DNA from: Enterobacter ludwigii
GTDB lineage: Bacteria > Pseudomonadota > Gammaproteobacteria > Enterobacterales > Enterobacteriaceae
Direction of reading: 5' to 3'
Length of the DNA: 64,000 nucleotides
Assembly: GCF_001750725.1 (NCBI RefSeq)
Contig: NZ_CP017279.1
Span: 1,178,001-1,242,000 of the forward strand
The notes under the pieces were generated by a model that was given only the letters and a program-made list of their open reading frames with translations, was not told where the DNA came from and made no database searches. The position numbers were made by a program, and so were the translations under genes. Each line of letters opens with the position of its first letter. Position 1 is the stretch's first letter. Below, piece after piece: positions 1 through 64,000 of this stretch.

Positions 1-276
1 GAGATCGTCCATGGTGTGACCCACAACGATTTCCAGGGTCTTACGAATGACATCTGCCTGCACAACGTCGTTTGTGGATTCCAGCGTCTGGATCAGCCAC
101 AAAATGATCGCTTTGTTGGACAGGTGTCCTTCAGAAGCCAGAACACAGCGTACTGCAGTAGAAAAAACAGCGGACTCTTCAGCAAAACGATCGCCTGCGT
201 GACGGAAATATTCCGACAGCGCGCTTTCTAAAAAAGCGGAATGGTATTCGGGTTGAAGCTGAATATTTTGTCTCAT
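1..276 (-). CDS. ariR: AriR/YmgB-family biofilm and acid-resistance regulator (3' end cut by window edge)
   Basis: The minus-strand frame opens with ATG at 276 after a GTGAGAAC ribosome-site-like stretch and stays open for 92 codons to the window edge, so the last few residues and stop are missing. The small helical protein contains the family core 'LSNKAIILWLIQTLE' and 'DVIRKTLEIV', which match remembered E. coli AriR. Known role: AriR is a small dimeric regulator linked to biofilm formation, acid resistance and Rcs signalling, made from the blue-light-controlled ycgZ-ymgA-ariR operon. It lies 29 bp downstream of ymgA on the same strand, as in E. coli, so co-transcription is expected. Identity is firm; the exact C-terminus cannot be seen. 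Confidence 0.85.
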   Translation of the reverse strand, partial: MRQNIQLQPEYHSAFLESALSEYFRHAGDRFAEESAVFSTAVRCVLASEGHLSNKAIILWLIQTLESTNDVVQADVIRKTLEIVVGHTMDDL

Positions 277-305
277 TTGTTCTCACCGTAGCTGTAAAAT
301 TGCAG

Positions 306-626
306 TCAATGTATTTTTCTGGGATCGGACGGTTTTCCATTTCCAAATAACGGCACTACATTGTCTCTTTTAACGTTGAGAGATCCCTCTCTATCCGTTC
401 GTCCTTGCGCGGTTCTGCGACGTTTCAGGGCGATGTTGTTTGAACCGATATCGGCAATCACCATCGCAAGTGTCTCCCGCCGCTGGGGATCCTTTTCATG
501 CGCTTTCATATCCCGCAGACGCTGAACCAGAGCTTCGGTTGTGACGGGGCCTCGCTCTTTCAAAAGAGAAAGAACGGCTTCACCGATAAGCTGGTCAATC
601 AGTCGGTCTGCATCACTGCTGTTCAT
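306..626 (-). CDS. ymgA: YmgA-like connector protein of the ycgZ-ymgA-ariR operon
   Basis: A 106-residue protein starting MNSSDADRLIDQ. The ATG at 626 is chosen over an upstream in-frame ATG at 689 because the longer form would run into ycgZ and lose the family N-terminus. Residues about 8-70 are predicted helical and resemble E. coli YmgA and AriR. The C-terminal third is basic and probably disordered, ending DPRKIH; E. coli YmgA also ends in IH. Known role of the E. coli operon: its products act through the Rcs phosphorelay to raise colanic acid and lower curli. The start is 4 bp past the ycgZ stop, so translation is probably coupled. Similarity to E. coli YmgA is only moderate, so the symbol rests partly on position. 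Confidence 0.75.
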   Translation of the reverse strand: MNSSDADRLIDQLIGEAVLSLLKERGPVTTEALVQRLRDMKAHEKDPQRRETLAMVIADIGSNNIALKRRRTAQGRTDREGSLNVKRDNVVPLFGNGKPSDPRKIH

Positions 627-630
627 AACA

Positions 631-870
631 TTACCGTTCGAAAAGCAGACCAAGCAGCATGTGGTAATGCTGTTCCTCTTCAGGCCCATCGGCCTTTTCG
701 AGGCGGCTTAAGAGTTTGGTACAGAGCGATTTGCGATTCAGATTTCGCCCGTCGCTAAGAATCTCAACCACGACCTGACCGAGCGTCTCCTGTTGGGTAG
801 GAAGCGCGGCCTTCTCGAAGTAGTGCGCGATCGCTGCTGCTGAATCTGCGACATAATCCTTCTGCTGCAT
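631..870 (-). CDS. ycgZ: YcgZ connector protein, first gene of the BluR-controlled operon
   Basis: A 79-residue protein beginning MQQKDYVADS, with ATG at 870 preceded by a strong AGGAG site at good spacing; the frame extends upstream but has no ribosome site there. The central stretch 'TQQETLGQVVVEILSDGRN' and the C-terminus 'LLGLLFER' match E. coli YcgZ closely. In E. coli, YcgZ is the main product acting on the Rcs system when the repressor BluR is antagonised by BluF under blue light and low temperature. It is first of three tandem minus-strand genes (ycgZ, ymgA, ariR) and is divergent from bluF. The upstream region holds several TGTACA-containing palindromes suited to a MerR-type repressor. 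Confidence 0.88.
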   Translation of the reverse strand: MQQKDYVADSAAAIAHYFEKAALPTQQETLGQVVVEILSDGRNLNRKSLCTKLLSRLEKADGPEEEQHYHMLLGLLFER

Positions 871-935
871 GTTTCGCTCCTGTAAAAAAATGTAATCACT
901 AACGTTACATTTAAGGTATACACAATTTCCAAATC

Positions 936-954
936 TGTACATAGAAAATGTACA
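936..954. promoter_or_regulatory. Inverted repeat TGTACAT-N5-ATGTACA, candidate BluR operator upstream of ycgZ
   Basis: Seven-base arms at 936-942 and 948-954 are perfectly complementary around a 5-bp centre. The site lies 66 bp upstream of the ycgZ start. MlrA/BluR-type MerR regulators recognise TGTACA-containing half-sites, and bluR lies 1.7 kb away. Assignment to BluR is inference from motif and context. Confidence 0.55.
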
Positions 955-1045
955 ATTTTTTAAAATAATTGTGATATATTTTATAAATTCTATGTTTATC
1001 AGTCTGTTGAGTCATAAAAATGAAGCATTTCCGTTACAGAATATA

Positions 1046-1081
1046 TTGTACAATACGCACGGTGATGGATAAGTTGTACAA
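1046..1081. promoter_or_regulatory. Two TTGTACAA palindromes, candidate BluR/MlrA-type boxes in the bluF-ycgZ intergenic region
   Basis: Identical 8-bp palindromes TTGTACAA lie at 1046-1053 and 1074-1081, start-to-start spacing 28 bp, in the 340-bp divergent intergenic region. The same octamer recurs upstream of bluR at 2480 and 2561, which supports one shared regulator for both promoters. The region is otherwise A+T-rich promoter DNA. Confidence 0.5.
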
Positions 1082-1211
1082 CGCAGGAAACGGATGCGTT
1101 AGGTGCCGTAAATGGTTGAGATGTAAATTATTTGTCACGTAATTAATATGCTATAACAGATGTTTACCGACGTGTTTTTGTGGCCAACCCCTAACCCCCT
1201 TCAGGATAAGC

Positions 1212-2432
1212 ATGCTTACAACCATCATATACCGCAGTCATATCTGCGAGGACGTTCCAGTGAAAGCGCTGGAAAACATGGTAGCTGCTGCAAATAGTAA
1301 AAACCGGCAATCCAATGTCACGGGGATCTTGCTGTTTAACGGCACGCATTTTTTTCAGTTGCTCGAAGGCCCAGCGGAAAACGTTTCATCCATTTACGAG
1401 CAGATTTGCCAGGACACGCGCCACCATAACGTGGTGGAGCTGATGCGCGATCACGGCCCCTCCCGACGCTTCGGCAAGGTTGGCATGGAGCTTTTTGACT
1501 TGCGTCAGTTCGACAGGGAAGAGGTGCTTCAGCAGGTTCTCGACAAAGGCACCAGTAGGTATCAGCTGACATATAGCGATCGCGCCCTGCAGTTTTTCCG
1601 CACCTTCGTGGAGGCCACGGAGAAAGCCAACTATTTTGAACTGCCGCCTGCAGATGCCTGGGATTTTATCCCGGAAGAGACGCCTTTATCGGCGCAACCG
1701 GAGGTGGTGGCTAAAGGCGCGGATTGCAGCTTTGCGTTCCAGCCTATCGTGGATCCGTTTATGCAGCAGGTCGTCTCCTGGGAGGCCTTGATCCGCACGC
1801 CCACCGGTGAATCGCCTGGGGCCTATTTTGCCCAAATTCCTCGTGAAGAGGTGTACGCCTCTGATTTGAAAAGCAAGCAGGTTGCGCTCTCCATGGCGAG
1901 CGCTCTGGGATTACAGGATCAGACATTATCCATTAACCTGCTGCCCATGACGCTGGTCAACGTGCCTGGCGCCGTGGATTTCCTGCTGACGGCCATTGAC
2001 GCGAATGGCTTTGTGCCGGAGCAGATTGTGGTGGAATTCACCGAGAGCGAAGCGATTTCCCGTTTTGAAGAGTTTACCCATTCGGTCAGGCAGCTAAAAA
2101 GTGCCGGTATCAGCGTAACCATCGATCACTTTGGTGCCGGTTTTGCCGGTCTGCAGTTACTGGCGCAATTCCAGCCTGACAGAATTAAGATTAACCGCGA
2201 TCTGGTCGCGAATGTGCACAAAAGCGGCCCGCGGCAGGCCATCATTCAGGCGATTATCACCTGCTGTTCCTCGCTGGAGATCCAGTTCTGTGCCGTCGGC
2301 GTTGAGAAGCCTGAAGAGTGGATGTGGCTGGAGTCTGCAGGCATTTCCCAGTTCCAGGGGCACCTGTTTGCCAGCCCGCGTCACGGGGGAATTCCGGCGA
2401 TCGCGTGGCCAGAGAAGAAGTTTGAATTTTGA
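1212..2432 (+). CDS. bluF: BluF blue-light sensor: BLUF domain plus degenerate EAL domain
   Basis: 406 residues. The N-terminal BLUF domain (about 1-95) binds FAD; the flavin-network residues Tyr7, Asn31 and Gln49 are present. The C-terminal EAL domain (about 165-400) has the signature 'WEALIRTP' but reads HFGAGF where active c-di-GMP phosphodiesterases have DDFG, and VGVE where they have EGVE. Metal and catalytic residues are therefore missing and hydrolysis is unlikely. In E. coli, photoactivated BluF does not cut c-di-GMP but binds BluR and removes it from the ycgZ promoter. Its neighbours are bluR downstream on the same strand and the target operon divergent. Unlike K-12 as I recall it (EAI), the EAL triplet itself is intact here. 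Confidence 0.93.
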   Translation: MLTTIIYRSHICEDVPVKALENMVAAANSKNRQSNVTGILLFNGTHFFQLLEGPAENVSSIYEQICQDTRHHNVVELMRDHGPSRRFGKVGMELFDLRQFDREEVLQQVLDKGTSRYQLTYSDRALQFFRTFVEATEKANYFELPPADAWDFIPEETPLSAQPEVVAKGADCSFAFQPIVDPFMQQVVSWEALIRTPTGESPGAYFAQIPREEVYASDLKSKQVALSMASALGLQDQTLSINLLPMTLVNVPGAVDFLLTAIDANGFVPEQIVVEFTESEAISRFEEFTHSVRQLKSAGISVTIDHFGAGFAGLQLLAQFQPDRIKINRDLVANVHKSGPRQAIIQAIITCCSSLEIQFCAVGVEKPEEWMWLESAGISQFQGHLFASPRHGGIPAIAWPEKKFEF

Positions 2433-2479
2433 GAAAGCTGTACATAAACCTGCAAGCTTGACTGTACGCGCGGCAAAAT

Positions 2480-2568
2480 TTGTACAACAATACATTAACG
2501 GGTGAAGGAACTTGTATACCCTTCACCCGCTCAAAAAGAGGCCTTAGTTATACAAATGGTTTGTACAA
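2480..2568 (+). promoter_or_regulatory. bluR control region with two TTGTACAA boxes
   Basis: TTGTACAA occurs at 2480-2487 and 2561-2568, flanking a 10-bp-arm inverted repeat. Related TGTACA and TTGTATA matches lie between 2440 and 2520. The repeats match those before ycgZ, suggesting that BluR also controls its own gene or that an MlrA-type protein acts on both. The distance from the second box to the bluR ATG is 52 bp. Binding is inferred. Confidence 0.45.
2499..2529. repeat. Perfect inverted repeat, 10-bp arms CGGGTGAAGG/CCTTCACCCG
   Basis: The arms are at 2499-2508 and 2520-2529 with an 11-base loop containing TTGTATAC. Neither side has a T-run, so it is not a classical intrinsic terminator. 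It could be a bluF 3'-end stem-loop or a binding site. Confidence 0.6.
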
Positions 2569-2620
2569 TCTGATAAGGTTGGTCTGGTTGGGTATGGAAG
2601 TTCTAAGCGTGAGGGAGTTA

Positions 2621-3349
2621 ATGGCCTATTACAGTATCGGCGAAGTGGCCGAACGATGCGGTATCAACCCCGTTACGCTGCGTGCCTGGCAGCGCCGTTA
2701 TGGATTGTTGAAGCCGCAGCGAAGCGAAGGGGGCCATCGTCAGTTTGACGATGAAGATATCCTGCGTATTGAAGAGATCAAACGCCTGATGAAAAGCGGC
2801 GTTTCGGTCGGCAAAGTCAAAGGCTTGCTGGAAAACAAAGAAGTGATGACTCAGGGTAACTGGGCATCAATCCAGGAAGAGATGATGACGGTTTTGCGTT
2901 ATGCCAGCCCGGCAAAGCTGCGCGCCAAAATAGGCGAGTTCCGCCGCGATCACGCGATGGATGCGCTTATCGATAATATTATTTCTCCCGTTCGTCAGCG
3001 AATGAATCAGGATCAAAATACGGTGCGTCATATGGCGAGCCTGCTTGACGGTGTGCTGATAGAGTTTGCTGTCGCGAGCCTGGCGGAGTCACGTAAGAAA
3101 GCCGGTAAAGATGCTCTGCTTATAGGCTGGGAGTGCGATGACCGGACACACCTGTGGCTTGAGGCTGCGCGTCTGGCACAGAAGGGGTGGCATATTGACG
3201 TGCTGGCCGACCCGATTGATTCCCCTCGTCCGGAGCTTTTTCCTGGGCAAAGAATTTTCGTCTGGACCGGTAAAGCGCCGACGCCGCGTCAGCAGGAACT
3301 GCTTGACCACTGGCGTGAACAGGGTTTTGTTGTCTCCTTTCATCATTAA
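2621..3349 (+). CDS. bluR: BluR (YcgE), MerR-family repressor antagonised by BluF
   Basis: 242 residues starting [14 protein letters not shown], with ATG at 2621 behind a strong GAGGGAG site. A longer in-frame reading exists but lacks a ribosome site and adds residues not found in the family. Residues 1-70 form a MerR winged helix ('[18 protein letters not shown]', '[12 protein letters not shown]'). The rest is a cobalamin-binding-like effector domain that I expect does not bind B12, as in E. coli. BluR represses ycgZ-ymgA-ariR and is released by light-activated BluF. It is separated from bluF by 188 bp carrying TTGTACAA boxes, so it probably has its own promoter. A T10 terminator follows. 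Confidence 0.93.
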
Positions 3350-3356
3350 TTTCCGC

Positions 3357-3380
3357 AGGCCTTGAAGGCCTTTTTTTTTT
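3357..3380 (+). terminator. Intrinsic terminator of bluR
   Basis: Stem AGGCC (3357-3361) pairs with GGCCT (3367-3371) and is followed by ten T residues through 3380. It lies 8 bp beyond the bluR stop. Confidence 0.8.
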
Positions 3381-3602
3381 GCTCGTCGTTCCCCTGGATA
3401 AAATCTATCTTAAAAATAGGTATTTCCGATGCATATTTTACTTTTCCCCTTTACTCCGCTTTTCTGATTCGATAACCCATTATTTTTCAAAGTATTGAAC
3501 AATTAAATCCATCCCGCCCGCATCCGCTGACAGGGTCTATGCTTAATAAAAGTATGCAAAAAGGGCGATTTAGCCCAATGCCCCTGCTGACAGAGGGTTG
3601 AA

Positions 3603-3619
3603 GTGATAATCGTTATCAC
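3603..3619 (+). promoter_or_regulatory. Fur box upstream of sufA
   Basis: GTGATAA-TCG-TTATCAC is a 17-bp near-perfect dyad closely matching the Fur consensus, 44 bp upstream of the sufA ATG. The E. coli suf promoter is repressed by Fe-Fur and activated by OxyR and apo-IscR with IHF. Only the Fur site is clear here. The rest of 3381-3602 is A+T-rich intergenic DNA containing a small GGGC/GCCC hairpin near 3565-3580, and I see no gene in it. Confidence 0.75.
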
Positions 3620-3663
3620 TAACATGGTGTTATGCCCTGGGGCTTATTAGATGAGGTGGACCT

Positions 3664-4032
3664 ATGGAACTGCATTCAGAAACCTTCAATCCTGCCGACT
3701 TCGCCTGGCGTGGCTTAACGCTCACGCCAGCGGCGGCGGCACATATTCACGAACTGGTGGCGAAAAAGCCAGAGATCCTCGGCGTGCGCCTGGGGGTGAA
3801 ACAGACCGGCTGCGCAGGATTCGGTTACGTGCTCGATACCGTCACAGAACCCGAGAAGGATGATCTGGTATTCGAAACTGACGGCGCAAAATTGTATGTC
3901 GCCCTGCAGGCCATGCCGTTTATTGACGGCACGGAAGTGGACTACGTACGTGAAGGTTTAAACCAGTTATTCAAATTTCATAACCCGAAAGCCCAGAACG
4001 AATGTGGGTGCGGCGAAAGCTTTGGGGTATAG
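3664..4032 (+). CDS. sufA: SufA, A-type Fe-S carrier
   Basis: 122 residues, the family length. The three cluster-ligating cysteines of A-type carriers are visible: Cys50 in 'QTGCAGFGY' and the C-terminal pair in '[11 protein letters not shown]'. SufA receives Fe-S clusters from the SufBCD scaffold and passes them to target proteins in the cytoplasm. It is the first gene of a complete sufABCDSE operon, just downstream of a Fur box, and is followed 8 bp later by sufB. The ATG at 3664 follows a GAGGTGG site. The protein matches E. coli SufA along its length. Confidence 0.97.
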
Positions 4033-4040
4033 GCGGTACT

Positions 4041-5531
4041 ATGTCTCGTAATACTGAAGCAACGAGTGATGTTAACACCTGGAGTGGCGGCCACCTCAAT
4101 TATAAAGAGGGGTTCTTTACCCAGCTGCAGACCGATGAACTGGCGAAAGGCATCAATGAAGATGTCGTCCGGGCGATCTCGGCCAAGCGTAATGAACCTG
4201 AGTGGATGCTGGAGTTTCGTCTGAGCGCCTTCCGGGCGTGGCTGGAAATGGAAGAACCTCACTGGCTGAAAGCGCATTATGACAAGCTGAACTATCAGGA
4301 TTACAGCTACTACTCTGCGCCATCCTGCGGGAGTTGCGACGATACCTGCGCCTCACAGCCTGGCGCGGTGCAGCAAACCGGTGCGGACAACAGCTTCCTG
4401 AGCAAAGAAGTGGAAGAGGCATTTAACCAGCTGGGTGTGCCCGTTCGCGAAGGGAAAGAGGTGGCGGTGGACGCCATTTTTGACTCCGTCTCAGTGGCGA
4501 CAACCTACCGTGAAAAACTGGCAGAACAGGGGATTATTTTCTGCTCCTTCGGCGAAGCGATTCACGAGCACCCTGAGCTGGTGAAAAAGTACATCGGCAC
4601 CGTGGTGCCGAGTAACGATAACTTTTTTGCCGCGCTTAACGCGGCGGTAGCGTCTGATGGCACCTTTATCTACGTGCCAAAAGGCGTTCGCTGCCCGATG
4701 GAGTTGTCGACCTATTTCCGCATCAACGCGGAAAAAACCGGTCAGTTCGAACGCACCATTCTGGTGGCCGATGAAGGCAGCTACGTCAGTTACATTGAAG
4801 GGTGCTCTGCACCGGTCCGTGACAGCTACCAGCTTCACGCCGCGGTGGTTGAAGTCATCATCCATAAAGATGCCGAGGTAAAATACTCCACGGTGCAGAA
4901 CTGGTTCCCGGGCGATGGCAACACCGGCGGTATTCTGAACTTCGTGACCAAGCGTGCGCTGTGCGAAGGCGAAAACAGCAAAATGTCCTGGACCCAGTCG
5001 GAAACCGGCTCTGCGATCACCTGGAAATACCCGAGCTGTATTCTGCGTGGGGATAACTCGATCGGTGAGTTCTACTCCGTGGCGCTGACCAGCGGCCATC
5101 AGCAGGCAGATACGGGTACCAAGATGATCCACATCGGTAAAAACACCCGGTCGACCATTATTTCCAAAGGCATCTCCGCCGGGCACAGTCAGAACAGCTA
5201 TCGTGGGCTGGTCAAAATCATGCCGACGGCCACCAATGCCCGAAACTTTACCCAGTGTGACTCAATGTTAATTGGCGCAGACTGCGGGGCACACACCTTC
5301 CCGTACGTTGAATGCCGTAACAATACCGCCCAGCTTGAGCACGAGGCGACGACGTCACGTATTGGGGAAGATCAGCTCTTCTACTGCCTGCAGCGCGGGA
5401 TCAGTGAGGAAGATGCCATCTCAATGATTGTGAACGGCTTCTGTAAGGATGTGTTCTCTGAACTGCCGCTGGAATTTGCCGTTGAAGCTCAGAAACTCCT
5501 CGCTATTAGTCTTGAACACAGCGTCGGTTAA
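4041..5531 (+). CDS. sufB: SufB, Fe-S cluster scaffold subunit
   Basis: 496 residues starting [14 protein letters not shown], with ATG at 4041 after GGCGGT. SufB forms the SufBC2D complex, accepts persulfide sulfur from SufE/SufS and builds the cluster. The C-terminal beta-helix core is visible, including 'MEGCSAP'-type segment 'YIEGCSAPV' and the conserved Cys in '[10 protein letters not shown]'. The N-terminal Cys-rich segment 'SCGSCDDTC' (about residues 104-112) is the dispensable CxxC motif also seen in E. coli. It lies between sufA (8-bp gap) and sufC (9-bp gap), so the genes are translationally close. No irregularity was seen. Confidence 0.97.
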
Positions 5532-5540
5532 GGAAAGCAC

Positions 5541-6287
5541 ATGTTAAGTATTAAAGATTTACAGGTTAGCGTGGAAGACAAAGAGATCCTGCGTGGTCTC
5601 AATTTTGACGTCAAACCGGGTGAAGTCCACGCCATTATGGGGCCCAATGGCTCCGGGAAAAGTACGCTCTCCGCGACGCTGGCAGGACGCGAAGATTACG
5701 AAGTGACCCACGGGTCGGTCGAGTTTAACGGCAAAGATTTGCTGGAGATGTCGGTGGAAGAGCGGGCCGGTGAAGGTATCTTTATGGCCTTCCAGTACCC
5801 GGTGGAGATCCCGGGGGTGAGTAACCAGTTCTTTCTGCAAACGGCGCTGAACGCGGTACGTAAATATCGCGGACTGGAAGCGCTGGACCGCTTTGATTTT
5901 CAGGACCTGATGGAAGAGAAGATTAAGCTACTGAAAATGCCGGAAGACCTGCTGACCCGCTCGGTCAACGTCGGTTTTTCAGGCGGTGAGAAAAAGCGTA
6001 ACGACATTCTGCAGATGGCGGTCCTTGAGCCTGAACTGTGCATTCTGGATGAAACCGACTCCGGTCTGGATATCGATGCCCTGAAGATTGTCGCCGACGG
6101 GGTGAACTCCCTGCGCGACGGCAAACGCGCGTTCATCATCGTCACTCACTACCAGCGTATTCTGGATTACATCAAGCCGGATTACGTCCATGTGCTTTAC
6201 CAGGGGCGTATTGTGAAATCCGGTGATTTCACGCTGGTTAAACAACTGGAGGAGCAGGGTTATGGCTGGCTTACCGAACAGCAGTAA
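5541..6287 (+). CDS. sufC: SufC, ATPase of the SufBC2D complex
   Basis: 248 residues with a Walker A at about 34-41 (GPNGSGKS), the ABC signature 'VGFSGGEKKR', Walker B 'LCILDETDSGLD' and a switch His in 'IIVTHYQRIL'. This is a soluble ABC-type ATPase that drives conformational change in SufB-SufD during cluster assembly; it has no membrane partner. The gene begins 9 bp after sufB behind GGAAAG and overlaps the 5' end of sufD by 26 bp. Length and motifs match E. coli SufC. Confidence 0.97.
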   Translation: MLSIKDLQVSVEDKEILRGLNFDVKPGEVHAIMGPNGSGKSTLSATLAGREDYEVTHGSVEFNGKDLLEMSVEERAGEGIFMAFQYPVEIPGVSNQFFLQTALNAVRKYRGLEALDRFDFQDLMEEKIKLLKMPEDLLTRSVNVGFSGGEKKRNDILQMAVLEPELCILDETDSGLDIDALKIVADGVNSLRDGKRAFIIVTHYQRILDYIKPDYVHVLYQGRIVKSGDFTLVKQLEEQGYGWLTEQQ

Positions 6288-7533
6288 TGCGCTCCAGCAG
6301 TGGCACCGTCTGTTTGAAGCGCAGGGCAATACGCGCTCGGAACAGGCGCAACAGCACCTGCAGCAGATGCTGCGTCTCGGTTTGCCGTCACGCAAGCAGG
6401 AGAACTGGAAATACACGCCGCTTGATGGCCTGCTGAACGGCGAGTTTGTCACCCGCCTGGCAGACATCAGCCCGGCGCAGCGCGATGCCCTGGCATTGAC
6501 CGTGGATGCCGTGCGTCTGGTCTTCGTCGATGGTCAGTTCCGCCCTGAGCTGAGTGACAGCACCCAGGACAGCGGGTTTGAGATTGCCATTAACGATGAC
6601 CGTCAGAGCCTGAGCACCCCGGTACAGCCCGAGGTCTTCCTGCATCTCACCGAGAGCCTGGCGCGGAGCGTGACGCATATTCGCGTTAAGCGTAACCAGC
6701 GTCCGGTAAAACCACTGCTGCTGATGCACATCACTCAGGGAGCAGACGGCGACGAGATCAACACTGCTCACTATCGCCACCACCTTGAGCTGGCGGAAGG
6801 GGCGGAGGCCACGGTGATTGAGCATTACGTCAGCCTCAACGAGGCCCGGCACTTTACCGGGGCGCGTTTGACAATGCATGTTGCCGCCAATGCCCAACTT
6901 CACCATATCAAACTGGCGTTTGAAAACCCGCAAAGCCACCACTTTGCGCATAACGACATGCTGCTTGGACAAGATGCCGCGGCATACAGCCACAGCTTTT
7001 TGCTGGGCGGCGCAGTACTGCGCCACAACACCAGCACGCAGCTTAACGGCGAGAATACAACGCTTCGCATCAACAGCCTGGCGATGCCGGTTAAAACGCA
7101 AGTGTGCGATACACGCACCTGGCTTGAGCACAACAAAGGTTACTGTAACAGTCGCCAGCTGCACAAAACCATTGTCAGCGACAAAGGGCGGGCGGTGTTT
7201 AACGGCCTGATTAACGTGGCGCAGCACGCGATTAAAACCGACGGGCAGATGACCAACAACAACCTGCTGTTGGGACGCCTGGCGGAAGTGGACACCAAAC
7301 CACAGCTTGAAATCTATGCTGATGACGTGAAGTGCAGCCATGGCGCGACGGTCGGGCGAATTGATGACGAACAGATGTTCTATTTACGCTCCCGCGGTAT
7401 CGACCAGCAGGCGGCGCAGCAAATGATTATCTATGCGTTTGCCGCTGAACTGACGGAAGCGCTGCACGATGGCCTGTTAAAACAGCAGGTGCTGGCCCGT
7501 ATCGGGCAGCGTCTGCCTGGAGGCGAAGCATGA
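6262..7533 (+). CDS. sufD: SufD, Fe-S assembly scaffold subunit
   Basis: 423 residues starting [13 protein letters not shown]. The ATG at 6262 follows GGAGGAGCAGGG, and the reading overlaps the sufC 3' end by 26 bp. A longer in-frame start at 6223 would lie deeper in sufC without a ribosome site. The beta-helix domain with '[23 protein letters not shown]' is the conserved SufB/SufD C-terminal region. SufD heterodimerises with SufB and is needed for iron entry into the scaffold. The stop overlaps the sufS start as ATGA, indicating coupled translation. Confidence 0.96.
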
Positions 7534-8750
7534 GTTTTCCCGTAGAGAAAGTACGGGCAGATTTTCCGGTTCTGACCCGTGAAGTGAACGGTCTGCCCCT
7601 GGCGTATCTGGACAGTGCGGCCAGCGCGCAGAAACCGAATCAGGTGATCGAAGCGGAAGCGGAATTCTACCGCCACGGTTATGCCGCCGTGCACCGGGGG
7701 ATCCACACCCTGAGTGCGGAGGCGACCCAGCGTATGGAAAATGTGCGTACCCAAATCGCCACTTTCCTCAATGCACGCTCGCCAGAGGAACTGGTGTTTG
7801 TGCGTGGTACCACCGAGGGGATCAACCTTGTTGCCAACAGCTGGGGCAACGCGCAGGTCCACGCGGGGGATAACATCATCATCACCCAGATGGAGCACCA
7901 TGCCAATATCGTGCCGTGGCAGATGCTCTGTGAGCGTGTCGGTGCGCAACTGAGGGTGATCCCATTGAATGTTGATGGCACCCTGCAGCTTGAGCAACTC
8001 GACGCGTTGCTGGATGCGCGTACGCGGCTGGTGGCCGTGACCCAGGTTTCTAACGTGCTGGGAACCGAGAACCCGGTGGCAGCGATTATTGAGAAAGCCC
8101 ACCAGGCTGGCGCGAAGGTGCTGATTGATGGTGCGCAGGCGGTCATGCACCACGCGGTCGACGTCCAGGCGCTGGACTGCGATTTCTACGTCTTCTCCGG
8201 GCACAAGCTCTATGGGCCGACCGGGATTGGCGTGCTGTACGTGAAAGAAGATATTCTGCAGGCGATGCCACCGTGGGAAGGGGGCGGCTCGATGATTGCG
8301 ACCGTCAGTCTCTCAGAGGGGACCACCTACGCACGCGCACCGTGGCGCTTTGAAGCTGGCACGCCGAATACCGGCGGGATTATCGGGCTGGGGGCGGCCA
8401 TCGCCTATGTCACGTCTGTTGGCCTTGACGCGATTCAGGAGTACGAACAACTGCTGATGCACTACGCGCTGCAGGAGCTTGCCAGCGTACCGGCGCTGAC
8501 CCTGTACGGCCCGGCGGACCGCCAGGGGGTAATTGCGTTCAATCTCGGTAAACACCATGCATACGATGTGGGCAGTTTCCTCGATAATTACGGCGTGGCC
8601 GTGCGTACCGGACACCACTGTGCTATGCCGTTGATGGCGTTTTACCAGGTGCCGGCGATGTGCCGCGCATCGCTGGTGATGTACAACACAACGGAAGAGG
8701 TCGACAGGCTGGTGGCGGGGCTTAAACGCATTCACCAGTTGCTGGGCTAA
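7530..8750 (+). CDS. sufS: SufS, PLP-dependent cysteine desulfurase
   Basis: 406 residues. It is a class V aminotransferase-fold enzyme that removes sulfur from cysteine, leaving alanine and an enzyme persulfide. The PLP lysine lies in '[11 protein letters not shown]' (about residue 226) and the persulfide cysteine in '[10 protein letters not shown]' (about 364), as in group II desulfurases, which need SufE to accept the sulfur. The start overlaps the sufD stop by 4 bp. The next gene, 14 bp on, is its partner sufE. Length equals E. coli SufS (406). Confidence 0.97.
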
Positions 8751-8764
8751 CGGAGAGGCGAAAG

Positions 8765-9181
8765 ATGGCAGATTTGCCGGATAAAGAAAAATTACTGCGT
8801 AACTTCGGGCGTTGCGCAAACTGGGAAGAGAAGTACCTCTATATCATTGAACTGGGCCAGCGTTTACCGCCGCTCAGCGAAGAGGCACACAACCCGGAAA
8901 ATATTATTCAGGGCTGTCAGAGCCAGGTCTGGATTGTGATGGAGCAGACGCGCGACGGCGTGATCGAATTACAGGGCGACAGTGATGCCGCTATTGTGAA
9001 AGGGCTTATTGCGGTGGTATTTATTCTCTATCACCAGATGTCAGCGCAGGATATTGTCGCTTTTGATGTCCGCCCGTGGTTTGAAAAAATGGCCCTGACC
9101 CAACACCTCACTCCGTCCCGTTCCCAGGGGCTGGAAGCGATGATTCGCGCCATCCGCGCCAAAGCTGCAATCCTTAGCTAG
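8765..9181 (+). CDS. sufE: SufE, sulfur acceptor for SufS
   Basis: 138 residues, the E. coli length. The acceptor cysteine is Cys51 in '[10 protein letters not shown]'. SufE takes persulfide sulfur from SufS Cys364 and delivers it to SufB. ATG at 8765 follows GGAGAGGCGAAAG. It is the last gene of the suf operon, and a weak hairpin with a T5 run follows at 9210-9237 before ldtE. Confidence 0.97.
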
Positions 9182-9209
9182 ACTTACAGAACAGCATTCA
9201 TTCTGTTTC

Positions 9210-9237
9210 GCGAGGTGGTTCCCGCCTCGCTGGTTTT
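9210..9237 (+). terminator. Probable suf operon terminator
   Basis: Stem GCGAGG (9210-9215) pairs with CCTCGC (9225-9230), followed by TGG and five T. The T-run is modest, so some read-through into ldtE is possible. Confidence 0.5.
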
Positions 9238-9278
9238 TCAGCTTTCTGGCATCCGGCCAGTGAATAAGGAATCTCAGC

Positions 9279-10292
9279 ATGAAGCGCGCGTCTCTAATAA
9301 CTCTATTACTCCTGGGTTCGCTCGGTGCTCTTAATTCGGCCCGCGCGATGGATTACCCGTTGCCGCCCGCAGGCAGCCGTCTGATTGGGCAAAATCAAAC
9401 CTACACGATACAGGAAGGGGATAATAAACTTCAGACCATCGCTCGCCGGTTTAATACTGCAGCGCAGCTTATCCTTGAAGCCAATAATACTATTGCGCCG
9501 GTAAACCCTGCGCCGGGGACAGTGATCACGATCCCTTCGCAGATGCTGTTGCCCGACACGCCCCGTGAGGGGATTGTCGTGAACCTGGCGGAGCTGCGGC
9601 TTTACTACTTCCCGCCGGGCGAAAACATCGTTCAGGTTTTCCCGCTCGGCATTGGGCAACTGGGACTTGAAACGCCGGTCACCACCACCCGGGTCAGCCA
9701 GAAGATCCCTAATCCTACCTGGACCCCAACACCGGGCATCAGAGCGCGCTCTCTGGAGCAGGGCATCAAATTGCCGCCCGTGGTCCCGGCCGGGCCAAAT
9801 AACCCGCTAGGACGCTTTGCATTGCGTTTAGGCGTGGGGCACGGGGAATACCTGATCCACGGCACCAGTGCGCCGGACAGCGTCGGCCTGCGGGTCAGCT
9901 CCGGCTGTATGCGCATGAACGCGCCGGATATTAAAGCGCTGTTTGAGCAGGTGCGGGTCGGCACGCGGGTGCAAATCATTAATGAGCCGGTGAAGTTCTC
10001 CGTCGAGCCTGACGGTAAACGCTATATTGAAGTGCATCGTCCGCTGGCGCAGGTTGAGGGTGAAAACCCCCAGATGACACCCATTTCGCATTCCGCAGAC
10101 TTTGCGACGTTTGTCTCGCAGTCAGGAAGTGATAAAGCGCTTATCGATAAAGCCTTGTCACGCCGCGCGGGGATCCCGGTAGCCGTGTCGGCCGATAACG
10201 GCGCGTCAGCGCGTCAGAACGTGTTGTCAGTACAGAACAGTCGGACATCCGCTGCGGTCGCGGAAGATGACGGTGAGAAGGTGACGCAGTAG
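9279..10292 (+). CDS. ldtE: L,D-transpeptidase LdtE (YnhG)
   Basis: 337 residues. A signal peptide spans about 1-23 (cleavage near ARA-M), a LysM peptidoglycan-binding domain about 41-88, and a YkuD catalytic domain about 97-235 with His194 in '[10 protein letters not shown]' and nucleophile Cys210 in 'SSGCMRMN'. In E. coli LdtE forms 3-3 (mDAP-mDAP) crosslinks in the periplasmic murein; its paralogues ErfK/YbiS/YcfS attach Lpp. It lies between suf and lpp, as in E. coli. The Ser/Ala-rich C-terminal 80 residues are variable and probably unstructured. The start follows GGAATCTCAGC. Confidence 0.95.
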
Positions 10293-10314
10293 GGGTTTGA
10301 CGCAGACAAAAAAA

Positions 10315-10335
10315 ATGGCGCACAATGTGCGCCAT
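10315..10335. terminator. Bidirectional terminator between ldtE and lpp
   Basis: ATGGCGCAC (10315-10323) pairs with GTGCGCCAT (10327-10335). An A-run precedes and TTTTATT follows, so it can serve convergent ldtE and lpp. Confidence 0.85.
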
Positions 10336-10352
10336 TTTATTAACAGGTACTA

Positions 10353-10601
<249 letters not shown>

Positions 10602-10633
10602 CTAGATTGAGTTAATCTCCATGTAGCGTTACA

Positions 10634-10640
10634 AGTATTA
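10634..10640 (-). promoter_or_regulatory. lpp promoter -10 element
   Basis: On the minus strand TAATACT sits 45 bp upstream of the lpp ATG, in a leader matching remembered E. coli lpp (CTTTGTGTAATACTTG). A strongly A+T-rich tract extends upstream to about 10800, as expected for a very strong promoter. No gene was seen in 10641-10845. Confidence 0.75.
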
Positions 10641-10845
10641 CACAAAGTTTTTTAGGTTGAGAATATTTTTTTGATGGGAATACGCCTATTTTTGATCGTT
10701 CGCTCAAAGAAGCATCGAATCGGCCCTTTTTTGGCAAAAAGCTCTGTAAAAAAAGGCATTTTTCATCGGATTCATCTTAGATAATTCGCAATTAAATAGA
10801 GAAACCCGATTTGCTTTTTGAATGACTTTGGCTAATGCATGAAAT

Positions 10846-10870
10846 AAAAAAAGCGTCCCGGAGGACGCTT
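10846..10870 (-). terminator. Intrinsic terminator of pykF
   Basis: Minus-strand stem AAGCGTCC/GGACGCTT (10851-10858 with 10863-10870) with a 4-base loop, followed by a U-run (A residues at 10846-10852 on plus). It is 30 bp beyond the pykF stop. Confidence 0.88.
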
Positions 10871-10899
10871 TTTATGAAAATTAATTCGTTCGGGAATTA

Positions 10900-12312
10900 T
10901 TACAGCACGTGAACAGATGCTGTGTTGGTGGTTCCGCTTGGTACCAGCGCACCAGAAACCATGACCACAACGTCGCCTTTCTGTGCCAGGCCGCTTTCCA
11001 GCGCCAGCGCTTTACCCTGAATGTAGAAATCGTCGGTAGACGCGATTTCTTTCACCAGATGCGCAACCACGCCTTTGCTCAGCACCAGCTGACGGGCAGT
11101 GGTTTCGTTGGTGGTCAGCGCCAGGATCGTCGCGTCCGGGAAGTATTTACGGACTGCGCGAGCAGATTTACCGCCCTGGGTGGCAACCACAATCAGAGGC
11201 GCTTCCAGTTTCTCAGCGGTTTCTACCGCACCGCGGCAGACTGCTTCGGTAATACGCAGTTTGCGGCTGTCGTTGTTGAAGTCCAGACGGCTGGTCATCA
11301 CGCGGTCAGTACGTTCGCAAATGGTCGCCATGATGCCAACGGCTTCCAGCGGGTATTTACCTTTCGCGGATTCGCCGGACAGCATGACTGCATCGGTACC
11401 GTCGAGGATGGCGTTAGCCACGTCACCAGCTTCTGCGCGGGTTGGGCGTGGGTTTTTGATCATGGAGTCCAGCATCTGCGTTGCGGTGATAACCACTTTA
11501 CGCGCGCGAACACACTTCTCGATCATCATCTTCTGCGCGAAGATAACTTCTTCAACCGGGATTTCAACACCCAGGTCACCACGTGCAACCATGATGCCGT
11601 CTGATGCTTCGAGGATTTCGTCGAAGTTGTTCAGCCCTTCCTGGTTTTCGATTTTGGAGATGATCTGGATCTTCTCGCCGCCGTGCGCTTTCAGGTGCTC
11701 ACGGATTTCAACCACGTCGGAACGTTTACGGATGAAGGATGCCGCAACGAAGTCGACGCCTTGCTCGCAACCGAAGATCAGGTCTTGTTTGTCTTTTTCA
11801 GCCAGGGCTGGCAGCGCAATGGAAACGCCTGGCAGGTTAACGCCTTTGTTTTCACCCAGGTCGCCGTTGTTCAGCACTTTACAGATAACCTTGTTACCTT
11901 CGATGGCGGTCACTTCCATGCCGATCAGGCCATCGTCTACCAGCACGGTGTTGCCAACGGACAGGTCGCTGGTGAAACCTTCATAGGTGACCGCAACGAT
12001 TTCGTTGTTACCGACAACAGTCTTGTCAGTGGTGAAGGTGAAGGTCTGGCCCGCTTTCAGAGAGACGTCGTTACCGCCTTCCAGTTTGATGGTGCGGATT
12101 TCTGGACCTTTGGTATCCAGCAGGATGGCTGCTTTTTTACCGGTCTTGCTCATCACGTTGCGCAAGTTCTGAATACGCTGACCGTGTTCAGCATAGTCAC
12201 CGTGGGAGAAGTTCAGACGCATAACGTTCATGCCGGCGTCCAGCATTTTGCTCAGCATCTCTTCAGATTCGGTTTTCGGGCCGATAGTACAAACAATTTT
12301 CGTCTTTTTCAT
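10900..12312 (-). CDS. pykF: Pyruvate kinase I (fructose-1,6-bisphosphate activated)
   Basis: 470 residues, the E. coli PykF length. It catalyses phosphoenolpyruvate + ADP to pyruvate + ATP in glycolysis. Visible motifs: N-terminal '[12 protein letters not shown]', the catalytic Lys in '[11 protein letters not shown]', the pyruvate kinase signature around 'GDLGVEIP' and the C-terminal allosteric FBP loop '[19 protein letters not shown]'. The start MKKTK at 12312 is preceded by an AAGACTG leader. The neighbourhood lpp-pykF is conserved with E. coli; downstream the order then departs (mtcC instead of ydhZ). A Cra-like operator lies in the 5' region. Confidence 0.98.
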
Positions 12313-12516
12313 GACAGTCTTAGTCTTTAAGTTGGGAAGGATATGGAAATCTCGCTCCGGGGGCGCACCGCCGCGGAGTCAAACCTGTGTTGCAAAAGAG
12401 TATATGACACGCACTAAGGATAGGAGACATCAAATGAGCGTGCAGAAGAAAGTGTGCCTGAGTGACAGCCCAACGAAGGAGAGGAGTAGTTGTACGTTGT
12501 TTTTTGTATTCCAAGC

Positions 12517-12530
12517 GCTGAAACCATTCA
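12517..12530 (-). promoter_or_regulatory. Cra (FruR) operator candidate upstream of pykF
   Basis: GCTGAAACCATTCA at 12517-12530 matches the Cra consensus GCTGAAWCGWTTCA at 12 of 14 positions. E. coli pykF is repressed by Cra through a site in its promoter region. The rest of 12313-12658 is leader and promoter DNA where I see no convincing gene. Confidence 0.6.
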
Positions 12531-12658
12531 CTAGGGATTAGGCGCGCATTATACGCTGATTTTAAGATAAAAGGAAAATGAAAACAGCGTTTCAAAAATA
12601 ATCTGTGCAGATCCACATGAGATTGTTATCAAGGCGTTAAGGTTAGATGACATCTTAT

Positions 12659-12683
12659 CGCGGCAGGTGCGTGACCTGCCGCG
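12659..12683. terminator. Strong hairpin just downstream of mtcC
   Basis: CGCGGCAGGT (12659-12668) pairs with ACCTGCCGCG (12674-12683), followed on plus by TTTT. In the minus (mtcC) direction no U-run follows, so termination there would be imperfect or Rho-assisted. Confidence 0.5.
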
Positions 12684-12689
12684 TTTTGC

Positions 12690-13838
12690 TTAGTTTTTCA
12701 GCGCCTGGCTGAGGTCGGCAATCAGGTCTTTGGCATCTTCAATGCCCACGGACAGACGAATCAGCTGCGGTACGATGCCGTTGGCCAGCCGCTGTTCAAG
12801 CGGAATCGAAGCGTGAGTCATGCTGTAAGGCTGGCTGACCAGACTTTCCACGCCACCCAGGCTTTCGGCGAGGGTGAATAATTTCAGTGAGCGGATCACC
12901 TCTGTGGCCCGTTGCGCATCGCCTTTCACCACCAGAGAAATCATGCCGCCCGGCAGCGCCATCTGCGTGCGAGCAAGCGAATATTGCGGGTGTGATTCCA
13001 GCCCCGGATAAAATACCTTTTCGACCTGGGGCTGTTGCTCCAGCCATTGCGCAATGGCCAGCGCGTTGGTGCTGTGCTTTTCTACCCGCAGCGACAGCGT
13101 ACGAATACCGCGCAGCGTCAGGAAACTGCTAAACGGATCCAGTACACCGCCGACCGCGTTCTGCAGGTAGGCAAGCTTGTCCGCCAGCGCGGCGTTATCC
13201 CCCACAACTGCCAGTCCGGCGACCACGTCCGAGTGACCATTCAGGTATTTGGTGGCAGAGTGCACGACGATGTCGAAACCCGTTTCCAGCGGACGATGGA
13301 TGACGGGCGATGCGAAGGTATTATCGGCCACGCTGATGACGTGATGACGACGGGCGATGTCGGCGATAGCCGCCAGATCCGCCAGTTTAAGCAACGGATT
13401 GGTTGGCGTTTCAACCCATACCATTCGCGTATCCGGCCGGATGGCGGCTTCAAGACCGGCCAAATCGTCCGGCTTGACCCAGCTCACCTGCAGGCCGGTG
13501 CTACGTTTGCGCACATTTTCAATCAGGCGCCAGGTCCCGCCGTAGACATCGTCAATGGCGACGATATGGCTGTCTTTGTCCAGCAGTTCAAGCACGGTAG
13601 AGATGGCGGCGAGGCCGGAAGCGAAGGCATAGCCGCGGGTCCCGCCTTCCAGTTCGGCGATGGCGGTTTCCAGCGCATGGCGGGTCGGGTTGCCGCTGCG
13701 CGAATATTCATAGCCGGTGTGCTCGCCGGGTGACGGTTGCGCAAACGTGGAGGTGGCGTAAATCGGGGGCATGACCGCGCCATGCCGATCGTTAAACTCA
13801 CCGCTGTGTACGCTCAGGGTTGCCAGATTTTTCATCAT
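12690..13838 (-). CDS. mtcC: Cystathionine gamma-lyase/synthase-family PLP enzyme of reverse transsulfuration
   Basis: 382 residues of the Cys/Met-metabolism PLP family. The Schiff-base Lys197 lies in 'HSATKYLNGHSD', and 'YEYSRSGNPTRHALE' and 'ASGLAAIS' are family signatures. Alone the family could be cystathionine gamma-synthase, beta-lyase or gamma-lyase. The partner gene 8 bp upstream encodes cystathionine beta-synthase, so gamma-lyase (cystathionine to cysteine, 2-oxobutyrate and ammonia) is the best reading. This matches the mtcBC pair reported for Klebsiella pneumoniae. E. coli K-12 lacks it. The start follows AAAGGAATAC; a second ATG directly follows the first, so the N-terminus may be one residue shorter. 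Confidence 0.85.
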   Translation of the reverse strand: MMKNLATLSVHSGEFNDRHGAVMPPIYATSTFAQPSPGEHTGYEYSRSGNPTRHALETAIAELEGGTRGYAFASGLAAISTVLELLDKDSHIVAIDDVYGGTWRLIENVRKRSTGLQVSWVKPDDLAGLEAAIRPDTRMVWVETPTNPLLKLADLAAIADIARRHHVISVADNTFASPVIHRPLETGFDIVVHSATKYLNGHSDVVAGLAVVGDNAALADKLAYLQNAVGGVLDPFSSFLTLRGIRTLSLRVEKHSTNALAIAQWLEQQPQVEKVFYPGLESHPQYSLARTQMALPGGMISLVVKGDAQRATEVIRSLKLFTLAESLGGVESLVSQPYSMTHASIPLEQRLANGIVPQLIRLSVGIEDAKDLIADLSQALKN

Positions 13839-13846
13839 GTATTCCT

Positions 13847-15217
13847 TTATTGCTGAAGACGGTTGCGCCAGGCGGTAAGAACATCGCTGCGCGTAATCAG
13901 GCCCAGGAAGCGGTCATTGTCATTAATGACCGCCACCAGACCGCGATCGAAAATGGCGTTCAGGGCGCTTTCCGGGGCGTTTTTATCGAGGAACTCCACC
14001 TGACGGGTCATTGCCGCGGTCACGGGAAGCGAGAAGCGGTCGCCATCGCCACCGATATGGCGCAGAAGATCCCACTCGTCGATGATGCCCACGACCTGGC
14101 CGTTCTCCAGGACCGGCAGCTGGGAGATGTCATACAAACGCATCCGCGCCAGTACGGTGGAGAGGGTGTCATCCGGCGCGGCGGTGACGGTTGCGCCTTC
14201 ATCGTGGCGCAGGGCGATGTAGTCGGAGAGATCGCCAGCCTGCGGCCGGGAGATCAAACCCTGCTGGCGCATCCAGTCATCGTTGAACATCTTTGAGAGA
14301 TATTTGTTGCCACTGTCGCAGGCGAAGGTCACAACCCGTTTCGGGGTGGTCTGTGCCTGGCAATATTTCAGCGCAGCCGCCAGCAGGGTGCCGCTGGAGG
14401 AGCCTGCCAGGATGCCTTCCGTTTTCAGCAGCTCGCGGGCGGTGGTGAAAGCCTCGCGATCGGTGATGCGCCAGGCTCGATTCACCCCTTCGATGTGTGC
14501 CAGCGGAGGAATAAAGTCTTCACCAATCCCCTCAACCAGCCACGAGCCCGCATCCTGATAGCGTCCCGTTTCTACCTGATCGGCCAGGACCGAACCGGCC
14601 GGGTCGGCCAGCACAAATTCAGTCTGCGGTGAGTGCTCAGCGAACCACGCCTGTAGCCCACCCAGCGTCCCGCCAGACCCCACGCCGACGACGATGGCGT
14701 CAATCTTACCGTCAAGCTGTTCATACAGTTCAGGCGCGGTGGTAGTGCGGTGCGCCAGCGGGTTGGCTTCGTTATTAAACTGATCGATGTAATACGCCCC
14801 CGGCAGTTCATTCGCCAGACGTTGCGCGTAATCCTGATAGTAGGCAGGGTGGCCCTTATTGACATCGGAGCGGGTCAGTACCACCTGAGCGCCCAGTGCC
14901 CGCAGGTGGAAAATTTTCTCGCGGCTCATTTTGTCTGGCACCACCAGGATCAGTGAATAGCCCTTCTGCGCGGCGATCAAGGCCAGGCCAAGACCGGTAT
15001 TTCCCGCCGTCGCCTCAATGATGGTACCGCCTGGCTGCAGCTGACCGTTGCGCTCCGCTTCGTTAATCATCGACAGTGCAACGCGGTCTTTAATCGAGCC
15101 GCCCGGGTTCTGGTTTTCCAGCTTCAGAAACAACGAGCAGAGACCGGTATCAAGCTTATGCAGCTGGATAAGCGGGGTGTGGCCAATCAGTTCGGTGACG
15201 GAGTGGTAAATCGTCAT
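13847..15217 (-). CDS. mtcB: Cystathionine beta-synthase with C-terminal CBS pair
   Basis: 456 residues. The fold-II PLP domain (1-320) has the lysine in 'NPGGSIKDR' (Lys43), the phosphate-binding 'EATAGNTGLGLA' and the late glycine-rich loop 'GSSSGTLLAA'. Two CBS motifs occupy about 335-456 ('ISQLPVLENGQVVGIIDEWDLL'; 'AVINDNDRFLGLITRSDVL'). There is no N-terminal haem domain, unlike the human enzyme. The fold plus CBS tail distinguishes it from cysteine synthases CysK/CysM. It condenses homocysteine and serine to cystathionine; with mtcC it converts methionine-derived sulfur to cysteine. It is divergent from the metN2 operon. Start is supported by AAGGAAAACACC before ATG at 15217. Confidence 0.88.
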   Translation of the reverse strand: MTIYHSVTELIGHTPLIQLHKLDTGLCSLFLKLENQNPGGSIKDRVALSMINEAERNGQLQPGGTIIEATAGNTGLGLALIAAQKGYSLILVVPDKMSREKIFHLRALGAQVVLTRSDVNKGHPAYYQDYAQRLANELPGAYYIDQFNNEANPLAHRTTTAPELYEQLDGKIDAIVVGVGSGGTLGGLQAWFAEHSPQTEFVLADPAGSVLADQVETGRYQDAGSWLVEGIGEDFIPPLAHIEGVNRAWRITDREAFTTARELLKTEGILAGSSSGTLLAAALKYCQAQTTPKRVVTFACDSGNKYLSKMFNDDWMRQQGLISRPQAGDLSDYIALRHDEGATVTAAPDDTLSTVLARMRLYDISQLPVLENGQVVGIIDEWDLLRHIGGDGDRFSLPVTAAMTRQVEFLDKNAPESALNAIFDRGLVAVINDNDRFLGLITRSDVLTAWRNRLQQ

Positions 15218-15342
15218 GGTGTTTTCCTTTCAGGAGGTCATGACAGGATGATAGGGCGGGGAAATTAACCCCTTAAAGAATCCTTCACTCCGTTTTAGAA
15301 CAGAAAAGAATATAAATGCCGTTTTTGGATGGAGGGATAGCA

Positions 15343-15358
15343 AGACGTAAAGTGCTCT
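15343..15358. promoter_or_regulatory. Possible MetJ double box on the mtcB side
   Basis: AGACGTAA followed directly by AGTGCTCT matches the 8-bp MetJ consensus AGACGTCT at 6 and 5 positions, in tandem as MetJ requires. It is 126 bp upstream of mtcB. This is a weak motif; the call is inference from motif plus gene function. Confidence 0.3.
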
Positions 15359-15566
15359 GGATGTGAGGATGGCTATATCAGTCAAAAATGCTGCAAAATT
15401 AACCGTTTTCATCAGGTGATGAACCGCTGATATGCACATGCCAGATAATCATTTCTGAAATTGGTCTAAATGCCTGCCGGCGCGAAAACCGCTATTTATT
15501 CCTGCAAGTTATAACAAATTCCTTTTTGTTCATTTAAAAGGTGATAACGCCTGTTTACTATCATTT

Positions 15567-15582
15567 GGACATCCATACTGCT
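15567..15582. promoter_or_regulatory. Possible MetJ double box upstream of metN2
   Basis: GGACATCC followed by ATACTGCT each match 5 of 8 positions of the MetJ consensus and are in 8-bp register, 35 bp upstream of metN2. Other DNA in 15218-15616 is A+T-rich divergent promoter region without a convincing gene. Confidence 0.35.
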
Positions 15583-15616
15583 AAACCGCCATGCGCGGGA
15601 CGGATTACACATAAGA

Positions 15617-16639
15617 ATGATTGTACTCAGCAATATTTCGAAGGTTTTTGACAACGGGAAGGTTGCACTCACTGCCGTTGATAACGTCAATTTGACGATA
15701 GAGCAGGGGCAGATATACGGCATTATCGGTTACAGCGGCGCGGGTAAAAGTACTCTTATTCGTTTGCTGAATGGACTGGAAAAACCCACTCGCGGCAGCG
15801 TGACCATCAACGGACAGGACATTTCTGCCGCAAAGGGCGAAGCACTGCGCCAGGCGCGTCTGAAAATCAGCATGGTCTTCCAGCACTTCAATCTGCTTTG
15901 GTCGCGCACGGTGAGTGAGAATATCGCGTTCTCAATGCAAATCGCCGGTGTGCCAAAAGCCAACATTAAGGCCCGCGTGGCTGAACTGGTCGATCTCGTT
16001 GGGCTGAAGGGACGCGAGAACGCCTATCCCTCGCAGCTGAGTGGCGGGCAAAAACAGCGTGTGGGGATTGCGCGTGCATTGGCCAATAACCCCGACGTAT
16101 TGCTTTGCGATGAAGCCACGTCAGCCCTCGACCCCCAGACCACCGATCAGATCCTCGATCTGCTGCTGGACATTAACCGCCGCTTCAGGCTGACCATTGT
16201 GCTGATCACGCACGAGATGCACGTGGTGCGCAAAATTTGCGACCGCGTGGCAGTGATGGAGAACGGCAAAGTGGTGGAAGAGGGGGAGGTGCTGAGCGTC
16301 TTTACCCGTCCGCAGCAGCCTATCACTCAGCAGTTCGTCCGCCAGGTGAGCCAGTATGCCGAGGAAGAGACGTTTAATACGGAGCTGGCAGCGGACCTTG
16401 AAGGTAGCGTCATCAGGTTGACCTTTACGGGCCACAGCACCCATAAGCCGATCGTGGGCGAGCTGACTCTGCGCTACGGCCTGCCGTTTAACATTCTGCA
16501 CGGAAAAATGACCCAAACGGCCCACGGCGTATTTGGGCAACTCTGGGTACACGTCGTGGCATCGGATGAACAACTGAGCAATATCCTCGCCGACCTGAAG
16601 CACAGCGATATTGAAGGCGAGGTAATTAAACATGGCTGA
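15617..16639 (+). CDS. metN: Methionine-type ABC transporter ATPase (MetN paralogue)
   Basis: 340 residues. Walker A is at 38-45 (GYSGAGKS), signature 'LSGGQKQR' at about 141-148, Walker B 'VLLCDEATSALDP', and a C-terminal NIL/ACT-like domain from about 265 that in MetN binds methionine and causes trans-inhibition. It energises uptake of D/L-methionine or related sulfur amino acids through the MetI-type channel. It is a second copy type, since the canonical metNIQ lies elsewhere in enterobacteria. It overlaps the permease gene by 8 bp and is divergent from the mtcBC transsulfuration genes, so the substrate may be methionine, homocysteine or another thiol amino acid. Confidence 0.87.
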   Translation: MIVLSNISKVFDNGKVALTAVDNVNLTIEQGQIYGIIGYSGAGKSTLIRLLNGLEKPTRGSVTINGQDISAAKGEALRQARLKISMVFQHFNLLWSRTVSENIAFSMQIAGVPKANIKARVAELVDLVGLKGRENAYPSQLSGGQKQRVGIARALANNPDVLLCDEATSALDPQTTDQILDLLLDINRRFRLTIVLITHEMHVVRKICDRVAVMENGKVVEEGEVLSVFTRPQQPITQQFVRQVSQYAEEETFNTELAADLEGSVIRLTFTGHSTHKPIVGELTLRYGLPFNILHGKMTQTAHGVFGQLWVHVVASDEQLSNILADLKHSDIEGEVIKHG

Positions 16640-17300
16640 GACGCTTTTTCCTCATCTGAAGTGGGAGCAACTCTGGGCGGCGACGCTGGAAACGCTGTAC
16701 ATGACTGCGCTTTCCGGCGTGGCAACCTTTGTTCTTGGGATCATCCTTGGCCTGGCGCTGTTTTTAACCGCGCGCGGCGGGTTGTTCTACAACCGCACGG
16801 TCTACAGCGTGATTTCAATTGTGGTGAACGTGTTTCGTTCTATCCCGTTCATCATTCTGATTGTGCTGTTGATCCCGTTCACGAAAACCCTTGTCGGCAC
16901 CATTCTTGGCGCCAACGCGGCGCTGCCGGCTCTGATTGTCGGTGCGGCACCGTTCTACGCACGCCTGGTCGAAATTGCCCTGCGTGAAGTGGACAAGGGG
17001 GTTATTGAAGCCACGCGCTCAATGGGCGCACGGCTGAGCACCCTGGTGTTTCGGGTTTTACTGCCGGAGTCATCACCTGCACTGGTATCAGGTATTACGG
17101 TAACGCTGATTGCGCTGGTGAGTTACAGCGCCATGGCGGGGGTGATTGGCGCAGGCGGTTTGGGAAATCTGGCATATCTGGAAGGATTCCAGCGCAACCA
17201 TGGCGACGTCACGCTGGTGGCGACGGTGACCATTCTGATCATCGTTTTCATTATCCAGTTCTGCGGCGACGTCCTGACCTCACTGTTAGATAAACGATAA
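16632..17300 (+). CDS. metI: Methionine-type ABC transporter permease (MetI paralogue)
   Basis: 222 residues with five predicted hydrophobic segments and the BPD-permease coupling motif region 'EATRSMGARLSTLVFRVLLPES' that docks on the ATPase. Each transporter would contain two copies. It overlaps the upstream ATPase gene by 8 bp and precedes the binding-protein gene by 28 bp. The family is MetI (length 217 in E. coli). Substrate assignment depends on its partners. Confidence 0.88.
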   Translation: MAETLFPHLKWEQLWAATLETLYMTALSGVATFVLGIILGLALFLTARGGLFYNRTVYSVISIVVNVFRSIPFIILIVLLIPFTKTLVGTILGANAALPALIVGAAPFYARLVEIALREVDKGVIEATRSMGARLSTLVFRVLLPESSPALVSGITVTLIALVSYSAMAGVIGAGGLGNLAYLEGFQRNHGDVTLVATVTILIIVFIIQFCGDVLTSLLDKR

Positions 17301-17328
17301 TCTCTAATAACACACAGGAACCATCATC

Positions 17329-18141
17329 ATGAAAAAAACACTGACACTGATCGCCGTAGCAACCCTGAGCGCCCTGAGCTTTGCCACCTGGGCTGATACC
17401 CTGACCGTGGGGGCATCCAACACGCCGCACGCCGAAATTCTGGAGCAGGCGAAGCCTATCCTGGCGAAGCAGGGTATCGATCTGGAGATCAAACCTTTCC
17501 AGGACTACATTCTGCCCAACACCGCGCTGGCGGGTCATGATATTGACGCTAACTATTTCCAGCATATTCCTTACCTGAACAGCGTGCTGAAAGATCACGC
17601 CGGTGATAAGGATTATGATTTTGTCAGCGCGGGCGCGATCCACATCGAGCCAATCGGGATCTACTCCAAAAAATACAAATCCCTGAAAGATCTGCCGCAG
17701 GGCGGCAAAATCATCATGCGTGATGCTGTATCTGAAGAGGGCCGCATTCTCTCTATCTTCGAAAAAGAGGGGGTGATCAAACTGAAGCCGGGCATCGACA
17801 AAGTGACCGCGCGTATCAGCGATATCGTGGAAAACCCGAAAAAACTGCAGTTCACACCTAACGTGGAAGCCTCTCTGCTGCCACAGATGTACAACAACGA
17901 CGAAGGTGACGCGGTCGTGATTAACGCCAACTACGCGATTGATGCGGGCCTTGATCCTGTACATGACCCGATTGCGGTAGAGAGTGGTGAAAATAACCCG
18001 TATGCCAACATCATTACCGTGCATCGTGGTGACGAGAAGAAGAAAGATATCGTCGCGCTGGTGAACGTTCTGCACTCCAAAGCGATTCAGGACTGGATCC
18101 GCACCAAATACAAAGGCGCAGTGATCCCGGTAAACAACTAA
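17329..18141 (+). CDS. metQ: Methionine-type substrate-binding protein (MetQ/NlpA family), non-lipidated
   Basis: 270 residues. The signal peptide (1-22) ends in 'TWADTLTVG', a type I cleavage site with no lipobox cysteine. E. coli MetQ is a lipoprotein, so this paralogue is predicted to be soluble in the periplasm. The NlpA/MetQ fold is seen in 'TVGASNTPHAEILEQAKPIL', 'LEIKPFQDYILPN' and 'NYFQHIPYL'. It captures the transported amino acid and hands it to MetI2. ATG at 17329 follows AACACACAGGAACC. It is last in the operon and followed by an intrinsic terminator. Ligand identity is inferred. Confidence 0.88.
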   Translation: MKKTLTLIAVATLSALSFATWADTLTVGASNTPHAEILEQAKPILAKQGIDLEIKPFQDYILPNTALAGHDIDANYFQHIPYLNSVLKDHAGDKDYDFVSAGAIHIEPIGIYSKKYKSLKDLPQGGKIIMRDAVSEEGRILSIFEKEGVIKLKPGIDKVTARISDIVENPKKLQFTPNVEASLLPQMYNNDEGDAVVINANYAIDAGLDPVHDPIAVESGENNPYANIITVHRGDEKKKDIVALVNVLHSKAIQDWIRTKYKGAVIPVNN

Positions 18142-18159
18142 TTTATTGATTTTACGAAT

Positions 18160-18194
18160 GAAGCCCGGCGGGACTCTCGCCGGGCTTCTTTTTT
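18160..18194 (+). terminator. Intrinsic terminator of the metN2-I2-Q2 operon
   Basis: Stem GAAGCCCGGCG (18160-18170) pairs with CGCCGGGCTTC (18178-18188), 7-base loop, followed by a T6 run. Confidence 0.9.
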
Positions 18195-18249
18195 GTATCC
18201 GGGCGATGAATCATTTAAGCTGAGAGTTTAGGGCAATGGAGTGATGACG

Positions 18250-18459
18250 ATGGGTAATGTGACCAAAGACGAAGCGCTGTATCAGGAGATGTGTCGGGTG
18301 GTCGGGAAGGTCGTTCTGGAGATGCGTGATTTGGGGCAGGAGCCGAAGCATATTGTCATTGCGGGGGTGCTGCGTACGGCGCTGGCGAACCAGCGCGTAA
18401 AACGTAGCGAGTTAACCACCCAGGCGATGGAAACCGTGGTCAAAGCGCTGGCCGGTTGA
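18250..18459 (+). CDS. fumD: FumD (YdhZ), small fumarase D
   Basis: 69 residues starting MGNVTKDEALYQ, the E. coli YdhZ length, with the near-identical core 'VVGKVVLEMRDLGQEPKHIV'. Two earlier in-frame starts (18241 GTG, 18244 ATG) sit too close to the GGAG site; ATG at 18250 has the right spacing. E. coli YdhZ has been reported as fumarase D by activity screening, although such a small protein is an unusual hydratase and is unrelated to FumA/B/C. In E. coli it also lies near pykF. Its last 20 bp overlap the 3' end of the convergent ABC permease gene. Confidence 0.85.
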   Translation: MGNVTKDEALYQEMCRVVGKVVLEMRDLGQEPKHIVIAGVLRTALANQRVKRSELTTQAMETVVKALAG

Positions 18460-19126
18460 AGCGCCAGCGTTTCGCAAGCTGCTCAAGGGAGCAGCAGAGC
18501 AGGTAATAGACCACACCCGTAAAGATAAAAATGGCCGCCGGGTAAATTTGCACCCGGTTGTTCACCTGGCCGGCCACCGTGGTGAGCTCAGGGACATTCA
18601 CAATAAACGCCAGCGACGTATCCTTCAGCAGGCTGATAAAAATCCCCACCAGTGACGGCAGAATATTGCGCAGCGCCTGCGGCAGCAGCACGCGCGACAG
18701 CGTTTGCCGGGTACTGAAACCCTGAGACAGGGCGGCCTCGTACTGCCCTGACGGTAAGGCGCTGAGTCCGGCCAGTACTGAATGCATAACCGAAGCCGTG
18801 GTAAACCAGGCCAGGGCCAGCGTGACAGTGAGCGCCCCCGGGAGATCGCCGCCGGTGATGAGCGGCAGCAGATACCACATCCAGAAAATCACAAAGATTA
18901 ACGGGATCCCGCGAATTAACTCCGCCCATACAAAGAGCGCCTTGCGCACAAGCCCCGTAAAACGCCAGGCCAGGCACGCGAGAGCAATTCCACCGGGCAG
19001 GGCGAGAGCCGCCGCGCCCAGCGCCATCAGCAACGAGAGCAAGACCCCGCCAGGCTCACCGACTGCTGCACGTCCCCAGAGCAGGTAATCCAGGTTATCG
19101 GTAATGACATTAAGTCCGGCAAGCAT
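18440..19126 (-). CDS. Polar amino-acid ABC transporter permease (GltK/HisM type)
   Basis: 228 residues with about five hydrophobic segments and the EAA loop 'QYEAALSQGFSTRQTLSRVLLPQALRNILPSL', which couples to the ATPase. Second permease of a heterodimeric His/Glu/Gln-type importer. Its start lies within the last 17 bp of the other permease gene, so translation is coupled. The 3' end overlaps fumD (opposite strand) by 20 bp, leaving no room for a terminator between them. The substrate cannot be read from sequence. Confidence 0.88.
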   Translation of the reverse strand: MLAGLNVITDNLDYLLWGRAAVGEPGGVLLSLLMALGAAALALPGGIALACLAWRFTGLVRKALFVWAELIRGIPLIFVIFWMWYLLPLITGGDLPGALTVTLALAWFTTASVMHSVLAGLSALPSGQYEAALSQGFSTRQTLSRVLLPQALRNILPSLVGIFISLLKDTSLAFIVNVPELTTVAGQVNNRVQIYPAAIFIFTGVVYYLLCCSLEQLAKRWRFNRPAL

Positions 19127-19856
19127 GGTTTCCCCTCCCTGAGATTGGGCCGAGGCGCACCAGCACCGCCCCCATCAGCATACCGGTAAGCAGGTACAGG
19201 ACGGTGCCGACGGTAAACGCCTCCAGCGCATGGGCGTTGTAGCTTTCAATCTGTCTCACCTGATAGGTCAGTTCGGCAAAGCCAATGCCGCTGGCGAGCG
19301 ATGAGAGTTTCATCAGATTGAGATACTGCCCGACAACGGGTTGCCAGGCGTTGGCCAGCCCTTGCGGCAGAAGGATGTAACGAAACAAGCGCCACGCGGA
19401 AAATCCTTGTGCGAGCGCCGCTTCCCGTTGCCCGGCAGGGACTGAACGTAGTCCCGATGCCACTTCCTCAATCAAGAAAGCCGAGGTGAATACGCCTAAC
19501 CCCCATGCAGAGCATAAAAACTCGGGGGTAAACCACCAGACGTCACCGGGCAAAACGGACCAGCGGTGATCCGCATTCACGGCATCCCGGAACGCCTGTG
19601 GTAACCCGTTCCAGGCGGCAAAATACCAGAACAGCAGCTGCACCAGCAGCGGCGTATTGCGAAACAGCGACACCCAGCTACTGACGACCGCGTTCCCGAC
19701 ACGTCCACCCGTCAGGCGAAGAAGCAGAAAAAGCAGCGCGAGCAGGGTTGCCAGCAGCATCCCCGCGAGCGTCACCCACAGGGTGGTGAGAAATCCGGAT
19801 ACGATCCACTGCAGGGGCTGTCCGGTCAGCACGCCCTGCCAGTCAAGTGCGGGCAT
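19110..19856 (-). CDS. Polar amino-acid ABC transporter permease (GltJ/HisQ type)
   Basis: 248 residues with hydrophobic segments near 20-48, 60-80, 110-130 and 205-235, and the EAA loop 'QREAALAQGFSAWRLFRYILLPQGLANAWQPV'. It forms the membrane channel with the permease encoded directly downstream (17-bp overlap). Its start and the upstream ATPase stop share a base (TAATG). It resembles GltJ by length and the large periplasmic loop (residues 85-110). Confidence 0.88.
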   Translation of the reverse strand: MPALDWQGVLTGQPLQWIVSGFLTTLWVTLAGMLLATLLALLFLLLRLTGGRVGNAVVSSWVSLFRNTPLLVQLLFWYFAAWNGLPQAFRDAVNADHRWSVLPGDVWWFTPEFLCSAWGLGVFTSAFLIEEVASGLRSVPAGQREAALAQGFSAWRLFRYILLPQGLANAWQPVVGQYLNLMKLSSLASGIGFAELTYQVRQIESYNAHALEAFTVGTVLYLLTGMLMGAVLVRLGPISGRGNHACRT

Positions 19857-20671
19857 TAGAGATGCTCCTGATGCAGCGGGTTCAGGACTTTTTGCAGGAA
19901 TCGCTGAGCGCGTGGGTGCGACGGTTGCCTGAAAAATTGCTCCGGTGGCGCGGTTTCAAGAACGTGCCCGGCGTCGATAAACACAATCCGGTCGGCAATT
20001 TCCCGGGCAAATTGCATCTCATGCGTCACCACAATCATGGTGATCCCGCTGTGCGCAAGCGCCTTCATCACGAACAGCACTTCGCCAATCATCTCCGGGT
20101 CAAGCGCGGAGGTTGGCTCATCGAACAGAATGATTTGCGGTGAAGAGGCCAGCGCGCGGGCAATCGCCACGCGCTGTTGCTGACCGCCGGAAAGTTCGGC
20201 AGGGAAATGGTGTGCTTTTTCCAGCATCCCCACTTTTTCCAGCAGTGCCAGCGCCCGCGCCTGAGCTGGCTGGGCCTTCCAGCCGTGAACATGCTCCAGC
20301 GCCAGCGTGATGTTTTGACTGGCGGTGAGGTGGGCGTAAAGATTGAACTGCTGAAACACAAACCCGACGCGGCTGCGCAACTGACGCAGCGCGGTACCGG
20401 AGAGCCGTCCGGTGGGCTTGTTATCGATCAGGATCTCGCCACCGCTCAGGGTTTCAAGCTGATTGATAAGCCGGATCAGGGTGGATTTACCGGAACCCGA
20501 AGGCCCGAGAATGGCCACCACTTCACCTGGCGTGATGGTGAGGTTAATGCCCTTTAAGACCTGATGGTTACCGTAATGTTTCTGCACATCGCGAAACTCG
20601 ACGCTGGCGTGTTCCAGATGTGAAAAATCCGCGGCACCGGCCGCGGAGTGTGAAAAAAGCGCTGAGAGCAT
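19856..20671 (-). CDS. Polar amino-acid ABC transporter ATPase (GlnQ/GltL type)
   Basis: 271 residues. Walker A 'GPSGSGKST' at about 56-64, Q-loop 'FVFQQFNLYAH', signature 'LSGGQQQRVAIARAL', Walker B 'IILFDEPTSALDPE', switch His in 'VVTHEMQFA'. An N-terminal extension of about 22 residues before 'VEFRDVQKHYG' is longer than in GlnQ. It powers the two permeases encoded downstream. It starts 1 bp after the binding-protein stop. Confidence 0.9.
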   Translation of the reverse strand: MLSALFSHSAAGAADFSHLEHASVEFRDVQKHYGNHQVLKGINLTITPGEVVAILGPSGSGKSTLIRLINQLETLSGGEILIDNKPTGRLSGTALRQLRSRVGFVFQQFNLYAHLTASQNITLALEHVHGWKAQPAQARALALLEKVGMLEKAHHFPAELSGGQQQRVAIARALASSPQIILFDEPTSALDPEMIGEVLFVMKALAHSGITMIVVTHEMQFAREIADRIVFIDAGHVLETAPPEQFFRQPSHPRAQRFLQKVLNPLHQEHL

Positions 20672-20672
20672 A

Positions 20673-21503
20673 TTACTGAGCTTCTATTTTAAAGGCACGA
20701 GGCTGTGGGGATGGGGTATCCGGACCGAACCAGACGTCATAGATTTTTGCCGCCTGACCGTTCTTCTCAAGGTTAACAAGCTCGTCGTTGACGGCTTTCA
20801 GCAGTGCGGTTTCGCCTTTTTTTACCCCCACGCCAATCTCTTCTTTGCTGAGCAGATCGGGCAGGATTTTGAAGTTCGCCTTGTCCGGCGCCTGCGCCAG
20901 CAGACCGGCCAGAATCGTACTGTCCTGAGTGATAGCCTGCACGTTACCGTTGCGCAGGGCCGTCAGCGCCAGCGGAATATCGTCATAAGAGAGCACGCGG
21001 GCGTGCGGGAAACGCTGGTGCAGCGCCTGTTCACCCGTTGTGCCTTTTACCGCGCCAATGCGCGCCCGGCTATAGGCATCAAGCGTATCGGCAGCTTTTA
21101 CCGGTACCAGGAACTGTTGGCCGGTCACGAAATAGGGAAGGGAGAAATCAACCACCTGCGCCCGTTCCGGGGTAATGGTGATATCTGCCACAATCAAATC
21201 TGCCTTACCGGACTGCAGGAGGGGAATGCGGTTAGCCGGGTTGGTGGCGACCAGTTCAAGCTTCACGCCAAGTGCACTGGCAAGCGCTCTGGCGAAATCG
21301 ACGTCGTAGCCGATAATCTCATGGGTCTTTGCATCGATGGAGCCAAACGGCGGATTGGCATCAAAGGTGGCAACTTTGACCACGCCTGCGGCTTTAATAT
21401 CCGCCAGTTGATCGGCCTGCACCTGCATTGAGAACAGACCGCCTGCCGCCAGTAAGCCCAGCACCAGTGTCCTTTTTTTAAACCCTTTCGTGTTTGCTGC
21501 CAT
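20673..21503 (-). CDS. Periplasmic amino-acid binding protein (SBP family 3)
   Basis: 276 residues with a signal peptide (1-30, cleavage near VQA-D) and a family-3 solute-binding fold: 'FDANPPFGSID', 'IGYDVDFARALASALGVKLELV', 'LLQSGKADLIVADITITPERA'. The Arg and Asp in these motifs contact the amino-acid carboxyl and amino groups in family members. It is the first gene of a four-gene importer operon. The predicted ligand is a polar amino acid (His, Glu, Gln or Arg class) and cannot be narrowed. About 245 bp of promoter region separates it from the divergent small ORFs at 21748. Confidence 0.9.
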   Translation of the reverse strand: MAANTKGFKKRTLVLGLLAAGGLFSMQVQADQLADIKAAGVVKVATFDANPPFGSIDAKTHEIIGYDVDFARALASALGVKLELVATNPANRIPLLQSGKADLIVADITITPERAQVVDFSLPYFVTGQQFLVPVKAADTLDAYSRARIGAVKGTTGEQALHQRFPHARVLSYDDIPLALTALRNGNVQAITQDSTILAGLLAQAPDKANFKILPDLLSKEEIGVGVKKGETALLKAVNDELVNLEKNGQAAKIYDVWFGPDTPSPQPRAFKIEAQ

Positions 21504-21747
21504 AGTGATTGTTCATCCCGTTGTTTTTGTTTTACCCCGTTACGCTCCCATAAGCGAAAGCTCTCGCCAAATAAGAAATCGTTCTTTGCTATAAGCAAAA
21601 AAGCATTAGTGAACAAGGTGTTAATGGCGAGTAAAAGAATGGAGGGCTATTTGCAAATCCTGCACATCGACAGTGGATTTTGGTATTTCCCCTGTGCGGG
21701 TGTTGGGTGTTTAACTTAGGGCAAGTGAAGCGAAAGGGGGAAAGACG

Positions 21748-21915
21748 ATGAAAAAGTGGATAAACACGTTACGGCGGTTTTTTGCGACCCGACCAGCGAA
21801 TGCGGAGAACAGCGCGCAACGTGTTCTTGAGTCCGTACTGCCTGTCGCCAGCCTGTATGGCGTGGACGTTGCCAACATTGATCCGGAGTGGTTCCATGAT
21901 AAAACGTCACGCTGA
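21748..21915 (+). CDS. Small hypothetical protein, 55 residues
   Basis: ATG at 21748 sits behind a strong AAGGGGGAAAG ribosome site. The product has a basic amphipathic N-terminus ('MKKWINTLRRFFATRP'), then 'QRVLESVLPVASLYGVDVANIDPEWFHD'. No signal peptide cleavage site or known motif is recognised. It overlaps by 20 bp a second tiny ORF in another frame and precedes the two-component system by 108 bp. Coding status rests on the ribosome site and codon usage; I do not recognise the family. Confidence 0.55.
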   Translation: MKKWINTLRRFFATRPANAENSAQRVLESVLPVASLYGVDVANIDPEWFHDKTSR

Positions 21916-21970
21916 ACTGCGCCGCACGCGCGAAATGTACTGGAATGAACTGTGCGAAATTTTGTTCTGA
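21896..21970 (+). CDS. Very small ORF, 24 residues, overlapping the 55-residue ORF
   Basis: ATG at 21896 has GGAG seven bases upstream, inside the preceding ORF. It encodes MIKRHAELRRTREMYWNELC followed by EILF, an amphipathic basic helix. The 20-bp overlap suggests translational coupling. It ends 52 bp before the sensor-kinase gene. Unrecognised, and may be a leader peptide or chance. Confidence 0.35.
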   Translation: MIKRHAELRRTREMYWNELCEILF

Positions 21971-22022
21971 CAACGGTTAACTGCTAATGTCGGCAGGATG
22001 AATCTCCTGACCCGTTAACGGA

Positions 22023-23348
22023 ATGAATAACACTCTTTTCAGGCGCACGGTTATTGTCTGGCTGCTGGTGTGCCTCATCAGCGGCGTTTTGCTCTATGCC
22101 GAACAGATCCGCCGCCAGTTCTGGGAACGCGATCGTGAGTTTTCGACACGCTATTCCACCCTTAGCGCCGTACTGACGCAAAATGAATCTGTTTTGCCGT
22201 TACTCAACGGCGAGGAAGACCTCGCGGCCCTGCGCAAAAAATTCCCGCACATCCTCGCCCTTGAGAAAACCTCAGGCCGTGCGCTGAACGCCGCCCGTGT
22301 GGAATCGACCCGCGATTGTCAGTACTGGCTGTATAACCCCTGGCGTCAGATCCGCGTACTTATCGATCTTGCGCCGCTGCTCCGCACCCAACATACCTTT
22401 GACGCACTTGCCATTCGCTTCAATGACGCAGATAACGCGCCCCCTGCCGGGGCTTTCTGGCACTGGCAGCGGACCTTCACGCAACCCACACAACCTTTTA
22501 CCCTTATGGCCACGGCAAAGCCGCACTGGCTGGCCGTCTCCTGGTGGGTATATCCGTTCCTGTTCTTCGGCTGGGCAGTGCTTATCGCCGCGGCCAGCCT
22601 GCTGCTCTGGCAACGGCGGCAGCGCCAGCACGCCGAACAGCGCGCACACTATTACCAGCATGCAAGGCTCAACACCCTGGGAGAGATCACCGCTGGGATC
22701 GTGCATGAGATTAACCAGCCGCTGACTGCCGTTCAGACCTGGATCCAGGGTGCTCAGCGTCAGCAACAGCAGGCGAATCCGCAGGCCGTATCGCAGGCGC
22801 TGGCTGCCGCGCTGGTACAAACCCAGCGTATCAGCGCGCTCTTAACCCGCTTTCGCGAACATGTGGTTCAGGAAAAAGTCACCTTGCGCGACATCGACCT
22901 GAAACCGTGCTGGCAGCAGGTGGTCGATCTCCTTGAACATGAACGCCGCTCTGAGCATATCGCGGTAAGCCATGCGTTCGCGGCAGGTGCCACGCGGGTT
23001 CTGGCAGACCGACTCTGGCTTGAACAGGTGCTGCATAATCTGCTCAGTAATGCCATTCAGGCCCAGCAAGAGTGCGCGCAAGGGTGGGTGAAAATAACCA
23101 GCGAGAAACGGGAAAACTGGATTTATATCACCCTCACCGATGGCGGACCTGGCTTTAGCCCGGAGGCCTTGCAGAACGCCTTTATGCCGTTTTACAGCGG
23201 ACGGACGGAAGGAATTGGGCTGGGAATGACGTTAACGGAGTCGTTGATGACGCGCATGAATGGATCAATCACGCTGGGCAATGCGCCCCAGGGCGGGGCG
23301 CAGGTCCGGTTACAACTGGCGAGTGGAGAGTTAAATACGCGTGGATAA
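22023..23348 (+). CDS. Membrane sensor histidine kinase of a FixJ-type two-component system
   Basis: 441 residues. Transmembrane segment about 9-25, periplasmic domain about 26-170 with a single Cys99 in 'RDCQYW', second transmembrane segment about 172-196, HisKA domain with phosphoacceptor His228 in 'GIVHEINQPL' (the HEINQPL variant), and HATPase motifs 'NLLSNAIQA', 'DGGPGF', 'GIGLGMTL'. The periplasmic domain is not recognised. It phosphorylates the response regulator encoded next (8-bp overlap). ATG is nearly adjacent to a weak ACGGA site, and a 6-codon mini-ORF MNLLTR ends 4 bp upstream. A secreted HbpS/GlcG-family protein is encoded just after the regulator and may be its sensor partner. 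Confidence 0.9.
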   Translation: MNNTLFRRTVIVWLLVCLISGVLLYAEQIRRQFWERDREFSTRYSTLSAVLTQNESVLPLLNGEEDLAALRKKFPHILALEKTSGRALNAARVESTRDCQYWLYNPWRQIRVLIDLAPLLRTQHTFDALAIRFNDADNAPPAGAFWHWQRTFTQPTQPFTLMATAKPHWLAVSWWVYPFLFFGWAVLIAAASLLLWQRRQRQHAEQRAHYYQHARLNTLGEITAGIVHEINQPLTAVQTWIQGAQRQQQQANPQAVSQALAAALVQTQRISALLTRFREHVVQEKVTLRDIDLKPCWQQVVDLLEHERRSEHIAVSHAFAAGATRVLADRLWLEQVLHNLLSNAIQAQQECAQGWVKITSEKRENWIYITLTDGGPGFSPEALQNAFMPFYSGRTEGIGLGMTLTESLMTRMNGSITLGNAPQGGAQVRLQLASGELNTRG

Positions 23349-23952
23349 CACAGTCTGGCTGATTGATGACGATGAATCCATCCGTGAGTCGCTGGCCTTC
23401 TTACTCTCGGGAATGGGCTGGCAGGTCAATGGGTTTGAAAGCGTGGACGCGTTTACTTCAGCGCACGGTGGGCGCGCGGCGCTCGTCGGCTGTCTGCTGC
23501 TGGATATGCGCATGCCGGGAAAAGGCGGGCTGACCTGGCTGGAGGAGGGCAAATGGCCCTGGCCGCTGCTGCCGGTTATCGTCATGACCGGACACGGTAC
23601 CGTTGATGCCTGCCGCCGCGCCTTTCGCAATGGCGTCTTTGAGTTTTTCACCAAGCCGCTGGATGCCGATAAGCTCATTGAAACGGTGGGGCTCGCCTTC
23701 GAAGAGAGCCAGAGACGACTGACCCGCTGGCAGGAAACGTCGCGGATTAAAGCGCGTTTCGAACAACTGACGGCACGTGAGCACGAGGTGCTGGCGGTGC
23801 TGATGGAAGGACGCAGCAATAAAGAGGTGGCCCTGCAGTTGAACCTCTCGCCCAGAACGGTTGAAGCGCACCGGGCCGCGGCGTTCGCCAAGCTTGGCGT
23901 GACCAGCCTGGTGCAGGCAATCCGCGATTACGACAAATTACAATCCGTATAA
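23341..23952 (+). CDS. FixJ/NarL-type response regulator
   Basis: 203 residues from a GTG start at 23341 that overlaps the kinase stop by 8 bp, with GGAGAG upstream. The receiver domain (1-120) has the acidic pocket Asp9-Asp11, phosphoacceptor Asp55 in 'LLLDMRMPG', Thr in 'VIVMTGHGT' and Lys in 'EFFTKPLDADK'. A LuxR-type HTH follows at about 138-195 ('LTAREHEVLAVLMEGRSNKEVALQLNLSPRTVEAHR' region, given here by ends). It binds DNA after phosphorylation by the upstream kinase; the HbpS-like gene 89 bp downstream is a candidate target. Confidence 0.92.
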   Translation: MDNTVWLIDDDESIRESLAFLLSGMGWQVNGFESVDAFTSAHGGRAALVGCLLLDMRMPGKGGLTWLEEGKWPWPLLPVIVMTGHGTVDACRRAFRNGVFEFFTKPLDADKLIETVGLAFEESQRRLTRWQETSRIKARFEQLTAREHEVLAVLMEGRSNKEVALQLNLSPRTVEAHRAAAFAKLGVTSLVQAIRDYDKLQSV

Positions 23953-24041
23953 CTACCAGGATAATTGCGTAATCAACCGAATTACGCTTCATCGCGCGTC
24001 TGAGTACGATCGAACGGTATTCAATCATTCGAGGACATGCG

Positions 24042-24521
24042 ATGAAAAAAGTAATGATGGCAGCCGCGCTTGTCGCCGGTAGCGTAAGCCTGACGGCACA
24101 GGCCGACGCATTGAACCAGAAAAATCTCTCCCTGGCGCAGGCCAACGCGCTGGCGACCTCCGCCATTCAGGCCTGCGTAGCGAAAAACTACCAGGTGACG
24201 GTCACCGTGGTGGACCGCGCCGGTGTGGTCAAAGCGGTGCAGCGTACAGACAATGCCGGGCCACACACGGTAAAAGCCAGCGAAATGAAAGCCTATACCG
24301 CGCTGAGTGCAAAAAATGCGTCAGGCAAGGTTATGGACGCCGCGCAGAGCAATGCCGGCGCACAAAACATGCGTGATATTCCGGGCTTCCTGCTGCTGGC
24401 CGGTGGTCTGCCGGTGAAAGAGGGGGATGAGGTGATCGGCGCAATAGGGATCGGCGGTGCGCCGGGTGGTCATCTGGATGAAGCGTGCGCGCAGGCGGCG
24501 ATTGACGGGCTGAAGAAATAA
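24042..24521 (+). CDS. Secreted HbpS/GlcG-family (haem-degrading-like fold) protein
   Basis: 159 residues with a clear signal peptide (1-21, TAQA-DA). The mature part is a single PF03928-type domain: 'LSLAQANALATSAIQAC', 'VTVTVVDRAGVVKAVQRTDNAGPHT', 'GGLPVKEGDEVIGAIGIGGAPGGHLDEACA'. Family members include GlcG, PduO C-terminal domains and Streptomyces HbpS, which binds haem and modulates the SenS-SenR two-component system. Here a two-component system lies immediately upstream. A function in haem or redox sensing is inference from family and context. Two cysteines (in 'QACVAK' and 'DEACAQ') are present in the mature protein. An intrinsic terminator follows. Confidence 0.85.
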   Translation: MKKVMMAAALVAGSVSLTAQADALNQKNLSLAQANALATSAIQACVAKNYQVTVTVVDRAGVVKAVQRTDNAGPHTVKASEMKAYTALSAKNASGKVMDAAQSNAGAQNMRDIPGFLLLAGGLPVKEGDEVIGAIGIGGAPGGHLDEACAQAAIDGLKK

Positions 24522-24527
24522 TATAAA

Positions 24528-24552
24528 AAAGCACCGGGTTTTCCGGTGCTTT
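24528..24552. terminator. Bidirectional terminator between the HbpS-like gene and the small acidic gene
   Basis: AAAGCACCGG (24528-24537) pairs with CCGGTGCTTT (24543-24552) across a 5-base loop, with A- and T-rich flanks. It serves two convergent genes. Confidence 0.85.
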
Positions 24553-24556
24553 ATCA

Positions 24557-24697
24557 TCAGATCTTGCAGGCATCACCGCAGTCGTCATCGGCGATAATCG
24601 ACTGCGCTTTTTTATCAGCGTCGTCGAGACGTTCCGCGTTACGCTCTTCAGCTTCATCCAGCCCGTTAAAGACCAAGTTTTCGAGATCAATTTCCAT
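24557..24697 (-). CDS. Small acidic hypothetical protein, 46 residues
   Basis: Starts MEIDLENLVFNGLDEAEERN at 24697 after GCAGGTGCCAT, and ends with a cysteine pair in 'DDDCGDACKI'. Strongly acidic and predicted helical for residues 10-35. The ribosome site AGGTG fits; a longer in-frame reading has no good site. The gene is bounded by a terminator on its 3' side and divergent from the MBL-fold gene. I believe it is a conserved enterobacterial small protein but cannot name it or its role. Confidence 0.65.
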   Translation of the reverse strand: MEIDLENLVFNGLDEAEERNAERLDDADKKAQSIIADDDCGDACKI

Positions 24698-24822
24698 ATG
24701 GCACCTGCTTTGTTCGGTTTTTGATACTGGCACAGTATAGGGCAAAAAGAGCCGGCAATGTACCGCGCAGCACATAACGATAATCCCTGCCATACTCAGT
24801 GCTTTATCGCTGAGGAGAGCTC

Positions 24823-25605
24823 ATGATTACACTGTGTAAAACCTGCGGTACCTCTTATGACGCAACGCCGGCGCGATGCCCTGTGTGCGAGGATGAACGC
24901 CAGTATGTTCCGGCCAGCGGCCAGGCGTGGAGTGATTTTGCGACGGTGACGGCCACACACAGCAATAAATGGCAGCAGCTTGAGCCGCAGCTGCTCAGTA
25001 TCAAAACGGTGCCCGCTTTTGCCATCAACCAGCGCGTGCTGCTTCTGCGTACCCCCCACGGCAATATCCTTTGGGATTGCATTGCGAATCTCGACCCGGC
25101 AACCAGAACCATCATCACGGCGCTCGGCGGCATCAGCGCGATCGCGATTTCACATCCTCACTACTACACCACAATGCAGGAGTGGGCCGGGGCTTTCGAT
25201 GCGCCGGTTTACCTGCACGCGAACGATCGCGAGTGGGTTATGCGCGACAGCCCGATGCTCCACTTCTGGCAGGGCGATACGCTGGACATTTTCCCCGCGG
25301 TAACGTTATTACGCCTCGGAGGACATTTCGCTGGCGGAACGGTGCTGCACTGGCAGGAGGGTGATGGTGTCTTACTGGCAGGTGATATTCTACAGGTCAC
25401 GCCGGGCAAAGATGCCGTCTCGTTTATGTGGAGCTATCCGAATATGCTGCCGTTGCCCGCCCGCAGCGTCGAAGACGTGACCGGGCGGCTGGTGGGGAAA
25501 AAATTCGCTCGCCTGTACGGCGCTTTTGAAGGGCAAAATATCCTGGCGAATGCGGATGAGATTGTGCAGCGGTCGGGCCAGAAATATATTGCTTGTCTGA
25601 AGTAA
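24823..25605 (+). CDS. Metallo-beta-lactamase-fold protein with N-terminal zinc ribbon
   Basis: 260 residues. Cys5, Cys8, Cys19 and Cys22 form a rubredoxin-like zinc ribbon. The MBL-fold follows (about 55-255): the usual HxHxDH motif reads 'SHPHYYTT' (His111, His113, no Asp-His), with His168 in 'GGHFAGG' and Asp188 in 'LAGDIL'. The second metal site is therefore degraded, so a standard binuclear hydrolase activity is doubtful. No antibiotic-resistance role is suggested. It stands alone, 72 bp before the carbonic anhydrase gene. ATG at 24823 follows GAGGAGAGCTC. Confidence 0.85.
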   Translation: MITLCKTCGTSYDATPARCPVCEDERQYVPASGQAWSDFATVTATHSNKWQQLEPQLLSIKTVPAFAINQRVLLLRTPHGNILWDCIANLDPATRTIITALGGISAIAISHPHYYTTMQEWAGAFDAPVYLHANDREWVMRDSPMLHFWQGDTLDIFPAVTLLRLGGHFAGGTVLHWQEGDGVLLAGDILQVTPGKDAVSFMWSYPNMLPLPARSVEDVTGRLVGKKFARLYGAFEGQNILANADEIVQRSGQKYIACLK

Positions 25606-25677
25606 AGTCCGGTGGGTAAACTTTACTTGTGTGATCCCGATCATACCTAAACTAAAACAGATAAAAGAGAAATTGCT

Positions 25678-26313
25678 ATGCAACATATCATTGAAGGTTT
25701 TCTCAGCTTTCAAAAAGAGATTTTCCCGCAACGTAAAGAGCTCTTCCGCAGTTTAGCGTCCAGCCAGAATCCCAAAGCGCTGTTCATCTCATGCTCCGAC
25801 AGCCGTCTGGTCCCAGAACTGGTCACTCAGCAAGAGCCAGGACAACTCTTTGTCATTCGTAATGCTGGCAACATCGTGCCACCGTTCGGCCCTGAGCCAG
25901 GCGGTGTCTCCGCAACGATTGAATACGCGGTTGTTGCGCTGGGCGTGACCGATATTGTTATCTGCGGCCACTCCAACTGTGGGGCGATGAAAGCCATTGC
26001 CGACAATGCGGACCTCGAACCTATGCCGGCGGTTTCTCACTGGTTACGCTATTCCGATGCGGCAAAAGCGGTGGTTGAGAAGAAAAGCTGGGATAAGCCA
26101 ATCGATAAAGTGAATGCGATGGTGCAGGAAAACGTGTTTGCGCAGCTGAGCAACATTAAGACTCACCCGTCAGTGGCGGTGGGCCTGCGCAATAACGCCA
26201 TCCGTCTTCACGGCTGGGTGTATGACATTGAAAGCGGCAAAATCCTTGCACTGGATAAAGAGACGAAAACCTTCGTCTCTTTATCCGATAACCCGCAGGT
26301 TTACTTCGAGTAA
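25678..26313 (+). CDS. Beta-class carbonic anhydrase (CynT-like)
   Basis: 211 residues. Zinc ligands and catalytic dyad are visible: '[11 protein letters not shown]' (Cys39, Asp-Arg pair) and '[11 protein letters not shown]' (His and Cys ligands). It hydrates CO2 to bicarbonate in the cytoplasm. It resembles E. coli CynT more than Can, notably in '[19 protein letters not shown]' and '[12 protein letters not shown]'. However, no cynR, cynS or cynX is adjacent, so a link to cyanate breakdown is unsupported here. ATG at 25678 follows AAAAGAGAAATTGCT. Confidence 0.93.
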
Positions 26314-26341
26314 TCCCGCGTTGCAGGGCACGGATGCCCTG

Positions 26342-27937
26342 TCAGTCATCACTGTACGGTAATTTCCTTCTTGAACCCGACGCGGTTTTCTCTGCGGCTT
26401 TTGCCATCGCCTCTGCTATCTCTGCACATTCCGCCAGTCCCTGAACAAAAGGGTGATCGTGCATCAGCCACGGGATTGCGCCAAATGCAATGCGTCCGCG
26501 AAGCGTTTCCGGCGCTTTTAACGTGTAATCCTCGCCAATATCCGGGATCTCATCGCCCGTCGCCTGTAGCTGCTTGCGCAGCGTAGGGAAGGGCAGATCT
26601 TTTGTTTTAAGCGGCTTTTGCCCGCGGGCATCAATAAAGACGTCGAAACGGTAGGTCGTCTCTTTAGTGGCGATCACCGTCTGCGCGCTGCCAATATCCA
26701 GCGTGTAATCATCACCCAGCGCCACAACACTAATGATGCCGGCCTCACGAAGCGCGAGAAGCCTGCGAATCGACTGCGGGGGAATGGCGGCATAGTTGTC
26801 GATAAAGACGCGTGCCAGCCCGTTTTTAAAGCGTTCAGCGTCCTTTTCGGTAAGATGAGGAACCATCTCCTGAACCACTTCATGCAGCCGAAGCACGGTG
26901 TAGCGCCAGGCCACCGTGCGCCGGTCACGTTTGTTCCGCTCGACTTCAATCAGGTTCTCTTCAGCCCAGGTAAACGGACCGTGCTGTTTTCGATCCTCAA
27001 ACCACGCTTCGCGAAGGCTGTCCGCCGTCTGCATGCGCAGCGATATTTTCTCACACCAGGCCGGGTCGGCGAGTTCAAGCTCTTTCACCATCAGGGCGAA
27101 AATGCGGTCAAGCAGACCGTCTGATCCTTTGGCGATTTCGGCTTCGAGTACCGATTCGGTTAATACCGACAGCGGTTCGTACGGAATAGGACAGTAAAAA
27201 TCGGCCTCTGGCAGAATCCCGGTCCTGGACATGAGTACAATTTTTAACGCTTCACTTCCTTTATCAAGGAGGAACGTGCCGTCGCGAAACTCACCATGCT
27301 GCATGACCACGGCCATCGCCGCGTCCAGCCCGCTTAAGGATGTTCCCATAATACCGACGCGGCAGGGGCGGATGCGGGCATCCATCAACCCTGACCACGG
27401 GCTTGGGAAATACGCGCGCGTGGCTTCCTCTTCTTCTGGCCAGACATGCCCGGTGGCGATCACGGCGAGATCGAATCGTTCCGGAAACGGCGTGTCATTG
27501 ACCGAAAGCGTCACGCCGGAGGAGGACGGGGCAACATCGGTGACGGTGGCAGACGTGTGGATCTCAACCTGAAATCCCCGCCTCTTAGCTTCCTGGACTA
27601 TTGTCTGGAAACTGTCGCGAAAATACTCGCCCAGCAGAATACGGGGCAAAAACTGTCTGTCATGCAAGGTGGCTTTATCAACCTTAAAGCGCGCCAGATG
27701 GGCTTCACTCTGGCGCTTAAGCCAGTCGAGGTAGGTCATAAAAAGGGGCGGGATCTCAATGCTGGCAATGTTGGCCAGCATCAGGCGAGAGTTATCGTCG
27801 TCGTTGTAGGGCATTCCCACGCCAGCTTCGTCTGCCTGTTCAAAAACGGAGACAGAGAGCGGCGACGCGTTCTTAAGAAGAGAATGAAAGGTGTAAATCC
27901 CTGTAGGGCCGGAGCCGATAATGGCGATTTTCTTCAT
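26342..27937 (-). CDS. ydhS: FAD/NAD(P)-binding protein YdhS
   Basis: 531 residues. The N-terminal dinucleotide-binding motif 'KKIAIIGSGPTGIYT' starts at residue 2, followed by 'ANIASIEIPP', 'GVGMP' and a second motif 'GIMGTSLSGLDAAMAV' around residue 190. This is the HI_0933/FAD-NAD(P)-binding family; the substrate is unknown. ATG at 27937 after AGGAAGACTGTCG matches the start of E. coli YdhS; a 9-codon upstream extension has no support. Identity with E. coli YdhS is high over the length. It lies beside tRNA-Val genes as in E. coli. Confidence 0.9.
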   Translation of the reverse strand: MKKIAIIGSGPTGIYTFHSLLKNASPLSVSVFEQADEAGVGMPYNDDDNSRLMLANIASIEIPPLFMTYLDWLKRQSEAHLARFKVDKATLHDRQFLPRILLGEYFRDSFQTIVQEAKRRGFQVEIHTSATVTDVAPSSSGVTLSVNDTPFPERFDLAVIATGHVWPEEEEATRAYFPSPWSGLMDARIRPCRVGIMGTSLSGLDAAMAVVMQHGEFRDGTFLLDKGSEALKIVLMSRTGILPEADFYCPIPYEPLSVLTESVLEAEIAKGSDGLLDRIFALMVKELELADPAWCEKISLRMQTADSLREAWFEDRKQHGPFTWAEENLIEVERNKRDRRTVAWRYTVLRLHEVVQEMVPHLTEKDAERFKNGLARVFIDNYAAIPPQSIRRLLALREAGIISVVALGDDYTLDIGSAQTVIATKETTYRFDVFIDARGQKPLKTKDLPFPTLRKQLQATGDEIPDIGEDYTLKAPETLRGRIAFGAIPWLMHDHPFVQGLAECAEIAEAMAKAAEKTASGSRRKLPYSDD

Positions 27938-28056
27938 CGACAGTCTTCCTGTTTTTTTTTCCATAAGAAAAGCGTAGCAGGAGAATAATGATGAAATTGA
28001 GGTATTAAGAAAAATCAGGCGTTAAGAAGAGGATTTGCACCATTTCAGGACTGAAA

Positions 28057-28133
28057 TGGTGCGTCCGAGTGGACTCGAACCACCGACCCCCACCATGTCA
28101 AGGTGGTGCTCTAACCAACTGAGCTACGGACGC
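28057..28133 (-). tRNA. valW: tRNA-Val (anticodon GAC)
   Basis: Minus strand, 77 nt with encoded CCA. Acceptor GCGTCCG pairs with CGGACGC, the anticodon stem CCACC/GGTGG encloses loop TTGACAT with anticodon GAC, and the T-arm has GGTTCGAGTCC. It matches E. coli valV/valW, which also lie as a tandem pair by ydhS and mdtK. Confidence 0.95.
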
Positions 28134-28137
28134 AGAA

Positions 28138-28214
28138 TGGTGCGTTCAATTGGACTCGAACCAACGACCCCCACCATGTCAAGGTGGTGCTCTAACCAAC
28201 TGAGCTATGAACGC
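28138..28214 (-). tRNA. valV: tRNA-Val (anticodon GAC), second copy
   Basis: Minus strand, 77 nt, 4 bp from the other copy. It is almost identical but the acceptor stem reads GCGTTCA/TGAACGC with compensatory changes. The anticodon loop is again TTGACAT (GAC). The two copies are probably one transcript. Confidence 0.95.
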
Positions 28215-28337
28215 AACGTGTTGTCGGTGACAACGGGGACGAATATTAGCGGCACAGCATCGTTGAGGCAAGAGGGAAAATGCATTTTTCTCTCTGATTT
28301 CACGCGATTGCTTTATTACCGCGCAAAGTGAAGAGAA

Positions 28338-28361
28338 AGTAGCCGCCAGCTGGCGGCTACT
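28338..28361. terminator. Palindromic terminator hairpin downstream of mdtK
   Basis: AGTAGCCGCCAG/CTGGCGGCTACT is a perfect 24-nt palindrome. On the minus strand it is followed by TTCTCTTC, a pyrimidine-rich but broken U-run. Confidence 0.6.
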
Positions 28362-28367
28362 GCGTAT

Positions 28368-29741
28368 TTAACGTGCAGCGCGTTGCAATATTACCGAGGA
28401 TGACTGGCGTTGCAGGAAGCGCATGCGCAGCATCATCATAATTGCCGCAGAGGTTAAGCCGATGATAAAGCCCATCCAGAATCCTGCCGGCCCCATGCGG
28501 TCAACCACCAGATCGGTAAGCGCCAGGATATAACCACACGGCAGACCCAGCACCCAGTAAGCGATGAAGGTGATAAAGAAGATCGAACGCGTATCTTTAT
28601 ACCCACGCAGTACGCCGCTGCCAATCACCTGTATGGAGTCGGAGATCTGGTACACCGCGGCAAGCAGCATCAGATGGGAGGCAAGGGCCACCACTTCCGG
28701 GTTGTCGTTGTAAAGCAGGGCAATTTGCTCACGCAGCGTGATGGTAAACAGTGCCGTACAGATGGCCATACAGACACCGACGCCAAGCCCCGTACGGGCC
28801 GCCGTTTGCGCATCCAGCGTCGAACCTTGCCCCAGACGAAAGCCCACGCGAATGGTCACCGCTGCGGCCAGCGACATCGGCAATACGAACATCAGGGAAC
28901 TGAAGTTCAGCGCAATCTGGTGACCGGCTACGTTCACAATGCCGAGCGGAGAAACCAGCAGGGCGACCACGGCAAACAGCGTCACTTCAAAGAACAGCGC
29001 CAGTGCAATCGGCAGGCCTAACTGCACCAGACGCGTCATGATGTTCCAGTCCGGCGTGCTGAACGAACGTTCATTGCGGATATCGCGCATTGAACGGGCA
29101 CGTTTCACATAGGAGATCATACTGAAGAACATCACCCAATAGACGGCAGCCGTCGCCACGCCGCAGCCGACGCCGCCGAGCTCCGGCATACCGAAGTGAC
29201 CATAGATGAAGATGTAGTTCACCGGAATATTCACCAGCAAGCCGATAAAGCCCATTACCATTCCGGGCTTGGTTTTCGCCAGACCTTCACACTGGTTACG
29301 CGCGACCTGGAAGAACAGATAGCCAGGCGCACCCCACAGCAGGGCCCGCAGATAGCCGACGGCTTTGTCAGCCAGAGCTGGGTCAATATTATGCATGGCG
29401 CGGATGATATGACCGGCATTCCACAGCACAACCATTATCAGCACAGAGACAAACCCTGCCAGCCAGAACCCCTGTCGAACCTGATGGGCAATACGTTCAC
29501 GTCGCCCTGAGCCATTTAGCTGAGCGATAACCGGGGTGAGGGCGAGCAGCAGGCCGTGGCCAAACAGGATGGCCGGAAGCCAGATCGAGGTGCCTATTGC
29601 CACGGCGGCCATATCGGTGGCGCTGTAGCCACCCGCCATTACCGTATCCACAAATCCCATTGCGGTCTGGGCTACTTGCGCGATGATCACTGGTATAGCC
29701 AGTGCCAATAACTGGCGCGCTTCATTCATGTACTTCTGCAC
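28368..29741 (-). CDS. mdtK: MdtK (NorM-type) MATE multidrug/cation antiporter
   Basis: 457 residues, 12 predicted membrane segments, inner membrane. MATE family, exporting norfloxacin-type compounds and other cationic drugs in exchange for ions. Conserved text such as '[30 protein letters not shown]' (given by region, residues 24-55) and '[15 protein letters not shown]' matches E. coli MdtK. Divergent from ribE, as in E. coli. Chromosomal housekeeping efflux gene with no sign of acquisition. Confidence 0.96.
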
Positions 29742-29966
29742 GTGAACACCTTTATATTCTAGTTATTTGAGAGACTAAAAAGGCCGCCGTAACTGGCAGC
29801 AAGAAGAAAATGCAGGGGGGTGCCAGCTATTGTAGCGGGGTTTAGCTATTTATCTAGTGAAAAAATCGCCACAAAATGCGCTCCGCTGGCAACCTGTTTT
29901 TCCAACTGTTATTGTGGTGGGATTAAACGGTGTCACCACCGTCCGGAAAAAACAGGAGTTGTAAGC

Positions 29967-30608
29967 ATGTTTACTGGTATTGTGCAGGGCACCGCCAAAG
30001 TGGTGTCCATTGATGAAAAACCTAATTTCCGAACTCATGTGGTTGAGCTTCCGGAATATATGCTTGATGGCATTGAAACTGGCGCCTCGATTGCACATAA
30101 CGGCTGTTGCCTGACGGTAACCGAAATTAACGGTAACCAGATTAGCTTTGATTTAATGAAAGAGACGCTGCGCATCACCAACCTGGGCGAGCTGGTGGTG
30201 GGGGATACCGTAAACGTAGAGCGTGCGGCCAGGTTCAGCGATGAGATTGGCGGCCATCTGATGTCAGGCCATATTATGACCACCGCGGAAGTGGCGAAGA
30301 TTGTCACCTCGGAAAATAACCGTCAAATCTGGTTTAAAGTGCAGGATCCTTCATTAATGAAATACATCCTGTATAAAGGGTTTATTGGTATTGATGGGAT
30401 TAGCCTGACGGTTGGGGAAGTGACGCCGACCCGTTTCTGCGTGCATTTAATTCCTGAAACTCTCCAGCGTACAACCCTGGGGGCGAAAAAACTGGGGCAT
30501 CGGGTTAATATCGAAATCGATCCGCAGACTCAGGCGGTTGTGGATACCGTTGAGCGGCTGTTGGCGGCAAAAGAAGCCGCAATAATAAAGACCGCAGAAG
30601 AAGAATAA
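29967..30608 (+). CDS. ribE: Riboflavin synthase alpha chain
   Basis: 213 residues starting [15 protein letters not shown] at 29967 after ACAGGAGTTGTAAGC; longer in-frame readings lack support. Two tandem lumazine-binding domains (about 1-97 and 98-195), each with 'GCCLTV' or 'GISLTV'-type substrate motifs. It dismutates 6,7-dimethyl-8-ribityllumazine to riboflavin. The gene is called ribC or ribE depending on nomenclature. The 225 bp upstream shows no FMN-riboswitch pattern that I recognise. An intrinsic terminator shared with cfa follows. Confidence 0.96.
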
Positions 30609-30613
30609 AATGA

Positions 30614-30639
30614 ACCCCGGATATCCGGGGTTTTTTTTA
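30614..30639. terminator. Terminator between convergent ribE and cfa
   Basis: ACCCCGGATATCCGGGGT (30614-30631) is a perfect palindrome followed by T8 on plus. It ends at the cfa stop. Confidence 0.85.
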
Positions 30640-31785
30640 GCGTGCGACCCGCAAACCGTGTTCTATCCCTCGGCTGAAAACAACCTGCCAAAGTTGAATA
30701 TCACGCGCGCGAAAGGCGCCTGCGCAGGCATTGAGATAATAGCTGAACATCCGTTTAAACCGTTCAGAATAGTTGTCCGCAATTTCTGGCCAGGCTTCCT
30801 GGAAACGTGAATGCCATGCCATCAACGTGGTGTCATAATCCGCGCCAAAGTTATGCCAGTCTTCCATAATGAAATGAGGTTCACTGGCGTTAGCAATCTG
30901 GCGAACGGACGGCAAACAGCCATTCGGAAAGATGTATTTGTTGATCCACGGATCGACGTTATTGTCGGTGCGCTTAGAACCAATGGTGTGCAGCAGGAAG
31001 ATGCCGTCAGGTTTCAAGTTACGGTCCACCACGCTGAAGTAGGTGTCATAGTTTTTCGGCCCCACGTGTTCGAACATGCCGACGGAGACTATGCGATCAA
31101 ACTGCTCGTTCAGGTCGCGATAATCCTGAAGGCGAATATCCACATCAAGGCCCTGGCAGCGCTCCCGTGCCATTTTTTGCTGTTCAGCTGAAATGGTCAC
31201 ACCGACCACGCTGGCACCATAATGCTTCGCCATAAAATAGGCCAGACCACCCCATCCACAGCCGATATCCAGCACACGCATGCCCGGCTGTAGCTGCAGT
31301 TTTTCACAAATCAGACGTAGCTTAGCCTGCTGTGCTTCTTCAAGGGTTGAGGCCTCTTTCCAGTAGGCGCAGGAATATTGCATGAAAGGATCGAGCATGC
31401 GGCTGAACAGGTCATTACCGAGGTCGTAATGCTCCTTGCCGACGATCCACGCCCGTTTTTTGCTTTGCAGATTAAACAGCCGGGCGGAGGCGACACGTAA
31501 TGTATCTTTCAGATTACGGGGGAGCTGGTTTTCCAGACCGGCGCGTAAAACGCTGGAGAAAAACATATCCAGCCGTTCACACTCCCACCAGCCGTCCATA
31601 TAACTTTCCCCCAGGCCTAACGATCCCTCTCGCAATACGCGTTTAAAAAAGTCGGGATGCTTAACCTGTGGATCGGATGGCGAAGATCCATTAATAGTGA
31701 TGCCTGCACGACCTAACAGTTCACTGACGATCCGGGACCAGTTATCGTCCGGAACGCTGACTTCTTCTATACACGATGAACTCAT
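30637..31785 (-). CDS. cfa: Cyclopropane-fatty-acyl-phospholipid synthase
   Basis: 382 residues, E. coli length. The SAM-binding motif 'VLDIGCGWGGLAYFMA' (about 170-185) and the CFA-specific 'EHYDLGNDLFSRMLD' and 'VGMFEHVGPKNY' are present. It methylenates unsaturated acyl chains of membrane phospholipids in stationary phase and acid stress. It is a cytoplasmic, membrane-associated dimer. A sigma-S-like promoter lies close upstream. Gene order ydhC(punC)-cfa-ribE-mdtK is as in E. coli. Confidence 0.97.
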   Translation of the reverse strand: MSSSCIEEVSVPDDNWSRIVSELLGRAGITINGSSPSDPQVKHPDFFKRVLREGSLGLGESYMDGWWECERLDMFFSSVLRAGLENQLPRNLKDTLRVASARLFNLQSKKRAWIVGKEHYDLGNDLFSRMLDPFMQYSCAYWKEASTLEEAQQAKLRLICEKLQLQPGMRVLDIGCGWGGLAYFMAKHYGASVVGVTISAEQQKMARERCQGLDVDIRLQDYRDLNEQFDRIVSVGMFEHVGPKNYDTYFSVVDRNLKPDGIFLLHTIGSKRTDNNVDPWINKYIFPNGCLPSVRQIANASEPHFIMEDWHNFGADYDTTLMAWHSRFQEAWPEIADNYSERFKRMFSYYLNACAGAFRARDIQLWQVVFSRGIEHGLRVAR

Positions 31786-31824
31786 AGCTTCTCCATCACC
31801 TTACTGTGATCAGAACCTTCAAAC

Positions 31825-31831
31825 AGCGTAG
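31825..31831 (-). promoter_or_regulatory. Proximal cfa promoter, sigma-S-type -10 CTACGCT
   Basis: On the minus strand CTACGCT sits 39 bp before the cfa ATG, in a leader almost identical to the remembered E. coli cfa P2 region. The form CTAYRCT is typical of sigma-S promoters. The rest of 31832-32084 contains the punC terminator and A+T-rich DNA, no gene seen. Confidence 0.55.
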
Positions 31832-31940
31832 ACGCTTTTTATGGTTTGTGAGAAATCTCACGGTATTTCCCCGTGAGGCTAGTATCCGACGTAGAACAGA
31901 GGAAGGGAGATAACCCTTGCCGAAATGCCTTCCATGGTAA

Positions 31941-31964
31941 AACGGGAGCGCTCCGGCTCCCGTT
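31941..31964 (-). terminator. Hairpin downstream of punC
   Basis: AACGGGAGC (31941-31949) pairs with GCTCCCGTT (31956-31964). On the minus strand TTTTACC follows, a short U-run, 121 bp past the punC stop. Confidence 0.55.
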
Positions 31965-32084
31965 AACACTTAATATTTATCGTATTTAATCGAACCAAAT
32001 TTAGTATAGGCCTCAAAATTTGGTGATTCAATAGAAAATTCTTAGCAACCTAATCACTGATATTTAACATAATTTCTGACGCGA

Positions 32085-33284
32085 TTATGCATGCGAGGTT
32101 TTCACCTCTGCGCGGTCATCCTGCTCACGTTGTGCCGCAGACTGCATACGGTATCCCAGAAGGGCCAGCGCAACCGTAACCAGCATGACGCTGGTGGTGG
32201 TCAGGAGCGGCGTGGCAATCAGCGCAGAGACCACCAGGCTTGCCAGGAAGCACAGACCCAGCTGCAGGGTATTCTGAAGCGCGGCCGCACGACCTGTTGC
32301 CTGTGGGAACGGACGTAACGCCTGGGCTACGACGATAGGGTAAATCGCACCGTTCGCCACGGCCATCACGCAGAAGGGAATCAGAATTTCTGCCAGACCT
32401 GCGCCCGGGATAAAGCCCACAGCCCAGGTGGCGATCACGCTCAGCGCGTAGAGCACCAGCAGCCAGGGCAACATCTGCTGACCTTCCCATTTTTGCAGCG
32501 CCGCGCGACAGCCATAACCCCCGACCAGAAACGCGATGGTCTGCGGGACATAGCTCAGACCGATGGCGGCCGGGCTGTAACCCATGTCGTGAAGAATGAA
32601 CGGCGAACCGGTCAGCCACGCGAAGAAACTCGCCGAGCAGGCGGCATAAATCAGGACATTACCGCGGTACGCTTTGGTGCTCAGCAGAGAGGTGAAGGTC
32701 ACCGGTGTTGTGTCAGCAGGCGTCTCTTTCTTATGTGCCGCTTTGAGTGTGAATGCCGGGATCATCAGGACCAGCGTGATGGCAAACAGCGTAGCGAAAA
32801 TGGCCTGCCAGTCGAAATGCGCCAGGATCCAGCTCCCGAGCAGCGGGGCGAGGGCAGGCGAAAGCCCTACCAGCGGCATAATGGTGGCGAAAATGCGGTT
32901 TATACGGTTGGCCGGATAGTAGTCGGTGACCAGCGCCTGCCAGGTCACCGCGGCAGCACAGACGCCAACGGCCTGCACGAAGCGCAGTACCAGCAGCCAG
33001 GTTGCATCGCGTACCCATAACATTCCCAGACAGCCGACGGCAAAGATAGCCAGCCCCAGCAACAGCACCGGTTTACGGCCAAAGCGGTCAGAGAGAGGCC
33101 CCCAGAGCAGCTGCGCGAAGGCAAAGCCCGCGAGGAATAAGCTCAGGCTGGCGCTGATGGCTGCCGCCGGGGTCTGTAAATCTTCCTGCATTGCGGCGAA
33201 GGCAGGCAGGTACATATCAGTGGCTAAAAAGCCCAGCACGCTTAAACCACCGAGCCAGACTAAAAATCCTTTCCTGGGTTGCAT
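32085..33284 (-). CDS. punC: PunC (YdhC), Bcr/CflA-type MFS purine nucleoside transporter
   Basis: 399 residues, 12 predicted membrane segments. The MFS motif A is '[14 protein letters not shown]' and the motif C region 'LGSWIL' is present. E. coli YdhC has been renamed PunC after work showing purine nucleoside transport under control of the neighbouring LysR regulator PunR. Divergent from punR here with 114 bp between. Starts with [13 protein letters not shown] after TCAGGAGAAAAAAC. Confidence 0.9.
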
Positions 33285-33398
33285 TGTTTTTTCTCCTGAG
33301 GGAGGCAGGTCTATGTTTGCGCAGAGTGTAGGGAGTGCAAAGCAGGTTGTGAAACGCTAATATTTGGCGAGTGCATTCAAAATTTTTGCAGGCAGAAA

Positions 33399-34310
33399 AT
33401 GTGGTCAGATTATTCTCTTGAAGTGGTCGATGCTGTTGCGCGCAACGGCAGCTTTAGCGGTGCAGCGCAGGAGTTGCACCGCGTCCCCTCAGCAATCAGC
33501 TATACGGTGCGTCAGCTTGAGGAATGGCTGGCTGTTCCGCTGTTTGAACGGCGTCACCGTGATGTGGAATTAACGCCCGCCGGGGCATGGTTTTTGAAAG
33601 AAGGGCGTTCTGTTATCAAAAAAATGCAGATCACCCGCGAACAGTGTCAGCAGATCGCTAACGGCTGGCGAGGACATCTTTCCATTGCCGTGGATAACAT
33701 CGTAAAACCGGAACGTACCCGGCAAATGATTGTCGATTTCTATCGCCATTTCTCGGATGTCGAATTGCGGGTATCCCAGGAAGTGTTTAACGGCGTATGG
33801 GATGCGCTGGCAGATGGCAGGGCAGAGATGGCGATCGGTGCCACGCAGGCGATTCCGGTTGGAGGACGCTTTGCCTTTCGCGACATGGGCATGCTCAGCT
33901 GGAAATGTGTGGTGGCAAGCGATCATCCGCTGGCTGACCTGGACGGGCCGCTCAGCGACGAAACGCTCCGTAACTGGCCCTCGCTGGTGCTGGAAGATAC
34001 CTCGCGTTCGTTGCCCAAACGCATTACCTGGCTGCTGGATAACCAGCGACGGGTGGTTGCGCCGGACTGGGAATCCTCAGCAACATGCCTCAGCGCAGGG
34101 CTGTGCGTTGCCATGGTCCCTGGCCATTTTGCGCGGCCCCGAATCGACACCGGTGAATGGGTTGAACTGACGCTGGAAAATCCTTTTCCGGATGCGGCCT
34201 GTTGCCTCACCTGGCAACAAAATGATGTGTCGCCCGCAATGGCCTGGCTGCTGGATTACCTGGGAGACAGTGAGACGCTTAACCGGGAATGGCTACGGGA
34301 GCCAGTATAA
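33399..34310 (+). CDS. punR: PunR (YdhB), LysR-type activator of punC
   Basis: 303 residues. N-terminal winged HTH 'LEVVDAVARNGSFSGAAQELHRVPSAISYTVRQLEEWL' region (residues 6-43) and a LysR effector-binding domain from about 90. The start MWSDYSLEVVDAVA matches E. coli YdhB. It regulates the divergent punC gene in response to purine nucleosides according to E. coli work. It is convergent with purR, leaving 16 bp between the two stops. Confidence 0.92.
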   Translation: MWSDYSLEVVDAVARNGSFSGAAQELHRVPSAISYTVRQLEEWLAVPLFERRHRDVELTPAGAWFLKEGRSVIKKMQITREQCQQIANGWRGHLSIAVDNIVKPERTRQMIVDFYRHFSDVELRVSQEVFNGVWDALADGRAEMAIGATQAIPVGGRFAFRDMGMLSWKCVVASDHPLADLDGPLSDETLRNWPSLVLEDTSRSLPKRITWLLDNQRRVVAPDWESSATCLSAGLCVAMVPGHFARPRIDTGEWVELTLENPFPDAACCLTWQQNDVSPAMAWLLDYLGDSETLNREWLREPV

Positions 34311-34326
34311 CTGGCCCCGTAAAAGA

Positions 34327-35352
34327 TTAACGACGATAGTCGCGGAACGGACCATCCGCAACGGAACGGCGTTCGATAAGACGCGGGTGAACTTCAATGG
34401 ACTGAGACTCTTCACGCTTGTTGACGATCCTGTCCATCAGCATATTGAAGGCCGTTTCACCCAGCGAGTCTTTTGGCTGGTGGATGGTGGTCAGCGCCGG
34501 GGTAAAGAAGCGCGCGTTGCGCACGTTGTCATACCCGATCACGGAAATGTCCTGCGGCACGCGCAGACCCAGTTCATCGGCGGCACAGAGAGCTCCCATC
34601 GCCATAATGTCACCGCCACAGAAAACGGCTGTCGGGCGATGCGACTGTGAGACAATCTGCTGCATTGCGCGGTAACCGGATTCCGGTTCAAAGTCACCCT
34701 GCACGATCCAGTTTTCCGGCACGGTAATCAGCGCCTCTTCCATGGCTTTCATAAACCCGGCCAGACGTCCGGCACCGGTGTTGCGCTCCAGTGGACCCGG
34801 GATCACACCAATCTCACGGTGACCGCGTTCAATCAGATAACGGCCTGCCATATAGCCGCCTTCAAACGCGTTATCGATGACGGAGTCGGTGAAGTCTGCA
34901 CGTGCTTCGCCCCAGTCCATGACCACCATAGGAATATGGCGGTACTCTTCCAGCATGGAAAGCACGGACTCCGGATACTCTGAACACATCACCAGCAGGC
35001 CATCCACACGCTTTTGCGCCATCATGGAGAGATAAGCGCGCTGTTTTTCAATGCTGTTCCACGCGTTGCCCAGAATCAGGGTATAGCCTTTCTGGAAGCA
35101 GTTTTTCTCGACCGCTTCAATGATCTCGGCAAAATAGGCCGCTTCACTGCTGGTTGCCAGCAAACCAATGGATTTGGTGTGATTAACTTTGAGGCTGCGC
35201 GCCACCGCACTCGGTGAATAGTGTAATTCTTTGATTGCCGCCCAGACGGCGTTGCGCGTCTCTTCCGCCACAAAGCGGGTTTTGTTAATTACATGTGATA
35301 CGGTTGTAGTGGAAACGTTTGCGCGTTTTGCTACGTCTTTAATTGTTGCCAT
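34327..35352 (-). CDS. purR: PurR, purine-nucleotide synthesis repressor
   Basis: 341 residues, E. coli length. LacI-type HTH (1-25: '[21 protein letters not shown]'), hinge helix around 48-56 ('[10 protein letters not shown]'), and a periplasmic-binding-protein-like corepressor domain for hypoxanthine/guanine. It represses purine and pyrimidine genes. Two PUR-box matches lie at its own start, one inside codons 10-14, as described for E. coli autoregulation. Convergent with punR, divergent from cydH. Confidence 0.97.
35311..35324 (-). promoter_or_regulatory. PurR operator inside the purR coding region (O2)
   Basis: Minus strand reads GCGCAAACGTTTCC, near the PUR-box core GCAAACGTTTNC. It covers codons 10-14 of purR, the position of the known E. 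coli purR O2. Confidence 0.7.
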
Positions 35353-35396
35353 TAAATGTCACTCCAGACCATATCCTAAACTCCTGAAAAACTTGA

Positions 35397-35412
35397 AGGT
35401 AAACGTTTGCCT
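35397..35412 (-). promoter_or_regulatory. PurR operator in the purR leader (O1)
   Basis: Minus strand reads AGGCAAACGTTTACCT, a strong PUR-box match 45 bp before the ATG. Together with the internal box it indicates conserved autoregulation. The remaining 35413-35649 holds the two divergent promoters; no further gene was seen. Confidence 0.75.
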
Positions 35413-35649
35413 TCTCTCACCCTTATCACGCAATCTTGAATTGCGGCACGCCGGGAAAACGACACAGGACGTCAGGAGGGGGTCAATGGCCGGTACGCTA
35501 ATAAATTTAGCGTGGAATTTTGTCCTATCTTGATGAAAAGGGGAAGAGCTAAAGTGGTTATCAGTTTAAATCCAGGAAGATTTTTGAACTAAACTGTGTA
35601 AAAATGAGCAGGCTCACTTTTCGTGGGGAGATTAAAAGGAGAAAAATTG

Positions 35650-35739
35650 ATGAGCTACGATCTGAAGTTTTCGCTGGTGACCACCGTTATTGTACTGGCT
35701 CTGATTGTTGCGGCGGGTCTGACGGCTGCATTGCACTGA
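35650..35739 (+). CDS. cydH: CydH (YnhF), 29-residue single-membrane-span subunit of cytochrome bd-I
   Basis: MSYDLKFSLVTTVIVLALIV continues to AAGLTAALH and stops; one transmembrane helix spans residues 7-26. It differs from E. coli YnhF at only a few positions. YnhF was identified as CydH, the small subunit that blocks a channel in the cytochrome bd-I oxidase in cryo-EM structures. ATG at 35650 follows AAAGGAGAAAAATTG. It is divergent from purR as in E. coli. Confidence 0.92.
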   Translation: MSYDLKFSLVTTVIVLALIVAAGLTAALH

Positions 35740-35747
35740 TTTACACG

Positions 35748-35767
35748 GAGGGAGAGCTCTCTCCCTC
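35748..35767 (+). terminator. Terminator hairpin after cydH
   Basis: GAGGGAGAG (35748-35756) pairs with CTCTCCCTC (35759-35767), followed by AGTTTT. The U-run is short. Confidence 0.6.
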
Positions 35768-35902
35768 TCAGTTTTCCTGATTGTTACGCCTGCGGCAAAA
35801 ATCTTTTGCCAATTTGTTAACTTCTCATTTTTTGTGATTGATGTCATGCTTTCGGCTTCTTTGTTCTGTGTCACGACATGACACGGCATCCGGAGTTGAC
35901 GC

Positions 35903-37069
35903 ATGAAAATCAATTTTCCCCTGCTTGCCCTGGCGATTGGCGCTTTTGGGATTGGCACCACTGAATTCTCCCCGATGGGGTTACTGCCTGTTATCGCCCG
36001 GGGCGTGGATGTTTCTATCCCGGCGGCCGGGATGCTCATCAGCGCCTACGCCATTGGCGTGATGGTGGGGGCACCGCTCATGACGCTTCTGCTTTCACAC
36101 CGCGCGCGCCGCAATGCGCTGATTTTCCTGATGGCGATATTTACGCTGGGCAACGTGCTCTCCGCGATTGCGCCGGATTACACCACCCTGATGTTGTCCC
36201 GCATTCTGACCAGTCTTAACCACGGCGCGTTCTTTGGGCTGGGATCGGTTGTGGCCGCAAGCGTGGTGCCAAAACACAAGCAGGCGAGTGCCGTGGCAAC
36301 CATGTTTATGGGTCTGACGATTGCCAACATTGGCGGTGTACCTGCCGCAACCTGGCTGGGTGAGGCGATCGGCTGGCGCATGTCGTTCCTGGCGACGGCC
36401 GTGCTGGGTGTTATCGCCATGGTGGCGTTGTACTTCTCCTTGCCGAAAGGCAGCGCTGGTGAACGTCCTGACGTCCGCAAAGAGCTGTCGGTACTGATGC
36501 GCCCGCAGGTGCTCTCCGCGCTGTTGACCACCGTACTGGGGGCGGGCGCCATGTTTACCCTGTACACCTATATTTCACCGGTGTTGCACGATATCACCCA
36601 CGCAACGCCTCTCTTTGTGACCGCGATGCTGGTGCTGATTGGTGTCGGGTTCTCTATAGGCAACTATCTCGGCGGGAAATTCGCCGATCGTTCCGTGAGC
36701 GGGACGCTGAAAGGCTTTTTAACGCTGCTGATTGTCATCATGATCGCCATTCCATGGCTGGCGCGTAATGAGGTCGGGGCGGCGATGGCGATGGTTGTCT
36801 GGGGGGCTGCGACCTTTGCCGTGGTTCCGCCGCTGCAGATGCGCGTGATGCGCGTTGCCCATGAGGCACCGGGTCTCTCGTCGTCGGTCAATATTGGCGC
36901 GTTTAACCTTGGCAATGCGCTCGGTGCCGCTGCCGGTGGTGCCGTCATTTCTGGTGGCCTGGGATACAGCTTTGTGCCGGTGATGGGGGCGATAATTGCC
37001 GCGCTCGGCCTGCTGTTAGTGATGATGTCTGGCCGTAAACAGCCGGAAGCAGCGTGCGCTGCTGAATAA
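35903..37069 (+). CDS. ydhP: YdhP, MFS transporter
   Basis: 388 residues, 12 predicted membrane segments, DHA1 drug-efflux-like MFS family (AraJ/YdhP group). N-terminus 'INFPLLALAIGAFGIGTTEFSPMG' and motif C-like 'NHGAFFGLGSV' match E. coli YdhP. Substrate unknown; inner membrane. ATG at 35903 follows CATCCGGAGTTGACGC. It is convergent with sodB across a shared terminator. Confidence 0.92.
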   Translation: MKINFPLLALAIGAFGIGTTEFSPMGLLPVIARGVDVSIPAAGMLISAYAIGVMVGAPLMTLLLSHRARRNALIFLMAIFTLGNVLSAIAPDYTTLMLSRILTSLNHGAFFGLGSVVAASVVPKHKQASAVATMFMGLTIANIGGVPAATWLGEAIGWRMSFLATAVLGVIAMVALYFSLPKGSAGERPDVRKELSVLMRPQVLSALLTTVLGAGAMFTLYTYISPVLHDITHATPLFVTAMLVLIGVGFSIGNYLGGKFADRSVSGTLKGFLTLLIVIMIAIPWLARNEVGAAMAMVVWGAATFAVVPPLQMRVMRVAHEAPGLSSSVNIGAFNLGNALGAAAGGAVISGGLGYSFVPVMGAIIAALGLLLVMMSGRKQPEAACAAE

Positions 37070-37071
37070 TT

Positions 37072-37102
37072 AAAAAACGCAGAAGGGCAACCCCTTCTGC
37101 GT
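37072..37102. terminator. Bidirectional terminator between ydhP and sodB
   Basis: ACGCAGAAGG (37077-37086) pairs with CCTTCTGCGT (37093-37102). On minus a T6 run follows, giving a strong sodB terminator. Confidence 0.88.
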
Positions 37103-37107
37103 GTCTC

Positions 37108-37689
37108 TTACGCGGCGAAGTTCTTCGCCACAAACGCCCAGTTAACCAGTGCCCAGAAGTGCTCCAGGTAGTTCGGGCGCGCGTTACGGTAATCAATGTA
37201 GTAGGCGTGTTCCCAGACGTCCACGGTCATCAGCGGCGTTGCGCTGGTGGTCAGTGGCGTACCCGCGTTCGAGGTGGAAACGATAGCCAGTTTGCCATCC
37301 GCGTCTTTCACCAGCCACGTCCAGCCAGAACCGAAGTTCTTGACTGCAGCATCCGTAAACTTCGCTTTAAAATCAGCAAAGCTACCAAATGCCGCGTTAA
37401 TCGCGCCAGCCAGTTCACCCGTAGGTTCGCCGCCTGCATTCGGTGCCAGGCAGTGCCAGTAGAAGGTGTGGTTCCACACCTGAGCGGCATTGTTAAAGAC
37501 ACCGCCCTCTGAACTGCGGACGATCTCTTCCAGCGTTTTGCCTTCAAAATCGGTGCCCTTGATCAGGTTGTTCAGATTGGTGACGTACGTCTGGTGATGT
37601 TTGCCGTAGTGATACTCCAGGGTTTCCGCAGAAATGTGCGGGGCCAGGGCGTCTTTTGCATATGGTAGTGCAGGTAATTCGAACGACAT
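37108..37689 (-). CDS. sodB: Iron superoxide dismutase
   Basis: 193 residues, E. coli SodB length. Metal ligands lie in '[15 protein letters not shown]' (His27 area), 'NHTFYWHCL' (His74) and '[12 protein letters not shown]' (Asp157, His161). Gly-Gly metal-specificity text 'FGSGWTWLV' is of the Fe type. It disproportionates superoxide in the cytoplasm. In E. coli sodB mRNA is degraded through RyhB when iron is low; the leader with AGGAGAGAAGCA before ATG is present. Convergent with ydhP, tandem after mepH. Confidence 0.97.
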
Positions 37690-37783
37690 TGCTTCTCTCC
37701 TTATTGTTTTTTATGTTGCCAATAACCACACAGACAACAGGGACAGAATAGCAAATTGAAAGGGTATGCAAAAGAGGAACTTA

Positions 37784-37805
37784 CCCTGCCACGGCTGTGG
37801 CAGGG
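37784..37805 (-). terminator. Hairpin downstream of mepH
   Basis: CCCTGCCAC (37784-37792) pairs with GTGGCAGGG (37797-37805). On minus it is followed by TAAGTTCCTCTTTT, so the U-run is distant. Confidence 0.45.
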
Positions 37806-37811
37806 CAGGGG

Positions 37812-38585
37812 TTAGCGAATGGTTTTTGGCGTCATCACGCGGCGTGCGCCGACATAGTGACGTACCCAGTAGTCTTCACTGAGAGAGGTTATCTGGATGT
37901 CCTGGCCGCTACGTGGGGACTGAATAAATTTCCCGTTGCCTACATATACGCCAACGTGGTCAGCCGTGCCGCGCCCCTGAGTGCGGAAGAAGACGAGATC
38001 GCCATTCTCCAGTTCACCGCGGTTGACCGGTGACGCGTCGCGCAGGTGATACATCTCATTGGCGGTACGTGGAATACGGAACTTCACCAGATCTTTATAG
38101 GCGTAATAGACGAGGCCGCTGCAGTCGAAACCGGTACGCGGTGAGCTGCCGCCCCAGCGATAGGGTTTGCCGATCTGCCCCATCAGTTTATTCAACGCCG
38201 TTTTTTGCGCTTTCTGCACGCGAACCTTATGCACTTCCGCTATTTTCGTGACCTTCGTGCATTTCGCTTTATGACCTTTGCGGGGAATGCATTTTTCCGT
38301 CACGAGATTAGCTGCAGTTTGCGAGGCTTTGCTTTTGGTTGCGTGGGCAGTGCGGGAAGGTTTTGTTTTCGTCTTGCTGGAGGCGGTCTTTTTAGTCTGG
38401 GTGGTGGTCTTTTTCTTGTCGTTCTTGCTGGTGGTTTTTTTCTTACGGTCTGTGGTTTTGGCCAGATGCGTTTTTTGTACAGCAGAGTGCCGCGCCTGTT
38501 GAGAGGCGTTCGCCACTGGCGTGAAAGTGAGTGTTGTAAACAGTAAAGCACAGAGCGTGATCGAGATTTTATTTATCCGCGCCAC
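37812..38585 (-). CDS. mepH: MepH (YdhO), murein DD-endopeptidase, NlpC/P60 family
   Basis: 257 residues. Signal peptide 1-27 (ANA-S), a Lys/Thr-rich low-complexity linker about 35-95, and a C-terminal NlpC/P60 domain from about 130 with Cys155 in 'GFDCSGLVYYAY' and His210 in 'ADHVGVYVG'. It cuts D-Ala-mDAP crosslinks during cell elongation in the periplasm. It is somewhat shorter than E. coli MepH as recalled, with the difference in the linker. Divergent from grxD across 339 bp that hold A+T-rich promoters. Confidence 0.94.
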   Translation of the reverse strand: MARINKISITLCALLFTTLTFTPVANASQQARHSAVQKTHLAKTTDRKKKTTSKNDKKKTTTQTKKTASSKTKTKPSRTAHATKSKASQTAANLVTEKCIPRKGHKAKCTKVTKIAEVHKVRVQKAQKTALNKLMGQIGKPYRWGGSSPRTGFDCSGLVYYAYKDLVKFRIPRTANEMYHLRDASPVNRGELENGDLVFFRTQGRGTADHVGVYVGNGKFIQSPRSGQDIQITSLSEDYWVRHYVGARRVMTPKTIR

Positions 38586-38924
38586 TGGGCAGTCCCCTGA
38601 TAAATGCAGGTCATCAATAATACCCGCGAATGATTTACAAAGCCCGTCGATTCTAATCTATAAAAACCCGATAAGTTAATAGCATTTTTCAATCTACAAT
38701 CCTGTTTCGTTAGCAAGTGCAAAAAAATTCATCAATCTGTCGCACTATTGTTCACTCCCTAAACAAAACCCTGAGTGCCGCAGGGTTAAACACCATTTGC
38801 AATGCAACTTTTCATCACTCGCGGTAAAATAAGAAAGACGTGACAAAAATGTTATTTTCCGATGGCAGTCTGAACCGCTACAATGACAGACGAATGCCGT
38901 AACAGAAGTTAAAGGAAGCAAGAC
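38586..38924. other. Intergenic region between mepH and grxD
   Basis: It holds the two divergent promoters: a grxD -10 candidate TACAAT at 38879-38884, 41 bp before the ATG with a poor -35, and A+T-rich DNA with TAGATT/TAGAAT-like elements on the mepH side near 38650. I find no gene or strong operator. Confidence 0.4.
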
Positions 38925-39272
38925 ATGAGCACCACTATTGAAAAAATCCAGCGCCAGATCGCTGAAAACCCGATTCTGCTGTATATGAAAGGTTCTCCGA
39001 AGCTGCCAAGCTGTGGCTTCTCCGCGCAAGCGGTTCAGGCGCTGTCTGCCTGTGGTGAGCGTTTTGCTTACGTTGATATCCTGCAGAACCCGGACATCCG
39101 CGCTGAGCTGCCTAAATACGCTAACTGGCCGACGTTCCCACAGCTGTGGGTAGACGGTGAGCTGGTCGGCGGTTGCGATATCCTGATCGAAATGTATCAG
39201 CGCGGTGAACTGCAGCAGCTGATCAAAGAAACGGCTGCGAAGTACAAAACGGAAGAGCCAGACGCGGAGTAA
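38925..39272 (+). CDS. grxD: Monothiol glutaredoxin GrxD (Grx4)
   Basis: 115 residues, E. coli length. The CGFS active site is at Cys30 ('KLPSCGFSAQAV'), with glutathione-binding 'WPTFPQLWVDGELVGGCDI'. It binds a [2Fe-2S] cluster between two monomers and glutathione, and works in Fe-S transfer with BolA/IbaG-type partners and in iron sensing. ATG at 38925 after AAAGGAAGCAAGAC. An intrinsic terminator shared with rnt follows. Confidence 0.97.
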   Translation: MSTTIEKIQRQIAENPILLYMKGSPKLPSCGFSAQAVQALSACGERFAYVDILQNPDIRAELPKYANWPTFPQLWVDGELVGGCDILIEMYQRGELQQLIKETAAKYKTEEPDAE

Positions 39273-39290
39273 GTTATCTGCGAAGACAAA

Positions 39291-39318
39291 AAAGCGACCT
39301 CATGAGGTCGCTTTTTTT
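39291..39318. terminator. Bidirectional terminator between grxD and rnt
   Basis: AAAGCGACCTC (39291-39301) pairs with GAGGTCGCTTT (39304-39314), then T-run. An A-run precedes on the other side. Confidence 0.9.
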
Positions 39319-39968
39319 TATTCTTCACTGTCACCCATAGGCAGCGGCCAGCCGCCCAGACGCTTCCAGCGGTTCACAATTTCGCAAAACAGTTCCGCCG
39401 TCCGCTCGGTGTCATAAAGCGCGGAATGCGCCTGCGTACCGTCAAACTCAATGCCTGCCGTAATACATGCCTTTGATAATACCGTTTGTCCCAACGCCAG
39501 ACCGCTCAGTGCCGCGGTATCGAAGGTCACAAACGGGTGGAAAGGGTTACGCTTGAGCGACGCGCGCTCAGCGGCGGCCATGGTAAAGGTGTGATCGAAC
39601 GTGGCGTTATGCGCCACCATAATGGCGCGGCTGCAGTTGCTCTCTTTCATACCTTTACGCACCATTTTAAAAATGGCGTGCAGCGCGTCATATTCACTTA
39701 CCGCACCACGCAGCGGGTTATGCGGATCGATGCCGTTAAAGGCCAACGCCTCGGGCTGTAAGTTGGCCCCTTCAAACGGTTCAACGTGGAAATGCAGCGT
39801 GGTGTCCGGTGTAAGCCATCCCTGTTCATCCATCTTCAGCGTGATGGCGGCAATTTCAAGCAGCGCATCGGTTTTAGCGTTAAATCCAGCTGTTTCAACA
39901 TCGATCACAACAGGATAAAAACCACGAAAACGGTCGCACAGACCGCTAAATTGAGCGTTATCGGACAT
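39318..39968 (-). CDS. rnt: Ribonuclease T
   Basis: 216 residues. DEDDh exonuclease: Asp23 and Glu25 in 'VIDVETAG', '[10 protein letters not shown]' and the late His-Asp in '[16 protein letters not shown]'. It trims the 3' ends of tRNA (end turnover) and other stable RNAs and acts as a dimer. In E. coli it is followed by lhr; here gloA-nemA-nemR lie upstream on the same strand and grxD is convergent. The order nemR-nemA-gloA-rnt is the E. coli one. Confidence 0.97.
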
Positions 39969-40064
39969 CAGGGTCTCTTACATGGGGAAAAAAGCAGTGC
40001 GCATTATGGCAAATTTTGGATGGGGATGCAGTAAAAGTACGGGCGCATGTTGCGCCCTGCGGGA

Positions 40065-40472
40065 TCAGTTGCCCAGACCGCGACCAGCGTCTTTGGCTTC
40101 AATCAGCTCGATTTTGTAGCCGTCCGGATCTTCAACAAACGCGATCACGGTGGTGCCGCCTTTGACCGGGCCAGCTTCGCGCGTCACGTTACCGCCGTTG
40201 CTGCGAATACGTTCACAGGCTTCGGCTGCGTTGTCCACTTCCAGCGCGATATGACCATAAGCGGTGCCCAGCTCATAGCTGTCCACGCCCCAGTTGTAGG
40301 TCAATTCGATGACCGCTTCGTCCGTTTCCGGGCCGTAACCCACAAACGCCAGCGAGTATTTATATTCCGGGTTTTCGCTGGTGCGCAGCAGTTTCATACC
40401 CAGTACGTTAGTGTAGAAATCGACAGAACGTTGCAGATCGCCAACGCGCAGCATGGTGTGAAGTAGGCGCAT
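40065..40472 (-). CDS. gloA: Glyoxalase I (lactoylglutathione lyase)
   Basis: 135 residues, matching E. coli. Ni ligands His5, Glu56, His74 and Glu122 are all at the expected positions. It converts the methylglyoxal-glutathione hemithioacetal to S-lactoylglutathione. ATG at 40472 follows TTAATGAGGAAATT; a 6-codon upstream extension is not supported. It is last in the nemR-nemA-gloA cluster, which is induced by electrophiles and hypochlorite through NemR. Confidence 0.97.
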
Positions 40473-40572
40473 AATTTCCTCATTAACCAATGGAATAGAA
40501 TATCTATTTGAACAGAAACGATGTTTTAGTATAGCGGCGAAAGGTCGCCGCTATCAATGAGCAATGAAGAGA

Positions 40573-41670
40573 TTACAGGGTAGGGTAGTCGGTATAACCT
40601 TCAGCGCCGCCGCCGTAGAAGCTTTCCGGACGCTGAGGGTTCAGCGCGGCTTTCTGCTGCAGACGGGCGACCAGATCAGGGTTAGCGATAAAATCGCGAC
40701 CAAATGCAACGGCGTCGATCAAACCTTTGCTAATCAGATCTTCAGCTTTCTCAGGGGTATATGCACCTGCACCGATGATCACACCGTGGAAGCGTTCGCG
40801 TACTTTCTGACGGAAGGCTTCAGTGTAAGGTTGACCACCGGCCCAGTCTGGCTCGGACATATGCAGATACGCGATACCCCGTTTTGCCAGCTCTTCAATC
40901 AGATAAAGGGCATCCGCTTCTTCGTTCGGGCCGTTATCAACGTTCTGGAAAGAACCAATCGGGGAAACGCGGATACCAATGCGGTCCGGGCTCCACTCCT
41001 GACATACGGCATCCACCACTTCCAGCACCAGGCGCGCACGGTTTTCAACGCTGCCGCCGTACTGGTCGGTACGATGGTTAGAGGACGGTGACAGGAACTG
41101 GTGCAGCAGATAGCCATGCGCGGAGTGCAGTTCAACCAGGTCGAAACCGGCTTCACGCGCATTCGCCACGGCCTGGCGGAAATCGTTAACAATCCCCGGG
41201 ATCTCGTCCAGTTCAAGAGCGCGCGGCATAGACGTATCAACGCGGATCGCATTGCCGTTTTCATCGCGCAGGGAGGTGCGGGTGTTCGCGCTCAGGGCAG
41301 AGGCGGAAACCGGTGCCTGAGCGCCAGGCTGGATGCTGCTGTGAGAGATACGACCGGTATGCCACAGCTGGACGGCAATACGACCCTCTTCAGCGTGAAC
41401 GCCAGCCGTGATTTTTTTCCACGCGGCAATCTGTTCCGGGCTGTGCAGACCTGGTGCGCCAGCGTAACCCTTAGCCTGAGCAGAAATCTGAGTGGCCTCG
41501 GTGATGATCAGGCCAGAGCTTGCGCGCTGACGGTAATATTCACCCATCAACGGGGTAGGGATATCACCCGGCTCAATGCTGCGCAGACGGGTAAGCGGGG
41601 CCATGAACACACGGTTTGGCGCGGTAACGGCACCCACTTTCAAGGGGGTAAATAATTTTTCAGCGGACAT
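40573..41670 (-). CDS. nemA: N-ethylmaleimide reductase NemA (Old Yellow Enzyme)
   Basis: 365 residues, FMN-dependent TIM barrel. Visible OYE text: '[12 protein letters not shown]', '[23 protein letters not shown]' region (substrate and FMN contacts around His181/His184), '[13 protein letters not shown]'. It reduces N-ethylmaleimide, nitrate esters and other electrophiles with NADPH. It lies between nemR and gloA in one operon. A second NemR-like palindrome is 14 bp upstream of its start. Confidence 0.96.
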
Positions 41671-41683
41671 AAAGGCTCCTGAG

Positions 41684-41698
41684 TAGACCAGTCGTCTA
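41684..41698. promoter_or_regulatory. Second NemR-like palindrome just upstream of nemA
   Basis: TAGAC (41684-41688) and GTCTA (41694-41698) form a dyad with 5-bp spacer, one base shorter than in the main NemR box. It lies between the nemR stop and nemA start. It may be degenerate. Confidence 0.35.
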
Positions 41699-41723
41699 GT
41701 AATTACGTAAATAAAAACGCCTG

Positions 41724-42323
41724 CTATACGCGAGGCGTAGTAATGCTGCTTTTTACATGTGCCAGTGCGCTTTCAAGCGGCACCGCACTGCGTGAAATCT
41801 TGGCCTGCAGGTTCGCGCCTAACCAGAGGGCGTATAAAACCTGCGCCTGGGTTAAAGGTTCGCCGGGAAAAGTCAGCGTTTTTTCATCGCGGCCTTTCTC
41901 CAGCGCCTGTGCCATGAGGGCGATAACCCCGCGGGCCCCTTTATCCATTGCTGTGCGCATATCTTCTGAAAGATCGCACACTTCGGCAGAAAGTTTTACC
42001 GTCAGGCAACCGCTGATGATGCCCTGCTGACAGAACTGGTTCAGCGTTTCCTGATAGAAGTGCAGAACACGATCGCGATAATTACCTTCGCCCGTGGCGA
42101 AGTGCGCTGCCAGGCGCTGATGGTAGCTGGCATAGTGCCGCTCCAGCATTGCCACGCCAAACGCCTCTTTGGACCGGAAGTAGTGATAAAACGACCCCTT
42201 CGGTACCTCAGCGGTTTTTAATAACTCGCTCAACCCCATACCGGTAAACCCGCGATGCATGCAAAGTCGCTCGCCGGTCGCCAGTAAATGTTCTCGGGTA
42301 TCGTGTTCTGTATTTCTGCTCAT
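41724..42323 (-). CDS. nemR: NemR, TetR-family electrophile/hypochlorite-sensing repressor
   Basis: 199 residues, E. coli length. TetR HTH about 11-55 ('[22 protein letters not shown]'). The redox pair Cys106 and Lys175, which form a sulfenamide bond on hypochlorite oxidation in E. coli, are both present. It represses its own operon nemR-nemA-gloA. A perfect NemR box lies 13 bp upstream of the start. The upstream gene on the same strand is an eptA paralogue, not in K-12 at this place. Confidence 0.96.
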
Positions 42324-42335
42324 GGCCGCACTCTA

Positions 42336-42353
42336 ATAGACCGTTCGGTCTAT
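42336..42353. promoter_or_regulatory. NemR operator
   Basis: ATAGACCGTTCGGTCTAT is a perfect 18-bp palindrome (8-bp arms, 2-bp centre) immediately upstream of nemR. It matches the known NemR box TAGACC-N4-GGTCTA. It sits only 12 bp past the eptA-like stop. Confidence 0.85.
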
Positions 42354-42364
42354 TGCAAGCGTGT

Positions 42365-43990
42365 TCAGTGGCGACATGCGTTCAGAATATCCAGCTGTTG
42401 TTGGTAAACCTTTGATTTAATGTCCATCATACCCAATACGGTAGAGAACAAATTGTCCTGCGAAACCGCATTTTTTGCTGCATGGTCACGTAAACACTGC
42501 GCGTTGACGCCGAAATTTTTCGCATAGTCTGGTGATAACCAGAACATAAACGGAATGTGCGTTTGTTGCTCTGGGGCCAGCATATACGGCGTGCCGTGCA
42601 GATAAATCCCGCTTTCGCCCAGCGACTCCCCGTGATCCGAAAGGTAAATCAGGGCGGTATTCATGCTCGCCTGACGCGCTTTTAGGGCATCGATGGTTTT
42701 ACTGACCATGCTGTCGGTATACAGGATGGTGTTGTCATAGGTATTCATCAGCGCCTGGTGATCGCAATCCTGAATTTCATTGGTATCGCAGGTTGGCGTA
42801 AATTTGCGGAAATTATCCGGATAACGGCGATAGTATGCCGGGCCGTGGCTGCCCATCAGGTGGATGACCAGTACGGAGTCCTGCTTCAGGCCATCCAGAA
42901 CATTGTCCAGACGGGTGAAGTTCACATCGTCAATGCAGGAGTTGTCTTTGCAGAACTGATCGAGTTTCCACTGGGTCATGTCGGTATGGGGAACGCGATC
43001 GCAGGCGCCTTTACAACCGCCATCATTGTCACGCCACAGCATATTGATCCCCGCATGGGCGAGCACGTCCAGCAACCCTTCCTGGTGATGGGCCAGGTCG
43101 GCATCGTATTTACTGCGCGTCATACCGGAGAACATGCAGGGCACGGAAACGGCTGTTTCGGTGCCGCAGGAGGAGGCCTGCGGGAAGTTAATCACATCCT
43201 GCTTTTTCAGCTCGGGGTTTGTTTCACGCCCGTAGCCATTCAAGGAGTAGTTCGCGGCGCGTGACGCTTCGCCGATGACCAGCACCAGCACGGTTTTCTT
43301 TTGTTGGCCTGCAATCAGCGGCCCTTTATGGGCATCTTCACCGATCCGGACCAGCGTTTGATCGCCTGCAAACCAGCGCATTTTGCTGTATTTGACCATC
43401 GCGCTGACATAGTTTGCGGGGGTCACCATTTTGACGATGCTTTTGTTATTGCGAAACAGCGACGCGTAGTCTTTATAAAACAGGGCGGCGATGAGGATGA
43501 TAACCAGCAGGGCGCCGAGCATTGCGGCAAAACGGGTCAGCAGGGCGTACCACCATTTCCCGGTGCGAATGCGGATCATGGCCAGCACCACGGACGGAAC
43601 AAGACCGGCAACGACAATCCACAGGATCATCTGCGGCGTCACCAGGGCAGTGGCTTCCTGAGAGTTGGTTTCGAACACGTTAACAATCATGTTCTGATCG
43701 ATAACCGCGCCGTAGGTATACATAAAGTAAGTCGCGGCGGCGCATCCGACGGTCAAGACAATCAGCAGCGGCTTACGGATAAACGGGATATTAAGCAGAC
43801 TAAAAACAATGACCCAGCCGCAAAACAGCACCAGTGGAACGGACGCGGCAAAGAGGACGTCATGGATATGCGCGGGCGCGATAATAGCCCAGCTACGCTG
43901 AATAAACAGCGCGTTTAATACGGTAAAGAAAAGTGCACAGCCCAGAGTAAATTTTATATCGTTACATTGTAACTTTTTGATTAGCCACAT
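42365..43990 (-). CDS. eptA: EptA-type lipid A phosphoethanolamine transferase, paralogue
   Basis: 541 residues. Five N-terminal membrane helices (about 12-33, 45-68, 74-93, 120-140, 153-172) and a periplasmic sulfatase-fold domain with Glu240 ('VIGEASRAANYSLNGYG'), nucleophile Thr279 ('SCGTETAVSVPCMFSG') and Asp-His in 'YLSDHGESLGESGIYLHG'. Four or more disulfide cysteines are present. The family transfers phosphoethanolamine from phosphatidylethanolamine to lipid A, lowering affinity for cationic peptides. It is not beside pmrAB/basRS; it sits alone between nemR and ydhL, an added chromosomal copy compared with K-12. Regulation and exact acceptor cannot be read. Not of the mobile mcr type by context. 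Confidence 0.88.
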   Translation of the reverse strand: MWLIKKLQCNDIKFTLGCALFFTVLNALFIQRSWAIIAPAHIHDVLFAASVPLVLFCGWVIVFSLLNIPFIRKPLLIVLTVGCAAATYFMYTYGAVIDQNMIVNVFETNSQEATALVTPQMILWIVVAGLVPSVVLAMIRIRTGKWWYALLTRFAAMLGALLVIILIAALFYKDYASLFRNNKSIVKMVTPANYVSAMVKYSKMRWFAGDQTLVRIGEDAHKGPLIAGQQKKTVLVLVIGEASRAANYSLNGYGRETNPELKKQDVINFPQASSCGTETAVSVPCMFSGMTRSKYDADLAHHQEGLLDVLAHAGINMLWRDNDGGCKGACDRVPHTDMTQWKLDQFCKDNSCIDDVNFTRLDNVLDGLKQDSVLVIHLMGSHGPAYYRRYPDNFRKFTPTCDTNEIQDCDHQALMNTYDNTILYTDSMVSKTIDALKARQASMNTALIYLSDHGESLGESGIYLHGTPYMLAPEQQTHIPFMFWLSPDYAKNFGVNAQCLRDHAAKNAVSQDNLFSTVLGMMDIKSKVYQQQLDILNACRH

Positions 43991-44139
43991 CGATCAGAAA
44001 ACCTGCAATTTTAATGATGGGGCGAGTATAGAGAACGAAGATTAGTGAAACCTTAATGCCACAAAACTGTGGTAAAGCCCTTGCACGCGGGACGTTTAGC
44101 GTCTTCACTGTAGGTGATAGTCGTTATCGGGAGGTGAGT

Positions 44140-44379
44140 GTGGCAGAGCAACTGGAGTTTTTCCCCATCCAGAGCCCGTGCCGGGGTATTTGTCAGGTGG
44201 ATGAACGCGGATATTGCCGTGGCTGCATGCGCACGCGCGATGAGCGTTTTAACTGGCAACACTTCAGCGACACGCAGAAACAGGAGGTGCTCCGTCTCTG
44301 TCGACAGCGACTTCTGCGCAAAATACGCGCAAACAAAGCCGGTGACACCGAAGAACCCCAGCAACCTTCACTGTTTTAA
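44140..44379 (+). CDS. ydhL: YdhL, DUF1289 small cysteine-rich protein
   Basis: 79 residues from a GTG start at 44140 after a strong GGGAGGTGA site; the product starts MAEQLEFFPIQSPCRGICQV. A longer ATG reading from 44056 lacks a ribosome site. The motif CRGIC-N9-CRGCMR fits DUF1289 and suggests metal binding. Function unknown. Followed 48 bp later by ydhF, as in E. coli. Confidence 0.9.
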   Translation: MAEQLEFFPIQSPCRGICQVDERGYCRGCMRTRDERFNWQHFSDTQKQEVLRLCRQRLLRKIRANKAGDTEEPQQPSLF

Positions 44380-44427
44380 CACGGTAATTGCGTATACTCA
44401 TGACATCACGTCCTTGAGGAAAATGTT

Positions 44428-45324
44428 ATGGTTCAGCGAATTACCCTTGCCCCCCAGGGGCCAGAATTCTCCCGCTTTGTGATGGGCTACTGGCGCCTGA
44501 TGGACTGGAATATGTCCCCCCTCCAGCTGGCAAGCTTTATTGAAGAGCATCTCGACTTAGGGATCACCACGGTCGATCACGCTGATATTTACGGTGGCTA
44601 TCAGTGTGAAGCCGCGTTCGGCGAGGCACTCAAGTTGGTTCCTGCGTTACGCGAACGCATGGAGATCGTCACCAAATGCGGGATTGCCACGACGGCAAAA
44701 CCGGAACATGCTCTCGGCCATTACATTACCGACAGCGCGCACATCATTAAGAGCGCCGAACAGTCGCTGGTTAACCTGGCGACCGATCATATCGATCTGC
44801 TACTGATCCACCGCCCCGATCCGTTGATGGATGCCGATGAGGTGGCCGAAGCGTTTCTGAATCTGCATCAAAGCGGCAAAGTGCGTCATTTCGGCGTATC
44901 AAACTTTACCCCTGCACAGTTTGCGCTGCTGCAGTCTCGTCTGCCGTTTACCCTGGCCACCAACCAGGTTGAAATTTCTCCGGTTCATCAGCCGCTGCTG
45001 CTGGATGGCACGCTCGATCAGCTTCAGCAATTGCGTATCCGACCGATGGCGTGGTCGTGTCTGGGCGGCGGACGTCTGTTTAATGATGATGAATTCCAGC
45101 CGCTGCGCACTGAGCTTGAGACCATTGCCCGCGAACTGAATGCCGGGAGCATCGAACAGGTGGTGTACGCGTGGATCCTGCGTCTGCCGTCAAAACCACT
45201 GCCAATCATTGGCTCGGGCAAAATTGAACGCGTACGCGCCGCCATTGCCGCGGAAGAGTTGCAGATGACCCGTCAGCAGTGGTTCCGCATCCGCAAAGCG
45301 GCGCTGGGTTACGACGTCCCGTAA
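44428..45324 (+). CDS. ydhF: YdhF, aldo/keto reductase family oxidoreductase
   Basis: 298 residues, NADPH-dependent TIM barrel. Catalytic tetrad: Asp in 'TTVDHADIYGGY' with Tyr52-area, Lys in 'IVTKCGIA', His in 'LLLIHRPDP'; cofactor end 'IIGSGKIERV'. The physiological substrate is unknown in E. coli. ATG at 44428 follows CCTTGAGGAAAATGTT. Located between ydhL and sodC as in E. coli. Confidence 0.94.
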   Translation: MVQRITLAPQGPEFSRFVMGYWRLMDWNMSPLQLASFIEEHLDLGITTVDHADIYGGYQCEAAFGEALKLVPALRERMEIVTKCGIATTAKPEHALGHYITDSAHIIKSAEQSLVNLATDHIDLLLIHRPDPLMDADEVAEAFLNLHQSGKVRHFGVSNFTPAQFALLQSRLPFTLATNQVEISPVHQPLLLDGTLDQLQQLRIRPMAWSCLGGGRLFNDDEFQPLRTELETIARELNAGSIEQVVYAWILRLPSKPLPIIGSGKIERVRAAIAAEELQMTRQQWFRIRKAALGYDVP

Positions 45325-45403
45325 CCGGTAAAACGTGACTTTCCGGTGAAATCTTTGCCCCTGGTATAAACTTAAGGGGCAAAAAACAACCCGTGGAGGT
45401 CAT

Positions 45404-45922
45404 ATGAAGCGTTTTACTCTGGCTCTCGTCACGCTGGTGGTCTGTGCAGGTGCGCAGGCGGCCAGTGATGAAGTGGAAATGAATCTCGTCACCTCTCAGG
45501 GTGTAGGTCAGTCCATCGGCACGGTGAAAATCACTGAAACCGACAAGGGACTGGAATTCGCGCCCAATCTCAAAGCCCTTCCTCCTGGCGAACATGGTTT
45601 CCATGTCCATGCCAACGGTAGCTGTCAGCCCGCATTAAAAGAGGGTAAAGCCTCGGCTGCGGAGGCGGCAGGCGGCCACCTCGACCCACAACATACCGGT
45701 AAACATGAAGGTCCTGACGGTATGGGACATCTGGGCGATTTGCCGGTGCTGGTGGTGAATAACGACGGCAAAGCCACGGATCCCGTCGTCGCGCCGCGGC
45801 TGAAAAAGCTGGATGAAGTGAAAGGCAAGGCGCTGATGATCCATGTCGGCGGCGACAATATGTCCGATCAGCCAAAACCGCTTGGCGGTGGCGGGGCTCG
45901 CTATGCCTGCGGGGTGATGTGA
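45404..45922 (+). CDS. sodC: Periplasmic Cu,Zn superoxide dismutase
   Basis: 172 residues. Signal peptide 1-19 (AQA-A). Cu/Zn ligands in '[13 protein letters not shown]' and '[15 protein letters not shown]', Asp in 'MGHLGDLP', and '[11 protein letters not shown]'; the disulfide Cys in 'NGSCQP' and 'YACGVM'. It protects periplasmic components from external superoxide. Convergent with ydhK, with which the 3' ends overlap by 22 bp. ATG at 45404 follows CGTGGAGGTCAT. Confidence 0.97.
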
Positions 45923-47937
45923 TCCCCAATTGTACCCGGAGCCGGTGCCTGTTCCAGCTGCGACAGCGAGCAGTGCAGGCGCCAGATTATCGAGGCTAAA
46001 TCTCGTGCTGCAGGCGAGTGGTGGTGCGCAAGGGTATCGCAAATTCGCTGAAGTTCGGCAAGCGTGGTTTCCAGTGGACGCTGCTGGACACCGCGTTCGC
46101 TCATGACATCGCGTAGCAGGGTGATGCAGACATCACGAACCTGCGACAGCGGGTCGGACCGTGTTTCCCATGCCCTAAGTTGCCAGACCACGTGAGAGCA
46201 GTTCAACAGCACCACGCCCCAGCGCAACAGCCAGCGGCGCGAAAGGGAGTCCTGGCTGTTATTGAGCTGGCTGACATAGTGATAGACCAGCGATTCATAC
46301 TCACTTTCACGTAAATGCGGTTTTCGACTCAACTGGTCGACAAAACCTCTGCGTAACTCGCGGATATGCCGGCGACTCTTGCGCGCATCTGAACCCGGAC
46401 GTAACACCGCAAATGCCAGCCACGCCAGCCCAACGCCAAGGATCTTCGCCAGATTATCATTGAGAAAATCGGCGTAGTCATAAACCGGCGGGTTAGTGAC
46501 GGAGATAAACGAGCCCATAAATACAATCAGCTGTCCCCACAGCCCCGCGAGTTTGGGCATTTGCAGCTTCAGCAACTGCATGGTGGTTAACAGCGGGAAC
46601 AGGAACAGAAGGAACTGCCACAGGTCTCTTATCTGCACCATCAACCCAAACTTCACGGCAAAACTAAACAGCGAAAGCAGCACCAGGGTGCGTAGCAGCA
46701 GCGTGAGGGAGTTGAACGGTGACGCGGCGACGGAGTACAGCACGCAGCTGATAGCAGCAAGCGTCAGGGCCGCAGGGCCTGACTCCCACTGGGTGGTGAT
46801 ACTCCACGCGCCAACCAGCGTGAGCGCGCAAAAGGTACGAAAACCACTCCACAGTGCCTCCATCGAGTCTGTGTGTCGTGCCAGCGCCGGGCTACCGGGG
46901 ACAGCGAACTCGGTGACCGGGGTGGCATTTTCCACGGCGTTAATCCAGCGGCTGCTGCGCAGATACAACCGGCAAAAATAGTTGAGACGCTGCCAGAAGG
47001 CGCGGTGACGGTAATCGTACTCATCTACTGGCGCGAGCGGGGCGATAATCTTCGCGACGGTGTAGATGTCGGCATCCGGGCGTGCAAGCGCCGCAAGCAG
47101 CGTTTCAATCACGGTGCGCGTATGCGCAGGGGGTGTAGGCCAGTTGAGCAGCATCCGGCGCAGGCTGGAGATTGAACTGGTCATACGCAACTGCTGATGC
47201 AACAGATAGTTCAGCAGGGTGTTCTGACGACGAAAGCGATAGTGGCTCCAGAAGGCCTGAATGCGTAACAGATTCATGGTCAGGATCTGGCCGATCACCT
47301 TTTCGTGCGCAAGACGGATGTCGTCGTTGGTATCCGGTTGCCAGAGCAGACTTGCGTGCTCCAGTAAACGGGTATGCATGGTCTTCAGGGCAGTAATAAG
47401 CGCGGTGCCATCGGAAGTGCTCGGCAGTATCATCATCATGAAACCGCCGCTCAGAATACCGACAATTACTTCGCAGACGCGCGCCTGAGCGATGTCCCAC
47501 AGCTCGGTGGTATCGAGCACATTCACCACCGGAAAGGCGATAATGGCGGCGGTATAGCCAGCCAGCTGGAAGGCATAGGCAACGTTATTCGTAAAGTGCG
47601 CGCAGGCCCAGGTACAAAAGCCCAGCCATATCGCCATGCTCAACAAAAAAAGCCACGGATCGTTCAGCGTATGACCTGCAATGATTAACGCTGCGGTGGC
47701 ACCCAACAGGCTGCCAGCAATACGTCCAAGACTTTTGCTGATCACCCCGCCGACGGTGGGGAAACTCACCACCGCGGCAGAGGTCATTGCCCAGTAGGGC
47801 TGATCAAGGTTGAGGTAATAGGCGACAGTCAGCGCCAGACACATCGCAATGCCATTACGCAGCGCATAGCGCCACTGCGGACGTGTCGCTTTCATCCACG
47901 GCGTATTTCGCCAGGAGAAGGCCTGCAGGTTCATCAA
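45901..47937 (-). CDS. ydhK: YdhK, FUSC/aromatic-acid-exporter-like inner-membrane protein
   Basis: 678 residues. Two sets of hydrophobic segments (about 30-170 and 365-510) with soluble regions between, the AaeB/FUSC architecture. It probably works with the HlyD-type YdhJ and DUF1656 YdhI as an efflux complex, as inferred for AaeAB-AaeX-like systems. The start overlaps the ydhJ stop by 4 bp. 3' end overlaps sodC by 22 bp. Substrate unknown. Confidence 0.93.
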
Positions 47938-48794
47938 CGGGTCCCGATGGCGACGGTGCAGGTTGTGCCGGAGACCAGCGTTATGCCCTGCGGTAAATGG
48001 TCAAACTCCACACGAACCGGTACGCGCTGGGCCAGACGTACCCACGGCACGTTCGGTTTGATGTCCGGTACCAGGCCTGAATCCATTTCAACACTCTGAT
48101 CGTAAATGGCGCGGCCAATGCTGGAGACGTGACCCTGTAACCTCTGCGAACCGCTGTAAAGCGTAATGGTAGCGGGAGACCCTTCGCGAATATGGCGAAG
48201 CTTGGTCTCTTCAAAATAACCCACCACATAGAACGAGTGGCTGTCGACAAGGGCGAAAACGGGTTGCCCGGCGGTGGCATAATTCCCCACGCGGGCTGAC
48301 AGGTTGGTGATCCATCCATCGACTGGCGCGGTAATAACGGTTTGTGTCAGCTCCCACTGCGCCTGTTTGAGCGTAGCCTCCGCGACGTTCACGCTCGCCT
48401 GCATGGCCTTAACGTTGATATTGGCAGTATCTAAATCTTCTGCGGAAATATAGTTGCGCGACAAATGCCGGCGGCGATTGGCTTCGTTATTGGCTTTTGC
48501 TAAATCAGACTGGGCCTTCGCCAGCTGTGCCTGGGCGTTAAGGATCGCAATATGATAGGGGGTGTCGTCGATACGGAATAACACGTCACCCTTTTTAACG
48601 TACTGGTTATCTTTCACGACAAGCGTCGTAATGCTGCCCGAAACCTGTGGGGTAATGCTGACCTGCTCAGCCCGCACTTTGCCGTCACGTGTCCAGGGTG
48701 ACTGCATATAAAAATTCCAGAGCCACCACCCGGCAACCAGGGCCAGAGCAAGAACAATCAGCGTGGAAAAGTACTTCAGCGTTTTCAGGGGCAT
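47934..48794 (-). CDS. ydhJ: YdhJ, HlyD/AaeA-type membrane-fusion protein
   Basis: 286 residues starting [14 protein letters not shown] at 48794. A longer reading overlaps ydhI and is rejected because E. coli YdhJ begins here. One N-terminal membrane anchor (8-28), biotinyl-lipoyl half-motifs ('[16 protein letters not shown]', '[17 protein letters not shown]') and a helical hairpin (about 85-150). It bridges the inner-membrane partner YdhK to the periplasm. Starts 2 bp after the ydhI stop. Confidence 0.93.
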
Positions 48795-48796
48795 AT

Positions 48797-49033
48797 TCAC
48801 CACACAATCAAGACAGCTAGGCCCAGGCATACGGAAAGGGCAAACAGGGAGAGATCCATTAACATGGGGTGCCAAATCTCGCCGGAGTACATCCAGTCGC
48901 GAAGCAGGCGATGGGCTATGAGCCAAATCATAAAGCCGACCAGGACGGCCTTAAACAAGGGCGGAAAGTAGACTGACGCACCGAAAATCAGGTCCTGAAG
49001 GGGGAGTCCCACGGAGCTTTGAAAAAACGTCAC
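48797..49033 (-). CDS. ydhI: YdhI, DUF1656 small inner-membrane protein
   Basis: 78 residues with two hydrophobic segments (about 12-38 and 53-77), matching the AaeX/YdhI family. First gene of ydhI-ydhJ-ydhK; spacing to ydhJ is 2 bp. Role within the pump is unknown. Divergent from slyA with 192 bp between the starts, as in E. coli. Confidence 0.92.
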
Positions 49034-49225
49034 GGGCAGAGATCCTTTGCAGTGAACAAAATGCCGCGAGGGCGAGTCTTAATCTGATGGAACATCACAA
49101 TTCAGTGTAAGTCATCCTTTTAAGTTCGATGAATGCAGTATTGCATTTGTTTTGCCAATACAAATGCTGCACACTATTCTAAAATCAGTATAATAACTTA
49201 GCAAGCTAATTATAAGGAGATGAAA

Positions 49226-49660
49226 TTGGAATCGCCATTAGGTTCTGATCTGGCAAGGTTGGTACGCGTCTGGCGTGCTCTGATTGACCATCGCCTGAAA
49301 CCTCTGGAATTGACACAGACGCACTGGGTCACGCTGCATAACATTCATCAGCTGCCACCCGACCAGTCACAAATTCAACTGGCAAAAGCGATCGGCATTG
49401 AGCAACCGTCACTGGTACGTACGCTTGACCAACTGGAAGAGAAAGGACTCATCTCCCGGCAAACCTGCGCCAGCGATCGTCGCGCTAAGCGGATTAAGCT
49501 CACTGAGAAAGCGGCCCCTATCATTACTGAAATGGAAGCCGTTATCACCAAAACGCGCGGCGAAATCCTTTCCGGGGTTTCACCCGCAGAGCTTGAACTG
49601 CTCATCAGCCTCATTGGGCGCCTTGAGCAGAACATCCATGAGCTGCAGTCACGCGACTGA
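49226..49660 (+). CDS. slyA: SlyA, MarR-family transcriptional regulator (TTG start)
   Basis: 144 residues read from TTG at 49226. An in-frame ATG at 49220 directly abuts the AAGGAG site (no spacer) while TTG has six bases, and E. coli slyA also uses TTG, giving [13 protein letters not shown]. Winged helix about 30-100 ('[19 protein letters not shown]', wing '[13 protein letters not shown]'). SlyA counters H-NS silencing of envelope and virulence genes and controls the divergent ydhIJK in E. coli. An intrinsic terminator follows. Confidence 0.95.
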
Positions 49661-49669
49661 CACCATCAC

Positions 49670-49697
49670 AAGGCCTTGCAGCAGCAAGGCCTTTTTT
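49670..49697 (+). terminator. Intrinsic terminator of slyA
   Basis: AAGGCCTTGC (49670-49679) pairs with GCAAGGCCTT (49684-49693), loop AGCA, then T6. It also ends at the stop of the convergent GGDEF gene. Confidence 0.92.
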
Positions 49698-51057
49698 ACC
49701 TCGACACAACGACACGGTTACGCCCGGTCTCTTTCGCTTCATACATCGCCTTGTCAGCATTCTCCACGCACGCTTCAGCGGTCGTCGTCGGAGAGGTGGC
49801 GGTAAATACCCCCATGCTAATCGTGATGGATTCAGGTAACTGACCGCCGCTGCTGACCTTATCAAAACTGCTCAGCTTTAGCCGTATGCGTTCAGCCACC
49901 TGGTACGCTGCTTCCGACGAAGTATTGGTCAGCATCAGGACAAATTCTTCCCCACCAATACGTGCCGCGATGTCCTGTGGGCGGACGGAATCCATCAGCA
50001 GGTTGGCGACAAACTGCAATACTTTGTCTCCCTGCAGATGGCCGTAGCAGTCGTTGATGCGCTTAAAACGGTCGAGATCGCTGACGATAACCGACACAGG
50101 GTGGTTGGCTTTGCTGATGCTGAGTGCCTGATTTAAGGCGTCGTAAAAATAACTGCGGTTGTAGAGGCGCGTCAGCGGGTCGCGGATCGAGTTCTGATAA
50201 GACTGCTGATACTTTATGTGCGAGTCGCGATACAGGTTAAAGACGTCGTACAGCAGGACAAAAATAATCATCAGCGTCGCCACGGTTTCGAATAAGCGAG
50301 CGTGATACCAGGACGTGTCCTCAGCATGCCCGCCGGCTAACAGTAATGCGAGCGTCAGGACATAACAGACACATAAGAAATTACCGCCAACCCAAAAAAG
50401 ATTCCGCACCCGGGTAATCGTCATTAACGTTGCTAACGCCACAACCCAGAGAAGAATCAAAAAGATATTTATGACCTGGCTCCAGAGAACCATAAATTGC
50501 CGGGTTTCATTATCCACCAGATCCAGCGTTATCAGTGCCGAGTGGCTGGAGCAGAACCAGGCCAGGGCGACCATAGAAACCGTAAACAGCATTGTACCGA
50601 TAACCACGGCAATATGCGCGGGGCGTGAAAGGGGATAATCCCGAATGGAATAGAGTAACGCTGAGACTATTATCAGCACCGCCATAAGAATATGACGGAA
50701 CATAAAGAAGATCATGGCGTCGTTATAGTCGACAACATTGAACTGATAGAGATCCAGCCATGACGGGAAGCTGGACAGGGTACCGGCCATCAGCATCGTC
50801 GACCCGGCGAAGGCCGAGGCGAGGGCGATAAGGTACAACCGCCGTCTGTCGCACCAGTATTTCATGACCATGAAGCAGGCAATAAACAGGTGGAATACCA
50901 GCAAAAATATGGTAAGTGTCGGGAATAGCAGCGGTGAGAATGAAGGAACTAATTCTACCAGTTTTACAAAGAGACCTTGTAATATTCCAACGACGACGAT
51001 GCATCCAAAACAGAATGTAATATAAGGGTTCTTAAAATATCGTTGTAGTGCAAGCAT
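49696..51057 (-). CDS. MASE4-like membrane diguanylate cyclase
   Basis: 453 residues. The N-terminal half (about 10-275) has roughly seven to eight membrane segments, fitting a MASE4-type sensor. The C-terminal GGDEF domain (about 285-453) has 'SVIVSDLDRFKRINDCYGH' and active-site 'GGEEF', preceded at five residues by the inhibitory RxxD site 'RPQD'. It should make c-di-GMP and be product-inhibited. It sits between slyA and slyB, which are neighbours in E. coli, so it is an insertion relative to K-12. By eye its DNA and the 236 bp upstream are richer in A+T than the surroundings, consistent with later acquisition. Ligand of the membrane domain is unknown. Confidence 0.88.
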   Translation of the reverse strand: MLALQRYFKNPYITFCFGCIVVVGILQGLFVKLVELVPSFSPLLFPTLTIFLLVFHLFIACFMVMKYWCDRRRLYLIALASAFAGSTMLMAGTLSSFPSWLDLYQFNVVDYNDAMIFFMFRHILMAVLIIVSALLYSIRDYPLSRPAHIAVVIGTMLFTVSMVALAWFCSSHSALITLDLVDNETRQFMVLWSQVINIFLILLWVVALATLMTITRVRNLFWVGGNFLCVCYVLTLALLLAGGHAEDTSWYHARLFETVATLMIIFVLLYDVFNLYRDSHIKYQQSYQNSIRDPLTRLYNRSYFYDALNQALSISKANHPVSVIVSDLDRFKRINDCYGHLQGDKVLQFVANLLMDSVRPQDIAARIGGEEFVLMLTNTSSEAAYQVAERIRLKLSSFDKVSSGGQLPESITISMGVFTATSPTTTAEACVENADKAMYEAKETGRNRVVVSR

Positions 51058-51292
51058 AGGGATTTGACGGAATAATAAAATTAAAAAATGTAAAGTGAGA
51101 AAGAGAGTAACAGGCGTGGAGAGTAAATACTTTGCGCAGGAACAAGATATACCGCGCTTAATGATTCATGGCGGGAATGTTTTTTGTAAATATATTGCTG
51201 ATAATTATATTATATGTAAATAGATTTGTTTACTGGCTTCGCTAAACGGATTTGTTAAATGGATGTGGTCTGATGACCACATCCAGTTTGAA

Positions 51293-51760
51293 TTAGCGTG
51301 GAGAAACGGTGACCTGGCTTCCGTTGCTCGCCAGAACAACGCGCTGGCCGGCAGAGAAACGGGTATTACCTTGTTTCTGTACTACCATGATGGTGCTGCC
51401 GTCATCTTTACGGATTTCCAGTTCTACGCCCTGGCTTTTGTTCATTGCACCCTGAACGCCCTGGCCTGCAACGCCACCCGCAACGGCACCTGCTGCTGTG
51501 GCCAGCGAACGACCTGTGCCACCGCCTACGGTATTACCGAGGAAGCCACCCAGCACAGCACCGCCGATGGCGCCCATCACGTTGCTGTCATCGCCACCCT
51601 GAATTTGTACAGGACGTGCGTTAACAACGGTACCGTAAGTGACGCTCTGAACCTGTTTGGCTTCAGAAGCGCTGTACACGTCGCCAGAAAGTGAACTGTC
51701 ATTCACACAGCCTGCAAGGGTTAAACCGATCAGCGAAACGCCCAGTACACGTAAAATCAT
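51293..51760 (-). CDS. slyB: SlyB outer-membrane lipoprotein
   Basis: 155 residues. Lipobox 'LTLAGCVND' with Cys18; a glycine-zipper segment 'GAIGGAVLGGFLGNTVGGG' (about 63-81) and second Gly-rich helix; C-terminal beta part 'GVELEIRKDDGSTIMVVQ'. E. coli SlyB encloses outer-membrane proteins in nanodomains under PhoPQ-type stress. A PhoP-box and matching -10 lie upstream. Divergent from anmK, as in E. coli. Confidence 0.96.
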   Translation of the reverse strand: MILRVLGVSLIGLTLAGCVNDSSLSGDVYSASEAKQVQSVTYGTVVNARPVQIQGGDDSNVMGAIGGAVLGGFLGNTVGGGTGRSLATAAGAVAGGVAGQGVQGAMNKSQGVELEIRKDDGSTIMVVQKQGNTRFSAGQRVVLASNGSQVTVSPR

Positions 51761-51865
51761 TTGAATCTCCTGTTCACCAAAAACGCCCGATGGCGGGCAT
51801 CCGTTATGGCTAAATTATATGGCATAAGGGGCCATAGTTCATATCTTTGCACTAACAATAAGAAA

Positions 51866-51900
51866 ATTGTACTTGAATTTAACTTAACGAGACATAAACG
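51866..51900 (-). promoter_or_regulatory. PhoP-dependent slyB promoter: direct repeat box and -10
   Basis: On the minus strand CGTTTA-N5-CGTTAA (51900-51884) resembles the PhoP box (T/G)GTTTA-N5-(T/G)GTTTA, and is followed after 12 bp by a -10 TACAAT (51871-51866). This is the spacing of known PhoP-activated promoters. E. coli and Salmonella slyB belong to the PhoP regulon. Confidence 0.65.
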
Positions 51901-52015
51901 GGCACCCGGCAGGTTACCTGTCTGAGATTGTTAAAAAATATTATCGCCGGATAGCAAAGCGGCACTGTTTATGGTTGAGTGGAGAGCATTAGCCCACGCA
52001 ACGTAAGGAAAGCGC

Positions 52016-53140
52016 ATGAAATCGGGTCGCTACATTGGTGTGATGTCGGGTACCAGTCTGGATGGCGTAGACGTCGTTCTGGCCGCTATTGATGAAAACA
52101 TGGTGGCACAGCAGGCGAGCCTGACCTGGCCTATCCCCCTGGCGCTGAAAGAGGACATTCTCAGTGTCTGTCAGGGGCAGCAACTGACGCTTTCTCAGCT
52201 TGGTCAGCTTGATGTGCGGCTGGGGGCGCTGTTTGCCGATGCGGTACTGGCCCTGATGCATAAAGAAAAGCTTCGCCCGCAGGATGTCGTCGCCATCGGC
52301 TGTCACGGACAAACGGTCTGGCATGAGCCGGTCGGCGATGCACCGCATACCCTGCAAATCGGCGACAACAACCAGATTGTGGCGAAGACGGGCGTGACCG
52401 TAGTCGGTGATTTTCGGCGTCGCGATATTGCGCTTGGCGGGCAGGGCGCGCCGCTGGTGCCCGCTTTTCATCAGGCATTGTTGACCCATCCGACAGAGCG
52501 CCGAATGGTGCTGAACATTGGCGGTATCGCCAACCTGTCTCTGCTTATCCCGGATCAACCCGTACGCGGCTATGACACCGGCCCGGGTAACATGCTGATG
52601 GATGCCTGGATCTGGCGTCAGCGTGGTCAGGCGTATGATAAAGACGCGCAGTGGGCCAGCGAAGGCAAAGTGATCATCCCGCTGTTGCAGTCCATGCTAA
52701 GCGATCCGTACTTCGCCCTACCGGCGCCCAAAAGCACGGGGCGCGAATATTTCAACTATGGCTGGCTCGAACGTCAGCTGGCGCAGTTCCCGGCACTTGC
52801 ACCGCAGGATGTCCAGGCGACGCTCGCCGAGTTAACGGCGGTTTCGATATCGGAACAGGTTCTTCTCAGCGGTGGATGCGAACGCCTGCTGGTGTGCGGC
52901 GGTGGCAGCCGTAACCCGTTGGTGATGGCACGTCTTGCCGGGTTATTGCCGGGTACCGAGGTGACGACCACCGATGAAGCCGGCATCAGCGGCGATGATA
53001 TGGAAGCGCTGGCCTTTGCCTGGCTTGCCTGGCGCACCATTGCCGGGCTTCCGGGCAATTTACCGTCGGTGACTGGCGCACGTGAGGCCAGCGTCCTCGG
53101 GGCCATTTTCCCGGCGAATCCACGTCATAATCAGAGTTAA
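52016..53140 (+). CDS. anmK: Anhydro-N-acetylmuramic acid kinase
   Basis: 374 residues, slightly longer than in E. coli. Actin/hexokinase-like fold: '[11 protein letters not shown]' (phosphate 1), '[11 protein letters not shown]', '[13 protein letters not shown]', '[11 protein letters not shown]'. It converts 1,6-anhydro-MurNAc to MurNAc-6-phosphate during murein recycling in the cytoplasm. ATG at 52016 after GTAAGGAAAGCGC. Next gene mliC, as in E. coli. Confidence 0.97.
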
Positions 53141-53233
53141 CTGAAATTCAGCGCGGCGTGTGGTCGTTAGAATGGAATGAAACAGGAGGGCAGCCATGCC
53201 CTCCAGGACCAGGAAAGTCTTCGGAATACGCCC

Positions 53234-53557
53234 ATGAAAAAACTTCTTCTTATTGCCGCGCCTTTATTGCTGTCAGGATGCAGCGTCTACAACCAGTTCC
53301 TTGATCGCATGCAGACCGATACCCTGGAGTATCGCTGTGATGAAAAACCGCTGACCGTTAAGCTGAACAATCCGCGTCAGGAAGCCAGTTTTGTCTACGA
53401 CAACAAATTGCTCACCCTCAAGCAGGGCATTTCTGCCTCCGGCGCACGCTACACGGACGGAATTTATGTCTTCTGGTCGAAAGGCGACAGTGCCACCGTC
53501 TACAAACGCGACCGTATTGTGCTGAACAATTGCCAGCTCGAAAATCCGAAGCGTTGA
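53234..53557 (+). CDS. mliC: MliC, membrane-bound C-type lysozyme inhibitor
   Basis: 107 residues starting [18 protein letters not shown]; lipobox LLSGC with Cys16. The ATG at 53234 is chosen over 53177 because it gives a proper lipoprotein signal and the E. coli length. The MliC/PliC motif region '[24 protein letters not shown]' contains the conserved Ser-Gly-x-x-Tyr element. It protects against host lysozyme from the outer membrane. Cysteines in 'YRCDEK' and 'NNCQLE' form the disulfide. pdxH follows. Confidence 0.93.
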
Positions 53558-53614
53558 GATTTTTACAGGGGCGGCGCACAATAGCGCCACCCAATGTCAA
53601 TGTCAGCTAACGCC

Positions 53615-54270
53615 ATGTCAGATAACGACGAACTGCAGCAAATTGCGCATCTGCGCCGTGAATACACCAAAGGCGGCCTGCGTCGCCAGGATCTTCCCGC
53701 CGAACCCCTCGTGCTTTTTGAACGCTGGCTGAAACAGGCCTGCGAAGCGAAACTCGCCGACCCAACGGCAATGGTTGTCGCAACGGTAGATGAAAACGGT
53801 CAACCGTATCAGCGTATCGTCCTGCTCAAACATTATGACGAGAAAGGCCTGGTGTTTTACACCAACCTGGGCAGTCGTAAGGCACACCATTTAGAAAACA
53901 ATCCTCGTATCAGCCTGCTGTTCCCGTGGCATATGCTGGAGCGTCAGGTGATGGTCACCGGCAAAGCAGAGCGTCTCTCCACGCTGGAAGTGGTGAAGTA
54001 TTTCCACAGCCGTCCGCGTGACAGCCAGATTGGCGCCTGGGTCTCAAAACAGTCCAGCCGTATTTCGGCGCGTGGCGTGCTTGAAAGCAAATTCCTCGAA
54101 CTGAAGCAGAAATTCCAGCAGGGCGAAGTTCCGTTGCCCAGTTTCTGGGGGGCTTCCGCATTCCGATCGAGCAGATGGAATTCTGGCAGGGCGGCGAACA
54201 CCGTCTGCATGACCGCTTTTTATACCAGCGTGAAAATGGCGGCTGGAAAATCGACAGGCTGGCACCGTAA
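53615..54270 (+). pseudogene. pdxH: pdxH, pyridoxamine 5'-phosphate oxidase, frameshifted at a G6 tract in this sequence
   Basis: Codons 1-179 from ATG 53615 give a normal PdxH (FMN-dependent oxidase making pyridoxal 5'-phosphate). At 54147-54152 six G occur where 'FWGGFR' requires seven. The given frame then runs into unrelated residues to a stop at 54292. Adding one base restores '[18 protein letters not shown]' and the family end 'IDRLAP' with stop at 54268-54270 and 218 residues, the E. coli length. The lost part holds the active-site Arg197 and His199. The mutation is either a real inactivation or, more likely, a homopolymer sequencing error. Neighbours mliC, tyrS, pdxY are as in E. coli. 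Confidence 0.9.
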
Positions 54271-54395
54271 TCGCCGAAATTTGTTGATTTAAGCGCTAGC
54301 GCAGGCCGCGCTTGCGCTTTATTCTATGTACCTTTCGCATCAGGCGAAAAGTCGTGTACCGGCAAAGGTGCAGTCGTTTATACATGGAGAATTTG

Positions 54396-55670
54396 ATGGC
54401 AAGCAGTAACTTGATTAAACAATTGCAAGAGCGGGGCCTTGTGGCTCAGGTGACGGACGAGGAAGCGTTAGCAGAGCGACTGGCGCAAGGCCCGATCGCG
54501 CTCTATTGCGGCTTCGATCCTACCGCTGACAGCTTGCATTTGGGGCATCTTGTTCCATTGTTATGCCTGAAACGCTTCCAGATGGCGGGCCACAAGCCTG
54601 TCGCACTGGTTGGCGGCGCGACCGGTCTGATTGGCGACCCAAGCTTTAAAGCTGCCGAGCGTAAACTGAACACCGAAGACACCGTGCAGGAGTGGGTGGA
54701 TAAGATCCGCAAACAGGTTGCGCCTTTCCTCGACTTTAACTGCGGTGACAACTCTGCGATTGCGGCCAACAACTATGACTGGTTTGGCGGCATGAACGTG
54801 CTGACCTTCCTGCGCGACATTGGCAAACACTTCTCTGTTAACCAGATGATTAACAAAGAAGCGGTGAAGCAGCGTCTGAACCGTGACGACCAGGGCATCT
54901 CCTTTACCGAGTTCTCCTACAACCTGCTGCAGGGTTATGACTTTGCCTGCCTGAATAAACTGCACGGCGTCTGCCTGCAGATTGGCGGCTCTGACCAGTG
55001 GGGCAACATCACGTCGGGTATCGATCTGACGCGTCGTCTGCACCAGAACCAGGTCTTCGGTCTGACCGTTCCACTGATCACCAAAGCCGACGGCACCAAA
55101 TTTGGTAAAACCGAAGGCGGCGCGGTATGGCTTGATCCGAAGAAAACCAGCCCGTACAAATTCTACCAGTTCTGGATTAACACGGCAGATGCCGATGTTT
55201 ATCGCTTCCTGAAGTTCTTCACCTTTATGGACATTGAGACGATCAATGCTCTGGAAGAAGAAGACAAAAACAGCGGTAAAGCGCCACGTGCTCAGTACGT
55301 ACTGGCTGATGAAGTGACCAAACTGGTTCACGGTGAAGAAGGTCTGGCCGCGGCAAAACGCATTACTGCAAGCCTGTTCAATGGGACGCTGAGCGATCTG
55401 AGCGAAGCGGACTTCGAACAGCTGGCGCAGGATGGCGTGCCGATGGTTGAGATGGAAAAAGGTGCCGACCTGATGCAGGCGCTGGTGGACTCCGAGCTGC
55501 AGCCATCCCGCGGTCAGGCGCGTAAAACCATCGCCTCGAACGCTATCACCATTAACGGTGAAAAACAGGCCGACCCGGAATACACCTTCGCTGACAGCGA
55601 TCGTTTGTATGGCCGCTACACGCTTCTGCGTCGCGGTAAGAAAAACTACTGTCTGGTCTGCTGGAAATAA
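54396..55670 (+). CDS. tyrS: Tyrosyl-tRNA synthetase
   Basis: 424 residues from ATG 54396 ([11 protein letters not shown]) after TGGAGAATTTG; an upstream in-frame extension is not supported. Class I motifs: HIGH-like 'HLGH' in '[11 protein letters not shown]', KMSKS-like 'KFGKT', and Tyr-binding 'YCGFDPTAD'. C-terminal S4-like RNA-binding domain from about 355 ('[18 protein letters not shown]'). It charges tRNA-Tyr. A strong terminator separates it from pdxY. Confidence 0.98.
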
Positions 55671-55683
55671 TTAAAAGTATCCA

Positions 55684-55717
55684 GGGGCGTGGGAAACCAC
55701 GCCCCTTTTGTTTTTTC
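55684..55717 (+). terminator. Intrinsic terminator between tyrS and pdxY
   Basis: GGGGCGTGG (55684-55692) pairs with CCACGCCCC (55697-55705), tetraloop GAAA, then TTTTGTTTTTT. Confidence 0.9.
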
Positions 55718-55735
55718 AGGGTTTGGTAAGTAAAA

Positions 55736-56596
55736 ATGAAGAACATCCTCGCCATTCAGTCCCACGTGGTCTTTGGGCATGCTGGCAACAGCGCCGCGGA
55801 ATTTCCGATGCGCCGCCTCGGTGCCAACGTCTGGCCCCTCAATACCGTGCAGTTCTCAAACCATACACAATACGGTCAATGGACCGGCTGCGTGATGCCG
55901 CCTTCGCACCTCACCGACATTGTGCAGGGCATTGCCAATATCGATCAGCTAAAACGCTGTGATGCGATACTGAGCGGATATCTCGGTTCGGCAGAGCAGG
56001 GAGAGCATATCCTGGGCATTGTCCGCCAGGTGAAAGCGGCAAACCCGGCGGCGAAATACTTTTGTGATCCTGTTATGGGGCATCCGGAGAAAGGCTGTAT
56101 CGTGGCCCCCGGCGTGGCTGAATTCCATGTGCGTCACGCGCTGCCGGCTAGCGATATTATTGCGCCGAACCTGATTGAGCTGGAAATTCTCTGCGAGCAT
56201 CCGGTGAATAGCGTAGAAGAGGCGGTAAGCGCTTCTCGTGAGCTAATAGCCCAGGGGCCGGAGATTGTCCTGGTGAAACATCTCGCGCGCGCAGGGCTGA
56301 GCAGGGACCGTTTTGAGATGCTGCTGGTGACGAAAGACGAAGCCTGGCATATCAGCCGTCCGCTGGTGGACTTCGGCATGCGTCAGCCGGTGGGTGTCGG
56401 TGATGTGACAAGCGGTTTGCTGCTGGTGAAATTACTTCAGGGAGCCACGCTGCGGGATGCGCTTGAGCATATGACTGCTGCGGTGTACGAAATCATGAAG
56501 GCGACAAAAGAGATGCAGGAGTATGAACTGCAGGTGGTCGCGGCACAGGATCGTATCGCGAAACCGGAGCATTACTTCAGCGCGACCCGGTTATAA
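55736..56596 (+). CDS. pdxY: Pyridoxal kinase 2 (PdxY)
   Basis: 286 residues, ribokinase-like fold. N-terminal '[22 protein letters not shown]' binds substrate, and the catalytic region is '[20 protein letters not shown]' with the catalytic Asp. Phosphorylates pyridoxal to PLP in salvage. The order tyrS-pdxY is as in E. coli; pdxH lies just before tyrS, so both PLP-forming steps flank tyrS. With pdxH frameshifted as shown, the kinase would be the remaining route here that does not need PdxH. Confidence 0.95.
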
Positions 56597-56655
56597 CGGT
56601 TCACGTTCCTGTCAGCCGGGTAGCGACAGCGCCACCCGGCAATACAGTGCGCCGG

Positions 56656-57261
56656 TCAGTTCAACCCTTCTGCTTTAAGCGCTGCAGCCACCGCAGGACG
56701 CGCGGCTACGCGATCCATGTACGATGCAATGTGGTCCAGCCCGTCCATGTTGAGCTTAATGGCCCGCGCCCAGCGCAGCACGGTGAACAGATAGGCATCG
56801 GCAATCGTAAAACGCGCGCCCCCAATCCACTGATCGTCTTTCAGCGATGCGTTAACGTACTGCAGTTTTTTCTCCAGTTGAGCACGTACGGTCGGTTTGT
56901 ACTCTTCCGGCGTCTCCGGACGGAACAGCGGGGTAAAGCCTTTGTGCAGCTCGGTCGCAATGTAGTTCATCCACTCCAGCGTTTTGTAGCGAGAAACCGT
57001 ACTTACCGGTGCCAGCAATTGCCTGTCGGGCACGCTATCGGCGAGGAATTGCATAATCGCCACGCCTTCGGTCAGCAGGGTACCGTCATCCAGCAGCAGA
57101 GCCGGAACTTGTCCCTTCGGGTTAATAGCAAAAAAATCATCGCCGTTTTCCAGGCGTTTTTTCATCAGGTCAACGCCATCCAGCGTGAAATCTTTGCCGC
57201 TCTCGCGCAGGGTAATGTGGGAAGCAAGAGAGCACGCGCCCGGTTTGTAGAACAGTTTCAT
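56656..57261 (-). CDS. gstA: Glutathione S-transferase GstA
   Basis: 201 residues, E. coli length. N-terminal thioredoxin-like domain '[19 protein letters not shown]' with Cys10 (beta-class GST catalytic residue) and C-terminal helical domain with '[13 protein letters not shown]'. It conjugates glutathione to electrophiles in the cytosol. Tandem with dtpA on the minus strand as in E. coli, with the dtpA terminator between. Confidence 0.96.
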
Positions 57262-57311
57262 CGGTAACTCCTTTTTGCTGAGGTTTCAGCTATGTTAGTG
57301 CGCGAACGGGT

Positions 57312-57340
57312 AAAAAAAAAGCCGCTAATACATTAGCGGC
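57312..57340 (-). terminator. Intrinsic terminator of dtpA
   Basis: On minus, GCCGCTAAT (57340-57332) pairs with ATTAGCGGC (57329-57321) and a long U-run follows (A-run at 57312-57320 on plus). Confidence 0.92.
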
Positions 57341-57366
57341 TTCTGTTCAGTCGTTTCTCAGTGACA

Positions 57367-58875
57367 TTATGCGGTAGCGGTTTCGGTCGCTTTCGCCGTC
57401 TTGTCGTCGTCCTGAGTCATGCGATTAAGCTTCGGCGCAGTCAGCATCATCAGAACCGCGATAACCGCAGTAGCAATACCAATCTGCATGAACACGGTAC
57501 CGTAGACGTTCAGAGAGACCAGTGGGTCAGTCACGTTATCCGGCACGGCCATCAGGTTTGCAATTTTACCTGCGATGATGGCGGCACCCGCAGTGGTCAG
57601 GAACCAGCTACCCATGATGAAGCCCATCAGACGCTGAGGAACCAGTTGTGCAACCATCGCCAGGCCCAGACCGGAGATCATCAGTTCACCGATAGACTGC
57701 AGCGCGTAGCTCAGGATCAGCCAGTTAACGGAGACGATACCGGCGTCAGTCGCAAATTTCGTACCCAGCGGCAGTACCAGGAATGCGCCAGAACACAGCA
57801 GCATACCGATAGCAAATTTGTGCGGCATCGGCAGACGGTCGCCCATCTTGTTATAGATAGCAGCCAGAATCGGGCTACCAATCATGATCCAGAACGGGTT
57901 CAGGGCCTGATACTGCTCCGGCTCGAACGCGATACCCAGGATTGAGTGTTCAACGTTACGGATAGCGAAGAAGTTCAGAGACGTTGGCATCTGGCTGTAC
58001 AGAACGAAGAAGATAATCGCTTCCAGCATCAGGATGAAGGCCACAATCATCTTACGACGAGCGGCACCCTGCATGGCGAAGGCTTCTTTCGCGAAGATGA
58101 TCACGATACCCAGCGCAACCACACCCAGAACCGCACGCGCGATGCCCTGGTTATGCAGCAGCCAGGTTGCGATTGCCGCGAGGATCACCACGCCGACAAT
58201 GGTCGCCAGCAGTTTGCCAATGTGAACCGGTTCGAAGTCAGGTTTGGAGCCGTAGTCTTTCACCCAGCGTTTGCAGAAGGCAAAGTTAACCACGGTGATA
58301 AGCATACCGACAACGGACAGGGAGAACGCAACGCTCCAGCCGAATTTAGCGGCCAGCCACGGGGTTGCCAGCATGGAGAAGAAGGAACCGATGTTCACGG
58401 ACATGTAGTACATGGTGAATGCACCGTCCAGACGCGGGTCATCTTTGTTGTAACAGGTAGAGAGCAGGGAAGACGGGTTCGCTTTGAACAGACCGTTACC
58501 GACGGCGATAGTCGCCATACCCATATACACCACAGCGGCATCGTGACCAGACCATGCAACCAGTGCATAGCCAACGGCCAGGACAATCGCACCCAGCATA
58601 ATGACACGTTTAGTCCCGAGGACTTTATCACCGAGCCAGCCGCCGATAGCGACCAGACCGTACACCAGGGCACTGAAAGAGGAGAACAGCGTAATGGAAT
58701 CTGCTTCGGACATACCCAGCTGTTTTACCAGGTAAACCGCCATGATCCCTTGCAGGCCGTAATAACCAAAACGCTCCCATAACTCGATAGAGAAGATGAG
58801 ATAGAACGCTTTAGGTTGTTTAAAAGCGTTAAGACTTACGCTTTCATCTGTTGGTTTATTGTTTGCAGTCGACAC
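57367..58875 (-). CDS. dtpA: DtpA (TppB/YdgR), proton-dependent di-/tripeptide transporter
   Basis: 502 residues, POT/PTR family with 14 predicted membrane helices. ExxER motif in '[22 protein letters not shown]' (region 28-50) for proton coupling; '[14 protein letters not shown]' is the MFS-like motif A; '[17 protein letters not shown]' is the PTR signature. Imports di- and tripeptides. E. coli dtpA is OmpR-activated; the long upstream region here (617 bp) may hold such sites. Starts [13 protein letters not shown]. Confidence 0.96.
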
Positions 58876-59492
58876 ATATACCTCTTTTTTTACATCCCAT
58901 ATTAACGGGGGTGTTCATCGCGTGATGGCCGTAGTCCATCCGCCTTATAGTTATATTGGGAGGAGAAACGGCGGGTAATGTTCACTATCCTGCACCGTCT
59001 GGCAATACGTTTGTAATAATCTGTTACATATAACTGGGCCGCTATAATCGGCGGTTCATACAAATGTTATTCAGCGTTAAATTTCATACGATCTGTAAAG
59101 GGAGTTTTTTTGACTGGCATTCACCCGTATTTTGCCCTCAATGGCGATATGTTCTGCTATTTAAGGTTTATTGCAGTGATATAGCCCATATTCTGAAAAA
59201 TAGCTGGTCTTATGTGTTGCTCGTGATGAGTTTGATCTTGTCTGGCAAAGGGTTTACGCCGCTTTTAACAACAAAAATTCAACACGAAGTTATCAGGGTG
59301 ATCTTGATCACATATGTATAGAAATTTTCGGCTATGAAAAAAGTATTAACCTGTTTGAGCGTTAAAGGCTCGAACAAGTGATAAGGGAAGCGGTAAGGAA
59401 GGCGGATAAATTATGGTCAAAAGAAGGTCTTCTGGTAGACCCTCTTTTGGTAAGGAATTGCCGTTGCGTCAGAAAACGAAAAGCGGAAGATA
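58876..59492. other. 617-bp intergenic region between dtpA and nth
   Basis: It contains the dtpA promoter region and A+T-rich DNA. A plus-strand frame of 85 codons (59064-59321) has no ribosome site, hydrophobic but irregular content, and is probably not a gene. A 13-bp stem with one mismatch, CAAAAGA-A-GGTCT against AGACC-C-TCTTTTG, lies at 59418-59449. I recognise no operator with confidence. Confidence 0.5.
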
Positions 59493-60128
59493 TCAGGGAT
59501 ACACTTTCTCTTTGTACTCGCAGAGATCTTCGATGATACAGGAGCCACAGCGAGGCTTACGGGCAATACAGGTATAACGGCCATGGAGAATGAGCCAGTG
59601 ATGGCAATCCACCTTAAATTCGGCGGGGACCACTTTTAGCAGTTTCTCTTCAACCTGCTCGACATTCTTACCCGGTGCGAAGTTCGTGCGGTTAGAGACG
59701 CGGAAAATATGGGTATCAACGGCGATAGTCGGCCAGCCAAACGCGGTGTTAAGTACCACATTCGCAGTCTTACGTCCCACGCCGGGTAATGCTTCCAGAG
59801 CGGCGCGATCTTCCGGCACTTCCCCCCCGTGCTGTTCCAGCAGGATCCGGCAGGTTTTGATCACGTTCTCAGCCTTGCTGTTAAACAGACCGATGGTTTT
59901 GATATAGGACTTCACCCCGTCCACGCCCAGTTCCAGCATCGCCCTTGGCGTGTTGGCGACCGGATAAAGCAGGGCGGTCGCCTTATTAACGCTCACGTCG
60001 GTAGCCTGCGCAGAGAGCAGCACGGCGATCAATAGCTCGAACGGGGAGTTAAAATTCAGCTCCGTCGTCGGGTGTGGGTTCTCATCCCGCAGACGGGTCA
60101 GGATCGCAATGCGCTTTTCTTTATTCAT
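59493..60128 (-). CDS. nth: Endonuclease III (Nth), DNA glycosylase/AP lyase
   Basis: 211 residues, E. coli length. HhH motif '[14 protein letters not shown]' with catalytic Lys120, Asp138 in 'AVDTHIFRV', and a C-terminal [4Fe-4S] cluster '[22 protein letters not shown]' region (Cys187-Cys203). It removes oxidised pyrimidines. Overlaps rsxE by 4 bp (ATGA), being the last gene of the rsx operon. Its cluster fits its placement with redox genes. Confidence 0.97.
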
Positions 60129-60811
60129 GAGGCCTTCTCGGGTATCCCTTCCTGTACGCTGCGCTCAGCCGCGCGGCGCTTACGTTTTTCATCAATCAGG
60201 TATTTTATCGCCAGCATCATGCCGAGGCCAATAAACGCGCCTGGCGGCAGCATGGCCAGCAGGAACGGCGTATCGGTGTGGAAGACTTCGATGCGCAGCG
60301 CTTTAGCCCAGCCGCCGAGCAGCGCATCTGCGCCATCAAACAGCGTTCCGTTACCCAGGATCTCACGCATTGAGCCGAGCACGAACATGGCACCGGTTGC
60401 CCCCATACCAATAGAGAAACCATCCAGAGCCGACATCGCCGGGCTGTTTTTCACGGCAAAAGCTTCCGCGCGCCCGACCACAATACAGTTGGTTACGATG
60501 AGGGGAATAAAGATCCCGAGCGACTGATACAGACCGAACGCATAAGCGTTAATCAGCATCTGGACGATACTCACCACCGACGCGATGATCATGACGTAAA
60601 TCGGAATACGGATTTCTGATGGCGTCCAGCGGCGCAGGGCAGAGATGGACAGGTTGGTCAGGGTGAGAACCAGCGTGGTTGCCAGCCCCAGACCCAGCGC
60701 GTTGGTGGCGGTGGATGTCACTGCCAGCAGCGGACACATCCCCAGCAGCTGTACCAGCGCGGAGTTGTTCTTCCACAATCCCTGGACGATAACCTCTTTA
60801 ACCTGGCTCAT
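60125..60811 (-). CDS. rsxE: RsxE, subunit of the Rsx electron-transport complex
   Basis: 228 residues, six predicted membrane segments, RnfE family ('[25 protein letters not shown]' region; '[18 protein letters not shown]'). Together with RsxA-D,G it forms a membrane complex that reduces SoxR's [2Fe-2S] cluster to shut off the soxRS response. Starts 3 bp after rsxG and overlaps nth. Confidence 0.96.
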
Positions 60812-60813
60812 GA

Positions 60814-61434
60814 TTACTCCTCACAGGCCGGAAGATTGTTCATCTGCGCGGGCAGCGTTTCCGCATACAGCCCGGCTCGTTTTACGGCATTGACCACGGC
60901 CCGTGGGGTAATGGTTGCCCCTGTGAACTGGTCAAACTCGCCGCCATCCTTTTTCACAGCAAACGCAGGATCCGCTTCGCCGTGGATCACTTTTCCGGCA
61001 AAATGCAAAATCCAGTCGCTCAGACGGGTTTCAATTTTATCCCCCAGGCCTGGCGTCTCATGATGTTCCGTCACGCGCGTACCCAACACGGTACCGGAGA
61101 AATCGCTGCCGACCAGCAGTTGAATCGCCCCGGAGTAGCCATCGGGCGCCGTCGCTTCCATCACCGCGCCTACCGCGTTATCTCCCTTACGGGCAATAAA
61201 GACGCGGTGCGGGCCTTTGCCTAACTGAGGTGCCTGGACCACGAAGCAACTTTTCTGCAGGTCATTATCGTAGAAATCAGGGGGGATCACCTGATCGAAC
61301 AGGGCTTTTTGCTGCTTCACCGCCTGTTCGTCGATGGTCGATTTGGTCAGGTTGTTCACCAGGGCCGTCAGTCCGGTGAGGACCGCGGCGAAAATGGCCA
61401 GCGTGACACCGTGTTTTTGCATTGTTTTCAGCAT
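60814..61434 (-). CDS. rsxG: RsxG, flavin-binding subunit
   Basis: 206 residues starting [14 protein letters not shown] at 61434; the longer in-frame reading overlaps rsxD and is rejected. One N-terminal membrane helix (8-28) and a periplasmic FMN-binding domain with the covalent-FMN motif '[15 protein letters not shown]' (S/TGAT). It is attached to FMN by ApbE-type transfer. Middle gene of rsxCDGE. Confidence 0.96.
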
Positions 61435-61444
61435 CGCGAAACCC

Positions 61445-62497
61445 TTAACGGTGGCCGTACACGCGCGGACGCGTGTAGTAGTCGATGAGCGGAACGGTGA
61501 TGTTTGCAAGCAGAACCGCGAATGCCACACCGTCCGGGTAACCGCCAAAGCTGCGGATGAGCCACACCAGCAAGCCGGCCAGTGCACCGAAGATCAGGCG
61601 GCCACGGTTCGTGGTAGATGCCGTTACCGGATCGGTCAGGATAAAGAACGCACCCAGCATGGTTGCCCCCGAGAGCAGATGCATCTGTGGGCTGGCGAGC
61701 GATTCTGGCGAGAACACCCATCCCAGTGTGGCGCAGACTGCCAGCGTCACGAGGAAGCTGACCGGAATATGCCAGCGGATCGCTTTCTGCTGCAGCAGGA
61801 ACAGCCCGCCCAGCAAATAAGCAAGGTTCACCCACTGCCAGCCCGCGCCCGCCAGCATGCCGCTGAAGATGGCAGATTTCATAATCTGATCGACGGAGTG
61901 CCCGGCATGCAGGGAGGTTTTAAACGTATCGAGTGGTGTGGCCTGGCTGATGCCATCCACGCCCATACGCAGCGCGTTCATATCCGCACCGAGCACGGTA
62001 TGGCCGGTAAAGATAACGTGCAGGGCATCCATAAAGCCGGGTACCGTCGCGGCAATGTCATGCGGCGGCAACCAGCTGGTCATCTGAACCGGGAAGGAGA
62101 TCAGCAGTACGACGTAGCCAATCATCGCCGGGTTGAACGGGTTATGGCCCAGCCCACCATAAAGCTGTTTGGCAATAATGACTGCAAACACCGTACCGAG
62201 CACCACCATCCACCACGGGGCAAACGGCGGAATACTGATTGCCAGCAACAGGCCAGTCAGCAGTGCTGAGTTATCGGCAAGGATGCGGGAAACCGCCAGC
62301 TTACGCAGTTTAAGCACCAGGGCTTCTGCCCCTAAGGCACTGGCACAGCCCAGCACTATCTGGAACAGCGTTCCCCAGCCGAAAAACCAGCACTGTACGG
62401 CAATGCCCGGCAGCGCCGCCAGGCACACCAGCATCATGATGCGTGATGTCTGGCGCTGATTATGGGTGTAAGGGGAACTTGCGATTCTGAAAACCAT
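61445..62497 (-). CDS. rsxD: RsxD, membrane flavin-binding subunit
   Basis: 350 residues, several membrane helices, RnfD/NqrB family. Covalent-FMN motif SGAT-type '[21 protein letters not shown]' (region about 275-295). It carries electrons across the inner membrane with RsxG and RsxC. The start ATG directly follows the rsxC stop. Downstream 10 bp to rsxG. Confidence 0.96.
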
Positions 62498-64000
62498 TTA
62501 ATCCTCGTTAACTGCTTGCTGTGCGGCTTTCTTCGCCTGAACGCGCGCAATGGCGGCGGCGACTGCGGCTTTACGTGGGTCGTCGTTTGCGGCCGGTTGC
62601 TGTTCTTCCTGCTGTGCTGCTTTGCGGGCCTTGGCGCGGGCAATGGCGGCTTCAACAGCCGCCTTACGCGGGTCGACAGGTGCTTCAGGTTCAGCGGCTT
62701 CAGGCTGCGCCGCCGCTTTACGCGCTTTGGCACGGGCAATGGCGGCTTCGACAGCCGCTTTACGCGGGTCGACGGGGGCTTCAGGCGTAGCGGTTTCAGT
62801 CTGCGCCGCTGCTTTGCGCGCTTTAGCGCGCGCGATCGCCGCTTCAACAGCCGCTTTACGGGGATCTACGGCCTCCGCTTCTTGTTCAACTACCACGTTT
62901 TGCTCGCCGGCCTTACGGGCTTTGGCGCGCGCGATCGCCGCTTCAACAGCCGCTTTACGGGGATCTACGGCCTCCGCGTCTTGTTCAACTACCACGTTTT
63001 GCTCACCGGCCTTACGCGCTTTGGCGCGGGCAATGGCGGCTTCAACGGCGGCTTTACGCGGATCGATCTCAGCGTCAGAGGAGGCTGTCTGTGCTTTTTC
63101 TGCCTGACGGGCGCGCGCAGCCGCTTTACGCGCTTCGCGGGCGGCAATCGCTTCGCTGTTATCCGGTTTTTCACCTGCCGGGATCACCACGGTCTGGGCT
63201 GCCGTCGCTTTTTTCTCCCGCACGCGTGCCAGTGCGGCATTAATCGCATCCTGGTCTTTTTCGCCGGGCTGAACTGCGGCCTGTTTGTGACGCGCCTGAC
63301 GGGCCAGTTTTTCACGCTCCAGACGCGCCTGACGCGCTTCAAAACGTGCTTTCGCTTCGGCTGCGCGTTTCTCTTCCATGGAGATGGCATAAATCTCGGC
63401 CTTCTCCTGGCGGAAGTACTGCACCAGAGGAATGTTACTTGGGCAGACCCAGGCGCAGGCGCCGCATTCGATGCAGTCGGCCAGGTTATGGGCCTGCGCT
63501 TTATCGTGCAGCTGACCTTTGCTGTACCAGTACAACTGTTGCGGAAGTAAATCCGCCGGACAGGCATCGGCACAGGCGCTGCAGCGGATACAGCCTTTCT
63601 CCTCCTGCTCTTCACCCATTTCAGTCGGGGAGGGGGCAAGCAGGCAGTTTGTGATTTTTACTACCGGGACATCGAGCCACGGCAGGGTAAAGCCCATCAG
63701 CGGGCCACCCATGATCACCATCTGGTCGCTGCCCGGGCAAAAATCAGCCTGTTCCAGCAGATGACGAACCGGCGTACCCAGACGCGCCCAGACGTTGCCC
63801 GGACGTGCGACAGATTCACCGGTCAGCGTAACCACGCGCTCGGTCAGCGGTTCACCGTCCACCACCGCACGTTTCACGGCGTAGGCTGTCCCGACGTTTT
63901 GCATCAGCACCCCGATGTCCGAAGAGCGTCCGCCATGCGGAACCTGCTTGCCGGTCAGAATTTGCGTCAGCTGTTTGGCGCCGCCAGAGGGGTACTTGGT
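62498..64000 (-). CDS. rsxC: RsxC, NADH-linked Fe-S subunit (5' end beyond window)
   Basis: Partial: the frame is open to 64000 without a start, so the N-terminal NADH/FMN region is outside. Visible: SLBB-like part, two [4Fe-4S] motifs '[12 protein letters not shown]' and '[12 protein letters not shown]' (ferredoxin type), a long Ala/Lys/Arg-rich charged tail with six repeats [19 protein letters not shown]. RsxC accepts electrons from NADH and passes them to the membrane subunits. Repeat number in this tail varies among enterobacteria. Followed directly by rsxD. Confidence 0.94.
62501..63064 (-). repeat. Six tandem 81-99 bp repeats in rsxC
   Basis: Units at 62501-62581, 62582-62674, 62675-62770, 62771-62866, 62867-62965 and 62966-63064. 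Each begins with the codons for DPRKAAVxAAIARxxAxKA. The two 99-bp units at the N-terminal side are almost identical at DNA level, suggesting recent duplication; the last unit diverges (VQAKK). Confidence 0.88.

Follow-up and report, generated by a model that had tools for sequence, protein, structure and literature searches.

A conserved kinase, regulator and HbpS gene unit in Enterobacter ludwigii and related genera, with HbpS as its probable output

In the 64,000-nucleotide stretch of Enterobacter ludwigii DNA analysed here (the window), a sensor histidine kinase, a FixJ-type response regulator and an HbpS-like protein are encoded one after the other, and genome comparison indicates that they form a real and widespread functional unit. 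We consider it probable that this is a dedicated signalling unit of which HbpS is the output, a case that rests on the co-inheritance of the genes and on the count of a footprint between regulator and hbpS. An earlier, sequence-only reading of the region had tied the three genes together and pointed to Streptomyces HbpS, and in both respects it was right, but its cysteine as a redox handle and its tiny open reading frames as part of the system did not hold up.

Gene content, order and co-inheritance

All five open reading frames of the region were confirmed on the + strand (Table 1), and coordinates and domain matches agree that kinase, FixJ-type regulator and HbpS/GlcG-family gene are contiguous on one strand, as had been claimed. 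The kinase matched HisKA (1.1e-7) and HATPase_c (7.6e-22) in Pfam and does belong to the HEINQPL type, H228 of this box being invariant in 23 of 23 aligned kinases. The regulator combines a receiver (Response_reg, 3.6e-17) with a LuxR-type HTH (GerE, 1e-19), and from the motif LLLDMRMPG we take D55 to be its phospho-acceptor. The elements of an orthodox two-component system are thus all present: HisKA with a phospho-accepting histidine, HATPase, receiver and HTH. The HbpS-like protein matched PF03928 over profile positions 1-127 of 128 (5.4e-31; 107.7 bits against a cut-off of 25), and its best PDB match was 3fpv, the HbpS of S. reticuli (5.7e-19), which bears out the proposed likeness to Streptomyces HbpS.

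Table 1. Features of the region (positions in the window)
Feature	Positions	Strand	Remarks
sORF1	21748-21915	+	55 aa; conserved coding gene; neighbour outside the two-component module
sORF2	21896-21970	+	24 aa; 20-base overlap with sORF1; neighbour
Promoter-like TTGTTC-N17-TAATGT	21962-21990	+	5' of kinase; candidate own promoter of kinase-regulator
Sensor histidine kinase	22023-23348	+	two membrane segments; HEINQPL box (H228)
FixJ/TtrR-like response regulator	23341-23952	+	GTG start; 8-base overlap with kinase
Probable response-regulator site TACCAGGATAATTGCGTAATCAACCGAAT	23954-23982	+	5' of hbpS; footprint across many genera
Possible hbpS -10 element TACGAT	24005-24010	+	alignment, by eye
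HbpS-like protein	24042-24521	+	PF03928; Sec-type signal peptide by eye; C45 and C149
Terminator-like hairpin	24528-24552	-	between hbpS and convergent 46-aa ORF

Among 295 genomes of the family, 37 from 22 genera combine the kinase sensor with a close HbpS (cut-off E 1e-37, placed at a gap in the match list), two hold HbpS only, three the kinase only and 253 neither. In 36 of these 37 genomes the two genes are separated by about 2 kb. Within the genus (36 genomes), the same 20 carry kinase and close HbpS and the remaining 16 carry neither, one of the latter (G005) retaining a fused remnant of both. The order kinase-regulator-hbpS, on one strand, was identical in 51/51 loci measured, with a spacing of 1916-2020 bases; these loci were picked because the trio was present, two of the 53 given had no sensor match, and L177 and L292 are one record counted twice. 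Linkage in other genomes, on which the sequence-only reading had depended, is found both in named Enterobacter and Lelliottia and across the 22 genera. The flanks vary between genera, and since the order recurs amid different flanks, contiguity of the trio goes beyond chance. The functional tie that had been proposed is upheld by co-occurrence, by conserved order and by the footprint of a predicted site. Two observations from this comparison stand against the main reading: in G127 kinase and regulator are on one contig and HbpS on another, and eight further family genomes lack a kinase match but carry an HbpS at 37-41% identity. The region 21600-24700 gave no blastn match in an E. coli collection of 20,395 records.

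In the class at large, most sampled HbpS relatives keep other company. We sampled 40 class-level loci among the matches listed (20 top and 20 lower). The FixJ-type trio was seen at two of them (L249, L251), OmpR-type genes were close by at two (L252, L280), and at L259 a regulator-like match lay 2.2 kb from the HbpS relative. At the other 35, tblastn with six regulator/kinase queries found no two-component genes nearby, several of these loci being cut by contig ends; a general rule that HbpS relatives adjoin two-component genes was rejected on this count. The same count could suggest that the genes in the window are mere neighbours without common function, but the order is kept in many genera amid different flanks, the genes are gained or lost jointly and a footprint lies between regulator and hbpS, which makes simple adjacency extremely improbable.

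The two tiny overlapping ORFs that had been placed in front of the kinase were found there. Both are genuine coding genes (median dN/dS of 0.17 in 23 loci for sORF1 and 0.14 in 30 loci for sORF2), sORF2 accompanies sORF1 in the loci where the latter was found, and they are not part of the two-component system. A role in the system, as a leader or as small regulators, would fit their position directly 5' of the kinase and the fact that loci devoid of the ABC genes (L018, L019) still have them between a fumD-like gene and the kinase. It is nevertheless very unlikely, because sORF1 occurs in 32 of the 36 genus genomes, including 13 of the 16 lacking kinase and HbpS, is absent from G035, which has the system, and was not matched in any of 35 loci fetched from other genera of the family; moreover, a DUF1996 gene intervenes between the tiny ORFs and the kinase in eight fetched loci (six strains).

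The predicted regulator site and transcription signals around hbpS

The footprint between regulator and hbpS reads TACC-N10-SGTAWTC-N2-CCRAAT, and this long pattern has a single match with 0 mismatches in the whole own genome, 5' of hbpS. Of 59 distinct intergenics between the regulator and the next gene, 39 contain its core, TACC-N10-[GC]GTA (0.29 expected from shuffles), the footprint having been defined partly on sequences later counted, which are also related to one another. By group, the core was present in 21/26 intergenics of the Enterobacter group and in 18/33 of other genera; 5' of the kinase it was present in 0/57 sequences. The exact core is missing from 20 of the 59 intergenics; five of these come from extractions that were cut off, and most of the rest show variants or a lone half-site. 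Of three plasmid loci outside the footprint definition, two (L289 and L290) carry the core, and the third (L291) differs from it by one base. At L178, which has no kinase, the intergenic holds no recognisable site. In loci where a barrel gene is present and HbpS is not, a perfect site precedes the barrel gene in L190 and a variant does so in L188 and L189. From these comparisons, the element is likely the regulator's site for hbpS. Since the unit is real and the sole perfect genome match to the predicted site lies 5' of hbpS, HbpS is most likely its dedicated output.

With up to three mismatches, the long pattern gave 30 matches in the own genome against 17 for a reversed control, so that the regulator may have further targets. 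The DUF1996 gene was considered as such a target and discarded, since in eight loci the 140 bases preceding its start contain no core. An alternative site, the palindrome GCGTAAT-N7-ATTACGC, was dropped because TACC-N10-SGTA proved to be the conserved element in the wider comparison; the shorter pattern GTAATCAACCGAATTAC, with three mismatches allowed, had given 16 hits in the own genome against 3 for its reversed control. Both arms of the site are altered together only in L177 and L188, L292 being the same plasmid as L177, and a change confined to one arm is seen in L174, L195 and L291; matched arm changes thus give thin support to an inverted repeat.

At the -10 place of hbpS, the 26 distinct Enterobacter-group sequences aligned by eye all show TANNNT, and the TACGAT of the window was not called by the consensus promoter scan. 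The only promoter-like match of that scan in the region, at 23937-23965 (9/12; 1.4 expected by chance), overlaps the predicted regulator site. In front of the kinase, a relaxed form of TTGTTC-N17-TAATGT was present in 26/30 Enterobacter-group loci, an uncontrolled count in which any position was accepted, and inspection by eye showed a similar sequence adjacent to the kinase in loci where the DUF1996 gene separates it from sORF2; the sigma-70 scan did not report the copy in the window. In the terminator scan, no + strand site lay between kinase-regulator and hbpS, so transcription of the kinase-regulator genes could continue into hbpS, a point against the main reading. The hairpin behind hbpS (10 pairs, tail TTTATATTAT) was listed on the - strand only, the region containing seven terminator-like sites where 4.5 would be expected; it is a candidate terminator for the - strand gene and a putative one for hbpS.

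The sensor domain and the role of HbpS

By hydropathy, the kinase has two membrane segments, starting at residues 9 and 178, with a periplasmic domain of about 145 residues between them. This domain had been called unrecognised, and so it is: residues 1-209 gave no Pfam match, the sensor domains of 21 members gave weak scattered Pfam matches (that of the window none), and a 21-row sensor profile found no PDB match up to E 10, leaving it with no supported Pfam family and no PDB sequence match. Its invariant residues are F40, Q53, P75, Y101, W146, W148, Q157 and W169. The lone cysteine that had been noticed exists, C99 being the only one of the periplasmic part, and could suggest that the kinase senses redox by itself. 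However, a cysteine at this position occurs in 1/23 aligned kinases, that of the window, and the column is not conserved among 12 close kinases either, so that the supposed redox handle falls away and such direct sensing is highly implausible.

The N-terminus of the HbpS-like protein, MKK-VMMAAALVAGSVSLT-AQA/DA, was judged by eye to be a Sec-type signal peptide, in line with the sequence-only reading, although a 19-residue hydropathy window showed no peak above 1.6 there; a twin arginine is absent (MKKVMMAAALVAGSVSLTAQADA). Unlike the lone cysteine of the sensor, C45 and C149 of HbpS are conserved. The region of the iron motif reads K78-A-S-E81-M-K83 and H144-L-D146-E147, without E78xxE81; among 65 close relatives, position 78 is K in 35 and E in 25, and position 81 is E in 32 and R in 26. 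K83 and the D143 equivalent are retained, and a histidine at the place of D141 is noted for Gram-negative HbpS forms in the accessible text of PMC3754957.

We infer the following course of events. The kinase would sense a cue outside the inner membrane through its periplasmic domain and hand phosphate to the regulator, which, probably as a dimer, would bind TACC-N10-SGTA just 5' of the hbpS promoter and turn hbpS on. HbpS would then leave the cytoplasm via Sec, and a C45-C149 disulfide would probably stabilise it. As a periplasmic protein of the HbpS/PduO/EfgA fold, it may serve in binding or scavenging. The outer-membrane beta-barrel gene that follows hbpS in many relatives would be co-expressed with it.

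HbpS might instead be an accessory sensor that binds the sensor domain and sets kinase activity, as is reported for HbpS-SenS-SenR of Streptomyces, or it may combine the parts of output and feedback sensor. Its nearest solved relative is the S. reticuli protein, the family includes reported sensors (HbpS, PMC4991794; EfgA, PMC8153426, in the portions available), and sensor and HbpS are tightly linked and co-inherited. Their distances are also correlated (Mantel r 0.89), but other gene pairs of the unit reach 0.88-0.98, and this is what shared descent alone would give. On the other side, no close HbpS accompanies kinase and regulator in G178, G206 and G330 (a distant one, of 35%, lies elsewhere in the G178 genome), and the kinases of these three keep all eight of the periplasmic residues that never vary among the other 20 aligned kinases. 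The sensor also has the highest dN/dS of the unit's parts (0.137) and HbpS the lowest (0.042), with dS near-saturated. Because these three genomes keep kinase and regulator, with the barrel gene directly behind the regulator in place of a close HbpS (L188-L190), an obligate co-sensor role is disfavoured and HbpS as output is favoured. We hold the accessory-sensor role to be possible but rather unlikely.

A second HbpS in the same genome adjoins EvgA-type two-component genes (L075), and OmpR-type genes are divergent to HbpS relatives at L078, L080 and L252. It may be, though we regard this as a doubtful proposal, that HbpS-like exports were recruited repeatedly by unrelated Gram-negative two-component systems (FixJ-, OmpR- and EvgA-type) as output and periplasmic co-sensor, with C45-C149 as a possible redox or ligand switch.

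Relation to known systems

The kinase core resembles AtoS (4.9e-40), TtrS (1.2e-35) and FixL (6.5e-29), and the regulator, as its FixJ-type label had implied, is similar to FixJ (1.5e-48) and TtrR (4.1e-36). All of these similarities stay far below the curated equivalog cut-offs, as with FixJ (165.1 vs 255 bits), TtrS (123.1 vs 750) and TtrR (124.5 vs 290), and the sensor domain sets this kinase apart from those of TtrS/FixL type. SenS presumably belongs to another kinase family than this AtoS/TtrS-like kinase.

Like the window, the HbpS-SenS-SenR system of Streptomyces has the gene of an exported HbpS-family protein adjoining those of a membrane kinase and a response regulator. The order there is hbpS-senS-senR (PMC4991794), with hbpS last here; Streptomyces HbpS has a Tat signal (PMC8153426) and E78xxE81, whereas the Enterobacter protein has a Sec-like signal, K78xxE81 and an extra cysteine pair. 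By sequence, the fold family is shared with 4nkp, OrfY, NahX, EfgA and the C-terminal domain of PduO. In contrast to the exported HbpS, EfgA is located in the cytoplasm and its gene has no conserved context (PMC8153426), and PduO-C is intracellular (PMC4923194), and the accessible parts of these papers describe no adjoining two-component system for either. The HbpS literature consulted (PMC3754957, PMC3184428, PMC8153426, PMC4923194, PMC4991794, PMC5231390 and PMC11043171, each in part) yielded no account of HbpS forming a unit with a kinase in Gram-negative bacteria, which, with such incomplete coverage, argues only weakly for absence.

Among systems of this kind, the three-component redox sensor that has been described is HbpS-SenS-SenR, and the available portion of PMC4991794 reports clustering of HbpS with senS-senR from actinobacteria only. 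Here, kinase, regulator and HbpS are conserved within one Gram-negative family, in 22 of the genera sampled, together with a predicted regulator site. Whether HbpS is sensor, output or both thereby becomes testable in genetically easy organisms, for which the natural variants that lack one partner, HbpS or the kinase, are ready-made controls.

The locus and its inheritance

A kinase, a FixJ-type regulator and an HbpS-like gene had been read from the sequence as contiguous on one strand, and all three were recovered on the + strand at 22023-24521 (see table). The best 120 database matches to the kinase share 98-100% identity with it, and several are named E. ludwigii. Its membrane segments start near residues 9 and 178 according to hydropathy, residues 1-209 matched no Pfam family, and a 21-row profile of the sensor part found no match among PDB sequences. 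The regulator resembles FixJ/TtrR and the kinase core AtoS/TtrS, all far under the curated cut-offs. The best solved relative of the window HbpS was S. reticuli HbpS (5.7e-19), with 4nkp, 2a2l (OrfY), NahX, EfgA and PduO ranking lower.

Features at the kinase-regulator-HbpS locus (window positions)
Feature	Position	Strand	Remark
sORF1	21748-21915	+	tiny ORF, overlaps sORF2
sORF2	21896-21970	+	tiny ORF, overlaps sORF1
Promoter-like sequence 5' of kinase	21962-21990	+	sequence match
Histidine kinase	22023-23348	+	HisKA and HATPase_c domains
FixJ-like response regulator	23341-23952	+	overlaps kinase gene by 8 bases
Candidate regulator site TACC-N10-[GC]GTA[AT]TC-N2-CC[GA]AAT	23954-23982	+	footprint across genera, regulator-hbpS intergenic
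Possible -10 element of hbpS	24005-24010	+	begins 22 bases past site end; not called by consensus scan
HbpS-like protein	24042-24521	+	PF03928, 5.4e-31
Terminator-like hairpin 3' of hbpS	24528-24552	-	called for strand opposite hbpS only

A 2016 paper on HbpS-SenS-SenR (PMC4991794) states that clustering of hbpS-like genes with senS and senR is confined to actinobacteria; the unit described here is Gram-negative. No description of a kinase-regulator-HbpS unit in Gram-negative bacteria was found in the literature searched, the coverage of which was incomplete.

Conservation of the gene order in Enterobacter had been proposed as a check, and linkage was confirmed there. Among the 36 genomes of the genus (in a sample of 60 including our own; kinase E below 1e-100, close HbpS E below 1e-70), kinase and close HbpS were found jointly in 20 and were jointly absent from 16. 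In G005, one of these 16, a fused remnant joins kinase residues 34-89 to HbpS residues 139-158 (L074 2600-3440), so the unit was formerly present there and its loss involved one or more large internal deletions. In a sample of 295 genomes of the family (154 genera), taken evenly from a larger group, the sensor part was present in 40 (25 genera), close HbpS in 39 (E below 1e-37, a gap in the match list), both in 37 (22 genera) and neither in 253, counts which come from related and hence not independent genomes. Eight others showed HbpS at 37-41% identity but nothing matching the kinase. Of the 37 genomes with both, 36 carry the two matches on a single contig at a distance of about 2 kb; in G127 the contigs differ. 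Order and strand were identical in all 51 loci with every part matched, out of 53 picked for holding the trio (L177 and L292 being one record), with a sensor-to-HbpS spacing of 1916-2020 bases. The flanking genes differ from genus to genus, and the recurrence of the unit amid different surroundings is hard to obtain by chance; kinase, regulator and HbpS form a real unit.

Sensor relatives were also found on ten plasmid records (Pantoea 5, Duffyella 3, Salmonella 1, Pseudomonas 1). The four regions viewed are annotated as ATP-binding protein, response regulator and heme-binding protein, the regulator place being a short LuxR-type gene in the 'Pseudomonas silvicola' plasmid, and an outer membrane beta-barrel protein follows in those of Salmonella enterica subsp. 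houtenae and Duffyella gerundensis. The Salmonella plasmid, p24399 (L289), is a conjugative IncF plasmid and carries the kinase-regulator-HbpS-barrel set near an RHS-type gene.

Neighbouring genes and the tiny ORFs

Amino-acid-type ABC transporter genes (18440-21503) adjoin the kinase, likewise in several genera (L167, L170, L203, L290), the binding proteins of the first three being only 31-32% identical to that of the window; their proximity could be accidental or could point to the cue. Downstream of hbpS, in a conserved neighbourhood, the gene at 24823-25605 combines a rubredoxin-like zinc-ribbon start with a metallo-beta-lactamase-like body, both on weak Pfam matches.

Two tiny overlapping ORFs had been placed in front of the system. 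They exist and, with median dN/dS of 0.17 (sORF1, 23 loci) and 0.14 (sORF2, 30 loci), are coding and under protein-level selection; their membership in the system did not stand. sORF1 occurs in 32 of the 36 genus genomes. Thirteen of the 16 that lack the system carry it, and G035 has the system but no sORF1. Its 49 database relatives have no Pfam domain, and it had no match in 35 fetched loci from other genera of the family; the pair (21748-21970) matched no Pfam or NCBIfam family. Some Enterobacter (eight fetched loci, six strains) carry a DUF1996-CBM96 gene with a secreted-looking product in the interval from sORF2 to the kinase (L032 4491-5909; equivalents in L034, L037, L082, L083, L088, L093, L099). 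sORF1-sORF2 is thus a pair of neighbours typical of the Enterobacter group and does not depend on the two-component system.

A candidate regulator site before hbpS

The core TACC-N10-[GC]GTA was found in 39 of 59 distinct intergenics following the regulator (64 loci), where dinucleotide shuffles expect 0.29; because the pattern was derived from part of the counted sequences, this figure does not test it independently. It occurred in 21/26 sequences of the Enterobacter group and 18/33 of other genera, and in none of 57 stretches of 150 bases preceding the kinase. Five of the 20 intergenics lacking it are extractions starting inside the site, and most others hold a variant or one half-site; no recognisable site was seen in that of L178, a locus without the kinase. 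Among three plasmid loci outside the pattern definition, which are also relatives, two had exact sites (L289, L290) and one a single change (L291). L249, from another family of the same class, has TACG-N10-CGTA, then CCCCGAAT. The longer pattern has one perfect match in our own genome, before hbpS, one match with two mismatches and 28 with three, against 17 in all for its reversed control.

Both arms are altered together in L177 and L188 (TACC/GGTA to CACC/GGTG), a single arm in L174, L195 and L291; the regulator probably binds as a dimer to an inverted repeat. The sole promoter-like match of the consensus scan near hbpS (23937-23965) overlaps the site, and the regulator could plausibly activate hbpS from a position adjoining the -35 region.

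HbpS as output or co-sensor

HbpS-like genes also lie beside other regulators. Among 40 class-level loci, two (L249, L251) keep the FixJ-type order with sensor parts that no longer match; OmpR-type regulator and kinase genes stand beside hbpS in L252, and in the order-level L078 and L080, three other families in which the hbpS-like gene is divergent from them. L280 has OmpR-type genes nearby, and the regulator-like match of L259 is at a distance of 2.2 kb. In the remaining 35, several of which are truncated by contig ends, tblastn with six regulator and kinase queries matched no two-component genes; such neighbours are not a general rule of the HbpS family. By eye, the hbpS-like gene of L080 also adjoins two genes resembling metal ABC permeases. 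The second HbpS of our own genome (L075, G000:C1:304000-315000), exported-looking and 55% identical over residues 11-158, has genes for an EvgA-like regulator and a receiver-Hpt protein upstream and a barrel gene downstream; G022 (L076) has a similar cluster. The two-component neighbours of HbpS-like proteins thus include FixJ-type, OmpR-type and EvgA-like systems, a minimum of three distinct types.

C45 and C149 of HbpS were surveyed in 117 sequences (123 found, six removed by length; one column slack). Both were present in 64/65 sequences of at least 50% identity (the exception being gapped at 149), in 26/26 of 38-50% and in 20/26 below 38%, where 4/26 had neither; S. reticuli HbpS, as aligned, has neither. 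A C45-C149 disulfide in periplasmic HbpS proteins would be the natural reading, and the pair is not specific to this system since it is present in relatives without two-component genes. The iron motif E78xxE81 of S. reticuli HbpS is altered in the window HbpS (K78, E81); K83 and the equivalent of D143 are kept. The kinase's lone cysteine fared poorly as a redox handle, C99 being found only in the window's own kinase among 23 aligned.

Three genomes (G178, G206, G330) hold kinase and regulator and lack close HbpS, although G178 carries a distant HbpS (35%) elsewhere; the kinase can thus be retained without HbpS. All eight periplasmic residues invariant in the other 20 aligned kinases (F40, Q53, P75, Y101, W146, W148, Q157, W169) are kept in these three. 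The gene after their regulator is an outer-membrane barrel (PF13505), which comes after hbpS in many other loci. Outside Enterobacter, a PF13505 barrel of about 230 residues repeatedly comes next to the unit, behind the regulator or hbpS (L188, L189, L190 and many others). In G274 and G168, HbpS is accompanied by a regulator (39% identical), and no kinase matched. Median dN/dS was 0.137 for the sensor, the fastest part, 0.079 for the kinase core, 0.106 for the regulator and 0.042 for HbpS, ratios that are rough given dS of 1.0-1.7 and five same-strain repeats among the 30 loci. The retention of the kinase without HbpS fits HbpS as an output better than HbpS as an obligate part of the sensor, and it possibly feeds back on the kinase. 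Haem, redox or another cue for the kinase would be a guess. The unit reads as an orthodox two-component system whose dedicated output is probably the HbpS-type protein, which may also serve as a feedback sensor.
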